Shown here: positions 1 to 64,000 of the stretch, one piece after another
Position numbering within the stretch: the first letter of the stretch is position 1
Layout: every line of letters begins with the position of its first letter
Assembly (NCBI GenBank): GCA_030549775.1
Contig: CM060174.1
Span: forward strand, 28,896,117 to 28,960,116
From: Tamarix chinensis
Taxonomy: Eukaryota; Streptophyta; Magnoliopsida; Caryophyllales; Tamaricaceae
Length of the DNA stretch: 64,000 nucleotides
Reading direction: 5' to 3'
Program-made: the position numbers and the translations under genes
Notes under the pieces: model-generated
Told to the model about the DNA's origin: nothing
What the model saw: the letters and a program-made list of their open reading frames with translations, nothing else
Databases searched by the model: none

Positions 1-108
1 TGAGGGAAAGGAAATATAACTAGACATGCTTTGTGTAATTGTTTGGATACTTAAATTGACAACCTTCCAATTACACGTAATGCATTAAATCTAGTTTAAA
101 TATAGGAG
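1..108 (+). repeat. LTR-type repeat, part left of the CACTA insertion
   Basis: This segment is the interrupted continuation of the repeat that resumes at 5718. The reverse complement of 63403-63514 matches it along its whole length with scattered substitutions, ending in the shared TATAGGAG just before the CACTA terminus. It has no coding potential and runs off the left edge. Bases 106-108 (GAG) are the left copy of the CACTA target duplication. Confidence 0.8.
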
Positions 109-138
109 CACTACAAAATAATTAACTTTTTCCAACAG
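109..138 (+). repeat. Left terminal inverted repeat of the CACTA element
   Basis: Thirty bases beginning CACTACAAAA and ending CCAACAG. They pair with 5685-5714 with two mismatches. This is the end the transposase would cut; in this superfamily it begins CACTA. Confidence 0.95.
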
Positions 139-500
139 GCCTTATCTGTTGGTAAAAGCCATATTTCTGTTGGCAAAAGTTTTTACCAACAGATATTTTT
201 TTGTGACAAATCTATGGGTAAAAACTCTGTGCTTAAAAGTTTTACCCACAGATACATAAGATCTGTTGGTATTAGTTGCTTATACCCACAGATATTTATC
301 TGTTGGTAAAATTTATACCCACAATTATATCTGAGAGTAAAAGTATTAACCATAAAATGATATCTGTGACTAAAAGTATTGTCCACAAAACAATATCCGT
401 GACTACAAGTATTGTCCACAAAACAATATCTGTGACTAAAACTATTACCCACAAAAGAAAATCTGTGACTAAAAGTAGTATCCACAAAATTATATCAGTT
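139..500. repeat. Left subterminal repeats of the CACTA element
   Basis: Repeated direct and inverted copies of a motif close to TATCTGTTGGTAAAAG or its complement ACCAACAGATA occur about every 25-40 bp, decaying rightwards into forms such as ATCTGTGACTAAAAGTA. In CACTA elements such subterminal motifs bind the accessory TNPA-type protein. The short open frames predicted here are only translations of this repeat. Confidence 0.85.
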
Positions 501-503
501 GCT

Positions 504-509
<6 letters not shown>

Positions 510-542
<33 letters not shown>
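510..542. repeat. (AT)n microsatellite
   Basis: An uninterrupted alternating TA run of about 32 bp at the inner edge of the subterminal repeats. Confidence 0.9.
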
Positions 543-546
<4 letters not shown>

Positions 547-1073
547 CTGTTAGTAAAACGACAATAATGTCCATAATACCTGTTGTAGCAATATTTACTA
601 ATAATAATAACTTATCTTTATATAAAATATAGTACACCATACATAATCATCGTTCTTTAGTTTAACTATCAAAACAATAATAGTCGTATAGGTATAATAT
701 ATATACAACTTGTAACCTATGCTAACATATAAGACATCTTCATTAACATATCAAACACCATCCTCTTCATTCCCATCCTATTTAGCATCTCCAATGACTT
801 CTGTGTCTTCAATATTTTCTTTGATAATTATCAAGATGTATTCCCTGAAAAAAAATATGCATGTAACTTAATTAGATTAATATAAATTCGCCTAGGACAT
901 TATTTAACTGGTGTGGTGTCTTTTAATATGCATGTAATTCCAAGTTTTTAACTTGCAATTTCAATTACCAATACCTGCCTTAGCTATAAAAGTCCAACAA
1001 CAATCAAATACTAGTACTAAAAATGAAGTGATTAGCACATAACCTCATTTTGAAACAACAATCAAACAAACCG
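543..1073. other. Non-coding CACTA interior
   Basis: AT-rich sequence between the left subterminal repeats and the captured WRKY fragment. I see no coding signal, RNA gene or further repeat here. Confidence 0.5.
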
Positions 1074-1262
1074 ATGGGTAGAAAAAATTACAATGATGAT
1101 AGTAGTAGAAAGAGCGGTCATTACAAGAAGATGAAGAATCAAAGATATGTGTTTTAGATAAGGAGTCAAGTTGATATACTTAATAATGGATATAGATGGA
1201 GGAAATATGGTCAATAGGCTGTTAAGAACAACAAATTTCCAAGGTATAAATATAGTATATAT
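1074..1262 (+). pseudogene. Captured WRKY transcription factor fragment (group IIc-like DNA-binding domain)
   Basis: Reading from the ATG at 1074 the frame gives a basic stretch (KKMKNQRYVF), a stop, then IRSQVDILNNGYRWRKYGQ followed by a stop and AVKNNKFPR. The hallmark WRKYGQ is at 1197-1214. The final lysine of WRKYGQK is followed here by the neighbouring AVKNNKFPR only if the TAG at 1215 replaces a lysine codon. WRKY proteins bind W-box DNA, and group IIc members share this RSQVDILDDGYRWRKYGQK context. The C2H2 zinc-finger half that should follow is not recognisable after about 1262, so the fragment cannot make a working domain. It lies inside the CACTA element, in opposite orientation to the ZYP1 fragment 190 bp downstream, which suggests independent capture. 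Confidence 0.85.
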
Positions 1263-1451
1263 TATGTAGGCGTAGTTGCCGCTAGCAATCCGCTAAAAGT
1301 ATGTTTAAGCTACTGAGTATGAGGAATAGAGGACATTAATAAAAATGTAAAGTAATGAAAATACTTGTTATGGTATCAAATAAGTAAAGCAAGATTTGCA
1401 GGGTAGAGAGCAGTGGAAAGTAGGAACAATGTGTATCTTTCCAAAGCATAC

Positions 1452-2230
1452 CAAAGCGCTGTGTTCCTCCTGAATTTTCTCAAAGTGCTGCCGTGAATCT
1501 TCATTGCATTTCTCAAGTCTAGCTTCGCATTTCTTCTCCATTTCTACTACAATTTTGTCAGCCTGAAGAACAAACAACCTTTAATGCATGTGTCCACCAA
1601 ACAGTACAATAAAAAGTCATGGAAAACAAGGCAAACCTTTTTTTTCTCATGGTTAATGATCTCTTGCTTTTCTACCTCATACTTCTTCTTGATGTCATTT
1701 ATGGCCTGTTTAAAGAGTTATCATAGCAGCAAAAAACAATATGGAACTACTAAATTTAGATTTGCATTGAGGTTTAACATAGGTCGCACCTGATCATTCT
1801 CTGAGATATCTCCTTCAAATGTCGTGACAATTCTAACTGTTTACTCTAGCAACGAATCATACTGCTTCTTAGCTTCCCCAAGTTTACTTTCTGAAGCTGC
1901 CAACAATGCTTGAATCTAGAAAAAATAATAATTATTGAAATAGTCCTATGCTCGTCAAGTTATTTTCCACAAAAATGCAATGACCTTGGCTCGTTGCTCT
2001 TCAAGTTGTTTCTCCCTTTCAGTATACTGCAGAATGAGTTGCTCTTTTTCTTCCAACATATTGTAGAAATTGATGGCCTGCTTCTCTAAAGCATCAACTT
2101 GTTGGCTCTGCTTTGCAATCTCCTTTTGCAATAAGTCAGTGTCCTCCTTCTTATGTATCTGTGCCTTTAGTCTCTCTATAATCTGCTTGTTCTCAGATTC
2201 TACTGTTGACAACTTCAGGTTGAGATCCTC
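1452..2230 (-). pseudogene. ZYP1: Captured fragment of ZYP1 (synaptonemal complex transverse filament protein), four exons with introns
   Basis: Four coiled-coil exons are readable on the minus strand with AG/GT borders: 2230-1985 (82 codons, starting EDLNLKLSTVESENKQ), 1915-1790 (starting IQALLAASESKLGEAKKQYD), 1705-1637 (AINDIKKKYEVEKQEIINHE), 1562-1452 (ADKIVVEMEKKCEARL to EEHSAL). Order, spacing and heptad-rich content match the central coil of plant ZYP1, the protein that bridges homologous chromosomes in meiosis. The second exon has a two-base loss after the LLE codons and a further single-base loss near its end, so the frame is broken. No start, N-terminus or C-terminus is present. Retained introns show that genomic DNA was captured, not a cDNA. 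A different SMC-like coiled coil is possible but fits less well. Confidence 0.82.
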
Positions 2231-3550
2231 CTGAAAGGTTAAGAATGTAGTGTGAGCATGATATTAAGGTTTGCTTAATTGTTTTAAGAAGGTTTTATGG
2301 TTGTAAAAGGAGATAATGCAGTATAATGATATTATATGAGAATCTTCAAGAGCAAAACCGAAAGGACCAACTCCATAACGCATGACCAAGAAGCTATCAA
2401 ACCCTAAAGCTACTGTTATGGTAATCTATAAATGAAATAGGTAAAATAATAGGATATATTATACAGTAAACTTTATTAGCTATCAGTGTATCTAGCATGA
2501 AGACATCCAAGATTCAGCATGCTCATTCTTGATATTCATTCCTTAGGTTGGTCAAGTTACATACATTCAAATGTACTACCTTGAGGTAGAGTACAATACC
2601 ATGATATATCTCTTGATTAAGTGAGCTAATGTAACATATATAAAGTAGGGCATGACATAAAACAATCTTTCAAGTAGCCAATTCAAGACTATTAGATTTC
2701 AAAACAAGGGTTTCAAAGCCCAAGACACAAAATTGGATAGTTCGAAACAATTAATTTCAATTAAAGGTGTTACGATGCAATTAATACCATTTCAATTATT
2801 TCTATATATTCAAGTTAAGAAAAATAACCATACAAATGACCAACTTCATAATTTCACTTAAAATATAGGATTTTAAGCCCGAAAATACAATTCGATTGAA
2901 TTCTATTAATTTATTTAAATTGAATGTTTAGAAATACAATTAGACATATTTTGCAACATAACATATAATCAATTGCTCAAAAATAATAAAAGAAATATCC
3001 AATTTAGCATAATTAGGATTTTTGAGCCCGGAACGCAAATCTGATCAATTCTTCCTAAAGTATATAAATTGACAGTTTGGAATTGTAATTAAATGTATTC
3101 TAATGTAATTTATATAATTAATTGAATAAAACAACCCGATTACACAATCTAATTTAGACCCGCAAGAGTTTTGACTCAAAAGTCCAATTTCAATCAATTT
3201 CACATAATTTTCCTAAATCAATACTTTTGATATGAAATTAAATACATTTCAAAAGATATTATAAAATCAGTTGAGTAAAAAAACTCAATTATACAATCCA
3301 ATTCCATTACACACGAAAAATTTCTCAAATTGACGGTTCTAGCATAAAATTAGATACATTTCAAAGCATAACGTAAAATCAATTTTCCCAAAATAGCTTA
3401 ATCGGACAAATCCAAAAAATTCAGACACAACCTGACCTAAAATCTGATTTTCACAAATCAACCAAATGTACTACAATTCACCAATCTAAATTAATCATAC
3501 AACATATATACACATAATTACACAATCAATTTAGCTTATCATAAGCTAAT
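2231..3550. other. Non-coding CACTA interior
   Basis: AT-rich sequence with no gene signal I can support. Part of it may be ZYP1 intron. From about 3300 it is shared with the second CACTA element (49310-49520), including a stretch around TAAAATTAGATACATTTCAAAG. Confidence 0.6.
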
Positions 3551-3556
3551 TCATAC

Positions 3557-3960
3557 TCAATTAATCAAAACAAGGGTTAGGGTTTTCGGAAATTTATACC
3601 AAACGAAACTAACAAATCTGAATGGGTGAAAGCCGGAGAAGATACGCCGGAGTTCGAGGATTGCTCGCCTGCAACCAGCGAGGCTCGCTGTGGCCGAAGG
3701 ATGGCAGCACAATTTGTGTTGCTGCTCGTGGCTGCTGCTGCTTCGGCTGCTGGTTGTTGCAGCTCTGGAGCTGGCAGGCACAACGGTGGCGTGCAGCTGA
3801 AGTGGCGACGTCGATGGTGGCCAACGGTTGGCTGTTGACAATGGAGGAGTTGGTGGCCACGTTGATGGGGTGCAGAGGGAAGGAGACTGACGGGAAATAA
3901 CAGAAGAGAAGGGAGAGAAGAAGAGAGAAAGGGAAAAGGAAGAGGGTCAGGGTCGGGGTC
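3557..3960 (-). pseudogene. GC-rich captured segment, probably a 5' exon of a host gene
   Basis: An abrupt GC-rich island in an AT-rich element. On the minus strand it is rich in CAG, CCA and GCC codons (Gln/Ser/Pro/Ala-rich translation), then passes through CGTTTGGTATAAATTT and AAAACCCTAACCCT into AT-rich DNA. Three overlapping frames stay open for 80-136 codons on the minus strand, so none is clearly the real one. The second CACTA element holds a related island (49690-50040) with the same flank TTTGGTATAAAT. The composition resembles the GC-rich first exon or leader of a plant gene. I do not recognise the gene. Confidence 0.5.
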
Positions 3961-4941
3961 CGGTTTTTTTTTCCCTTTCAAATACACATATATAAATAAA
4001 TACTATACATCTAAAAATATTCTTGGAAAATTTTGTCTACAAATTATTTAAAAAAAATCATTTCAAAAGGATCTGAAGGCCTAAAATAATATAAGAGTTA
4101 TATAAAGAATTTCGAAAAAAAATTTCGAAACAATTTACTAATAAGTATAAATATCTATATTATTTACAAAAATACTTTATACTTTTTAACTTTAGAAAAT
4201 ATTTATAAAATAAATTATAATAGAAAGACACTCATAAAAACTATAAATAGTTTTCAGATAAAAATAAAAGACTTATCTGAATAAAAAATTTTATTTTAAA
4301 TAAATCATTACGATTATTAAAATAAAAAATATAATAAAAAATAATATTTCAAATAAATCAAAAGAAATATTTTTATAAATTTTTGAGCGACTAAAAATAA
4401 AATAACAAATTTTCAAAAAGTCATTCATAAGCTAAAATGCAAAGAAAAAAATAAATAAGTTGTGAAAATATTTAATTTAATATTTTTTTAAGATCTTATC
4501 GACCTTGTAAAAATAAATAAATTCAAAGATAGAAATATTTACTATAGATAAAGATATTAAAAGGTTCTATAATATATAAAATTAAAGATAATATTTCAAA
4601 TACATTCGAGAAATATTCTTATAATAGTTTAAACGACTAAAAATAATTTAACACATTTTCAAAAAAGTCATTTGTAAGCCCTAAAAAAATAATTCTATTA
4701 ATAACAATTAATTATTATAATATTGACTATAATAATTATAATTTTTTTCTTACAAATAATATAATTAATTTTACTGCTAATAATAATAATATTAATTATC
4801 TAATAATATTATTAAATTAAAATTTTAAATAATAATTAGTATTATTTAAAAATATTTAATATAAAATTAATATTTTATAATGTATTATTAAGATAATATT
4901 ATCATAATTTCCAACAATTAGTAATAATATTTTTTTATTAA

Positions 4942-5014
<73 letters not shown>

Positions 5015-5454
5015 TCCTAAAATATTTATTCTTAGTAATAATTAATAAAGAATTATATTAATAAGAATAATATAAATCATTATTTTAAATAAAGTAATAA
5101 TAGTATCTAATAATTACTAATAAATTACTAATAATGTGAATGAATATTGATAATATTTATTATTATTAAGATAATATAGATTTGAATGATAATTGATAGT
5201 ATTTAATAATAAATTAATTTAATAGTAAATGGTAGTAGATATAATATATATTATTTCATTATAATTGTTAAAAGACACCATTATGAACAATATTAATATA
5301 AAAAATTAGAAATAAAATAATAATTAATAATAATATATGTAAACTATTATTTCTAATAATGACTAATGACTTAATTATTACTATTATTATATTATTATAT
5401 TAAAAAGAATAGAATTAATCATTATTAAAATTATATAAAAACAAGTATTATTGT
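3961..5454. other. AT-rich spacer of the CACTA element
   Basis: Extremely AT-rich, built mostly of A/T runs and AAT-type triplets. No coding signal is visible. Confidence 0.7.
4942..5013. repeat. (AAT)n microsatellite
   Basis: An unbroken run of about 24 AAT/TAA triplets within the AT-rich spacer. Confidence 0.95.
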
Positions 5455-5684
5455 TGAATTTTATAAATACTATTACCAACAGATATAAAAGTGGGTATTA
5501 GTTCTGTTGGTATAATGCTACCAATAACCACAGATATAAGTGATGGTAAAAGATTAGTTGGCATAACATATTAATACCAACAGATAAAAAATTTCCGTGG
5601 GAAAAACTACATTATTGCCCACAGAAAATTATCTGTTGGTATTAGTTACTTTTACCAACAGAAAAAGTATCTGTGCCTAAGTTT
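5455..5684. repeat. Right subterminal repeats of the CACTA element
   Basis: Copies of ACCAACAGATA and its complement, mirroring those at the left end. The same block, recognisable base for base in long stretches, forms the right end of the second CACTA element at 50650-50895. Confidence 0.9.
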
Positions 5685-5714
5685 CTGTTGGCAAAAGTCA
5701 ATTATTTTGTAGTG
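5685..5714 (-). repeat. Right terminal inverted repeat of the CACTA element
   Basis: Ends TTTTGTAGTG and is the inverted partner of 109-138. It is followed at once by GAG (5715-5717), the right copy of the target duplication. Confidence 0.95.
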
Positions 5715-6305
5715 GAGCCGCTTGTTGCTGCTATACTGCTAGTATTTAATAGGGTTAATATTGACGCTTTGTCGTATTAAATAATTAAGGAAAGTAATAT
5801 AAGGTGTATGGAGTTGCTTTTGGTGTACAACTTGGTCGATCTCCTTCTCATAATTAAAATATGACTTAAAAATTAATATTATATTTTGACCTAATCTAGT
5901 GGTGGATTTTGATTTCCCTAGCATATTTATCATATCTACGGTTTCCTATTATTATTATTATTATTATTTTATTTTATTTATTCCTTTTATTATTTATTTT
6001 ATTTTTATAACCCACATTAGTATTTTTCTTATTTATTTATTTTGTGTTATTTAGGATTTTTATTTTTATTTATTTTTAAGCTAGTTAGATAGAGGTAAGC
6101 CCTCTCAATCCCCGGCTTAAAATGTTACCTTTATTTACCAGTGCTACAATTGACAACAAGAGGGTTTAAATTGCGTGTTGGCTACGACCACATCATCCCT
6201 CCCCATCCTTTTCTTTCTTCTTTCTTCTTCTTCTCGTCTGAATTTTCATCATCATCATCGTCATCACTTCTCTACCTTTTTCTCCTCCTTAGCACGCCAC
6301 CAACT

Positions 6306-6318
6306 AGTATAAATACCC
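6306..6318 (+). promoter_or_regulatory. TATA box of the LTR
   Basis: AGTATAAATACCCCT followed by a CT-rich leader. The same arrangement occurs at about 35795 (+) and 26695 (-), supporting a shared LTR core promoter. Confidence 0.55.
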
Positions 6319-7639
6319 CTCCAACCCTCCATTTTATTATCATCCATCAGCTCCTCTATCTTCTTCCTCTTCTTCCTTCACCTTTCCCCTTCTTCTTCGT
6401 ACTTCTTCCCTAGTTTTAGCATCCACACTGCCTAATCCACCACCGAGTACCACCCAAGCCACCACTAGCTACCCTTTGGCCGATGGACTAACCACCAAGG
6501 TCACCCCAACCTCCCCCGATCTGTACTGGCCATCACCGTCGATTGCCGCCTCTTTTCCTTTCTTTTTCCTTTCGTTCGTTCAGAGTTTCAGAGCGCACGA
6601 CCTACTACATAGTTGTGCAAACACTCAGATACCCTACTGCACAGCCGTGCAACCCTTACACTGTTTGGCCGTGCATCTTTTTTCTCTCGGCCAGTGCTAC
6701 ACAACCGTGCAATTCCTACATTGCCCGACCGTGTGTATTTTCTTCCTTCAACCTGTTGTGCACTATTATTGCACGGCCATGCAACTCTTGCACCGCCTAG
6801 CCGTGCAATTTCCCATTTTAGCCATGTAACCTTATTTTCACCCTAAATCTTGTCCAAACACCACTAAAATTTAACTATAGCTCCACCCCACAATCTCTAC
6901 TCTCCCATACAGTTCAAGTTTCCATTTAACTCCGGTAAATTCCATTTTTACTATTCTCTACCATAATCTCCCTCTAATTTTTAACCTCTAATCCTAATCA
7001 TATTTTATCTTGTTTCATAGGTGATTTTTTCGGTGATCTCGATTGAGGTATAGGGTTTACGTGCATAGAGCCTGCTATCCTTATATATGCTTTATGTTGA
7101 GTATGTTGTATGGAATAATTTATTTATGGAAATGCTATGAAATGATCTTGAGAGAATTAAATTATGCAAGTTCGTGTTTGGGTATAATATTGAATACAAG
7201 ATACCTATGAGAAAGTAAGGATACATATCATAGTTAGGGATTTATGTGTTATTTGTATCTTAGTTTATGCTTTTGTGTTGTTATTGCATAATTTAATTAT
7301 GGAAATACTATGGAATGATAATCTTGAGAATAATGTAATTATGTAAATAAATGTTTAGGTATAATATGGGATATAAGATACCAATGGGAAACTACGGATA
7401 AACACTTTGGATAATGATTGGAAATGTACATATTTTAGGTTTTATAAAGACTTTGGGAGAGTAAAATTATCTTGATTACCCTAACGGTATTATGGTCATT
7501 TGAGGATAATTATATGGTTATAATTATGTGTTTAATTGTATGTCTTGAGTTTGGCATGATAATATACAATTAACTTTGAATAAGATATTAACCATGTAAA
7601 GTGAAATATCACTTTAGTCGGGCTGAGGTGTTTATATAG

Positions 7640-8035
7640 CTCCATTCCACCAAATAATAATAGTGGCTCAGGTGTGTGGTCCTCGAGAGGTGCTCCATTC
7701 CGTTCCACCTGATTAGGAATAGTAGGGCTTCATACTCAATATGAATGAAAATACAATTAAGAGTTAAAGTATAAATGGAAATATACTAATTATTTAAAGT
7801 GAAAGACTACGTGAGCTAGGACCAAGGTGTTGAGTTTGTTTCATCGGATAATAATAGTGGCTCGGGTGTGTTGTCCCCGAGAGGTGCGTCAGATCATTAC
7901 ACCAATTTAATAAATAGAGGAGTATTTTACTATAAGAGGTGTTGGCTTCGTTCCACCAAATAATAATAGTGGCTCGAGTGTGTTATCCTTGAGAGGTATT
8001 TCATACCGTTTCATCGATTTAAGAATAGTGGGGTC
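7640..8035 (+). repeat. LTR-internal subrepeats around AATAATAGTGGCTC
   Basis: About three imperfect copies of a unit with TTCCACC, AATAATAGTGGCTC, GGTGTGT and a GAGAGGTG ending. Related copies lie at 11440-11830 (inverted) and 43500-43850 (direct), each inside an LTR of this family. Confidence 0.75.
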
Positions 8036-8666
8036 CTTGAGTTCAATGTAAATACAAGATTAGAAAATGGCATATTTAATGAAAGACTTGGAATCAGTAG
8101 TTATCAAGCTTTATTTTATTTGTGCATGTTTGAATTATTTATAAGAATTCTTGTATTATGTGTAACCCTGCTTGACTGTACCGTTACCCTGCTTAGTACA
8201 TAGGATACTGATTATCTGTTTCATGGGTGCCACTCAATCCAATGAGTAGATTACCCAAATGTTTATGTGCAAGTCGATGAGGACCAGGTCAATATTTTAT
8301 AGCTTTTGATGCTATATATGTGGAGGAGTGATTAATTCATATTAGGGTTTGGGCTTATAGTCATCTTATTTGGATAATAGTTTTACTTGGATACCTTTTT
8401 GGACTTTTAGTTCTACGAGATCCCTTTTTTGTTATATTTTGATATTGTAATCGGAGTTAATCTCCAAGCACTTATTTGATGTATGAAAAGTTGTCTCATC
8501 TCTTTCTAATCATGTTTTAAATTTTCTAATCATTTTGCCTTGTGATTGACATAAGGATGGTGGAGTAAGCCAAACTTATGTCAATTACGGCGGTAACACC
8601 CAAATGTTTGATTATACGCTTTTGCATAAAATAAAATTTTTCAGTAGTAAATTTGGGGATGTTACA

Positions 8667-10212
8667 TATGATAAGGCATAACATGATTTTATGTGTATCA
8701 TGTGTCCTCTATGAGCTAATACGTGGTTTGATGATTGAACATTTACTTGGTTGTTTATAGGCTACGAGCATGAGGTTTGAAGTTAAATATAATGCAAGCA
8801 TAGGATGGTTTTGAGCATAATCAATATTCCTTTGTGTTTGTTAGAGTATCACATGATGTATGATGTATGCAATGATGTGTGAGCATAGAGATACGTATTT
8901 TGCTTTAACCTTGGCATGAGATTGGTAGTTCAGGTGTGTGTGATGGTTTACCTAATTCTCAAGCATGGTAGATAGGATAATTTAGTTGAGTATGTTCTTG
9001 TGTATGTTTTGATATAATAAATGTGTGGTGGAATGTATGGATTCTTCTTCAGTAATATTATTTGAGTGATATTAAGTATTACCAAATAGAGCATGAATAA
9101 CTATAGAAAGGGGTGTGCAACTTATTTGAAAGAGTTATAAAGTGGTTATTCAAAATGAAGGAATATATATATTTAGTGGGATTATTTTCCTTTATAGCGA
9201 GGATAACACCTATAGCCCATGTGGCACATGCTATATATTTAGCCTTAGTTTGGCCAATGAGTGTTCATTCAAATAGTGCTAATGCCTTATATGTTAGTTA
9301 TCCCCCTTTATACTTTATAAGTAACTTATGAGCCCCTTAGTAGGAGGGTCCATATGCCATATGCATTTTGGAATACATACCCGATGCCCTTATAACACAA
9401 GAGAGAGTTACTCGATGCCCTTATAGCACATGAGACAATTTAGTTGGATCCTTAGCCCTTTTAGCAAGGATAACTCTAGATAACCTTGTAACACTATTTT
9501 TTGGGTTGCATTTCCATATTTTAATTGAAGTGACAATTATCTGAGGTAATTCATGATATGAAAGGGATGATTCTTTCAGTAATTTCTTGTGAAAGCATGA
9601 TAAAGGAGAAATATGAACCATATAATGTGTCCTAAACTCATGTAATCGCATGTTATTCTTATTTATGTATTAGTATGGTTATCCATGATCTTATATTATA
9701 GCATGTCATTCATGTTTTATCTATTATGCCATGTATCAGAATCTATGTGGGCATGATATTGCTATGTGTTGAGTGTTGTTTACTCAATACACCATCGTAC
9801 CAATACTTTGCTTGTTTAGATGTGTATATGTAAGTACTTTGTCCCTTTAGGACTTCTATAATTATTTTAGACATTCTATAATTTTAGGATTTGTATTGCA
9901 AGTTTTTATAGTGTTGTAAATGACCATTTATATATTTGTTATTTAATTAAGATTTTTAAACACAACTTTTTTGCTGATTTATCAAAAATGATTTTTATAG
10001 CATTTTCACTACCTATATTAGCAATGTTTTGGATCTAATGATTTGTTTTTGATGTTGTTTCAAGTTTTATTGGATAGGTTTTTAGCCTTACTCCTATAAT
10101 GAGATAGATAATGGGCATCCATCTTATGTTAGGTATGGCAGTAATTCTCCTTGTCTTTATATTTGCTTCTACACTCTTTATTCTTTTAAGCAAGATTTTT
10201 TGAGGGTGAAAA
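8667..10212 (+). mobile_element. Further LTR-derived sequence
   Basis: No gene is seen. The last part (10080-10212) repeats the LTR 3' signature, with AGATAGATAATGGGCATC, CATCTTATGTTAGGTATGG and a GGTGTTATAG end. The short frames at 9113-9651 have no recognisable domain. I read this as a second, older LTR fragment of the same superfamily in the same orientation. Confidence 0.5.
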
Positions 10213-10815
10213 TGCCGGTGTTATAGCTATGGTCTTTGCCATAAAGATTTGAATACATTAACTGTATAAGATATAATGTGAATTTAATATTGACCATAAA
10301 GGCCTCAAATACATCTTCACTCAGCAGGAGTTGAATATGAAGTAGAGGAGATGAACTAAATTAGTTAAGGACTAGAATCTCGAGTTAACTTATCTTGAGG
10401 GTAAGTCTATCATAGTGACAGATGTGCTGAGTAGGAATACACCACATTCTCTTAGTTCCATGGTAGTGTACAAGAAAATTGTTAGAGGAGTTGGGGTAGA
10501 ATAGTATTTTACTAAATATATAAGGTGATTTGAAGATCCTAATAAGTGATTTGACAATCATGCTTACTATATTTGATGAAATCCGAGCCAAAAAACCTAG
10601 AGATGTAAAGCTTGAGTGGATGTAATGGAAGATACAAGTTGGTAGAGTAGAGGATTTTCATAATCATGAGGATGGTAGTATTAGATACAGAGGTAGATGG
10701 TGTGTGCCCAAAAGTTGCACTAAGTTGAAGCACTGTATCATGGAGGAGGCTCATTATACTCCTTATTCCATTTACCTTCGAGGGGATAAGTTACATAAGA
10801 AACTGAGATAATTCT
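10213..10815 (+). pseudogene. Ty3/gypsy pol scrap: RNase H end and integrase N-terminus
   Basis: In one frame the text reads GVIAMVFAIKI, then CEFNIDHKGLKYIFTQQELN, LELTYLEGKSIIVTDVLSRN (RNase H domain, ending at the DALSR-type motif). After a frame change it continues EIRAKKPRDVKLEWM and DGSIRYRGRWCVP, then MEEAHYTPYSIYLRGDKLHK, the N-terminal region of retroviral-type integrase. At least six stops interrupt it, several where tryptophan is expected (TGG to TGA or TAG). It ends four bases before a minus-strand LTR at 10819, so the LTR-bearing element probably inserted into this pol gene. These domains degrade the RNA strand and insert the cDNA in a living element. Confidence 0.88.
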
Positions 10816-12058
10816 AATTGTAACACCCTAAATTTTACTACTAAAAATTTTTGTTTATAATGGAAACATAAAACCAAAAAAATTTAGGTGTTACTACCTT
10901 CATCAACACAAGTCTAGCTTAACAAAGCATCCTTTTATCAATCATAAGGCAAAACAATTTGAATATAAAACCTAAAAAATAGAAAATGTGAGAAGCTTCA
11001 TAAATACCAATATAAGTGGGATATTAAATTCGATTACAATATCTAAAATATAGATAAAAGAGATATTATGGATCTAAGAGTCCAAAAAGGTATTTGAGTA
11101 AAAACTATCATCTAGATAACATGACTCTATACCCAAATAATAAAAGTTACTCCACCCCACACAAAGCATCATAGGTTGAAAAATCATCAACTAGGTCCTT
11201 ATTAACCTGCGCATAGACACTCGGGTTTTCTACTGTATGTATTGAGCAAGGTGAGAATACATTCAAGTAAAGGATACATATAATTACATGCATTCACAAC
11301 AAAAAATAAGCACACATGCAAGATTCAAAAACACAATGAAAGGTGATCACTAGTATAACACTCTTTATTAGATATAGCATATTTTATTTTTTTTATTTAC
11401 GTTGAGTTCAGGGACTCTAGTATTCCTAACCCATTGGAATATATTGAAGCACCTATTAGGGACAAAATACTTGAGCCACTATTATTATTCGATGGAATGA
11501 ACCCAACATAAACCAGGGTAACTCACTCTTTACCACTATGTTTAAATTGATGGAACAGTATGAAATATCTCTCACGAAAGAATACACCTAAGCCACTATT
11601 ATCGTCTGATGGAACAGACACAACACCTCAGTCCTAACATTCGCAATATTTTGCTTTAAATAGTTAATGTATCATCCACTATTTACATTATATCAAGTCA
11701 TTTTATCATTCATTAATCTTAATTTGGTGGAACGTACTGATATATACCTCTTAGGGAAAAACACACATGAACAACTATTATAGTCCGGTGGAACAGACCC
11801 ATAAAACACCTCGGCCTATCTCACGCGATCTTTCATGTTAAATTATTAATGTCTTATTCATGATCATGTTTGATTGGTATACAACATAAATGAAGCAAGT
11901 AAAACACAACTACTTAGATATAAAGGTCGTTCTTAAGGATTTAGGTCCACAGACTTTCTAATAAACTCTAATTTTATATTTTAGGCATAACTTTTCTTTA
12001 TTGCTTTTTAATCCATTAAATTTAGTATATCTTCCTCAATTATTATTATTATTATTTT

Positions 12059-12059
12059 T

Positions 12060-12090
<31 letters not shown>
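12059..12090. repeat. (CAT)n microsatellite
   Basis: About ten TCA triplets within the minus-strand LTR. Confidence 0.9.
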
Positions 12091-13718
12091 GCATCAGCAT
12101 TAGCATACCCAAAAATCAAGGCCTAACTCTAAGGTCATACACTTGCGATCACAACCCTATCTTACGAGTTACTATTCATAAAGCTTACAAAACCCTAATT
12201 TCATAAGTACATCATAAATTTTCCTATAAGACTCCTATGATTACCAAATTCAATATACCTTCATAAAATACCGATATTAAAAACATATCTAAAAATCATC
12301 GTCTAACTCTAATGTTTCACACATATGATAATAACATCACATTTTGGGGTTGCTATTCAAAAGTTAAGTTATTTTCTTATATTGTTGAACCTATGCCATT
12401 TTTATTTACTCCAAACATTTCGTATGACTTTCTTAGGATATTTTAAACCATATAACACATTAAAATATCCAAATTCCTATAGTAACCCCTATTGACTAAA
12501 ACACCTTTAAAGGTAACCGAGCCCTTATTTCCCAAAAACCTTATATGTTTAGTATCAATATTTTCAAATCCTCCATTTATAACTGTATATATTAAATATA
12601 AACATTTTCCACTTATGACACTAGATCAAATCCATAAGAAAATACCATATATAATAACACTTACTTTGGGTTTTCCATATAGTATTTATCATAACAATAT
12701 CACATGTTCCTCATCTTACTCATTTTTCATCATATGATATCATGGAATTAAAATATGCATTTAAAAATCTATCACTAATTACAAAATAATACACATAATC
12801 ATACAATTCATTTAATACAAAACACTAAACAACGACCAGTATCCTTACAAGAAAAAAAATACCAGTCTCTAAGTAGGTATCCTATTCTGCCTCATCTGGA
12901 ACTTCCTATAAATCACCTAAGAAAGAAATAAAAAAACACCATTTGAACTCAATAATATACTTAAAGAAAGAGGGAAAATAACTAAACGAAGATAATGGCT
13001 TTTAGTTGAGAGTTGTGTAGTAAAGGTAATGGATCGATGGGAACTATCAAGGGAAATGGGGGAGTAACAACAATATATACTATTGATAAGGTGTGTGAAA
13101 TAGTTGAAGAGGCCAAATGAAGATGGTGATGTGGTGGAAATGACCAAATAGAAGGTGGTAGACCGTGTTGATTTTGGCTGAATGTGGGAGGTGTGGTTTA
13201 GTGGTTGGTAAAGAAGCTAGTTGTTGTGTTGTGGGGATTTTGGCTAAAGGTAGGGATAGTGAATGTTAGTTTTGGCTGGTGTTTAGGGAGAGGGAAGGAC
13301 TAAGGCTACCAAAGATGGTGGGTGGTGGAGAAAAAGGGGAAGGTTTAGTTGTTTTTGCTGAAGATGGTGGGGGTTTTCGGTGGAACTTATCTATGGTAGG
13401 GATGTAGTTTTGGTGAGAGGTGCTAGTGCAAAGGAGGGAGATGTAGGAAGGATTGTTGTTGGTGGTTTATGGGGTGTTTTTGGTGATAGAAATAAGGAGG
13501 GATAGGAAAGGAAAAGGCTATGTTATGTGGTGCTATTTTTGATGAAATAAAATAATGTAAGGAAGGAGGTTGGTGAAGGGCATCTAATATGGAGGTCTGT
13601 GAGTATATATATATATGCATACGTAGAGGGAGATGGGCAAGGGTGGAAGGTAAGGGTGGTGCACACATGATCAGGGCATGGATTGTTAACAACACATCAC
13701 ACGAGGAGTAGGAGTTGA

Positions 13719-14013
13719 TTTAATACCCCAATTTGGGAGGAGTTTTTATAAAGATTGATTTTACTACTTATATCAACATGGTATACCATCTTTTTGGTAA
13801 TTCCATCCTAAGAACTCCATAGTTAAGCGTGCTGGCCGTAGAGAAATTTTAGGATGGGTGACCCTTTTAGGAAGTTTCATAATTTCTAAAAATTTCTTGG
13901 GAGTGAGGATAAAGTACGTTGAAAGGACTCATGTTGATATGTGGGGCCAACCGATCAATCTGAAAGAGCTCCAAGGTATCCCTCGCATGGTTTTATCGAC
14001 TTGGGGTATTACA
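13719..14013 (+). repeat. Left LTR of Cassandra
   Basis: Begins TTTAATACCCC (TG of the expected TGTAATACCCC changed to TT) and ends GGGGTATTACA. Confidence 0.9.
13765..13890 (+). promoter_or_regulatory. 5S rRNA-like sequence with pol III internal promoter, left LTR
   Basis: The stretch resembles the 3' two-thirds of plant 5S rRNA: AGAACTCCATAGTTAAGCGT, then TTAGGATGGGTGACC and GGAAGT. Box A and box C of the internal control region lie here. It is not a true 5S gene: it is LTR-borne and diverged. The right LTR has a more diverged copy at about 14207-14320. Confidence 0.85.
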
Positions 14014-14160
14014 AATGGTATCAGAGCAAAACCACAACCGTGAGTTGAACTTGGATGAGTTGGTTAGCCACCTAGTGGGATAATTCTTCGGATAAACTAT
14101 ATAAAGACAATTAATGGTTGAGGCACAATGAGGACGTTACGTTATTTGAGTGGGGGTGAC

Positions 14161-14464
14161 TGTAATACCCCAATTTGAGCAAAGTATTAAAAAGATTGAT
14201 TTGACTACTTATAGCAGCATGGTATACTATCCTTTTGGTAATTCCATACTAAGAAGTCCACAATTAAGTATGCTGGTCGTGAAGCAATTTTAGGATGGGT
14301 GATCCTCTTGGGAAGTTTCATAATTTTCTAAAAATTTCTTGGGAAGTGCATGAGTGAGGATAAAGCATGCTTAATGGACTCGTATTGATGTGTGGGACCA
14401 ACTGATCAATCAAAAAGAGCTCCAAGGTAGCCCCTACACGGTTGTATCAACTCAGAGTGTTATA
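14161..14464 (+). repeat. Right LTR of Cassandra
   Basis: Begins TGTAATACCCC and ends GTGTTATA. It matches the left LTR over its length with substitutions and small indels, including an extra AAGTGCATG-type insertion near the middle. Confidence 0.9.
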
Positions 14465-14866
14465 GTTGATGTGTTAATGGGGGTAGGGTGTAGGTGATGG
14501 CATGATAGAGGGCATGTCTCTAGGGGAATGTTTCATGCAAGAAGGAGGGGTGAACAAAGGGAAAAGGAGATTGGCGGGTGGGGAAGAAAAAGGAAAAAGG
14601 GAAAAGTGATTAATTTTGGATTTAAAATTAGATTCAGGTTAGAATAATTTAGTTTTCGACATTAGGGCAATTTAATTAAATACTTTATGGGTTTATGCTT
14701 AGGTTAAAAATAAATATTAATAGGCTGAATATGTATTAGAATTTATGTTAAGAATCAGGATTAATGAGTTTGGGTAAGGTAGAAATATTAACTTCCTAAT
14801 ATTAGAATTAGGTTACAATATTAATTACTTAGGATTCGGTTTAGCTAATATTCAGGGTATTACATT

Positions 14867-14885
14867 GCTACCCCCTAAATGAGGC
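14867..14885 (-). promoter_or_regulatory. Polypurine tract of the minus-strand gypsy element
   Basis: Reads TTTAGGGGGTAGCAA on the minus strand immediately before the LTR start TGTAATACCC. It would prime plus-strand DNA synthesis. Confidence 0.6.
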
Positions 14886-15029
14886 TTTATCCCCAAAGTC
14901 AAGAAGTCGAGATTGTGGAAGAAGTGAAAGAGGTTTTAAGGGAAGGTGATTTAGGCAGCTAACTTTACTAAAGTTGACATGGGGACCACCCCTTAAAGAG
15001 AGAGAAAACCTCAAATCCTAACACACATG

Positions 15030-15525
15030 TGCTGAAAAGATAGGGATGAGACTCAAATGTCCTTCCCTACCTCTTAGGTTTCCTCCTCTACTCCATGATA
15101 GCTTTAAAGGATTTTCATGAGTGGAACTGAACTTTTCTAAGTATAGCACACCTTATTATCGAGAATTTGCAAAGGTACCTCCTCATAAGATAAAGAGTCA
15201 TTGACCTCAATATCATTCGGTCTGATCACCTGGGACAGATCTGTGACGTACTTCCTTAGCTGAGAGACATGAAATCTGTTATGAACTTGGGATAACTCTA
15301 GTGAAAGTGCTAGGAAATATATAAACTCTCCAAGCCCATCAAGAATATCATAAGGACCAATATATCTTGGGCTTAGCTCACCATTCCTACCAAATCTCTA
15401 CACCCCTTTAATGTGTAAAACCCTCAATATAACTCTATCCTCTAACTCAAATCTAGCTCTTCTAGTGACTTTGAGCCAATCTCATCCTATCCTAGATCAA
15501 GGGAACTTGCTGAGTCATCTCCTCA
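15030..15525 (-). pseudogene. Ty3/gypsy integrase C-terminal region (chromovirus-like), fragment
   Basis: On the minus strand the translation gives ARFELEDRVILRVLHIKGV, then RFGRNGELSPRYIGPYDIL and VHNRFHVSQLRKYV followed by LSYEEVPLQILD. This is the GPY/F module and downstream tail of plant gypsy integrases, the part that binds DNA or, in chromoviruses, leads into the chromodomain. The fragment begins at about 15525, where the sequence changes to the neighbouring Athila-like element. Everything upstream (gag, protease, RT, RNase H, integrase core) is missing. Confidence 0.9.
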
Positions 15526-15559
15526 ATCATCTATGGTTTAAGTATAATAGTTTCATGAT

Positions 15560-17000
15560 ATGTATGGATTATGTTAATCATATGAAACTTTAATAAGAAC
15601 ATTTAGTGTGATTATGTGATTATTTTTTCATACTTTAGCCCATTTATCTTATTTACTACTCTTTATAATATTTTATAGGTATTTGGAGAATATAAGATCA
15701 AAAAGTGCTAAAACGCAATAGCTGGAACAAAATGAGTGCACAAATTATGAAAAGGTATAAAGACATGCAAATCCAACAATGATGAGATTTGAATTTAGAA
15801 AAGTGTTCAACATGAAAGTTGTATATATTTATGTTATCTTTTTGATGCAACAAAAATCAACTCAATCTGAAGTCAAACAAAGACATTATGGATAAAATGC
15901 AAAACATGGGCAAAGGTAAAGTATCCAACATTATCATACCGATACATAGTGAAAAATCATTAGTGTTCATCCACACGGGGTAGCCATTTTGTCTAACTCG
16001 GCCATGTCAATGAGTGGTTACACACTTGTAAGTTTAGTTTTTGATCAGTTGAAGGGAATAACCAACAAGACAAAAGGATAATGATTTTGGGAGCACTAAA
16101 GAGAGATATAGGTCTCTTTGCTTAGCATCAACCAATCTAATCCCAACCCCTATTCATGCATAATCTTTCATCTCTTGATCTCAATTTCTTAATCTTGATT
16201 AGACTGATTGAATAATGATTTTCTCATCTTAAATAAAGAGTGTATTACATTTTGCCTTTGGATTCTATTTATTTTTTAATTGATGCAATTTTCTATGTTT
16301 AAGATTTAAGCTTAATGAAAGCTGCGAGTAGCTAATTGATTTGTGCTGAGGTGAAGTGAAATCCCCTATTTTAGATGTGTTGGGAATCTAAAAAATGGTC
16401 AATCTAATTATTTTCATATGTTTTGTGCTAATGCTTTAATTAGTATAATCGAGAAACTGATCACTTTTCTATTATTATTTAGAGAAACCCAGCAAGATTT
16501 CAGAGATGAGTTGGAGTAGATTCCATTAACATGACTAGAGATCAAAACATAAGGTTGAGAGACATTATATTGGCCTCTAAAACTTAAAAAAGGGAATATC
16601 ATACATAATAATTCATTGCCTATTGTAGTATTCATACTAGTGATAGATGAGTCTCAATAGGTAATAGGGTTTAGTGACTCGAGAGAGAATTACTCTACAT
16701 GATTGGGTTGGTATTCATAACTAAGTGTTTTCGTTTAGGATATGGGGTTAATATTCGATCGCATTGGAGTTAAGGGGATTGACCGGTACCATAACATTCT
16801 CTCTAACTTGATATCACTTGTTCTTATATTATCGTTAGGTTCTATTTGCATATTTTCTTCTTATTTATAGTTGAAAATCATTTCCCCTTATCGTTAGTCA
16901 AGACATATGTGATATTTTCCCTATTTCATTTCTCACTTTCTAGTCCCTATGGAATGGACTTTGTATACTACTCTAACATTGTGCACTTGTGGTTACAGTT
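15560..17000 (+). mobile_element. Probable 5' LTR of an Athila-like gypsy element
   Basis: A non-coding stretch that lies upstream of a degraded primer binding site and an Athila-type gag. I infer it to be the LTR from position. Neither end is sharp, and the matching 3' LTR is not obvious. The short frames predicted at 16414-17040 have no recognisable domain. Confidence 0.45.
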
Positions 17001-17010
17001 CATCAACTTT

Positions 17011-17031
17011 TTAACACTATTACCCAAGACT
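17011..17031 (+). promoter_or_regulatory. Degraded primer binding site of the Athila-like element
   Basis: Reads AACACTATTACCCAAGAC after CATCAACTTTTT. The usual Athila/Tat site, from memory of the family, is GGCGCCGTTGCCGGGGAC after a similar CATCAA lead. Eight of the nine differences over 18 bases are G-to-A or C-to-T. The site is complementary to a tRNA 3' end in functional elements. Confidence 0.65.
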
Positions 17032-17164
17032 AGGCAATAAGTGACCTCAGGATCTAAGAGATTCTCTTTGCTTTAGATGTTTGTGTTTCTTTTTATTTTA
17101 TTTTATTTTTGATCCATTTAAAATTTGTTCGAGTGGTTTCTTCACATTATGTAGGTTCTCTAGT

Positions 17165-18060
17165 GCATGACCTGCTCACTGGGGGGGGGGGGTCAGCTGG
17201 AGCCATTTAATCTAAAGATTGAGAGGAATTTTTGTAGATTGAGTAGATTGGTAGAGGTGCTAAAGACATGGATAATGCGGGGAACCAAAAAGCTCTTAAT
17301 CCACAAGACCTACATCCTCCACAAGTGTTAAATCCAAATTTGCATCACAATCCGACTTTTCCACATACACTATTTGAGGTGCAAGTACAAGTTTTTAGTG
17401 GGTAGATTTCTTAGAGACTATGCCACCCCAAATCTAGATAGTACAGATTCCAACATCAAATAGCTAGTCATATAAGCACATAATTTTCAATTAAAATAGC
17501 CATTATTCAAAAGATTCAAACAACATTTTAATTTGGAGGATTGCGAAACGATGACCCAAATGCTCATATTGCTAATTTCCTTTAATTTTATGATACTTTT
17601 AGGCATAATGGTGTTTCTGATGATGCCATAAAGCTTAGGATTTTCCCTTCTCACTTAAGGATAAAGCTAAGAGTTGGCTACATTATTTTCCACCGGGATC
17701 AATTACTATATGGGATGATATGGCTAGGAAATTTCTTGCTAAAATTTTTCTGCTATAAAAAACTATTAAGATGAGAAATGACATTACTACTTTTGTGCAG
17801 TAAGATCATTAATTGTTATATGAATCATGGGAGCAATTCAAAAGATTGTTGAGAAAATTTCCTCACCACCGTCTACCTAATTGGCTGTAAGTTCAAACTT
17901 TTTATAACATTTTGTTTTCTACTAACTGTTCTATGCTTAATGTAGTTGTAGGTGGGATAATCATGAACAAGACTCTAGAATATGCTTATGATTTTATTGA
18001 GGAGCTAGCAACTAATATTCATTAGTGTCATGCTAAGAGATTTCCTAGTAAGAGTGTGGC
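17165..18060 (+). pseudogene. Athila-like gag remnant
   Basis: Across shifting frames the translation gives MDNAGNQKALNPQDLHPP, then PNAHIANFL, HNGVSDDAIKLRIFP, AKSWLHYFPPGSITIWDDMA, RKFLAKIF, MRNDITTF, LLYESWEQFKRLLRKFPHH and VVGGIIMNKTLEYAYDFIEE. This order is the conserved retrotransposon gag core of Athila/Tat elements, which forms the virus-like particle. There are many stops and frameshifts. An eleven-G run at about 17180 lies near the gag start. Confidence 0.9.
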
Positions 18061-18359
18061 ATCCATTTTGTTGATTTGGTCACTACTTTTTTAGCTTAGC
18101 TAGATGATGGCTAACTTGAGTTCTTCTACTGTGCAAGTCTTGATTGTAGGATGAGACCTATTTAGAGGATCTCACTCTAGTAGTGAGTGCCAGGTTGGTA
18201 ATCCTTTTGTACAATCATTTGAGTAGGCTAATTTTGTTTCAAATTTTAGTAGGTCCAACAACAATCCTTATTCAAACACCTATAATCTGGGTTGGAGGGA
18301 TCACCTAAATTTTTCTTAGAGAAATCAGAACCCTACTTAGGCTCCAAGTTAAGTATGAC

Positions 18360-19465
18360 CACCTCCAAGAAACTAAGCCACAAACTCTAAACAAAAAATG
18401 AATTTAGAAGAATCATTGATTATGTTTATAAAATAAGCTAGTCTAGAATCCAAAATCAAGACACTCAAATGAAAAATAAGGAGGCTTCTTTGAAGAACTT
18501 GAAGGTACAAATGGGAAAATTAGCTAATATGATCTCTAAAAGAGACCAAGGAACCCTTCTTAACAATACAAAAATGAACTAGTGAGGGGATATAAAGGCA
18601 ATCACTTTAAGGAGTGGTAAAGAGCTATTTGATCTACCATCTCCGAACATGGAAGAAAAGGGTAAGGAAAAGGCAGTTGATGAGTAGCCCATAGAAAATT
18701 CTGTTTCTAAAAGATTTTAAGAGATGACTCCACACCTAGTGAGATTTCACATCATGATGTGATGCCTTATCTTCCTCACATCCTATTTCCCCAAAGGTTG
18801 AAACAACATAAAGTGGATACATAATTTTCTAAGGTTCTTAATTTTTTTTTTGAAATTCCATATAATGATGCCTTAACACAGATGTCCAATTATGCTAAGT
18901 TTAAGAAGGAAATTTTAGATCAAAAAGCAAATTAGAAGATTGTGATATGGTTCGATTGAATGAGGAGTGTTCCTTTGTACTCCAAAATAAACTACCACAT
19001 AAGCTAAAGGATCTAGGGAGTTTTATGATTCCTTGCAATATTGGTAGTTTATATTTTGATAAGGTACTTTGTGATTTATGTGCTAGTGTTAGCTTTATCC
19101 CTTTTTTAATTTTTATAAATCTTGGACTTGGTGAGCCAAAGGGCACCACAATATGTCTTTAGTGAGAAAACCGTTCAATAAAGTATCCATAAGGTATATT
19201 AGAAGATGTGTTAGTCAAGGTTGACGAGTTCATAATTTTTGTGGACTTCGTTGTTTTGGAAATGGAAGAGGATCGTAGGGTACCTCTTATCTTTGGGAGG
19301 CCTTTCCTTGATACAACTGATGCGATCATTGATATGAGAAAGGAAATTATTCTATTAGTATTGGAGATTATAAGGTGCAATTTGATTTATTTGTTGATAT
19401 GCACATTCCCCCAAATAATGATGCTTATTATAGGACGGATTTTGTTTCTAAGGTATTAAAAGAAG
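18360..19465 (+). pseudogene. Athila-like aspartic protease region
   Basis: The frame from 18947 reads LNEECSFVLQNKLPHKLKDL, then GSFMIPCNIGSLYFDKVLCD and LCASVSFIPF, and after a stop at about 19160 continues VLVKVDEFIIFVDFVVLEME, EDRRVPLIFGRPFLDTTDAI. This is the pol protease of Athila elements, which normally carries an active-site DLGAS; here it reads DLCAS. Reverse transcriptase and integrase should follow, but the sequence passes directly into the element's 3' region (a line resembling LNKNFLGRQPK at 19710-19745). A large internal deletion is therefore likely. Confidence 0.9.
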
Positions 19466-19749
19466 AAATTAAAGAGTGAATTTTGAAGATTTATTCAAAA
19501 AATAATTGTATGGAGGAAATTCACCTAATTATAGAGGTGTTATGTCCATTTTTGCCAAATGAAAGGAAAGAAGGAAGGCAGTGAATGTATTGACATAAGT
19601 TACTGCTACTTGTGAAAATCAATTGAGACAGATGGTATGGAAATGAAATCTTTAAAGACCTAGGGCTCATAAAAAAATAGTGTGGGTTAAGCGATAAAGG
19701 AGTTAAGCTAATTACTTTAAATAAGAACTTCTTGGGAGACAACCCAAGT

Positions 19750-21850
19750 CTATGCTTTCATTTATCTAGATGTTTTTTTCTCTATTTTCTTTTTATTAGC
19801 ATAGCTTATGCTAACTTACTGATCTTTTTGTGCTCATATTGGTCTAGGTGATGATGTATCAAAGAGGATAATGTGGGTTCCAAAGAATATCATCAAAAAG
19901 AAGGAGAAAAATGAAAAAAAATAAGTGTTGAAGTGTTGGGGGATTTTGGATGTGAAAGTTTTCTAAGTGTTAGGCACAATATTGGAAAAGAGGGGATAAA
20001 AAGTCATAAGTGTAGCAAAATTTAGTTGAGAATTGTTTGCATCTATATTGGTTGAAAGCTTTTGGATTGCTTCAAAAAGAGCTTAAAAATTCTACCCCTC
20101 CTCCATTGGTGCCAACTAACAAACACACTTCAACACATGGTTAGTACTTATAGGGTTTTGGTTTGGAACTCAAATCAATATGGATATCTCTTAGCCTTTG
20201 GTTGGTTCTTGCAGGGTATTTAAACTCAAATGGATTAAACACATTGTCAATAATACATTATATCATAAATACAAATCATTTTTCACACCCAACACATTTT
20301 TGGTTAAGTTCTTGATATAGAATTCAAAAAAACCAACTCTAAGTTACTCAATGTACTTCAAATATTCATGCATAATTTCTATTTCATATCGTGCATTAAT
20401 TTTAAAGAAATATTACATACATTGTATGTAGGAAACTCTCAAAACAACCTATCCAAATTCTAAACTACACATGGTTTAAGTTTCAATAAGTGTAAGGGAC
20501 ACAATCAAAACAAATCTTTGATGCTTCAACAATTATCATGCCATGATTATTAGGTAATGGATAATCTATTTCATACTCCTAATTTTTTTTCACCATAGGT
20601 AAGTAATTAACATGCAAAATTTAAATGTAATCACGTGGAATATCATATAGAAGACGTCTCATGAAGACAAACAAAACACAATTGATCAACACATGCCTAA
20701 CCTTCCTAAATCATTCATAAATCTAGCAAGCGTTTGCATATCCTTATTTGATATTTTCATGTTAACATTCAATATTTATTTCAAGACTAGCCTAACCAAC
20801 TATCCTATATCACTTTCAAATCTAGACAAGTAAGCATGTAAGACGTTTCCACAAGTGATTGAGAAGAAGATGAACAAAATAATAGCCATAAAGATCAATC
20901 AAGAACCTAGTTATATGGCCAATTGTGTTGCTTTTGATGGCTTTAATGTGGATTAAAAGATCTAAGTCAAGGGTTGGTGATTCAAGATGAAAAGCTAGCC
21001 TAGCTTTGATACCAAAATTGATGTGAAAGATAATGGAGAAATTATTCTTTCATAATGCTGGACCTTTTCTTCTTCCTTTGAAGATGACAATGAAGGTTGA
21101 ATGGCGTTGTATGCTCAAAAATACTCTTCAACTTTAGGGTTATATCTTCAAGAAGACCAATTCACTTTTGAAGGAAATCACAAATTTTTCTCTCTAAAAT
21201 AACCTCAACTCTCAAGATCAACTCACTTAGAGAGGAAGGGAGAATTTTGAAAAGTTCTTAAGATTTTATTCCACTTGATGTTATGCATGTACAAGTTCAC
21301 TAATATATATATATGGTGGCCTTAGTTTATCTTTCGCTAACCAAGCCCAACCCAATTAGCTTTAAACTAGTTAGATTAGCTTAATTAGTAAAAGAGTTAA
21401 ACTAATACACTACATGACTATATCATATATACAATGATCTATAATTACAAGTTACAAGATATCACAAAGTATACATAAAATCTCAAAGCTAAATAACACC
21501 CAAACCATGAAACACATGTAATAATCATGTCACAAAGTTTAGTGTCTTGTAGCTTTGTCTTCCATGCAACTTTATAACCCTTGTCTTATCCTTGTCTTGT
21601 ACATCAGATATATTTGGTAAATTCTTCTTGTTATAAATATATATAAAACTTGCAAAAATCACTTATTAAAATATCAGTAGTATTAGAATTTTTAAGAATA
21701 ATTGGTATTATCTCCAAGTATGCTAACTCTTGATATCCAATAGAATAAGAGTGAGATTGAGATGTTGTTGCATCATTACATCTGGTATAGTTTCCCTATA
21801 ACAATAGTTATCATATCAGCATTGAGATGGAGCCATTCAAGGTACTCTAT
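19750..21850. other. Unassigned repeat sequence, possible LTR debris
   Basis: No protein domain is visible. At 21000-21017 the text AGCTTTGATACCA is the complement of a methionine-type primer site (TGGTATCAAAGC), and 21029-21650 could then be the 5' LTR of a minus-strand copia-like element. I could not find matching coding sequence to its left, so this stays tentative. Confidence 0.3.
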
Positions 21851-22436
21851 AGATAAAAGTGTTGGGGATTTTTTTTTGTTGAAACAACATTAATGAGCCT
21901 GTTGTACTTGGGACAAATATAATTAAGGAGATGTCTTAGCAAGTCATATTGATTCAAAATAGGATGATTCAAAATAGTATTGGCCATGACAAAGGAAGGG
22001 AATGGAGAATGGTTAGGGATCTTAGAAAAGGAAAGGCCCATGCTGATACTGATCATAATCAATTAGATTCTATGTAGAATATTTCTGTGCAGCCTTTAGA
22101 GGAGGATTTCAATGTGATTGGTAATGTTGCTGTGGCAGGTGGTAACCTTCATGCAGGTGATGCTCTTCCTCTTACTAAACTAGGCCAAGTGGACTTGTTG
22201 CCTACTCCTAGCCCTTCTGTTCCTGGTTCTTCCTCTATTGCATGGGGAAGAAGAATTCTCTGGTTGATTCAAGGGTGGTTAAGACTGTGTAGAGACCTGC
22301 TACTCTTTCCGAACCAAGATTAACCAGACTCAGAGCCTTAAGATTGGTTATCATGATTCTTTTGCTGGTCAGCATGGACCAATGGTGGGTAGGGATGGTG
22401 TATTCCAGGGGGGATATTTTTCTGTTATGGATTCTG

Positions 22437-23290
22437 GTGAACATGATTAGTGCTTGGAATATAAGGGGACTGAATAAGACTTCCAAGCATAAGGAAGTCA
22501 AGAAATTTTGTGCTAGGCACAAAGTGGATTTAGTTAGTTTATTAGAAACTAGAGTTAAAGAACATAATTATGCTAATGTGATTAATAAAATTCAGCATGG
22601 TTGGTTGACCATTAATAACTTTTCTCATCACCCAAATGGTAGAATTTGGGTCCTTTGGAATCCAAAGATTTGGTTGATGGGTTCTTATTTTGTGAGTGAC
22701 CAAACAATTTTATGTCATGTCACTCATTTGCATTCAAATGTTAGTTTTTTTGTCGCTTTTGTTTATGCTTATAACATTAGTGTTGCTAGAAAGTCTCTGT
22801 GGCAATGGTGAAGATACACTCTCTAGGAAATGCTCCTTAGATTGTGGTAGGGGATTTCAATTTGGTGCTGTAGGATTCAGATAAGTTTCACTGGAGGCTT
22901 CCAAATAGCATTGATGTCTAGGACTTTAGAGATTGCTGTCAAGATTTGAGATTGTGTGATCTGTAGAGTTAAGGCTGTCATTTTACTTGGTCCAGCCATA
23001 GAGAAGGAGAGAAGGAGGTGATTTGTAAGTTGGATAGGGCTCTTATGAATCTTCAATGGCTGGATGCTTATCCACAATCTTTGGCTGAGTTCCTAAGTCC
23101 TATAATCTCTAATCATTGCCCTGTGATTATCCACCTTAACATATCTTCTTTGGCAAGCCCTAAACCTTTCAAGTTCTTTCAGTTTTGGACTGAATCAGAG
23201 GAGTTCTTGCCTATTGTTCAGAGTATATGGAGAATCAAGATGGGAGGGAACTTTATCCTCAAAATTTCCAAGAGGTTGGGTCTTCTAAAA
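22437..23290 (+). pseudogene. LINE ORF2 endonuclease domain
   Basis: The domain opens ISAWNIRGLNKTSKHKEVKK, with VDLVSLLETRVKEHN and GRIWVLWNPKIWL following, all typical of the apurinic-like endonuclease of plant LINEs that nicks target DNA. The first frame ends at 22811 after FVAFVYAYNISVARKSLWQW. The domain then continues in other frames, with LDRALMNLQWLDAYP and SNHCPVIIHL near 23030-23140. The catalytic SNHCPV-type motif is present, but several stops and frameshifts break the chain. Confidence 0.9.
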
Positions 23291-23559
23291 TAGGAATTCA
23301 TGCATTTCAATAGAGAAAATTATGGTTCTATTTCTCACAAAGTTCAAATAGATATAGAGGAAGTGGCAGCTTTGTAGCATACCTGTTATACCAATCCAGG
23401 CAATGCTGAACAGAGAAATCTCCTGCAGGTAAAAGAGAGGCATTTCCATCATTTTCTTTACTATGAATAGCTTTTCTATAAGCAAAAAGCTACCAACCAC
23501 TAGCTTAAGTGTGGGGCTTCAAATCACAAATACTTCTATGCCAAGGTAAAGGAGAGGCA

Positions 23560-24960
23560 TCAAAGAAAAGCAGTGGTTTTTCTCTTAGATTCTGAAAATA
23601 CTAAAGTTAGAGGTGCAAAGCACATTCATGATGCTTTCAACAATTATTATCAGCATCTCTTAGGATCAGGCCCATGTATGGAAGGTGCTCTTGATATTTC
23701 TGTTCTAAACTCAGGTCTACATCCTACTTACCATGCTGGTCTTTCTGCACCTGTTACAATAGAGGAAGTGAAATAAGCTATTTTCTCAATGAGGGATACT
23801 AAAGCACCTGGAGTACATGGTTTTTCTATAGGGTTCTTCAAGGCTTGCTGGCCTATTATTGCAGAAGAGGTAGTATGGGCTGTTAGAGAATTTTTTGCTA
23901 CTGGTTTTATGCCTAAGAAGCTGAACATTACTACCCTAACTCTTATTCCTAAATGGCCAAATGCCAATAGGGTTACTGAATTTAGACCCATAGCTTGCGT
24001 CCATGTGTTATATAAAATTATTACAAAAGTTATTATTCAGAGATTGTAGCATATTATGCCAAATATTATTGACTGCTCTCATAATGCCTTTATTAAGGGA
24101 AGAAGCATTGGAGAAAATATTCTGTTGGCCCATGAATTAGTAAGGAAGTATTCTCAAAGGGGCATCTCACCTAGATGCATGCTGAAGATTGATCTTAAGA
24201 AGACATATGATATAATTAATAGGAAGTTTCTATAGCAGCTCCTAAGCTTGTATGGTTTTCCTATCCACTTTATTAAGCTGATTATAGCCTGTGTCACCAC
24301 AGTTTCATATTCTGTCTCCTACAATGGTGTCTTGGCTGCACCTTTCACTGGAAAAAGAGGCTTAAGGCAAGGAGACCCTCTATCTCCTTATCTCTTTGTG
24401 TTGGTTATGGATTACTTTAACAGAAGTTTGAAGAATTTGTGGGCTGACCCCAGGTTTAGTGCTCATCTAAGATGTAGAGGATTGCAGCTTATCAACTTGA
24501 ATTTTGTAGATGACTTGTTGTTTTGTAAGGGTAATCTGTAGAGTGTTAAATGTCTTCAAGAGATTTTGGCTCATTTTTCTACAACATTAGGGCTTGTGGT
24601 TAATTCCAACAAGTGCTCTGTATTTTTTGGGGGTGTTGCTGTCTCAACACAAGCTACTATTCTAGATTGCCTCAGGTTCCCTATAGGAAGGTTTCCAATA
24701 ACTTAATTGGGCCTACCTTTATGTTTTGCACGTTTATCTGCATCACATCTGTAGCCTTTGCTTGATAAGCTAACTGAAAGGTTGAGACATTGGAGTACTT
24801 TGTTCATGTTATATGCAGGGAGACTTCAGCTTATTAAATCAGTGCTTTTTAGTATCCACCTTTATTTCAGCCATATTATATTGCTACCTAGGAAAGTTCT
24901 CCACTATTTTATCAGTTTATGTAGGAACTTCCTATGGTCTGGAAAGTTGTAGGTTAAGAA
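23560..24960 (+). pseudogene. LINE ORF2 reverse transcriptase domain
   Basis: Recognisable blocks are KAPGVHGFSIGFFKACWP, then MPKKLNITTLTLIPKWPNA, TEFRPIACVHVLYKIITKV, LKIDLKKTYDIINR, GFPIHFIKLIIACVTTVSYS, GLRQGDPLSPYLFVLVMDYF and LNFVDDLLFC. The two catalytic aspartate motifs survive as KIDLKKTYD and FVDD (usually FADD). Stops at about 23774, 24047, 24233 and 24539 separate the blocks, so no functional polymerase can be made. Confidence 0.95.
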
Positions 24961-25138
24961 GACTGCATTAGTATCTTGGGATAAACTTTGTTCTCCTACC
25001 AATGAGGGTGGACTTGGCTTGCTAAATCTTGAGCTTTGGAACTGTTGTGCTTTAGGGAACCTCCTTTGGAACATTGCAATAAAAAAGAATACTCTATGGG
25101 TCAAATGGCTGCATGCAGTTTATATTAAGTAATGATCT

Positions 25139-25510
25139 GTGCGGGACTTCACTCCTACATCTTACACTTCCTTGATTTTTGTTAGGATTCTTCACATTAG
25201 AAGTGTTCTTCAGAACTTTACTTTGAATTGTGAGACAAGGCAGGCAGATTATAGTATCAAAGCATCTTATCAAGCCATTAGAACACCACAGGATAAGCAG
25301 CCTTGGACAAAGTTGTTATGGAGATCTATTTCTACACCCAGATTGAATTTTATTGCTTGGCTTGCATGCATAAACAAATTGTTAACTAAAGTAAGACTAA
25401 GGGAGATAGGCATAGTTGTAGATTCAGTCTGTGTTTTTTGTCATCAGCATAATGAGTTTAGAGACCATTTATTCCTGTTTTGTCCTTATACCTCCATACT
25501 TTGAAGGACC
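25139..25510 (+). pseudogene. LINE zinc-binding reverse-transcriptase-associated domain (zf-RVT)
   Basis: The translation includes DYSIKASYQAI, WTKLLWRSISTPRLNFIAWL and INKLLTKVRLREIGIVVDSV, then CVFCHQHNEFRDHLFLFCPY. The C-x2-C, H and C spacing with a W-x-P-R-x-N-F-x-W-like core is the zf-RVT domain found C-terminal to RT in plant LINEs. Confidence 0.92.
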
Positions 25511-25860
25511 ATTAGGAGATTGGCTGGAAGAAGTGACCTCATTTTGGGATGGGACCAGGAGATCAAGATCTTAACTTCAAGAACTAGACAAGCAACAAAG
25601 AAGAAACACATTTTAGGTGCTTTATCTGTCTCTTACATTGCAACTGTTTGGCATGAAAGAAATCTTAGAGTATTTTAGCATAGTACTAGGCAGCTATATG
25701 TTCTTTTTAGGATCATTATTATGAATGTATCTAGGAGGCTTGTCAATCGTACTTATTCTGCTAAGTATTCTAGATGGTTAGGGTTTCTTGATGATATTGA
25801 GTGTACTGCTACTTTGTAATCTCTATTTTGATAGTAATAATATCTACTTATTGAAAAAAA

Positions 25861-27630
25861 GGTACTAGTAGACATATTAATAATAGTAATAAAAATGCAA
25901 GGGTGCGAGACCTAATTAAAATTTAAGGTTTCGATCCCCCATTAAATAATTATAATATCAATAAAATAATTATACTAATAATAATAATATTAATAATAAT
26001 AGTACACTTATAATAATTCCATTAAATTCCTAAACTTTAAAACCAATAATCTATCTAACTCAAGAATAATCTCCACCCCACATACAAAATTTATCAATAA
26101 TATTATATCCAATAACAATAATAATAATGATAATGATAATAATTTTAATCGAAATAACATTAAATATTATAATAAAAATAGAATAAATTTCAATAAATAG
26201 AAAGGAAATGTTGAGAAGGTCTAGGGTTTCACCTTGAGTCGGCGGGGATGGGTGGCATCGGCAGTGGTGCACAGCAGTGGCCGAAAAATAGGAGTCTAAT
26301 AGGGAAAAGTTGAAGAAATGGAGGGAAATAGAAAAGGAAAAGAGAAATTAAGGTTATGGTTTGGTGGAGGAAAATGAGAAGATGTTTTTGGGTGGTACAA
26401 AAGGCTGTAGAAGTGTTAGATGTGGTGGTGGACGGTGGTTTAAAGGTTGTGAGGTAAAATATTTTTTGATATGGGCAGGGGAATTCGCACGGCTATGGTG
26501 GCTCGTGCTAGGAGAATCGAAGAGGGTGGATGGTTTAGTTAGCTAGAGTGCGCTATAGGAAATAGTTTGTGAGGCAGAGGAGGCGGTGAGGTTAGCTAAC
26601 GGCGGAGAACGGTGCGTCTAAAGTCGTAGTGGTGCACATGTTTGCTTTGAGGGTTTCAAGGAAAAAAATCTTGAAATCAGACCATACAAGGGGTATTTAT
26701 AGCTTTAGAGGGTAGGGTCGAGTTCTAGAGGTTGGCAAGAGGTCAATGCCAATGAAATAATGGGGTAATTGTGGCATTGATCTATTAGCACAATTTCAAA
26801 TCGTGCCCGACCTTCGAGAGAGAAATGGGGAGATCGCGTGGGGGGAGAGGGAAGTGGGGCAGTTTATGCTGGAGTGGGAGTCGAGGGGAAGAGAAAGAGC
26901 GGGAGAAAGACCAGTCACAACACGTGTGGCCGGCGGCGCCATTTTTGGCCCTTAAAGTTATAGGTGGGCAACACCAAAGGAAGGAGGAAGAAGAAGAAGG
27001 TGGGCTGGGTGGTCAAGGACAAAAAGAAAGAAAGAAAAAAGCAGAAGGAAACTGGGTCGGTCAGCTGGGATTAAGATTCCGTTAATAGAACGCGGCGTCC
27101 CAAGGCAATAACAAACAAAATGCAGTGTCTGAAGAAGGAAGAAGAGAAAGAGCGGCGCCGGGCTGCGGAAGGAAAGAAGAAAGGAAGGAGGATTTAGGCC
27201 ACGTCCAGGCCCAATCTGATGAGAAAAAAGAAAAAGAAAAAGAATAAAAGAAGGAAAAAGAAAGAAAGAAAAGAAAAAGGAGGAAAGAAAAAGAAAAAGG
27301 AAAAAGGGAAAGGAAAATTTAAGTAGTTTGAGTTTAAATAAATTAATTAGAATATTTTGGGTATTTAGAATAAAACATTTAATTAAACTAATATTAAATT
27401 TCGTTTTTAGGCTAATTTAGTATTTTTGAAAATATTTCTCCTAGATTCCTTTTTAATTAGCAAAAAGACCAAATTTTCCTTTATAAAAATATTTATAAAT
27501 TCTTATTAGTTTTCCCTAAATAAATCCTTCCTATTCTAAATAAAATAAATAAATTAATTAAATTCTTGATAAATCCTTATTTAATTATATTTCTTAAAAT
27601 AAATATTTTTGGGGCATTTCAATAAGAGTC
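25861..27630 (-). mobile_element. LTR fragment, minus strand, cut by the LINE
   Basis: On the minus strand it starts TGAAATGCCCCAAAAATATT at 27630, similar to the TGTAATACCCTGAATATT start of the LTR at 14866. It has a TATA box at about 26700 and a CCACC-rich leader (26230-26650). The left end is lost at the LINE insertion. Frames predicted at 26361-27085 are antisense readings of the purine-rich side of this leader. Between 27120 and 27320 lies a long GAAA-rich purine tract. Confidence 0.6.
26688..26704 (-). promoter_or_regulatory. TATA box of the minus-strand LTR
   Basis: On the minus strand, AGCTATAAATACCCC. It aligns with the plus-strand AGTATAAATACCCC at about 6306. Confidence 0.6.
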
Positions 27631-27639
27631 CATAGACCT

Positions 27640-27900
27640 GCATGTTCAACATCACACAAAGATGATATATAAGTCCATAAACTTATGTGCCTAATTTCAC
27701 ACGAAGATGATATAAAATTCTATAGATTTATAGGCCTAACATCACATGAAGATGATATAAAATTCTGTGGACTCACATGGTCAATGTCACACAAAGATGA
27801 TATGAAATTACATATATTTACATGCCTAAGTTCACACCAAGACTATAAAATTATGTATACTTACAAGCCTAACATCACACAAAGATAATACTGAATACCA
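27640..27900. repeat. 45-bp tandem repeat, six copies
   Basis: The anchor CACACAAAGATGA (variants CACACGAAGATGA, CACATGAAGATGA) begins at 27653, 27698, 27743, 27788, 27833 and 27876, so the period is exactly 45 bp with the last unit 43. Because 45 is a multiple of three, one plus-strand frame reads a 15-residue repeat around SHEDDIKF over 27685-27888. I see no promoter or homology that would make this a gene. Confidence 0.9.
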
Positions 27901-29290
27901 CGGGTGTTTTATACGCTAACACCAATAATAAAACATACCTCTCAATAGGGGTTTATAGTTTAACCAAAACCTTCACATAAGTGTTTTTAGTTTATACTAA
28001 ACCTTAGTGGTTCATAGATCACACAGTGTATGCTCAAATATTACTCTTAATGTTTAAGTGTTTGTAGGTTACACTAGACTGGCACCTAAGTGTTCATATG
28101 TTCCATTAAACATAGCTTATAATTGCAATAATTAAATCATCCCAAAAGAATCACCTTATAACCCTAAAGGACCATTTCCATACTAAATAGGCAAAAATGG
28201 TAGGTTTATTTGAATCCAAAAATCCTAAATTAAGGTCTTATGACATTTTTAAAAACAAATCATTATTCATCAAGAAAAGGATGAAAATTTAAGGTCAATG
28301 GTCAATATTTGACTTATACTTTCATATAGTCCATGTTTTACCATCTTAAGAGTATTTTGGTCATTTTATACCCAATTTTGCTTAAGTCATACTTACCTCT
28401 AACGAATATAATTAATTCTTGATTAAACCTCTCAAATAAGGTCAATTTACCACTAATCCTACTTATGGTGATTAATGGGTCATTATTGAATAACACTTTG
28501 AATGTTTATGACAAACTTGAAGAACATCCATCTTACTTGCCTAAAGTTTGTCAAATTTAAACAATCATAACTTATATTATACTAAAGAAATGGCAACAAT
28601 ATATGTACTAAATTTATCCCAATAATGCCAATGAACATCATGGAACCATAAATTTTACCAAAATCAAACTCTATTTCTAAAAGGGCCTACAGCCAAGCCT
28701 AAATACCAAAAATAGTTGTTTTCACAACATTATGCACTTATGAGAGAATGAGCTTAATTTTTGATGTACAAATCAAATTCATGAACTGTCAATATTTGTA
28801 ATAAACTAGACACGTATATTTACTATGGAATATTAGTTGCATCAATCCATTCAGCCAATTGAGAGGAGTTTTCTGAGGAAGTTAACCTAAACATTCTATA
28901 TTATGAACCTAGGTGTTCTGTATTATATACTTAATCATTATATGTAATGAACCTAATTGTTATATGCTATGGACTTATATTATTTTAGTGATGAACCTAA
29001 TCATCTAGTATGATACAACAATGTTGGTAGACAACAAACATTAGAAGGATGAGCTACCAAAAAACAAAATAATGAATCAAATAGCAAAGGAGAACAAAAA
29101 TAGAGAAAGAGAAGTGTTCACATGAACAAATCAAAGATGATAATCCCTTAAGTTTATTGAAATAAACATAGGTAGAAAAGAAGAACTTTAGGAAAATGTT
29201 AATGAATATGTAAATGAGCTAAAGAAAGAACATGCAAAGATACTAGAATGAAAGATGTTAACAAATGGGATCAGGCTACTTACACTTTGG
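27901..29290. other. Unassigned AT-rich sequence
   Basis: Short imperfect repeats with AAGTGTTTTTAGTTTA and AACCTAATTGTTATATG themes occur at 27960-28120 and 28905-29005. I see no coding domain or RNA gene. Confidence 0.4.
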
Positions 29291-29299
29291 AAATACCAA

Positions 29300-29848
29300 A
29301 AGTATAAAAAGTTTTTCATCATTTGTTGAGATGTATTAAATTCATAATCATGTAGTTTCAGTTTGGGTAACTTGATATGATCTAATCTAATATCTATAGT
29401 GGGACATGTTTGGTTTAAGTGATGTTAAATTTTATGGTCATCATCATAGTTAAATAATTAAACACCATTAGTTACATTTTTTATGGTTTTCATAATGTTC
29501 ATAAGTTACATAAGCATACTAGTTATGTCAGTTACATTTGAATGATTAAGTTTACATAATACATAAGTTTTTGTACCGGATTTTATATATTGTACTTAAT
29601 TTTATTTATTTCCATATCGGTTACCTAGTGGTTCAGTTTTCTAAGAATTATATATAAAATCCTTATTGATTTATTTTGTATAACATAACATCACATAATA
29701 ATAATAAAATTCTCTCTCTCTATCTCTCTTTCTATCCGTGGAAATAGCTAACACAACATTAGTGAACCACGCATATTCTTGGTGTTCAATCTTTATATTT
29801 TTGTTATTTTTTCCACTTCCATTACAATAAAATAGTATTGGATCCTAG
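29300..29848 (+). mobile_element. Probable 5' LTR of a Ty1/copia element
   Basis: Non-coding, with several AGTTACAT motifs, a TC microsatellite (29711-29730), and then a weak primer site (TTGGATCCTAG in place of TTGGTATCAGAG) just upstream of gag. The start is not defined. Confidence 0.5.
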
Positions 29849-29871
29849 TTTATATTTTGGTGAGAAAGATG

Positions 29872-30945
29872 GCAAATGCTTTGAATGTGAAGATTTAAAA
29901 AAAATTAATGGGAGGAACAATTTCAGTTTAAGGCAGATCAAGATGTGTGATGCCAAAACAAAAAAATGTCTCTAGGCTCCACATTTGAAGGATAAATCCA
30001 TGTTAAAATAAATTGATGATAATGAGGTTGGAATTCTGAAGTAGAAGGCACGCTTAACTATCATGTTGATGTTGTCCGCTGAAGTCCTTACGGAAGTAGC
30101 CGATGAGGAAACTACCACTGTTTTGTGCTTGAATTGCATAGATATTTACTTAAATCACATAATATCAACATTAAAATAGACGATGAGGATGTTGCTTTAA
30201 TTCTGTTGGCATATTTAACCCTATCATATGAGAATTTTGTGAAATATTTTATTATTGGAAAATATTCTATCACTTTAGAAGAATTTAGGGCATCACTTTA
30301 TTTCATAGAATTACGACATAAGGATATTTGCGGTGCTACATATTAATCAACTAGATTAGTGGCTACTATTAGAAAAGGTTAGGGAAATTTTAACAAAGAA
30401 GAAGAAGAAGATTTTAAAGTTAAATTTGAAGGGCTCTAAGCCTGGGGATATCTACAAATTTTTTAAGGAACCTAAGAATTAGAAAAAAGATTGCCCAAAG
30501 AAGAAGAAATAGTATGAAAATAAACAAGCTTCGATTGCTATTGCATAAGAGACCGATACGAAGGATGATTCAGTCTTGGTTGCTGGCAAACAGTTATATC
30601 TAGTAAATAATTGGTTTGTAGATTTTGGATGCTCACACCACATATGTCCAAGCAAATAGTGGTTTAAAATTTATCAAAAGCTATATGGAGGAAGTGTTGT
30701 TGAGGTTAATGATGCCATTTGAAAAATAGTTAGAATTGGCTCTATCAAGATTAGAGAGCATGATGGTGTAGTCTGTACACTTATTGATGCCAAACATGTT
30801 CCACATATGAAGAAGAATTTGATATCCCTTGGTGCTCTAAACAAAAATGGATATCAATTCCGAGGTGAAGTTGGAGTTTTGTGCATCTTCAAGGGTGATT
30901 CATTAATAAAGAAAAGTGTTAGACAGGGTACTTTGTATATCCTAT
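29872..30945 (+). pseudogene. Ty1/copia gag and protease fragment
   Basis: The frame opens at ATGGCAAATGCTTTGAATGT. It gives INGRNNFSL and QIKMCDAKT, then HNINIKIDDEDVALILLAYL and TLSYENFVKYFIIGKYSITL (gag core, clearest at 30125-30346), a degraded zinc-knuckle region near 30440-30500, and the protease WFVDFGCSHHICPS (active-site DSG changed to DFG). It ends with IDAKHVPHMKKNLISLGALN and NGYQFRGEVGVLCIFKG. Integrase, RT and RNase H are absent beyond about 30945. Several stops replace tryptophan or glutamine codons. Confidence 0.92.
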
Positions 30946-32690
30946 GAGGTTTTACAGTGGCAAGGTCTACTAATCTGTAAGTATATACTCATTAAGAAGT
31001 CTAGAGAACTAATTAGAGTATATACAGGGCCTTGCTAGGGCACTGAGACACACCAACAAAACAAATCAAACCAAGGGATAAACTTATCCTTAAGGTAGCT
31101 ACAACTAAGGAGCCAACAATCCCAAACTTGAGGTCTTGTACTTTAAAAATTAATGGTTTACGATGTAATGAAAAATATCACATATTCTCAAACTAATTTT
31201 TCCTTTATTTTCAATTATTTAAGCCAACTCTAGAGTAAACTGTTCAAGTCAATATCAAAGTCAACACGAAGGTTAACATATGAGCACACTAAGGCGATCC
31301 TATATCTAATTATTCATATTGAGGCACATAAGGTTAAAAATAACCAAAATTTCCCTAAAACCCCAATTATACAATATATCCAATTGCATACTAAACTGTA
31401 TTATAATGATAATTTATCATAAAAAGGCTAAAAAAAATAATAATTTAGAATACTTTAAGATGTAGGTAATTTCTAAAGCTTAGAGATTGACTTTATTTTT
31501 CATTATGCATGTATTTCACAACTTACGCATACAAAACCTTAAACATGGATTTCTAACATAACATATATTCCATGCAACATATGATTACATATTTATAGCA
31601 TGACTCAACATTTATGATAACATTTAATATCATGGTACATACAAGAACGCATTTTTATCTCTAAAACATGTGAACAACAATTAGCACAAAATTAACCCGA
31701 ATAATTCTTGAGTACTATCATGCTATGTATATCAACCTTAGCTATAACTTGGGATGATAATCATGGAACACCTAGCATGGAATAGAAATAACTTGACAAG
31801 GGTTTTATACCCTAACCAAACCCTAATCATGGATATACATATAACCCATGCTTAATTAAAAGTCAAACATACATGTTATCTATTAAATATCATACTTTCA
31901 ACATATCACACAATTCCATAACACTTGCATAAAATAAACCCCTAGTATGAATCTAGTTCTAAATAGACTATCATATTCACACACAAATTCTACCATTTCA
32001 TGAGTAATCAGGTTTACCTAAATCCAAGCTACACAAAAGCATAATAATTTACCTTCTCCGTGTCACATCAAGGATTACCTAAGCAAGTAATACTCAACAA
32101 CATATATTAGCATCTAACATAATACGAAAATCAACAAAAATTAACCAGAATCAAATTGATGATGTAAAAAAAAGATAACCAAGGTAAAGGAAAGCTACAT
32201 GAGGCTGCAACACAACAAGGGGGCAATAGACAAGTGAATCTCACGTTGAAAGCCCTTAGTAGCATAAGGCCTTAAAGCCAAGAGGGATGAATAATGAGAG
32301 TTGCTCACACAAGAGGGGAAATGCAACATGTAATGCTCAAGCAACAAGGGAAGCTCAATGTGTAAAGATCATGCATCAATGAAGTGGAGAAATCTTAAGG
32401 CACAACATGACTAGTTCACGTAACAAATGTTGAATGGTGTGAGGCTTAAACTCAAGGTGGTACAACGTGAGTTGCTCAAATCTTTTTTGTTTTTGGGCTT
32501 TAATCTCACTCATTTATTTTTGGTATGGCTCTATTTGAGATTTTCATTATTGTTATTATAGTATATTAGTGTGCATCCAACTTGTGTAAGAAGTAGCACA
32601 ACTTGAGCCCTCTCCTACAAGCCTAAGATCCACACCTTTTCTATACCCTAGATGAAAACCTAAGATGTCCTTGAGTATTAGTTCTTCATC
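30946..32690. other. Unassigned sequence right of the copia fragment
   Basis: AT-rich with no recognised domain. The abrupt end of copia pol suggests an insertion or deletion boundary here. The 32160-32470 part is less AT-rich and looks LTR-like, but I found no matching copy. Confidence 0.35.
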
Positions 32691-33089
32691 AATTTTAGGA
32701 GGTAGGATCATCCACACTAAAAGAAGCCATTTGTGACAAGGTCTCCTCTCATTTTCTTAACATTTTGTTCTGTACATATAAGCCAAAGTTAGACATATTA
32801 TAAGAATTATTAATAATATATATTATAATTAGTTACATATAAATAAATTAAAAAAATTCTCCTTAACTTAGAAAGTAACCCATTTGTTATTCTTAAAATG
32901 CATTTCTCTATAGGTCTGAACGATAGGTAAAATTTTGCTTGTCTCATGATTAACCTATATAGAAGAGAAAAGATAATATATTATGATACATTAAATGATA
33001 AGAAAAAAAAGAATCAAAAATCCAAAAATACCTTCTTATAGTGATATTGTAACAATGATTGTATACCATGACAAGAAGGAATGGTCTAT

Positions 33090-33800
33090 TTTACCTTGTT
33101 AGCAACATTTTTATTTGCCAAAGCCTTCATGAATAAAATTGTAATTTGTTCATGTTCTTTATATGTATTTTTATTCAATTTGTATACCAAAATTTAATAT
33201 TACCTTCAAATCCTCTGAATTCTAAAGATTGATACATCTTTGTCACACATCTTACTTGAAAAGAGAAGGCTTATAATTATTGTATTCCTACCAATTCTTT
33301 TTATCATCATATTTATGATCTTTGTATTGATTAACCATCATTTGATCAAGACCTAATTCAATCTTTGACCATGAAGGATTTGTCATCTATGGAGCTAAAT
33401 CAAAATAATTATACATATATACACAATCATATGTTAGAACTTATATAATTTTCATTTCATTACTTAATAAAAAAAGTCAATAATTAAATTTTATTTCAAC
33501 TTCAGGATGGATCTTCTCCTTATCCTCTAGAGGGACTCTTGAACACTTCTTATAACATAGTGATATCTTTCTCCCAATCTTATTTCCAACATATCTAGTA
33601 AACTATTTACCATATGTGGCTTTCAATTACTCCATGAGGGTGCCAAATATAGTTGTTACAATTCTTACAAGGACAACAAATAGCCTCATCCAAATTTAGA
33701 CAATTTTGTGCCATTTCAATAAAAGCTTGAACTATTCCAAAACTCATCATACTTACAATTCCATAACCTCCTCCAACTCTTATCAATGGTTATCTTTTAT
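33090..33800 (-). pseudogene. CACTA transposase-associated remnants
   Basis: On the minus strand, 33790-33605 reads GIVQAFIEMAQN and CCPCKNCNNYIWHPHGVI. This matches the transposase-associated domain at the N-terminus of plant CACTA TNP2 proteins, with its CPCxxC cysteines. Further on, at about 33126-33092, ALANKNVANK before a GT resembles the transposase_24-type accessory protein. The TNP2 catalytic core is not seen. This is therefore a scrap of an autonomous-type CACTA element, not a source of active transposase. Confidence 0.7.
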
Positions 33801-34095
33801 GTTAATTTTTTTTCAAGTAAATAACTTTCACTTACCTTATCAATAATCAAATTTAGCAAACAACAATACTACAACATTAACTAAACATATAATTTATACA
33901 AAGTTTAACTTGATAATAAATATAATTTACAATAATAAGACAAAATCTGGGTATATATCTAATAAGGAAACCTAATACCAAAAACTATTATTGAGCACGT
34001 TAGTAAGACCTTTAGAGTATACACTTTTATGCTCTCAATCACCTACCAAAGCCCATGGTGATATCTAATAACCAACTCTTAATTACCTAACAAGT

Positions 34096-34533
34096 TCACA
34101 ATTCTCGTAAAATCATTTGTTCTTTCACTTCTTTAGAAGAAAGCACATCTATCTCAAAGTCCTCATTTGGATAATTAGGGTATACACTTGCGAACATCCC
34201 ATGGAGAGACTTACATTCATCATTAGTTACTATCAACACTCTTGTAATCTGATCATAGTGTCTCATAAAATGCTCATGCTCAATAAATCTGTAGTGTGGA
34301 ACATTGGTAACAAAAAAATATAGATATCTAGTTATTTCCCCTACCCATTGCTGTATAATTGGAAAGGTAAGCAAACGATAATATGACCTAAACTTGTATG
34401 GTCCTAAATACAAACTTTTCTCTACCATACAATCTAGCACATCATGTACCCATCTCACATGATCCCTAATATCCCCATCCGGAGACATCCTAAAGTAGAA
34501 TAAAGGGTATGCATCAAGTAGCATCTTACCACC
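34096..34533 (-). CDS. Unrecognised intact terminal exon, about 146 codons
   Basis: A long uninterrupted frame on the minus strand, begun at a TTTTGATAG|G splice-acceptor-like junction and ended by TGA. No ATG starts it: the nearest upstream codon is TTG and the sequence before it looks like an AT-rich intron. The protein is normal in composition, for example LLDAYPLFYFRMSPDGDIRD, HVRWVHDVLDCMVEKSLYLG and YRFIEHEHFMRHYDQITRVL, ending SSKEVKEQMILREL. I do not recognise the family. It lies just upstream, on the same strand, of CACTA transposase-associated remnants, so it could be part of that element, a captured host exon, or an old integrated sequence. In a window where nearly every frame is broken, an open frame this long is notable. 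Confidence 0.45.
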   Translation of the reverse strand, partial: GGKMLLDAYPLFYFRMSPDGDIRDHVRWVHDVLDCMVEKSLYLGPYKFRSYYRLLTFPIIQQWVGEITRYLYFFVTNVPHYRFIEHEHFMRHYDQITRVLIVTNDECKSLHGMFASVYPNYPNEDFEIDVLSSKEVKEQMILREL

Positions 34534-34539
34534 TATCAA

Positions 34540-35024
34540 AATGGCACAAAATCACAATAAACCTTAATACAAAGGCCCTTATTTTAAGTTAATATTAACT
34601 TTATTTCATTCCTTTTAAGTTCATAAGGGTTCAACTATACAAAATTAAACAATATCAAATATTTGAGTTTTTAATATATCATTTCCTCAATTACTTTATA
34701 AGGTTAAATGTTAATTTATACCAAAAATATTTCACTATTTTAGATTAATCATTCAATGCATTTGTACATTGCCAAATTCATTAATATTAAATTTTTTACC
34801 TTTAATTTTTTAATAAATAAGTTCAAGCATAGCTATTTATTATTTTCTATGGTGAATACCTTACACATAAATTCTTTTTATATCTAATGACCACAAATAT
34901 ATTAGTTGTATAATTTCATAAGAGTTTAGTTGTAAGACGATAAAACCCTATTTTAGGAATTAAAAATAAAATAAGGATTATCAGATAAGTTTTAATTAAA
35001 TATACTATTTTTAATAAAATTATG

Positions 35025-35071
<47 letters not shown>

Positions 35072-35215
35072 GCCAGAAAAAGGAGGAAAATAATATATAT
35101 ATCAAATTAGTGAAGGCTAAAATTATTTACTAAACGAAAATAAATTTTAAATAAATTATAACCATAATTTCTAAATTTATAAAAAAATTATTTGGTTATT
35201 ATTACTAATTTTATT
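34540..35215. other. AT-rich spacer
   Basis: No coding signal. It contains an (AAT)n run at 35028-35070. A possible LTR start, TGTAAGACGATAAAACCC, lies at 34931. Confidence 0.5.
35028..35070. repeat. (AAT)n microsatellite
   Basis: About 14 AAT/TAA triplets in a row. Confidence 0.95.
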
Positions 35216-37650
35216 ATTCCTAAAATTAAAAAAAAAGATCAAACCACCCTTACCACCTCACTTTCTTTTTCTTCTTCTTTTCTTCCTTTTCTTTTCCTTT
35301 TCTTCTTTTTTCTTTCTTCCTCTCCCTCGCCAGACTAGGCCACAACCAGCGCAGCCTAATCCCTCTCTCCTCCTCCTCTCTTTTCCTTTCCTTTCCTTCC
35401 ACTTCCCCACTCTCCCTTCTTTTTTTTCCTTCGCATGGCCCAACACCCCTTACATGGCCACCCCTTCTTTTCCCCTTTTCTCCCTACTTTTCTTTCCTTC
35501 TTCCCTTTCTACCCTTGTCTTCAACTCCCCCCTCAATCAGCATTGTAAGCATGGTTGCTGTGTGGCACTATTTCTCTCTCTCCCATCACCATCTAATTCT
35601 CCTAACCTATAGGGCATGCAGCTAGCACTAGTCCCCTCCATCCTATGACCCTAACACCTACACCTAACCCCCTGCAACCCTACCCTATCCCCTAGTCGTA
35701 CAAGTTGCACCCGCCTACACTCCGGTCAGTAGCTAGCCACCCCCTCCCCTTGTCTTCATCCTTTATTTCTTCACATCCCCCAACCATCTTCCCCTATATA
35801 TACCCCCTACACCTCAATTCCCCCTATTTTATACCATTCAAAAACTTTCCCCAGCCATCTTTACACTACTACTTCAGTCACCGCCATCGCATCGTGCCAC
35901 CATTGCCGTACCTTCTCTTCCTCTTCCCTACATTAACCTCCACTGAATGAGACCTTCCCCCGACCCTAAATCCCCTTCGTCTCCTCTCCCCACTTGTGTA
36001 AAGTGGGTAGCTCTGGCTACCCTTTTACACCCATCTCCACCACCTGTTCCGCCTTGCGCGCCACTACTACAGCAACCACCATCTCCACTACCTCCCTTCT
36101 TGCCTAAGAAACATTCCCATACTTTCCTACACCACCATTTCCCCTTTCCTTCCCCTCCTTCCACCTCCTTTTCTCACCTTTCCTCTAGGCCACCACCACA
36201 ACTATAGTTTGTGCTGCTACCATAGACACCACCACCACCACGACGACCCCCCTTTGAGCCAGAAACCTTACCACAAAAGAAAACCTAGCTTCCCTCCTCT
36301 TTTCCAACCCTAAAACCTCTCTTTTTCAATCACCACTAGCACCACCATTGTGTGCCACCGTCGCTGCCCTTGCCTGCTATCCCCTTTCTAGTTGTTCCCT
36401 GAACCCTTGTATCTATTTAGTATATTTTATTTTAAATATTTTGCTATTATTAACCTTATTATTATTATTACTAATATTTAGTTAGAGAAATAAAAGAAAA
36501 AGGAAAAAAGACTATGAAGAAGGTTAAATAATTAGAGTTCCATTTCTTGTAGGTTGTGAACCAAACTCTTCCTGTGAGGAGGCACAAGATTTATGCTCCA
36601 AGTCTAGAGTTCTATTAGGTAAAGGTATGGTTAAGGCTTGGGTTTTCTATGATTTATGTGCTCATGGGTGTAATGATATTTTTTGTTTATTTATATGTAA
36701 ATGTGGACTAAATATGTCTGTAGTGAAGCTTTCCTTGTAAGGAGCTAAGGTTGCTTATGATTTATGATATATGTAATATGCATGATATGACTTGTTAAGT
36801 ATGATATGCTCTTATGTATGGTAGATGTCATGGTATGACATGCATTCTTAGAGGCCTTAGGAGGACTTGAGTGGTTATGGGGATCTAAAATATATAAAGA
36901 TCATGGAGTGAGTAAGGAGAAGTGGGGAAAAAGCCTAATTCTATTATGACATATGGGTGGTAAAATAAAGAAAGGAAATAATAAAATGAAGGGTTAGAGT
37001 AAAATCTTGCATGGGAAGTGGGAGCCTTTCATGAGGTGTTTAGTCTTTTCATAGGGGATAATTTTATGTGGAAAAATTTAGCTTGAGGTTTAAACATGGG
37101 GAGGAAAGAGTATTTTGGATGATTGGAGTGTTTGGAAAGCAGATAGTACTATGTTTTTAGGGGAAAACCCTAGGTATAGGGGTATTATGGAGATTTAAAG
37201 AGGTTGGTTGGATTTTGGATTGTGATTAGGAGTGATCCATATAAAGGTGAGTGTTAAGTGAAAAGTAGGGTGCAATTTGTGTGTGAAGGGAAGGTGTAAT
37301 AGAAAAGAGAAATATTAGGGTGTTGGGGTGACCATCTAGGGTTCTTTGTCACATGTGGAAGTTGGAGGGTAAGGTTATGATGTTTAGAGTGGATTGAGTG
37401 GAGTAATGGTGTTGGATTCAAAGGTAAATATGAGCTATATAGGAAAAAGAGAGGTTAGGACTACATAGGCCAGATTAGGGTTTGAAGGGGAAACCCAGGT
37501 AAGCAATAGTGAGCTTAGGTGGAGAAATGAGAAATTAGGCCTTGACCTACTTGTGTGGAGACTTTTGGATTCATGGTGAGTAGGGTTGAAGGTGAAAAGA
37601 GGTCTTAGAGTCTTGGGAATTGTAGAGGTCCCAAGATATGGGACCGGTTT
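35216..37650 (+). mobile_element. LTR of a gypsy-type element, left part, plus strand
   Basis: A C- and T-rich leader with a TATA box at about 35795 and many CCACCACC motifs, like the leaders at 6.2-6.5 kb and (inverted) 26.2-26.7 kb. It continues across the gypsy insertion to 44477, where it ends GGGAGTGTTACA. The frames at 35705-36207 sit in the leader and lack any domain. The start is probably 34931 but is not certain. Confidence 0.6.
35790..35802 (+). promoter_or_regulatory. TATA box of the plus-strand LTR
   Basis: CCTATATATACCCCC, in the same position relative to a CT-rich leader as the box at 6306. Confidence 0.55.
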
Positions 37651-38642
37651 TGATGAGGAGAAAACACTCAAGAATTAGCCTTCATAATTATGAAACCAAT
37701 TATTCTAAATTTGAAAAGGATCAAATTTAAAGACAAATGGATGGTTACATTGCTAGAAACGTACCAAAAAAGCTACTAGGCATGTACGTGCAAGTACATG
37801 GCATGCATGGAATGTATGACCACGTGCATGGGGAGGAAATATGCAACTTGGTTATGTGAAATTATTAAGTTAGCTAATTAGTTAATTAAGTATTAGGGTT
37901 GGATATTAGCTAGAGCATAAAGTTAGTATAAAATAGCATAAAATTAGCATAAAGTAGAATAATATCTTTTAGCTTGGTATCTTTTTGAATTATGCTTTTT
38001 AGCTAAATGGTAGGTTGGCTATATAAGCTATTGAAGTCATGATTATGTAGAAGTTGATGATCAAATATTGATGTTAAATGTAATTTGAATTATGTGTGAG
38101 TTCAATTCAAGTTAATCGAATCTGTGTGAATGATTAATCATGAAAACCGTAATCTCTTTTTCTATGTGAATTAGAGATTAAATACTATCCTTTCTACTCA
38201 CCATAATCCACATTTTTCTTTCCATACTTATCATATTAATTCCAACAAAATTGAAGCCTAAATTGAAACCCTAAACCGGTACCATCATTCGAAACCCTAA
38301 CCCTTTCATTCAAACGATAGCATAGCCCTTACCCTAAAATTTAAAGCTAAACCCTAACCCTAATCCATGAAATCATATTCCATTAAACCCTAACATTTGA
38401 ATCACCATTATCATCAACATATCATTATCGAATCCATATCAAAATTAACTCATCTTATTCAACCATCATCATTAATTATCACCAAATCATAACCATACTA
38501 TTCGATTAATCACCATCATCACTCCATCCTATTCAAACACTTTAACCCTAATTCACCGTCATTGAACATTTATCTTATTAATATTAACATTATCAAGACT
38601 TAATCTCTAATAAATGAGAATCCCATCCTCCCACACACATCA
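37651..38642 (+). repeat. Left LTR of the nested gypsy element
   Basis: 992 bp. It contains telomere-like AAACCCTAACCCTAA strings at 38265-38395 and many AACCATCATCATT motifs. The first bases are TGATGAGGAG versus TGTAGGAC in the right LTR. Confidence 0.9.
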
Positions 38643-38660
38643 ATTTTGGTATCGAAGCCT
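38643..38660 (+). promoter_or_regulatory. Primer binding site of the nested gypsy element
   Basis: TGGTATCGAAGCC, close to the initiator-methionine site TGGTATCAGAGCC (two differences), four bases after the LTR end. Confidence 0.7.
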
Positions 38661-38832
38661 TAGGTTAGAACTATTGCAATCAAGATTCAATCTTTCTTTT
38701 AAGATCCTTTAAGATTCTTTAATAAAGTATCCCATCTTCAAGATTCTCCAAGAATTCATCAATAAAATACAAAAGGGTTGAGCATTTAAGGGAGTGTTTG
38801 GGAGAACAATATTTGGTTGGTGAAGAAAGAAG

Positions 38833-39965
38833 ATGGAGAACCAAGGAGGAGACTTGCGAGATATTCTTATGACCTTGATGGATGAAATCAAGGAGGTAAA
38901 ATTACATGTAGGGAGGATAGAATCTTCCCAAACTCACGAGTCACATGTGCAACCACAAAACCGAAGGGAACAAATAGAGGATGACCACATGAGAAGGGCA
39001 CAAAGCTGAGTGGGAGAAGAAGAAGAGAGTATGGGAAATTATGTAAGAGCATGTGACACCTTGAGAAAACCCTATGATGATGTGGAAAAGGAATCCGCTT
39101 TGATCTATCCGACTTTGAAAGTAATCTCAATATAAAATATTTTCTCGAATGGTTGCAAATTGTTGAATCTATTTTCTAGTATGAAGAAATTGATGATGAG
39201 AAGATGTGCCAAATAACGATATTCAAGTTTAAGAAATTTGCTATAGTGTGGTATAATAATTTGAAAAGGATAAGGGAGAGAGAAGGAAAATATAAAAATT
39301 AGGCCATGGGAAAAATTTAAAAACACTTGAAGAAGAAATTTGTGCCTTAGTAATATGAGCAAGAAAATTTTATAAAAATGACTACGTTGAGGCAAGGTTG
39401 CTAGGAGTGGAGGAATAAATTCAAGAGTTCAATAGGTTAGCTCTAATATGTGATGTCTAAGAAATAGAAGAGCAAAGGTGTGCACGATTCATCAGGGGGT
39501 TTAAATATGAATCTTTAAGAGAAGGTAGAGGTGTATCTTTATGAAGTGTTTGAAGGCCTAGCCAAGTTAGTAATCAAATTTGAGAAATAGTTGAAGAGAA
39601 CAAAGCCACCAAATAGGTCAACCAATAATCCATATGGTTCCACTTTTAAGGGTGTGTGAAAGCCACCAATTTCTCAAGACACAAACCAAGACAATGTTAG
39701 AAGGTTCACACATGAAGAAAAGGTAAGGATCAAGTGGTTGATAAGTTGAAGAAGTAATGCTTCAAGTGTAGAGGTTATGGCCACTTTTCTCCAGTTTATC
39801 CAAACTAAAGGGCATTGAATTTGATGGAGATAGCAAGTATGGAGGCTTGTGAAGAGAATGAAGACCTTGGTGAAGACTTTGAAGAAGAAAATGATATCTT
39901 AGAGGATGCTTTGGAAGAAGGACAAGTGGATTTCTATTACAAAGGGTGATCCAAGTACAACAATA
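38833..39965 (+). pseudogene. Gypsy gag remnant
   Basis: Starts MENQGGDLRDILMTLMDEIK at 38833. After frameshifts it continues FDLSDFESNLNIKYFLEWLQ, CQITIFKFKKFAIVWYNNLK and EEQRCARFIRGFKYESLR. A zinc knuckle, CFKCRGYGHFSPVYPN, is at about 39755-39803, with its last cysteine changed to tyrosine. An acidic tail (EENEDLGEDFEEENDILED) follows. Capsid and RNA-binding functions are inferred from the family. Confidence 0.85.
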
Positions 39966-40659
39966 ACCTTTACTTACTCAATAGGAGAAGATTTTCAAGG
40001 CCAAGTACAAAATTGGTGATAAAGTGTGTGAAGAAATCATTGATAGTAGCTCATGAAAAGATGTTTCTAGTGAGAAGATGGTGAACAATATCAGTTTGGA
40101 AAACATGGGTCATCCAATACCATATTCACTACAATGGATTTACAAAGATAAAGGTGTAAGGGTAACCAAAAAACTCTTATCTCTTTTAAGATAGGAAATT
40201 ATTTTGATGATGTTTTATGCAATATTTTGCCTATGGATACTTGTCACAAATTTTTTGAGGAGGTCATGGCAATTTGATAGGAAATTTGTGCATGATGGGT
40301 CCTTAATGAGTATGTGGTATGAGGGGGACCAAAGAAGTTTAGGCTAAGACCTAATATAGATGGAGAGGATTCTATTTTTAGGAATGAAAAGGGGGAAGGA
40401 ACCGAGAGCATGCAGGAAAAAGAAGAAGATGTTGAGTGTAGGAGGGTAAGAAAGAAGAGTAGCATAGAGATGTTGATCCTTAAGGAGTTAGAGATGAATA
40501 TAACAATAAAAGATGAGAATATATGCTATTCATTAGTGGTAAAAGGAGGTCCAATGGGGGGGGGAGAATGATAATATGGATCTAAAATTGTAACAAGTGT
40601 TGAAAGAGTATGCCCATGGTTTTCAGGATGAGTTGCCAAGTGGCTACCTCCATTGAGAG

Positions 40660-41375
40660 GTATTGAGCACACTATTAATCTTATGAAATGATTCCTATTA
40701 CCAAACAAACTAGCTTATAGATGTAATCTGGAGGAGGCTAAGGAGCTATAGAGATAACTACAAGGGTTGTTAGACCAAGGTTATACTCAGGAGAATATGA
40801 GTCCATGTGGAGTTTCAGCTTTGTTGGTGGAGGATGTGTATTGATTTGAGAGCAATCAACAAAATCACAATCAAATACATATTTTTGATGCCAAGATTGG
40901 TTGACATGTTGGATGAGTTGCATGGTTCAAAGGTGTTCTCAAAGATTAATCATATGAGCGGCTATCATTAAATGAGAATAAGGGAAGGAGACGAGTGGAA
41001 GATAACCTTCAAGACTAAGTGTGGGTTGTATAAGTGGTTTGTAATGCCATATAGGCTATATAATGCACCAAGGTCCTTCATAAGGTTGATGATTGAGGTA
41101 CTTAGACCATTCCTTAGAGTTTTTGTTGTTGTTTACCTTGATGATATCTTGGTATATAGAAAGAGTGAGTTCGAGCACATACAACACTTAAATAGGATAT
41201 TTGAGAAGCTTAGGGAGGTGAAGCTCTATGGTAAGATGGATAAATGTGATTTCATGATGGATAGGAAGATTTTTTTTGGTTATCTTATGAGTGGTGATCG
41301 TATTAGAGTTGATCTGTCAAAGGTGGAAGCTACAAAAATGTGGCACATTCCTACTAATGTCCATGAAGTTTAAAG
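40660..41375 (+). pseudogene. Gypsy reverse transcriptase
   Basis: Readable from [20 protein letters not shown] at about 40908, through IREGDEWKITFKTKCGLYKW, FVMPYRLYNAPRSF, VVVYLDDILVYRKS and KMDKCDFMMDRKIFFGYLMS. The YLDD catalytic motif is intact, but the first catalytic aspartate, in FSKID, is changed to asparagine. One frame is open for 133 codons (40972-41373). Part of the N-terminal finger region survives only in scrambled frames from 40660. Confidence 0.95.
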
Positions 41376-41559
41376 TTTCCATGGGTTGACCTCATTCTAT
41401 AGGAGGTTCCTCAAAGACTTCTCTACCATTGCAGCACCTATCACACAACTAATGAAGAAAGGAGAGTTCCATTAGAATTATCAAGTAACAAAGGCTTTTG
41501 AAGACTTGAAGACAAAGCTCTAAAATGCACCGCTATTATCTTTATCTTTTTCCATAAAT

Positions 41560-41965
41560 TAATTGAAGTAACATGTGATGCTAGTGGTGTAGGCATTGGG
41601 GTGTGCTTTCAAAAGAAAGGAAACCAATTACTTTCTTTAGTGAAAATTTGATTGGTACAAGAATCAACTATTTGAACTATAATAAGGAGTTCTATGCTAT
41701 TGTGTGCTATTTGAAGACATAGAGTCATTACTTGAGACCCAAGCCTTTCATACTTCATTTGGATAATGAGAGTTTGAAGTATCTACATGATCAAGATAAG
41801 TTGAGTCCAAGACATTCTAAGTGGATAAGCTTCTTGAAGACATTTGTGTTTTCTACCAGACATGTGGATGGAAAAGAGAATGTTGTGGCGGATGCATTAT
41901 CTAGGAGGACCATGGTACTTACCATAATGGATACATTGATTTTGGGGTTCATGATAGCATATAAT
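41560..41965 (+). pseudogene. Gypsy RNase H
   Basis: Reads VTCDASGVGIGVCFQKKGNQ, then TRINYLNYNKEFYAIVCYLK, FILHLDNESLKYLHDQDKLS and GKENVVADALSRR. The DAS, E and D residues of RNase H and the closing DALSRR motif are recognisable. One frameshift and one stop interrupt the domain. Confidence 0.92.
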
Positions 41966-42012
41966 ATTAATGCATATATGTCGATTGATATGGTACCAAA
42001 GAAGAAGTTGAA

Positions 42013-42330
42013 GTGAAGAGTTATGATGCACAAGAGAGAGTGGAGTTCTTTCAAAAACCTCATCAACAAATCAAGTACAATATTGAGAATGCAAATAAAG
42101 TATACAAGACAAGAGTAAACAAGTATAGGAGTCAACATGTTTTTCAATTGGTAGATTTGGTATGGTTACACTTGAAGAAGGAGAGATTTCCTAATCTAAG
42201 GAAACACAAGCTTATGCCAAGGACGGATGGTCCTTTCAAACTACTTTGAAAGTTTGGAGAAAGTACATACGTGCTAGATTTGCCAGATTCATATGGTAAG
42301 GTATCAAGGACGTTTAATGATGGAGATATT
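42013..42330 (+). pseudogene. Gypsy integrase C-terminal region
   Basis: Follows RNase H almost directly, with QIKYNIENANKVYKTRVNKY, VFQLVDLVWLHLKKERFPNL and LMPRTDGPFKLL, then after a stop KFGESTYVLDLPDSYGKVS. This is the DNA-binding tail after the catalytic core. The HHCC zinc module and the DDE core should lie between it and RNase H, so at least 1 kb of pol has been deleted. Confidence 0.9.
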
Positions 42331-42375
42331 AACCCTTATTATGGCGATGCAAATTGTAAGGCAAATTCAAATCTA

Positions 42376-42389
42376 AAAGGGGAGAATGA
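42376..42389 (+). promoter_or_regulatory. Polypurine tract of the nested gypsy element
   Basis: AAAAGGGGAGAATGA immediately before the right LTR. Confidence 0.8.
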
Positions 42390-43344
42390 TGTAGGACAAA
42401 CACTCAAGAATTGGCTTTCATAATTATGGAACCAATTATTCTACATTTGGAAAGGATCTCCCACAAATTTGAAGACAAACAGATGGCTATGTTGCTAAAA
42501 ACATACCAAACAAACTACTAGGCGTCTACTTGCATGTGCATAGAATGCATGTGTATAACCATGTGCATGGGGAGGAAATATTCATCTTGGTTATGTGAAA
42601 TTATTAATTTAGCTAATTAATTAATGAAGTAGTAGGGTTGGATATTAGCTAGAGCATAAAGTAGCATAATATATTTTAGCTTGGTATCTTTTTTAATTAT
42701 GTTTTTTAGCTAAATGGTAGGTTGGATACATAAGCTATTGAAGTCACGATTATGTAGAAGTTGATGATCAAATGTTGAAGTTGATTGCAATTTGATTTAT
42801 GTGTGATTTCAATTCAAGTTAATCGAATCTGTATGAATAATTAGTCTTGAAAACCTTAATATCTTTGTTTTTGTGAATTATAGATTATGTCCTATCCATC
42901 TCCATAATCCACATTTTTCTATCCATCATTATCATCCAAATTCCACCCAAATTGAAGCTTAAATTGAAACCCTAAACCAGCACCATCATTTGAAACCTTA
43001 ACCCTTCCATTCAAGCCATAACATAATCCTAACCCTAAAATTTGAAGCTAAACCCTAACCCATGAAACCATCTTCCATTAAACCCTAACATTCAAATCAC
43101 CATCATCATCAACATATCATTGTTGAATCCATATCATAATTAACTCATCTTATTTGAACCATCATCATTAATTTCCATCATCACAGAATCATAACCATAC
43201 TATTTGATTCATCACCATCTTCACTCCATCCTATTCGAACACTTTAATCCTAATTCACCATCACCTAACCTTTATCTTATCAGTATTAACATAACTGAGT
43301 CTTAATCTCACATAATTGAGAATCCCATCCTCCTACACACATTA
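42390..43344 (+). repeat. Right LTR of the nested gypsy element
   Basis: 955 bp, starting TGTAGGACAAACACTC. It differs from the left LTR by many substitutions and a few short deletions, so the insertion is not recent. Confidence 0.9.
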
Positions 43345-44477
43345 GGTTCATTCAGGTAGACTAGGGTGGAAGAGTGATAGTGAGTCGGGAAAGTCCATTG
43401 GAGGCATGCATATCTGGTTGGGATTTTCTTATTGAATAAGAAATGAATAAGACACCACTTAAAGTGGAAGTCTATTGAACTGGGCTTAGACTAATCCATC
43501 AGCAAGAAAAGTGGTTAGGAGCATTTTTTTCCCGGAGATTGATCCATCAATGAATAATAGTGGTCAGGTGTATTTTATCCTAGAGTGTGTTCTAATCCAC
43601 CAGCTATAATAGTGGGGGATCCTGAGTTCAATAAACCAAACCTTAGATGATAAAAAATCATAAGTAAAGAACTAATCACTTATAGTGGAACACCATGTGA
43701 GTCAGGGCCATACTGATCCACTTGGGAGAATAGTGGTTAGGAGCATTTTTCCTTGAGGATCGATCCACCGGCACATAATAGTGGCTAGGAGTGTTCTACC
43801 CTGGAGTGTATTTCCAATACACAGGCTATAATAGTGGGGTTCCCATACTCACGTAGATATAATTTAAGAGATGTGGAAAGATCAAATTAATGGCCTAAAT
43901 TCTAATAATGGTGATTAATATGATTAACTTACTACTTACATTATCTACCTTTTTCATGTTATGCTGTGTCTTGGCCATATAGCTACCTTACTCAGTACGT
44001 AGCGTATTGATCATCCCTTTCATAGGTGCTACTCATTCCCACAAGTAGTGACCCCTCTTGAGTCAATGTAGGTAGAAGGTGTTGCCCTTCAGGATTTCGA
44101 TGTGTATAATACCTTGGGTGGGGCAGAGTGATGACCTGATGTACCTTTTGTGGGGTCCAAGAGGGTGTTCTTTATAAATGCTATTTTTTATTTTTCTTAT
44201 CATTTTATTTCCCCATAGTGGGTGTTGTTTATACTTTATTTCCATTCTATATTAACACTGACCATAATGCACTCTAGTTTTATTTATGAATGTTGAACTA
44301 TTATGGTTTTTATTGATCAATCGTGTAAATAATTTTAGTACCTTTAGCATTGTGCTTAGTATGAGATTGGCCATGGGGCAACCTTGTACTGATCACGTCG
44401 GCAGCACCCCCTATTTTTAGTGCATGGTTTTCTATAACAAACAAAAATTTTTAATTGTAAATTTTGGGAGTGTTACA
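43345..44477 (+). mobile_element. Older LTR, right part after the nested gypsy element
   Basis: Continues the LTR interrupted at 37650. It carries AATAATAGTGG-type subrepeats (43500-43850), the CTCAGTACGTAG and CATAGGTGCTACTCATTCC strings shared with 8190-8250, and ends TTTTGGGAGTGTTACA at 44477. Confidence 0.7.
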
Positions 44478-45350
44478 CTAATTATATTAAATTTATTATT
44501 ATTTAAAAAGTTAAAATAATTTTGTTTATCTTCTTTAATTACTCTCTAATTTCATAAAAATTTCTTTATTTTTATATGTGTTTGAAGTATTGTCATGACC
44601 ATTAATTATTGTTATTATATAATAAAAAATGAAAATAACTTTTTCTAACTATTTATATCTTATATTATTTGTATTATTTATCTTATTTTTAGTAACAAAT
44701 ATTAATTAAATCTAACCACATCACTAAAAAAATAAAAATTACATATCACCAATTTTTAATTCTACTAACATGCTACTTCTAAAAACACATACACATACTA
44801 AGATGATATCGTATATATTAGTTATCAGCCATCAACTAAAATATTTATTATACTCTAACATACTAATATTTTTTCTAATATAACATGCATAGTAATAACA
44901 ATATATAATATATAATCTAATTATACAAATAATCTAACTATAATAATCTAATAACGCTATTATACAAAATCTAATTAATCATTTATACAAAACCAAACTA
45001 CAATAATCTAATAATCCAATTATATAAAATCTAATTAAAATATGTAATAAACCAATCAAACCCTAACTATAATAATCTAATTTAGAAATTATTTCTATTT
45101 AAATAATATAAAAATATTACCATAAAATAAACAAATACTCAATAAGTATACAAAATTAATACTATAGGGGTGCTTGGCAGTACTTGGTGGAAGAGTTACA
45201 GTGGTCAGAAATGGTTTAGTGGTGGTCCTCCAATTACACCTAAAAAATCATTATTAGATAACCATAAACCAAAAATACATAAGAAATGGAAATTATAAGC
45301 ATGCAAACCTTCGAAGATCAAACAAATGGAGGAGAAGGATGAAAAATAAC
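44478..45350. other. AT-rich unassigned sequence
   Basis: Contains many short AATAATCTAAT repeats at 44900-45080. No gene signal. Confidence 0.5.
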
Positions 45351-46154
45351 TATAACATCTTGTCCCAAAGTTCTTCAAAATGTATTTAAAATTATGTTGA
45401 TATAAAAAAGATTAGTTTTGATTTTGGATTCGGCTTGAAATTCTAATAAAAATATGAATTTAAGACATACCAATCGACTGGTGCACTGAGTAATTGATAT
45501 TCTTGTTCTCGATAAACCAATAGACTGGTTTGCCCAAACTGATCGACCAGTTGTCCTAGGACTTCAAATCTATTTTTAATTTTGATTCAAATATCTCTCT
45601 AATGCTTATGAAAACTTTCTATTAGAGTCCAATTATGCTAATTTGCATGTTTTAGTGTTCTAGGATTATTTTCACATTATTTAGATCATTACATAATTTT
45701 AATTAGCCAATTTTTTTTCCCAAAAGGCACTTTTAAGGCAAGCCTCACCTTTTTCACTTCTCCCTCACTTATCCTTCTATATTCTAGTAGCTGGGGGTGA
45801 AAGATTGAATTTGTGCACCATCTCTTGACTTACCAACCCATTTTTATGATCATTAGTGACTGCACTCAACCCTTCACCACCCCATCAATTCAGTTCTCAC
45901 TTCTTGGTTACCCCCACTCAACTTTACTAGTCTCATCTCCCTCTCTCCTATGAATGTTAACCCAAAGTTACCTCTAAACCTTTCATTTATAACCCATTTT
46001 CATTTCTCACTTATTTTTATTGCACTCTTCTCCCTTTTCTTTGTGGAAAATTTCTCCAAGTGTTGAACATCCCTTCATTTTCCCTCTTCTCCTCTCTACT
46101 GAGAAAAAATAGAAATTTGCTCTTATTTTCTCCCCTTTTGGTGCGAGCATTACA
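45351..46154 (+). mobile_element. Possible solo LTR
   Basis: Starts TATAACATCTTGTCCCAAAG and ends GCGAGCATTACA, a TG...CA-type frame with the start base changed. It contains three copies of a GACTGGT or GACCAGT motif (45477-45556) and a CT-rich leader. No target duplication was found. Confidence 0.4.
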
Positions 46155-48470
46155 TTCCTTTTTTTTCTTCTAATCTTGGCTTTAGTTCTCTCTTACTTTC
46201 CTTAAACAAGGAAGAATTAAGGTTGAGAAAGGTGGTAATATATATTTGATTTTCTAAAACGACCATAGTTTCATGTCGCAAATGACCCAAAAACCGTAAA
46301 ATTGCAGCCAATACGCAATTGCGGTACTGATATTTCATTGTATGTAGAGAGAAGTTGGTAAAAAAATAAAAATAAATGAGATATAAATCATGCTATCATG
46401 TATCATACGAAATGTCATAGTTTAATTTAATACACGTGGCAATGAAAGAAAGATTAATAGGAAAAAATTGATTGGGTGGTGTATATATCAAAGCACCCCT
46501 CTCCAAAAAACATATCACACACACACATGTAGACACATTTCAGACCTTTACTATAAACATTATGTAACTCACCTTTCCAACAAGAATTATCTTCTAAGAG
46601 TTCTTTTTAGTAACAATTTCAATTTGTATGAAGTCTTTTGCTTGTGGCCTACATTTGAAGTTTACTACATTTACCTGTAAATTCAAAAATTCATAAAAAT
46701 CATTTTTGTAACACTACTCTTGAATATAAAAACTAAAGAAAGGGAGTCATCACAAAAGAAATAAGATATCTGCATGTAGAAGTGTGATATGTTTCTATTT
46801 AATTCTAACTAAAAGTGGTCTTGGTTAGAATTAAACCAAACAAAGCCTAATTTTTCCCCAACCAAAATGGTTAAGCACCATCTTCAATCAGCCTTTACTA
46901 TGTCTGATTTTATTTGAGTGTAAGTTATCCCATATAAGTTATTATAAGCTTTAAACATAAAAATTGTTAACCTCTAAAGTCAACTTGTAAGAAGGGGCTT
47001 CCACAAGTATAAGTGGGGATTACAAAGCATCAAAAGTAGTCATGATTCTACATAATGGCAGGCTAGAAACTTTCCTTTTCCCTTTTTTCCTTGTAGATAT
47101 TCTACAGGATGTGCTGGCACTGTAGGATGCAAAAAGGGTGGAATTGATGGTGGCTTGTGTAAGGTGGAAAAGGTGGTAGGAGGAGGTATTTTTTTAAGCT
47201 AGGCATGGTAGTGTGGACGTGCATTTTATCCTGCAAAAGTCTTAAAGGTGGGGTCCAAGGGGAGGAAAAAATGTGGTTGAATATTGTCTGTAAAGTGGCT
47301 TGAATGATGACATCAAAAATGTCTTGAAAATTGGCTAAAAATATGGATGCAAGTTTAGAGTGGCTTAGGGGGAAGTTTGCATAGCTCATGCATGGCTGTT
47401 TTATTAAATAAAAAGGTGGTAGATTTGGGTTGTGTTTGTTTACATATAGTGAGCACAAAAAAAAAAGAATGGGGTTAGGAAGGGAAAGTTGATGGGAGAA
47501 TAGTTCATTGGAAACCTTCCCAAATTAAAATAATTTTGGGGTCGTCTAATTTGGGAAGAAGGTTAGTTAAAATGGAATTATTTGAAGGGGATGCTCCTCC
47601 ATCACTTTATCAGCATAATTGAAGTGTAAGATGATGTAGTAGTTGAGATGATTTTGTAGAAGAGCTAGAAGAGGCTTGGAACCATCTTGGATAATATAAT
47701 CATGGCTAGCAAATATACAAATATGGGTGAATAACTGCTCCCTTTTCATCTAAATTTATAATTCTCATTTAAGTAAAGGGCAGAATAGTTTTTTGTCCTT
47801 ACTTTTCCTCTCTATCCATCCCCCTCCCCGATGTTGTTACTTTCCATTAATTTTTTTCGGAATCAAAATGATATTATCAAATAAATCATGATTATGTTTT
47901 GAGTACTATAAAATAGATTAAAAAATAAATAAATAAAAAGCATATACACGAATGATCTCGTATAAAAGTACAAAATGACCACCATTGACACCAAAGTAAC
48001 AAGCTTACTAGCATGTAATAAAAAGAGGCACATGTATTGGGCCCTTAGAAAAATATACATGTTCAATGGTAATAGAACCACAAGTAATTGGGTAGTTAGA
48101 AAAACTCCAACAATACTAACAGTTTATTATTAATGTTGACAAAAGACATCTAAAGTCCAATAATAAGGCATACAAAAGGGCTAAATGCAAAAGGCAACTC
48201 AATGATAAAATTAAAAGAAAAATGTAGTGAATATCACCAAAAGCCAAGGAAAAACTAACACCTCAATGCATTACTATAGCTACATGAGGAGTACCGAACA
48301 ACAAAGAACAAGCAACACAAATATTCAACCATCAAAAATTTTAGAAAAAATATTCAACCATATACAATTTTAGACCTAACACAAAATTTTTTGTTGAAAT
48401 ATTCAACAATCCAAAAGGTTAATGCTATATTATATGTCCCACACACTCTACATTTATGACCTTCCATTGA
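46155..48470. other. No gene recognised
   Basis: Mixed sequence with a short CA repeat at 46520. A minus-strand frame of 118 codons (47102-47458) has no recognisable domain. I see no splice-consistent gene here. Confidence 0.35.
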
Positions 48471-48582
48471 TACTCCAAGAAGCACCCTCAAATCTTTAGG
48501 ATTCCTTGTAAGATAAAATTAAGTTGTATCAAAATGGCATTCTTACAAGGAATCCTAAATATTTGAGGGTACTTCTTGGAGT
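48471..48582. repeat. Long perfect-stem hairpin (42-bp arms, 27-base loop)
   Basis: Arms 48472-48513 and 48541-48582 are inverted copies with only two mismatches in 42 positions. The size resembles a plant microRNA-type foldback or a very small foldback transposon. It has no TIR-plus-TSD signature that I can confirm. Confidence 0.85.
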
Positions 48583-49309
48583 TTGATACCTTTGAATTGG
48601 TGCCAAAATATTGAATGGTGAATATGAAGATTCTTTTTTCTAGAGTTTGCAATTTTATTACCTCACCTCTCAATACTAGCATCTAATACATTATAGCATT
48701 TCTCAAAGAATGCATATGTATGAAATGTTCTATTACACTTGTTTCTTTTTCTCACCTAAAAATTTAAATTGCTTGAAGTAACATTATATCCATCTAAAGT
48801 TGAAAAATCAAGAATAGGATGAGAATAGTTGTTGATGTCAAATGAAGTAAACCTTTTAATTTAAACTTTGATTTAAAAATCATCTAATGTATGTCATTAA
48901 TTAATCCTTTGAGCTACCTAAATTTCAATGATGTTATGCATCACACCTTCTCCTTGCTTGATTTTTTACCACTACTTAAGCATCATGTTTTAATGCTCTA
49001 TCTTTCACATAAGGCTCAATCATTTTTTGGATACAAGATAATGGACTTGTTTCTCTAGTCAACAACTATGGGATGAACCTCAAACCAAAAAAAATTAATT
49101 TCAATAATATTAAACAAAACTAACTAAATGAACCAAAATTGATAAATAGATTTGAAGCAATGTAATCATAATAGTAGGAAAATTTTAATACACACCTTGA
49201 TAAACTTATCCCATGCTCCATCCTCAACTACTCATTTATATTAAATTCCATTCTACACAAAATCACTATTCGATACTTTTTCAATAACAACATAAATCGG
49301 TGTAACCAA
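48583..49309. other. No gene recognised
   Basis: AT-rich sequence between the hairpin and the second CACTA element. No domain or repeat signal I can support. Confidence 0.4.
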
Positions 49310-49533
49310 ACTAAATTATTTCTAAGAATCCAATTCCGATTAATTTCACACAAAGTTTTCAAATTGATACTTCTAACATGAAATTAGATACATTTTAAAG
49401 CATAATGTAAATTCAATTTATCTAAAATAGCTTAATCGGATAAAACTGACAAATCTGGATATAGCCGGGTCACAAATCCAATTTCATAAATCAACCATAA
49501 CCAATACAATTAACCATTCCAAATCACTCATAC

Positions 49534-49534
<1 letters not shown>

Positions 49535-49616
<82 letters not shown>
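49535..49616. repeat. (AC)n plus (AT)n compound microsatellite
   Basis: About 35 AC units followed by six AT units. It is inside the second CACTA element at a spot where the first element has only a short CATATATACACAT. Confidence 0.95.
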
Positions 49617-49617
<1 letters not shown>

Positions 49618-49689
49618 CACTTAAACAACTAAATTATCTTATCATAAGCTAATTCACTTAAAATTAATCAAAACCAAAGTTAGGGTTTG

Positions 49690-50040
49690 AGTATTTATAC
49701 CAAACGAATTGCTGCGAAATTCGAGGGAGTAAGGGGTGCTAGAGCATTGCCGGTGGTCAAGGACCACTCACCGGTGACGAGCGGCACTAGAGGCGGACGG
49801 GCCATGGCACGCCGTGGCTGGCCTCCTGCGTTGTTGATGGCTGTTGTTGCTGCTCCGTTGCTACTCCACTGGAGGAGGACAACGACGAGCTATAGCAGAT
49901 GTGGTGGTGTGCTCGAGCGGGGGTGGCTGGTATGGCGGTGCGGCCTTGGTTCAAGGTGCAGAGCATGAGTCGTCCAGGATCCAAGGTCGGGGGTCGGGGG
50001 TCAGGGGACGGGGGTTGGGGGCCGAAAATTAGAAACATTA
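49690..50040 (-). pseudogene. GC-rich captured segment in the second CACTA element
   Basis: A GC-rich island positionally equivalent to 3557-3960, sharing the flank TTTGGTATAAAT and AAACCCTAAC. On the minus strand it translates Ser/Pro/Gln-rich in several frames. The interior has diverged strongly from the first copy. Function unknown. Confidence 0.45.
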
Positions 50041-50649
50041 AAGGGCGGGGGTAGCAGCCTAGCAGGCACGCGGGAGTGAATTTTTTTTTTAAGAAATTTT
50101 AAGGAATTGAGGGGTTTAAGTATTTTTTTTATTATATTTTATTTTTTGGGATTTTAGAGATTTGAAAAAAATTATTATAAAACATATATATATGTATATA
50201 TGGATTTTGAACATTTTTAGCAACCAATAAATTAATGATTAACGATTAAAAATTATATTTGTCACAATAAATGATTTTACTAATTTAAAGAGATTTTATA
50301 ATAAAAAATAATTTATTTTTGCTAATGACATATAACTCCATAACAAAGTCGTAATCACACAACGAAATTATAATAGGAAACAAATTTATAATATTAAAAT
50401 AAAAACACACAATAAAAATGGAAATATATTTTAAATAAAAATCATATAGCTTGTGGAAAAAGAAATAAAATATCAAAATAATAATTAAAAGAAATTGGAA
50501 AATATATAAATCAAATTCTAAGGAATTGTAAAAAAATTAAATAATTTTCGTAAATGGAAATATATTTTTAAATAGAAACGAAGATCATATGAATTTCATA
50601 AAAGTCGTAAATTGTGTATGAATTTTTCCAGAATAATCCACAACTTTAC

Positions 50650-50895
50650 TAATACCAACAGATATATGAGTGGGTATTAGTTTTGTTGGTACAATGTTAC
50701 TAATACCCACAGATATAAAAGTAGGCAAAAGATCTGTAGGCATAACATACTATTACCAATAGATAAAAATTTTCTATAGGGAAAACTTTCTTCATTGCCC
50801 ACAAAAAAAATATATGTTGGTATTAGTAACTTTTGCCAACAAAAAAAATATCTGTGACTAAATTTCTTTTGGCACAAGTCATAAATTTTGTAGTG
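50650..50895. repeat. Right subterminal repeats and TIR of the second CACTA element
   Basis: Aligns along its length with 5460-5714 of the first element, including ACCAACAGATATA and GGCACAAGTCATAAATTTTG. It ends TAGTG at 50895. Confidence 0.9.
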
Positions 50896-51012
50896 TTGCT
50901 TAACCCGTACATGTTGATTTGTGCTAGTAATTAATTAAATCTATTTGGCCATACAAACTTGATGATTCAAAACAAACTCTAATAAAAGTAACCATAGAGC
51001 AACTAATTTATA
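50896..51012 (-). repeat. Tail junction of the ubiquitin array, inverted copy
   Basis: GATTTGTGCTAGTAATTAAT at about 50918 is the reverse complement of the junction TTACTAGCACAAATC found at 54055, 56275 and 61875. It marks the outer end of block U1. Confidence 0.7.
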
Positions 51013-52658
51013 ATCACTATGGAGATGGAAGGTAAGAATATGAGGTAACTCATTCTGAATATTGTTATCCACAAGAGTACTCCCATCCTAAAGCTGGTTC
51101 TTAGTATATATGAAGTAATACTTATATATTGGGATCCTTTCCATGTTATGTGTCTCAACCTTCAAATTATCAATAGTACTAGGACTCTCGATCTCCAATG
51201 TGATGGTATTTCCATTGAAGGTCTGAAGAAGTATCTACATTCCACCATGGAGATGTAATACAAGGTGAAAGGGTAAAATCATTCTGAGTGTTATAATCCT
51301 CAATCATTCACCCATCTTATAGAAACTTACTACAAAAGATCAACCTCTTTAGGTTAGGTTGGGCGTTCTCCTTATTTGGAATCATGATCTTGATTTTGGT
51401 GGTGGTGTTGGAGCTCTCCAAATCTAATATTACCATATTTCCTATGAGAATATTGACTAAATTTTGCATCCCCCCTTGGAGGTGGTCAACCAAGAGAAGT
51501 GTGGACTCCTTTTGGATGTTGTAATATGGAAGGTATTATCCATCCTCAAGCTTCTATACTAAAAAAAAAGATTAAGCTCTGCTATTTTGGGGGTGATCCT
51601 ATCTTTGTATTCAATAATAACCTTAACATTATTTTAAGTCTCTGATTCTCATCTTCAAGGGTGATGATCTTCCCTATTAGAGTTTTCACATAGATTTACA
51701 TCCCACCAAGAAGGAGGAGGACCAAGTGAATGGTAGATTCCTTATAGATAATGTAATTGGATACTGTAGAAACTATAGAAGATCTAACTTGACTATTATG
51801 TATGAATTCACTTCTTATCCTTGATTTAGGCTTAATGTGGACAATGGTGTTATGGTTTCGTGTCAATGGTAATTGTCTTCTTGATTAGGTTCATCACTAA
51901 AATGTGCGTACCTCCACAGAGATAGAGCACCAATTAAATTCCTTTAAGATGGCGTGGTTGGAAAATATACGGCCATACTTTATTTGCTTTCCATTGAACA
52001 TCAGCCTCTGCTAGTTTAGAAGAATTCCTTCCTTGTCCCAAATCTTAGCCTTGATGCAGTTAAAGGTGTCAGAGTTATCGATCTTCAGCTGATCTAGCAG
52101 AGATCCTATCTTTGTCCAAGATCTTCAACTGTTAAAAATTGTGTCAGAGCTTTATACTTCAATGGTGATGGTTTTCCCATTTACCATTTTCATAACGATT
52201 TGCAATCCACACAAATACCAGACTAAGTGTAGGGTAGATTCCTTCTGGATATTATAGTTTGATAGGTTAAAACTATCTTCAACAACTTTTCTAATGAAGA
52301 TCAGCCTCTACTAATTTGAAGGAAATTCCACCAAATCCCACATCTGATCCTTAATGTTGTTTATAATGTTGAAGTTCTTGACCAAAAGGGTAAAAGTCCT
52401 CCTAATCGGTGCCTTCACAAATACCTACAAACCCCTAATAAGAAGAAGCATCAAGTGGATGGTGGTTTCCTTTTGGAGAATGTAGTTAATAAATGTACGA
52501 CCATCCTTAAGCTACTTTTGACCAAATCTTGACCCCTATTAGTGTAGATAAATTCCTTAATTTTTCTAGATATTTACCTTGATATGGCTTATGGTGTCGT
52601 GGGTCTCAAAATTAAGAGTGAGGGTGTTTCCTATGTGGATCTTAACGAAGATCTATAA
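51013..52658 (-). pseudogene. Degenerate polyubiquitin array, block U1 (about seven monomers)
   Basis: On the minus strand successive 228-bp units of ubiquitin coding sequence can be followed head to tail, with monomer borders near 51240, 51466, 51699, 51919, 52206 and 52434. Clear stretches on the plus strand are the antisense of DKEGIPPDQQ (GGAATTCCTTCCTTGTC, about 52025) and ITLEV (around 52175). A partial internal duplication lengthens the fifth unit. Every unit has stops and indels, and the start codon position reads TTA TAG. Ubiquitin is the 76-residue tag of the proteasome pathway; nothing here could encode it. Confidence 0.92.
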
Positions 52659-52979
52659 ATGACAATGATAAAAAAATCTAATTACATAGTTACTAAAATC
52701 TCAATAATGATTGGAACCATAATCAAATGAAAATGAGAGATGATTTAACTCCTCACAATCAATCAAAGAAATAAGAATTAGAACATGAAAGTTCTTTGAT
52801 TAATTAAAATCATCAAAAAGTTCACTAGCAAAAAGGAGCGTCATGTTCTAATTATAATTTGTTTAATTTATTGTGAGTATTTGAATCATTTATTAAGATT
52901 GTATCATTATTGAACCAATATTAATTACTTTTTTATTCAATATAAAAGTATGGTTTTGTTTTTATTTCATCTTCATAAT
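52659..52979. repeat. Palindromic leader 1 of the ubiquitin array
   Basis: An imperfect inverted repeat centred near 52810 that joins U1 (-) and U2 (+) head to head. Shared arm strings include AATTAGAACATGA and its complement TCATGTTCTAATT. It recurs at 54756, 57097 and 60235. By position it derives from a leader or 5' intron of a polyubiquitin gene. Confidence 0.88.
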
Positions 52980-53981
52980 TTGTAGATCTTTGTTAAGTCC
53001 CTCATAAGAATCACCATCACTCTTAAGGAAGATAACTCTGGCACCATCAACAACATTGAGGCTAAGATTCATGGCAAGGAAGGAAATCCTCCAAACTAAT
53101 AGAGGTAGATATTCAGTGGAAAGAAAATTGAGGATGGTATTATTATTTTCCACTACAACATCTAAAAGTAACCCACCCTCCCCTCCTTAAATTGGTGCGC
53201 GATCTCTATAGAGGTAAGCACATCTTAGTGAAGACCTAATTTTGAAGAAAATTATCCTTGAGGTCAAGAGCCCTAACACCATTGCCCATATTAAGGCTTA
53301 AATCTAAAATAATTAGAGTATATTAGTTGGGGTAGATCTTCGCTGGAAAACAACCAATTACAAAATCCTAAGGGAGTCTACCCTTCACTTGGTCCTCCTC
53401 CTTCATGGTGAGATGTAAATATTTTTAAAACCTAAACTGGGAAGACCATCACCCTTGAAGGTTAGAGATATGAGACTAACACTAACAATATAGCTAATAT
53501 TGAAGAAACAGATAAGACCTCTCCCAGACTAGTAGAGGTTGATATTCTTTGTATAGAATCTTGAGGACGAATAGTACCTTACCAATTACAACATCATTAA
53601 CATCAATAAAAAGATTTAAGATAAGGAGAAGGTCCAACATGAGCTATAGAAGTTGATCTTCTCTCGTAAGATGCTTAAAGATAGGTAAACACATGTGGAT
53701 TGTAACTTTTAGAAGTTGTTGACCCTTTCACCATGTGTTGGGTTTTTGTAGTGGAATGTAGATATTTGTTTATACATTGATTAGAAAGACCATCACCTTA
53801 AAAGTGGAGAGTTATAATACTAATAATAATTTAAAGGCAAAGATACATAACAAGGAAAACATCCCAATGTATCAGCAGTTTTTGATACATGCTTGGAAGT
53901 AGCTTTAGGATGGGATAGCTCGGTAGGATTATAATATTCACAAGGTGTTGACCCTTCACCTTTCTCTCCTTCTACTTAGGT
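52980..53981 (+). pseudogene. Degenerate polyubiquitin array, block U2 (about four monomers)
   Basis: Starts TTG TAG ATC TTT GTT AAG, the ubiquitin start ATG CAG ATC with two transitions. The first monomer (52980-53215) is the best preserved and reads IEAKIHGKEG and IFSGKKIEDG in ubiquitin order. Later monomers carry deletions. The short minus-strand frame at 52962-53153 is its antisense shadow. Confidence 0.92.
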
Positions 53982-54056
53982 GATATGTATTCCTCTTTGT
54001 CAATGCTTGTTTTTGTTTTGCTAGATTAGGGAGACAGATGTATTCAATTATTTACT
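53982..54056. repeat. Tail junction between U2 and U3
   Basis: Non-ubiquitin sequence, including CTAGATTAGGGAGACAGATG and TTACTAGCACAAATC, joining a plus array to a minus array that starts in mid-monomer at the QQRL region. Confidence 0.75.
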
Positions 54057-54755
54057 AGCACAAATCAACCTCTACATATGAGACAAAATGCCCTCCTTAT
54101 CTTGAATCTTGGAATTCACATTATCGTTTGTGTCTCATCTACCCACATAAAGTGTTCATCTTTTCTATGAGGATCTAGAAAAAAAATTTGCATCCCAAGG
54201 CGGAGGTGGAGGACCAAGTGGTAGGTACACTTATTTTGGATGTTGTAATCAGTGAGGGTATGTCCATCTTCAAGCTACTTTCCAATAATCATAACCCTCT
54301 ATTGGTATGGAAGAGATCTTTCCCTTGTATTAGATCTTGGATTTAATGTTATGAGTAGTGTCAGAACTCTTAATTTCAAGGGTTATGGTCTTCCCTATTT
54401 GGGCTTTGGTAAAGATTTTCATTCCAATCAAAGTCGGAGGACCAAGTGGTGGGTAGATTCATCATCGATATTCTGGTAGGTTAGGGTAAAACTCCTCACG
54501 ATCGGTGTCCTCACAAAGATGTCCATATCCCCACAATCAAGGAGCCCCAAGTGGATGGTGTATTACATTTGGAAATTATAGTCGACAAAGGTACGACCAT
54601 CCTCAAGCTACTTTCCACCAAAGATCAACCTCTACTAGTCTGGATTCACTCCTTCATTTTTCCCATATCTTAGCCTTGACATTGTCAATGGTGTCGGAGC
54701 TTTCGTGATCAAGAGTGAGGGGGTTTCCTATGTGGGTATTAATGAAGATCTATAA
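54057..54755 (-). pseudogene. Degenerate polyubiquitin array, block U3
   Basis: Three to four partial monomers on the minus strand, the first beginning within the monomer, a short one at about 54425-54528, and the last ending GATCTATAA at 54755. Plus-strand frames 54252-54708 are antisense shadows. Confidence 0.9.
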
Positions 54756-55074
54756 ATTTTGAAAAGATAATAAAAACAAAATCACATACTAACTAAAATC
54801 CTAATTAAGATTGGAACCATAGTTGAATGATGCCTAGAGATGATTTAACTATTCACAATAAATCAACAAAATAATAATTAGAACATGAAAGTTTTTTAAC
54901 TAAATGAAAAGGTTAAACATTTTTCTAGGGAGAAGTAGAATCATGTTTTAATTGGTATTTCTTTAATTGATTGTGAGAATTTGAATCATTTACTAGGATC
55001 ATCTGATAACCGAACCAGTGTTAATTAATTTTTTAGTCAATATCAAATTAGATTTTTTCTTTCATCTTCATCAT
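54756..55074. repeat. Palindromic leader 2 of the ubiquitin array
   Basis: Second copy of the inverted leader, centred near 54915. It matches leader 1 across both arms. Confidence 0.88.
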
Positions 55075-56194
55075 TTGTATATTTTTATAGGACCCTCACA
55101 TGAAATACCATCACTCTTGAAATTAATAGCTCTAAAACCATGAACAACATCAATGCTAAGATTTGAGATAATGAAAGAATTCCTCTAGACTATCAGAGGT
55201 TGATCTTCGGTGGAAAGAAAATAAAGGATGGTCATATATTTCTAACTACAACATTAAAAAAGAACCCAACCCCCAGTCTGTGCACTATCTCCGTGGAGGT
55301 ATGCACATCTTAGTGAAGAACCTAATCAGGAAGAGAATTATCTATAAGGTCAAGAGCCCTAACACAATTATCCATATTAAGGCTAAGATCTAAGAAGAGA
55401 AAGGGTATCCTATATATTATTCTAGGTAGTTATTTGATGGAAAACAGCTTGAAGATGGTCCCACCCTTGAAAATAATAACATCTCAAAGGAATATACCAT
55501 TCACTTCATCATCCTCCATTGTGGGGGGATGCAAATATTTATGAAACCTCTAACAAGGAAAACCATCAATCTTGAAGTTTAGAGAATAAAGAGTGGCAAT
55601 AATGATAAGGATACGATTGAAGGCAATGAAAGAATCTCCCCTATACTAGTAGAGTTATATTCTTTATAGAGAAGCTTGAGGAAAATCATTGCTAAAATAA
55701 CATCCAAAAGGAGTTTACACTCCGTTTGGTCAACCACCTTCATGGTGGGATGGAAATATTCATCAAGACTCTCATAGGAAATATGGTTAAATTAGAATTG
55801 GATAGCTCATACACCATCAACAATGTTAAGACCATGATTTAATATAAGAAGAATGTCCAACCTAACCTATAGAGGTTGATTATTGCTTAGGATGGGTGAA
55901 TAGCTGCATATTATAACATTAAGAAGGAGTTGGCTCTTTCACCTTATATAGTGTCTCAATGGTGGAATGTAAATATTTCTTAAGATATATAATGGAAAGA
56001 ACATCTCCTTTGAGGTGGAGAGTTCTAATAATACTAATAAATTGAAGTATGAGATGCATAAGATGGAAAATATCACAATATATAGGCAGTGTTTGATATA
56101 TAATGAGAAACAACTTTAGAATGAGAATAATCTTGTGGATTAAAATATTTAGAATAAGTTACCATATATTATTTACCTCTATCTCTATGGTGGA
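55075..56194 (+). pseudogene. Degenerate polyubiquitin array, block U4 (about five monomers)
   Basis: Opens TTG TAT ATT TTT and follows the ubiquitin sequence through units starting near 55295, 55525, 55745 and 55965. All are broken. It ends at a GGTGG codon pair matching the C-terminal Gly-Gly, then the tail junction. Confidence 0.9.
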
Positions 56195-56283
56195 TTATAA
56201 ATCTATTGCTTTGTATTCCCCTTTGTGAGCATTTTTTTATGTTAGCTAGATTTTGAGGACAAATGGATTCAATTACTTACTAA
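56195..56283. repeat. Tail junction between U4 and U5
   Basis: Same junction as at 53982, with ATTCAATTACTTACTAACAC before ubiquitin antisense resumes. Confidence 0.75.
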
Positions 56284-57096
56284 CACAAATCAACCTCTAC
56301 ATGTCAAGCAGAATATCCTCCTTTCCTTGAATCTTGGAATTTATGTTGTGGTTGATGTTTGAGCTCTCCACTTCCAAAGTAATCATTTTTCTTATGAACA
56401 TATGGAAAAAATTGCATCCCTTTGTGGTGGGGGACTGCAAAGTGGTTGGTAGACACCTTCAGAATATTGTAATAAGTAAGGGTATGTCCATCATCAGGCT
56501 CATTTCCAACAAGTATCAACTTGTGCTAGTTTAGTGGAGATCATCTAGGTATCCCAAATCTTGGAATTAAAGTAAGCAATAATGTTTTAAATATTGACTT
56601 CAAGGGTAATGGTTTTCCCAGTTATGATTTTAACAAAGATTTATAGTTCACACAAAGACAGAGGACTAAGTTAAGGGTAGATTCCTTCTTTTTATTGTAG
56701 TTGGCTAATATAATACTATCTTCAAATTGTTTTCCATAGAATTTTAACCTCTACTCATTTGAAGGATTAATTTCCACCTTATCATACATCTTATTCTTAA
56801 TTTTGTTTATGATGTTGAAGCTCTCAACCTCAAGTATAAGACTCTTCTCGATCTGTGTCTTCACAAAGATGTACATACCCCCACAATGTAGGAGCACAAA
56901 GTGGATGGTCGATTACTTTTATATATCATAGTTAGCCAAGGTACGCCCATCCTTAAGCTACTTTCCAATGAAGAACAACTTCTACTAGTATAGAGTAACT
57001 CCTTTACATCTTAGGTATGACATTCTTGATGGTGTTGGAGGTATCAACTTCGAGAGTGAGGGTTTTTCCAGTGTTGGTCTTAAAAAAGATCTATAA
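56284..57096 (-). pseudogene. Degenerate polyubiquitin array, block U5
   Basis: Begins in mid-monomer (AAATCAACCTCTAC). About four partial monomers follow to GATCTATAA at 57096. The frame at 56304-56519 on the minus strand reads PDDGHTLTYYNI, the ubiquitin EDGRTLADYNI region in its true frame. Confidence 0.92.
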
Positions 57097-57414
57097 ATGA
57101 TGAAGATAAAAGAAACTAATGACATATTAACTAATATCCTTATTAAGATTGAAGCCATAATCAAATGATGCTAATAGATGGTTTAACTCCTTACAATCAA
57201 TCAAAAAAATAAGATTAGTACATGAAATTTCTTTGACTAAATAAAAACATCAAGGAATTTGCTAGAGAGAAGTAGAATCACGTTATAATTATCATTTCTT
57301 TAATTGATTGTGAGGAATTGAATCATATATTGGGATCATATGACTATTAAACCAATCTTAATTAATTTTTAAGTCAATATCTAAATAAGGTTTTTTTTCT
57401 TTCATTTTCCTCAT
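57097..57414. repeat. Palindromic leader 3 of the ubiquitin array
   Basis: Third copy, centred near 57255. Confidence 0.88.
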
Positions 57415-57614
57415 TTGTGGATTTTGTTATGACCCTCAGAGAAAACACCATCACTCTTAAGGTCAATGGTTTTGACACCATCAACACTGTCAAGCTAAGA
57501 TTTAGCACATTGAAGGAATTCCTCCATAATAGTAGAGGCTGATATTCAGTGGAAAGTAAACAAAGTATGGGCATATATATGCTGACTACATCAACCAATA
57601 TGAATCCTAATGTA
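57415..57614 (+). pseudogene. Degenerate polyubiquitin, block U6 (one truncated monomer)
   Basis: Runs from TTG TGG ATT TTG through the ubiquitin sequence to the DYNIQKES region, then stops at an insertion border near 57615. Confidence 0.88.
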
Positions 57615-59935
57615 TTTTCATATTTACAACAAATTTAATAAATAAATCATAATTCCAAATGCATAGTAAATAACCTTGAAAACAACATACTAATAACTTA
57701 AAAATAAAGATGATAGAATAGTGTATGGGTCTAGGTTACTCAATTTTTGATTATCTATTGAGAGTTAGTATATGTTTGGGCATTTATTGGCACCTTCGGG
57801 CTTTTCCTTCGGGAGTGATCTTAGTAGATCCCAGTGTGTTACCTACTCTAGACACTGATGATTTGCTATGGGTTATCGATACTATATGGAATAGTTACCT
57901 AAGTAGTTTATGGCTTTGGCCTGGAATTATATCCCTCATTGGTTACTTGGCTTTGGCCTAGACATATGTCCATTAGTGGTTACTTGGTTTCAGATAGACT
58001 TTATGTCCTTTGATTTGGATAGGATTCCATCATATATGATACCTTGGGGTGATGCACCATCCATCGCTTGATAAGATTTTGGCTAAAGAGAAAAATAAAA
58101 TTAAAAAGGAAAAAAACCAGAAAAGAGATACTTATAAATGAATGAAATAATGTCTTATGTGAGTCAAAAAAATGGACTCATTGGGAAACTGTGCATGGAT
58201 AATATAAGCCCAAATAAATAGCCAGATAATCTGCTTAGCAGATTGCATGTTGTCATTTATGATGTTGTGTTATGTTGATAAGCACGATGATTTGTGTATG
58301 GTATGTGTTTCCTATACATTATGACCATGATAGAGAATGCATATATATATTTATATGGAATGGGCTTGAAATATGTTAGTATGATCTCCATAATATGCTA
58401 TAACTTGTGTGCTTGTGACTCCCATTGAGGAGATAACTTGGTTCAATCAGTATGAAGTGTTCTTATGTGCCTATTTAATCAACTACCTTCTCATTCCGAT
58501 GAACAAAGGGCCATGTGCAAGATTTCAGGGATGGTCAGTAGTAAGCCTAATTTATGTTGGGAGTGGGTTTTGAGATCTTGAAAATGCGAAAACTTTTGTG
58601 CGGTCCTTGATGAACCAGTGTTTAGGGCTATGCCCTAATTTTGTTTTTATAATCAAAATTTTGTACTTTGGCTTAATTTATGTCATGTATTTGAATATTC
58701 ATGGACTGTTGAGGTCCTATACTTGGAAACCTTTCCTTGATATTTATATAATGTATTTTTGTTACACTCTGCTTTGGTTTGGTTTCTCAGCCTTGTGTCT
58801 AACATAAGACTAGTGGCTAGCATCTATCTTATGTTAGGTACAGTGATAACACATCATTTTTCCTAAGGGTTTAGTAGTTTTTTGCATATGCAAGGTTTTC
58901 AAAATAAAAAAGTTTGGTACATGATTATGCAATTGTATAATTAATAGAAAAGATTAATGATTAATATTTTGCTACTCCAGCGATGAAAATTTACAAATAT
59001 GTATTAATTCCATCATCCTAGCTTTGATTAGAATTTAGACTAATGAGGTGATCAATCTAATTAGTTCAAATTCATAATCTAGGATACAAAATTGTTCAAG
59101 TGTATATATTAATTCAATTAGATTATGCTTAGAATCATAAATTAAAATAGTGTTTAATATCCAAAACCCAAATCCCATCTTTGATTTTTCCTATCCTCTA
59201 CTAATTTATTCTAACATCTTCATAAGTATAATAATACACACTTTAATAAAATAACCCATAATTACCATCAGTCATTAATAAAAAAACAACAAATAATATA
59301 TAAATGGAAATGAAATAATAATGGAATAAAAATAATATACTTCCATTCAAATAAAAATAAGACTTTTGTAATTGAGAGATGAATAGGGAAGAGATTATCA
59401 ACTTGAATTGCGGAATGCCAATCGTATAATTGATTAGCATGGATCACAATGTAATCAAACTTGTGAAGTATGTATAATATAGATAGAGAAAGAAAGAATC
59501 TGACACTAAAAAAAAACTTAAAGACGAACTGTCAAATGCATGGAAACATGAGAATATAATAGGGAGAAGCTCATGCAAACGTTTATAGAATTTAAGAGAA
59601 ATACGGTCTATGTTTGGGAAACACTGGGTTACTATGTTTTTCTTCTAATCCCACTACCAAATATGAAAATTGAGTTTTCTCACTTTGATGGAAAACCAAG
59701 GCCTGTGTTAATAAACACAGGGATACCGTGTTTCTTCCTCCTTTGCATTCTCTTCATGAAACGTCAGCATAAGATCTCCTTTGATATTTGTTCTCCATTT
59801 TTGTTCTTTTCTTCCATTGATTCTATGTTCTCTTGATGTGTTCCTTGCTTATTTCCCTAATTCTTTTGATTTCTCTTTTGAATTTATTCTTTTTTATCTT
59901 TTCCTACAAAATCTATCCAAAAGAGATAAATTTTA
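57615..59935 (+). mobile_element. Insertion splitting the ubiquitin array, LTR-like
   Basis: Contains GGTTACTTGGCTTTGGCC-type subrepeats (57890-57990) and, at 58805-58860, the CATCTATCTTATGTTAGGTA string shared with other LTR 3' ends here. The rest (58920-59935) is AT-rich with no recognised domain. Frames at 57725-57961, 58598-58807 and 59573-59836 have no identifiable homology. Confidence 0.5.
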
Positions 59936-60234
59936 AAAAAAAAGATCAACCTCTCAACCTAAAGGGTAAAAGTCCTCCTAATCAATGCCTTCACAGGGAT
60001 GTACATACCCCCAAAAATAGGGAGCACCCAATAGATGGTGCATTCCTTTCAGATATTATAGTAAACAAAGGTATGACCATCATCATGCCATTTTCAATCA
60101 CAGATCAACCTTTGCTAGTATGGAGTAACTTCTTCATTTTCTCAAATCTTAGCCTTGACATTGTTGATGGTGTCAGAGCTCTCAAACTAGATAGTGAGGG
60201 GTTTTCTTATGTCAGAATTAAGGAAGATATATAA
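59936..60234 (-). pseudogene. Degenerate polyubiquitin array, block U7
   Basis: Starts AAAGATCAACCTCTC, jumps to the LEVE region (internal deletion), then one almost full monomer on the minus strand to 60234. The plus-strand frame at 59833-60234 reads across it in antisense. Confidence 0.88.
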
Positions 60235-60652
60235 ATCATAAAGATTAAAAAAACTAATTACATATTAACTAATATCTTATTTAAGGTTGGAACCATAATC
60301 AAATGATGCGGAGAGATGATTTAACTCCTCAAAAAATCTTAATTAAGATTGAAACCATAATCAAACAAACTAATTACATATTAACCAAAATATAAATTAA
60401 GATTAAAACCATAATCAAATTATGCTAAGAGATGATTTAAATCCTCACAAACAATCAAAACATGAAAGTTCTTTCACTAAATAAAAACATCAAATAGTTT
60501 GATAGGGAGATGGAAAATCATGTTCTGATTGTTATTCCTTTGATTGGTTGTGAGGAGTTAAATCATTCATCGGGATCATCTAATTATTGAACATGTATTA
60601 ATTACATTTTCAGTTAAAATCTAATTAGGGTTTTTTATTTCACCTTTATCAT
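60235..60652. repeat. Palindromic leader 4 of the ubiquitin array
   Basis: Fourth copy. It is about 100 bp longer because an internal part (AAACCATAATCAAA to GATGATTTAA) is tandemly duplicated in the left arm. Confidence 0.85.
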
Positions 60653-61789
60653 TTATAGATCTTTGTTAGGACCCTTACAGGAAACACCATCACTCTTGAG
60701 GTCCATACCATATCTATGACACCTTTGATAGCATAAAGGCTAAGATTCAGGAAAAGGAAGGAATTCCTCCAAACTAGTAGAGGATGATCTTCAATGGAAA
60801 GTAAATAAAGGATGGTCATATATTTTCCAATTGCAACATCCAAAAGGAATCTAACCTCTAATTGGTTCTCTATCTCTATGGAGGTACGCATGTCTAAGTG
60901 ATAAACCTGATTGAGGAGACAATTACCTTGTGGTTGAAACCTCAACACCATTGTTCACATCAAGGATAATATTAAGGACGAGGAGAGGATTCCTAAATAA
61001 TATTCATTGTAGATCTTCGATGGAAAACAACTTGAAGACATTTCTACTCATCCAATTTTAGCATCCTAAAGGAATATACCATTCACTTGGACCTCTTACT
61101 TCTTGGTGGGATGAAAATCTTCTTTAAAACTCTAACATGGAAGACCATCACCCTTGAAGATGAGAATCCAATACTAATATTAAATTTAGGGTGAATATTG
61201 AAGATAAGGATAGGATCTCCCCCAGACTAGCATAGGTTAATCATTTTTTGAGGAGAAGCTTGAGGATGGATTGTACCTTCTCTATAACAACATCCATAAT
61301 GAGACTACACTCTTCTTGGTTGACCACCTCCATAGTGGGATGTAAATTTTAGTTAAGATTCTCATAGGAAAGATGGTAATGTTAGATATAGAGAGTTTCT
61401 GCACCATCACTAAACTCAAGATCAAGATTGATGATAAAGAGAACAACTAACCTAACATGTAGAGGTTGATCTTTACTCGTAAGCTACTTTACGATGGGTG
61501 AATGCTTGTATATTAGAACATTCAAAAGAAGTCGCCCCTTTCACCTTATATTCCATATCTCTAGTGGAATATGAATACTTCTTAATACTATAACCATGAA
61601 GACCGTTACCTCTAAGGTGGAGATTTATAATACTATTAATAAAGGCTAAGAAACATAATAGGGAGAGGATCCTAATAGATCAGCTTTGTTTTGATATATT
61701 GAGAGAAGCAACTATTAGGTGGAATCACTCTTGTGGATTACAATATTCAGAAGGATTTACCCAATCACCTTCCCCTCATCTCTGAGGAA
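60653..61789 (+). pseudogene. Degenerate polyubiquitin array, block U8 (about five monomers)
   Basis: Opens TTA TAG ATC TTT GTT AGG ACC CTT. The first monomer retains CAGGAAAAGGAAGGAATTCC (QEKEGI) at about 60748. Later units start near 60885, 61110, 61335 and 61570. All are broken by stops and indels. Confidence 0.92.
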
Positions 61790-61882
61790 TATTTTAAATT
61801 AGTTACTCTATGATCCCCTTTGTTAGCATTTGTTTTGTATCAGTTGGATTCCGGGTCCAAATGGATTTGATTACTTACTAGC
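61790..61882. repeat. Tail junction between U8 and U9
   Basis: Third forward copy of the junction, ending ATTACTTACTAGCACAAAT. Confidence 0.75.
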
Positions 61883-62239
61883 ACAAATAAACCTCTACAT
61901 GTTAGGTGGGATATCCTCATAATCATTAAACATTGTAATTTTCATTTTTGTTAATGTATTTACTCTCCACTTCCAATATAGTCATCTTTCCTATAAGGAT
62001 ATTGAAAAAAATACTTCTCACACCAAGAAGGAGGACGAAGTGAAGGGTAGGCTCCTCTAGTATTTTTTATTTGGTCAGGGTAAGAATATCTTTAAGTTTT
62101 TTTCAATGATGACTAGCCTCTACTAATTCAAAGGAATTTCCACTTTATCCTACATTTTATCCTAATGTTATTGATGATGCAGAAGCTCTCAACCTCAAGG
62201 GTAAAACTCCTCCTGATCAATATCTTCACAAACATTTAC
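61883..62239 (-). pseudogene. Degenerate polyubiquitin, block U9, truncated
   Basis: Partial monomers on the minus strand from the QQRL region onward. It is cut at 62240 by the start of an LTR, right at the ubiquitin start-codon region of the unit. Confidence 0.88.
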
Positions 62240-64000
62240 TATAACACCCCCAAATTTCACTCCTGAAATTTTTTTTAAAGATTAAAGCGGAAGCTAGGAG
62301 CATATTTTGGGAAATGTTACCGCCACATCTAACACAAGATAAATGCCAACCATCTATCTCATATTAGATGCAAGGCTAAAACCTGTCAACAATTAAATCC
62401 GAATTTTAAAAGCACAATAGCGTTACGAGAAATTAAAAGTCAATTTCAAAATCCTTGGAACTTTAAATACAACACTTGTAACTTCGAAAGATGAATACTA
62501 TTAAACAAAAAAAATCTTGAAGAATAAATATCCGGACCGCCTACTCACTCAAGTCAAGCCTTCCACCCCAAGTTAGTAACCGATCAAACCTGCATAGGAG
62601 GTCTGCTCCCCACCATCGGTGGATCATCACAAGACCCATTCAATCAAGTTAGTATCAGTACGGGTCCAATACTGAGTAAGGGCGCAGGTGCGCTAAGGCC
62701 AAGCATACAATCATACCACATAGCACACATAGCACAATCATATAAGTAACATGCAATAACCCACAAGGTAAGGCCTGAAAACTTTCTGGTGACTTATTCT
62801 TTATCGTCGTTAATAATATGTCCATTTCACACATATTCTTTAATAATCCATGTAGGTGCGGGAGCCCCACTACTATAGCCGGTGGACCGAAAATAAACAC
62901 ATAGGTGGTGCGACCATAGCCGACACGCAATTTAAACCCTCTTGTTGTCAAATGTAGCACTGGTAAATAAGGGTATCGTTCTAAACCGGGGATTGAGAGG
63001 GCTCACCTCTATTTAACTAGCTTAAACTATAAATAAAAGAAAAACACTAAATAACCTAAAATAAATAAATAAGAAAAATACTAATGGGGGTTTATCAAAA
63101 TAATAATAAGATAATAAAAGGATTAAATAGAATAAAGTAAACTAATAACGAAAATAATGGGAAATAATGGGAAACCGCAGATATGAAAAATATGTTAGGG
63201 AAATAAAAATCCACCACTAGATTAGGTTGAAAATATAATATTTATTTCAAAGTCATCTTTTTAATCGTGAGAAAGAGATCGACCAAGTTGCGCACCAAAA
63301 GTAGGTCTATACACCTTATATTACTTCCCTTAATTAAATTAATATGACAAAGTGCCAATATTAACCCTATTAAATAGTAGCAGTATAGCAGCAACAAGCG
63401 GCTCCTATATTTAACTAGATTTAATGCATTAAGTGTAAGTGGAAGGCTGTCAATCTAAGTACCCAAACTAGTACAAAAAGCATGTCTAGCTGTATTTCCT
63501 TTCCTTGACCCACACGTATAGAAACGTTTTTCCACTTCGGTTAGAATCACAAAACGATTAGGTGAATTGTTATCTAACCTAGCTGCAATTTATACATATA
63601 AATTCTAGTATATTTAGATGGCCACCTAGCAAGCAATTAATCCTACATACTGTCACTTATGAGGTACCAGAACAAGACATGCACCAAATAAACTATACTT
63701 GACAGAATCATACATATAAACGATAGCAAGTAACATAGAGTCAAGAAACAATCTCACGAAACAAAGAAAATAAAATTATAAGTCAAACCATAGTCTAGGG
63801 TTTCAATTCATTCCCTAACAATAAATAATCAGCCACTCATAATTAAAGAATTAATTACACAGAAATATATATCTGAAATATTAATTAAAATAAGAGAAAG
63901 AAATAGCCATAATTAATTTTGGATAAAAGATTAAGAATTTATTCAGATAAAAATTAGTTTTATCTGAAATAAATTCTACCGGTATTAGATTCTTCCTCTA
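62240..64000 (-). mobile_element. LTR of a gypsy-type element, minus strand, running off the right edge
   Basis: Begins TATAACACCCCCAAATTTC (the complement of a TGTTATA end) and carries CATCTATCTCATATTAGATG, the inverted form of the 3' signature seen at 10110 and 58812. Bases 62890-63514 are the inverted counterpart of 5718-6195 plus 1-108 without the CACTA insertion. The minus-strand frame at 62655-62960 shares the string LTTRGFKLRVGY with the frame at 6141, which shows only repeat homology, not a gene. Confidence 0.72.

Follow-up and report, generated by a model that had tools for sequence, protein, structure and literature searches.

The window, a stretch of 64,000 nucleotides of C4 (28,896,117-28,960,116) in the 1.32 Gb genome of Tamarix chinensis, contains nine blocks of degenerate ubiquitin monomers, which are one end of an array spanning about 220 kb at a single locus (C4:28.947-29.167 Mb). 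We consider it highly probable that this array is a dead, palindromic macrosatellite derived from a polyubiquitin gene and, judging from its pattern of mutations, methylated. Across the locus, nhmmer identified 182 monomer hits, which fall into 49 blocks accompanied by 23 leader sites. Monomers are named below by arm (A or B) and by position (1-5), as assigned in a tree.

Layout and extent of the array

The alternating order of the nine blocks, proposed in the first-pass annotation, was recovered by tblastn with ubiquitin (- + - + - + - + -, from 51015 to 62239). The identity of the monomers was confirmed as well, with E-values down to 1.7e-18 compared with E = 0.006 for the best off-array match in the window. 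Strict alternation applies to these nine blocks but not to all 49 blocks of the locus, where some neighbours lie on the same strand. Nor is 62239 the end of the array, as had been thought: the array breaks off after this position, the next monomer match lies at C4:28,974,570, and the right limit is C4:29,166,687.

Unless stated otherwise, blocks in the window were placed by nhmmer and the tree, and leaders by repeat and leader comparisons. The segment at 50901-51014 (minus strand) holds a B 3'UTR tail and the beginning of an A4 junction and forms inverted repeat I12 with 61791-61904. The first of the nine blocks (51015-52654, minus strand) is a composite, with A1, A2 and part of A3 fused to B1-B5. 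It is followed by leader 1 (52655-52981), which has a palindromic, intron-derived centre, by a B block with B1-B5, of which B3 and B4 are each incomplete (52982-53978, plus strand), by a tail junction in which the B 3'UTR runs into an A4 truncated at profile position 145 (53979-54047, plus strand), and by an A block with A1, a remnant of A2, A3 and the cut A4 (54048-54752, minus strand). Leader 2 (54753-55077, from leader search and comparison) separates this block from B1-B5 (55078-56192, plus strand), a tail junction (56193-56272, plus strand), and A1-A3 with a cut A4 (56273-57092, minus strand). Beyond leader 3 (57093-57422), B1 is cut at profile position 192 (57423-57606, plus strand; nhmmer and leader sites), and the same cut recurs in two further units (C4:29,041,312 and C4:29,136,213). 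Interrupting DNA follows (57607-59949), in which the monomer and leader profile searches found no match. The remaining features are A1 with part of the next monomer (59950-60230, minus strand; nhmmer), leader 4, in which an internal stretch of about 116 nt is duplicated (60231-60656), B1-B5 (60657-61784, plus strand), a tail junction (61785-61871, plus strand), and A2 with a cut A4 (61872-62239, minus strand). Direct repeats at 2,100 and 2,337 nt agree with the leader spacing of 2.1 and 2.35 kb reported for the uninterrupted part, and a further spacing is 3,240 nt.

Whether such arrays are dispersed or confined to one locus had been posed as a check, and the leader and junction searches point to one locus. 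All 39 matches to the leader query fell inside C4:28.948-29.164 Mb; apart from coding cross-hits, the leader and junction queries had no matches elsewhere in the genome, and among the junction matches listed outside C4 none covers the tail part. The genome-wide ubiquitin search scored 150 of 265 candidates, so distant array copies could be missed. Tandem Repeats Finder did not report the array, and Rfam at gathering thresholds found nothing inside it. Duplication in the assembly is an unlikely origin of the copies because same-position blocks differ by 14-35%.

Long inverted arms built of tandem repeats resemble fold-back elements, and a 10-mer at the left edge of the array, TTTTGTAGTG (50886-50895, minus strand, located by sequence pattern), resembles what we take to be a CACTA-type transposon end, as a single terminus and a candidate only. 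Both would fit a fold-back or TIR-type transposable element that picked up part of a polyubiquitin gene and multiplied in its neighbourhood. We find this reading barely credible, since leader matches and tail-covering matches are confined to one locus, neighbouring units have a common internal junction rather than being separate insertions, and the arm ends coincide with the intron and 3'UTR of a host gene. The same 10-mer recurs at 5705 and, within the array, at 53744.

Parent gene and the centre of the palindrome

The closest living relative of the array is an intact polyubiquitin gene, C9a (C9:10,753,767-10,754,906). Like the array, C9a is built on five monomers (228 nt each), and its 3'UTR, the end of its 5'UTR intron and its register at positions 2, 4 and 5 match those of the array; it differs in being one open frame of canonical ubiquitin, arranged head-to-tail, and in having an upstream region of its own, whereas the array consists of inverted and multiplied copies that are dead. 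All ten monomer families are closest to a C9a monomer by mean identity, the B1 family favouring C9a over the C1 gene only narrowly (0.721 vs 0.718). When intact genes were added to the tree, A4 and B4 joined C9a.4, and A5 and B5 joined C9a.5. Monomers at positions 1 and 3 are nearest by mean identity to C9a.2 rather than to C9a.1 and C9a.3, so the parental register is clear only for positions 2, 4 and 5.

The palindromic nature of the leader was confirmed: leader 2 is 66% identical to its own reverse complement, and both inverted and direct matches are present, with leader 2 matching the others at 64-70% in opposite orientation and 72-88% in the same orientation. The two halves match the end of the C9a 5'UTR intron with scores of 63 and 45, where 200 shuffles reached at most 32 and 34.5, about 16-20 of the C9a matches being coding edge, and the tail matches C9a with a score of 37 (shuffles, 23). 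Five of the listed alignments cross from the C9a intron into coding sequence without a break (four A arms and one B arm). We predict the intron from its borders, which include a donor-like site at -287, and leader homology to C9a stops 131-140 nt upstream of the ATG. The centre of the palindrome thus lies inside the intron and no promoter was copied. The leader is indeed shared by head-to-head pairs, as had been proposed, but apparently as two facing copies of a 5'UTR intron end and not as a promoter.

An alternative is that the founder was a working bidirectional polyubiquitin gene pair, amplified under selection and dead only later. The head-to-head layout would suit such a pair, as would founder arms with five monomer positions each. 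We nevertheless regard it as very improbable given the intron-derived leader and the consensus sequences of the two arms, both of which depart from the parent at its acceptor AG and its start ATG. The locus also yielded neither the promoter nor the first exon of the parent: C9a sequence more than 121 nt upstream of the ATG is unaligned there at E <= 1e-6 except for four matches to an 83% A+T stretch, located away from the monomer blocks.

Other parents were considered. The C1 gene outscores its shuffles in both leader and tail and, with the A half of the leader, marginally exceeds the C9a score (47.5 vs 45), but the monomer families are closer to C9a monomers. The C5 gene has a clear match in the tail only, and the C12 and C9b genes do not exceed shuffles in leader or tail. 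A processed (retroposed) pseudogene was rejected on the basis of the predicted 5'UTR intron end kept in both arms. Polyubiquitin remnants at C5:105.91-105.93 Mb also consist of ubiquitin monomers, several with stops, but all nine listed matches there are on one strand, whereas the array occupies both.

Formation and amplification of the unit

The monomers cluster in the tree by positions 1-5, and every position clade is divided by arm into A and B. Within one arm type the mean difference is 0.25-0.31; comparing A with B gives 0.33-0.39 for matching positions and 0.40-0.50 for non-matching ones. These position clades with their A/B split indicate one five-monomer gene, an inverted duplication and then tandem amplification, the order that the first-pass annotation had suggested. 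In one end unit, arm A is complete, 3' flank included, and faces a B 3' flank. In this unit the untruncated A5 with its 3' flank scores 95 (best of 100 shuffles, 37), the B5 3' flank has a raw score of 67, and the two flanks align in inverted orientation with 74% identity over 387 nt. Ordinary units have one deletion junction in common, and the truncation of A4 at profile position 139-145 is seen in 15 of the 182 monomer hits. Blocks of several units have been duplicated again, with one copy inverted.

We propose the following history. As homology shows, part of a five-monomer gene like that at C9:10,753,767 was copied as DNA to C4, carrying the 5'UTR intron end, about 300 nt of 3' flank and the coding part between them and leaving the promoter behind. 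The tree and the palindrome show a head-to-head doubling centred within the intron, which gave arms A and B. From one array end, and with a presumed polarity, the palindrome was at first repeated with its 3' flanks complete and with a spacer of about 0.9 kb. A deletion then joined A4 to the B 3'UTR, and the resulting short unit of about 2.35 kb was amplified, presumably by unequal crossing-over. The locus further shows the renewed duplication of multi-unit blocks with one copy inverted, and the interruption of the array by other DNA. Finally, to judge from the mutation pattern, the DNA probably stayed methylated at CG and CHG sites, and the copies decayed without clear coding constraint. Most likely, the array today only persists as presumably silent repeat DNA.

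Gene-derived satellite and macrosatellite arrays exist as a kind. The locus belongs with them as a tandem of a one-founder unit (common unit, A4/3'UTR junction and A/B subclades), and likewise has a local array of kb-sized units, higher-order duplication and methylation-type decay; it differs in that a protein-coding gene, in palindromic form, makes up the unit itself. Searches of abstracts, with most subscription journals outside coverage, brought up neither a ubiquitin-derived satellite nor an inverted polyubiquitin array. Origin-dependent inverted-repeat amplification (ODIRA; PMC4689423) yields interstitial inverted copies. It could produce both the head-to-head and the tail-to-tail joints present in the locus, and would place them at short pre-existing inverted repeats; its product is characterised as an inverted triplication, whereas the array has 23 leader sites. 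Many satellites bear no trace of their origin; here the parent gene, the inverted founder, the untruncated end unit, the unit-making deletion and the higher-order duplication are readable in one locus, so that the birth order of a repeat array becomes testable. The array shows a route from a housekeeping gene to a satellite-like repeat.

Decay and the question of silencing

In-register stops occur in 163 of 164 monomers and frameshifts in 97 of 164, and no continuous open frame of a functional polyubiquitin gene is left. C-to-T differences reach 44% at CG, 37% at CHG and 22% at CHH sites, with A-to-G differences at 7%. About 180 monomers of one well-known protein provide an internal clock, and the ubiquitin frame provides a clean long-term read-out of mutation by methylation context.

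This heavy CG and CHG decay fits methylated DNA and, together with inverted arms whose loops are short (facing arms at the tail are separated by 69-98 nt in 14 junctions), would be expected of a natural silencing locus, in which arm-crossing transcripts give double-stranded RNA and small RNAs and bring about methylation of the locus itself, perhaps with an effect, at one time, on intact polyubiquitin genes in trans. We think this unlikely. The same kind of decay is seen in ordinary silent plant repeats, the promoter of the parent is absent from both arms, and hairpins would be poor today because A and B differ by 33-39% at the same position. A broader version, to which we give little credence, is that inversion in the 5'UTR intron of a housekeeping gene made a palindromic satellite that was long its own trigger, with hairpin RNA leading to methylation, fixing its death and maybe touching intact polyubiquitin genes.

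Shared TAG stops at Gln40/41 are not safe proof that the founder was already dead: CAG or CAA copies persist beside TAG at Gln40 or Gln41 in seven of nine multi-copy families (tallied from the six commonest codons listed), so recurrent C-to-T change may account for many of the stops. At sites that are A/T in C9a, third codon positions vary more within families (0.224 vs 0.15) and differ more from C9a (0.327 vs 0.11), an excess that we attribute to synonymous differences of older date, although constraint acting before the amplification may also explain it. Variation in leader columns is slightly below that in monomer columns at A/T sites (0.153 vs 0.172-0.221) and similar to it at C/G sites (0.359 vs 0.341-0.441), and weak constraint on the leader is possible.

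Extent and layout of the array

We searched the genome holding the window at C4:28,896,117-28,960,116 (1.32 Gb, 28 contigs) with the leader, the palindromic centre between two facing arms, and with the tail junction, where the B-arm 3'UTR meets a cut fourth monomer of the A arm. All 39 leader matches lay at C4:28.948-29.164 Mb (23/23 candidates scored). Besides the array locus, the junction query matched intact ubiquitin genes as well as C5 and C2 ubiquitin sequences, with its tail part covered by no match outside C4 (29/29 candidates scored). The first-pass annotation had left one locus or dispersed copies as alternatives; leader and tail-covering matches are confined to the C4 locus, and this single location disfavours a transposon. 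The array is very probably a dead, gene-derived macrosatellite.

A ubiquitin protein search of the window bore out the nine blocks on alternating strands proposed earlier (51,015-62,239); the blocks are as described except the first, a composite of A1, A2 and part of A3 fused to B1-B5. The end placed at 62,239 did not hold. An iterated DNA profile search of the window and the next 208 kb (position p of this joined locus is C4:28,896,116 + p) gave 182 monomer matches in 49 blocks spanning C4:28,947,131-29,166,687, and monomers were absent from the window's first 51 kb and from another 9.5 kb beyond the array on its right. The leader profile gave 24 matches at 23 sites, one leader (near 60.3 kb) counting twice since an internal duplication splits it. 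In this fourth leader of the window, the duplication (window 60244-60482) involves about 116 nt from the A half. Leaders as far as C4:28.977 Mb point one way, and those from C4:29.025 Mb onward the other. Those in the window are direct repeats spaced 2,100, 2,337 and 3,240 nt apart; the second is a 66% match to its own reverse complement, and its match to the other leaders is 72-88% with orientations alike and 64-70% with orientations opposed. A 37-nt unit, repeated about twice, lies within the DNA that interrupts the array (window 57911-57987).

Where units are best preserved, five monomers make up the B arm; the A arm consists of three, followed by a fourth that is cut near position 145 of the monomer profile. 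Fifteen of the 182 matches end at profile positions 139-145, and in 13 the end is precisely at 145. Fourteen pairs that face each other with this cut A4, 69-98 nt apart, can be aligned with one another; another facing pair (131.7 kb in the joined locus) fell outside the rule and was left out. The right end of the array differs. Its A arm keeps five full monomers (C4:29,163,739-29,165,146) and aligns with C9a, the closest intact polyubiquitin gene (C9:10,753,767-10,754,906), as far as 249 nt beyond the end of the coding part; the 3' flank of the facing B5 (C4:29,166,452-29,166,687) aligns as far as 211 nt beyond it. These flanks are inverted copies (74% over 387 nt) around an unpaired spacer of ~0.9 kb. 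We read this unit as the older, full-length tail-to-tail arrangement, from which a single deletion would have produced the A4/3'UTR junction that later spread; we infer this polarity.

Parent gene and order of events

The monomer tree was built from 164 monomers; the other 18 of the 182 matches covered fewer than roughly 110 profile positions and were excluded. A/B position labels followed block order, and in broken blocks they were set manually with reference to the tree. Five position groups were recovered, each divided into A and B. A second tree added 26 monomers from five intact genes: A1-A4 and B1-B5 each formed one group, A pairing with the same-position B (support 0.88-0.98), and A5 was a single copy. 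Mean differences were 0.25-0.31 within A or within B, 0.33-0.39 between A and B at the same position and 0.40-0.50 at other positions. The A/B split inside each position group and this ranking set the order of events: a five-monomer polyubiquitin gene underwent inverted duplication and was then amplified, in agreement with the first-pass proposal that inversion came before tandem amplification.

The intact genes are on C1 (4 monomers), C5 (5), C9 (C9a, 5) and C12 (7), with a divergent second C9 gene, C9b (5). C9b (C9:85459416-85460555) is an intact five-monomer ORF of non-canonical ubiquitins (93-97% identity) ending in SDA-stop. A4/B4 stood beside the fourth C9a monomer and A5/B5 beside the fifth, while positions 1-3 clustered with C9a.2 without one-by-one resolution. 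Against a leader consensus from 15 full leaders, the C9a upstream region scored 63 for the B half and 45 for the A half (maxima of 200 shuffles, 32 and 34.5), the A half alone being weak evidence because about 16-20 of the C9a matches are coding edge; the tail scored 37 against 23. Scores for the B half, A half and tail were 45, 47.5 and 26 for C1, above its own shuffles (36.5, 37, 22), and 35, 34 and 31 for C5 (shuffles 33.5, 35, 23.5); C12 and C9b gave no outstanding score against leader halves or tail. Among the matches listed, five (four A arms, one B) begin 114-121 nt before the C9a ATG and continue without a break into coding sequence.

In C9a, a donor-like AAG|GTATT stands at -287 and the ATG is directly preceded by an acceptor CAG; leader homology stops 131-140 nt before the ATG. 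The donor-like site and this end of homology thus place the palindrome centre within the predicted 5'UTR intron of a C9a-like parent. C9a sequence farther upstream had no alignment in the locus at E <= 1e-6, except for four matches, located away from monomer blocks, to a stretch of 83% A+T. In both arms the consensus carries changes in the acceptor AG and in the ATG; this suggests, without proving, that inversion happened to an already dead copy. The missing promoter disfavours a working bidirectional gene pair. The most interesting rival, an inverted-repeat locus that would silence itself, is unlikely: the parental promoter is missing and the arms differ by 33-39%, both of which argue against strong hairpins today.

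Decay and higher-order duplication

With the C9a monomer of matching number as reference, T stands in place of C at 44% of CG (n = 3,196), 37% of CHG (n = 3,016) and 22% of CHH (n = 11,770) sites, against 6.7% transitions at A/T sites (n = 15,807); some counted differences predate the array, since another C9a monomer lies closer to positions 1 and 3 than the same-numbered one. The monomers have a CpG observed/expected ratio of 0.21, compared with 0.31 for the window as a whole and 0.62 for the C9a coding part. As 5-methylcytosine deaminates, heavy methylation is the natural reading of this pattern, as far as sequence can tell. Within families, variation at C9a C/G sites was 0.378, 0.367 and 0.329 at the first, second and third codon positions, values that reveal no coding constraint; A/T sites gave 0.150, 0.147 and 0.224, and older synonymous differences may add to the third value. 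Leader columns (A/T 0.153, C/G 0.359) vary about as much as monomer columns (0.172-0.221, 0.341-0.441).

Blocks (labelled with b) were paired by nearest-neighbour distance. For window blocks b06, b04, b03, b02, b01 and the A part of b00 (from 60.2 to 52.2 kb), the partners are b28, b31, b32, b33, b34 and b35 at C4:29.134-29.142 Mb, in the same order and opposite orientation; pair distances used were 0.14-0.20, against a mean over block pairs of 0.26. Equally or almost equally close to b04, b02, b01 and the b00 A part are b20a, b20b, b21 and b22 (C4:29.042-29.051 Mb), in a region that lacks counterparts of some units. Block b05 is nearest b19 (0.185), then b30 (0.202), a less clear pair because b30 is itself nearest b12 (0.168). 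Units b05, b19 and b30 all have B1 truncated at profile position 192. The B part of the composite block b00 breaks the order, being nearest b29 (0.152 over 198 nt).

We found no description of an inverted or amplified polyubiquitin array in the portions of the literature searched. Palindromic amplification and gene-derived repeats are both known kinds; this array is unusual for the completeness of its readable history.

Surroundings and other ubiquitin sequences

At C5:105911380-105929116, ~100 kb from the intact C5 gene, nine ubiquitin matches among those listed lie on a single strand, several with stops; this is probably an ordinary decayed cluster. TTTTGTAGTG at the left edge of the array (window 50886-50895) resembles a CACTA-type transposon terminus; CACTACAAAA occurs in the window only at 109. 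Elsewhere in the window, ORFs at 40972-41373 (+), containing YLDDILVY, and 22344-22811 (+) presumably represent a retrotransposon reverse transcriptase and a LINE-like endonuclease, respectively. A perfect AC microsatellite of 35.5 copies lies at 49535-49605, and the plant snoRNA snoR71 (RF00097) at 17768-17874 on the minus strand (56.4 bits, above the family gathering score).
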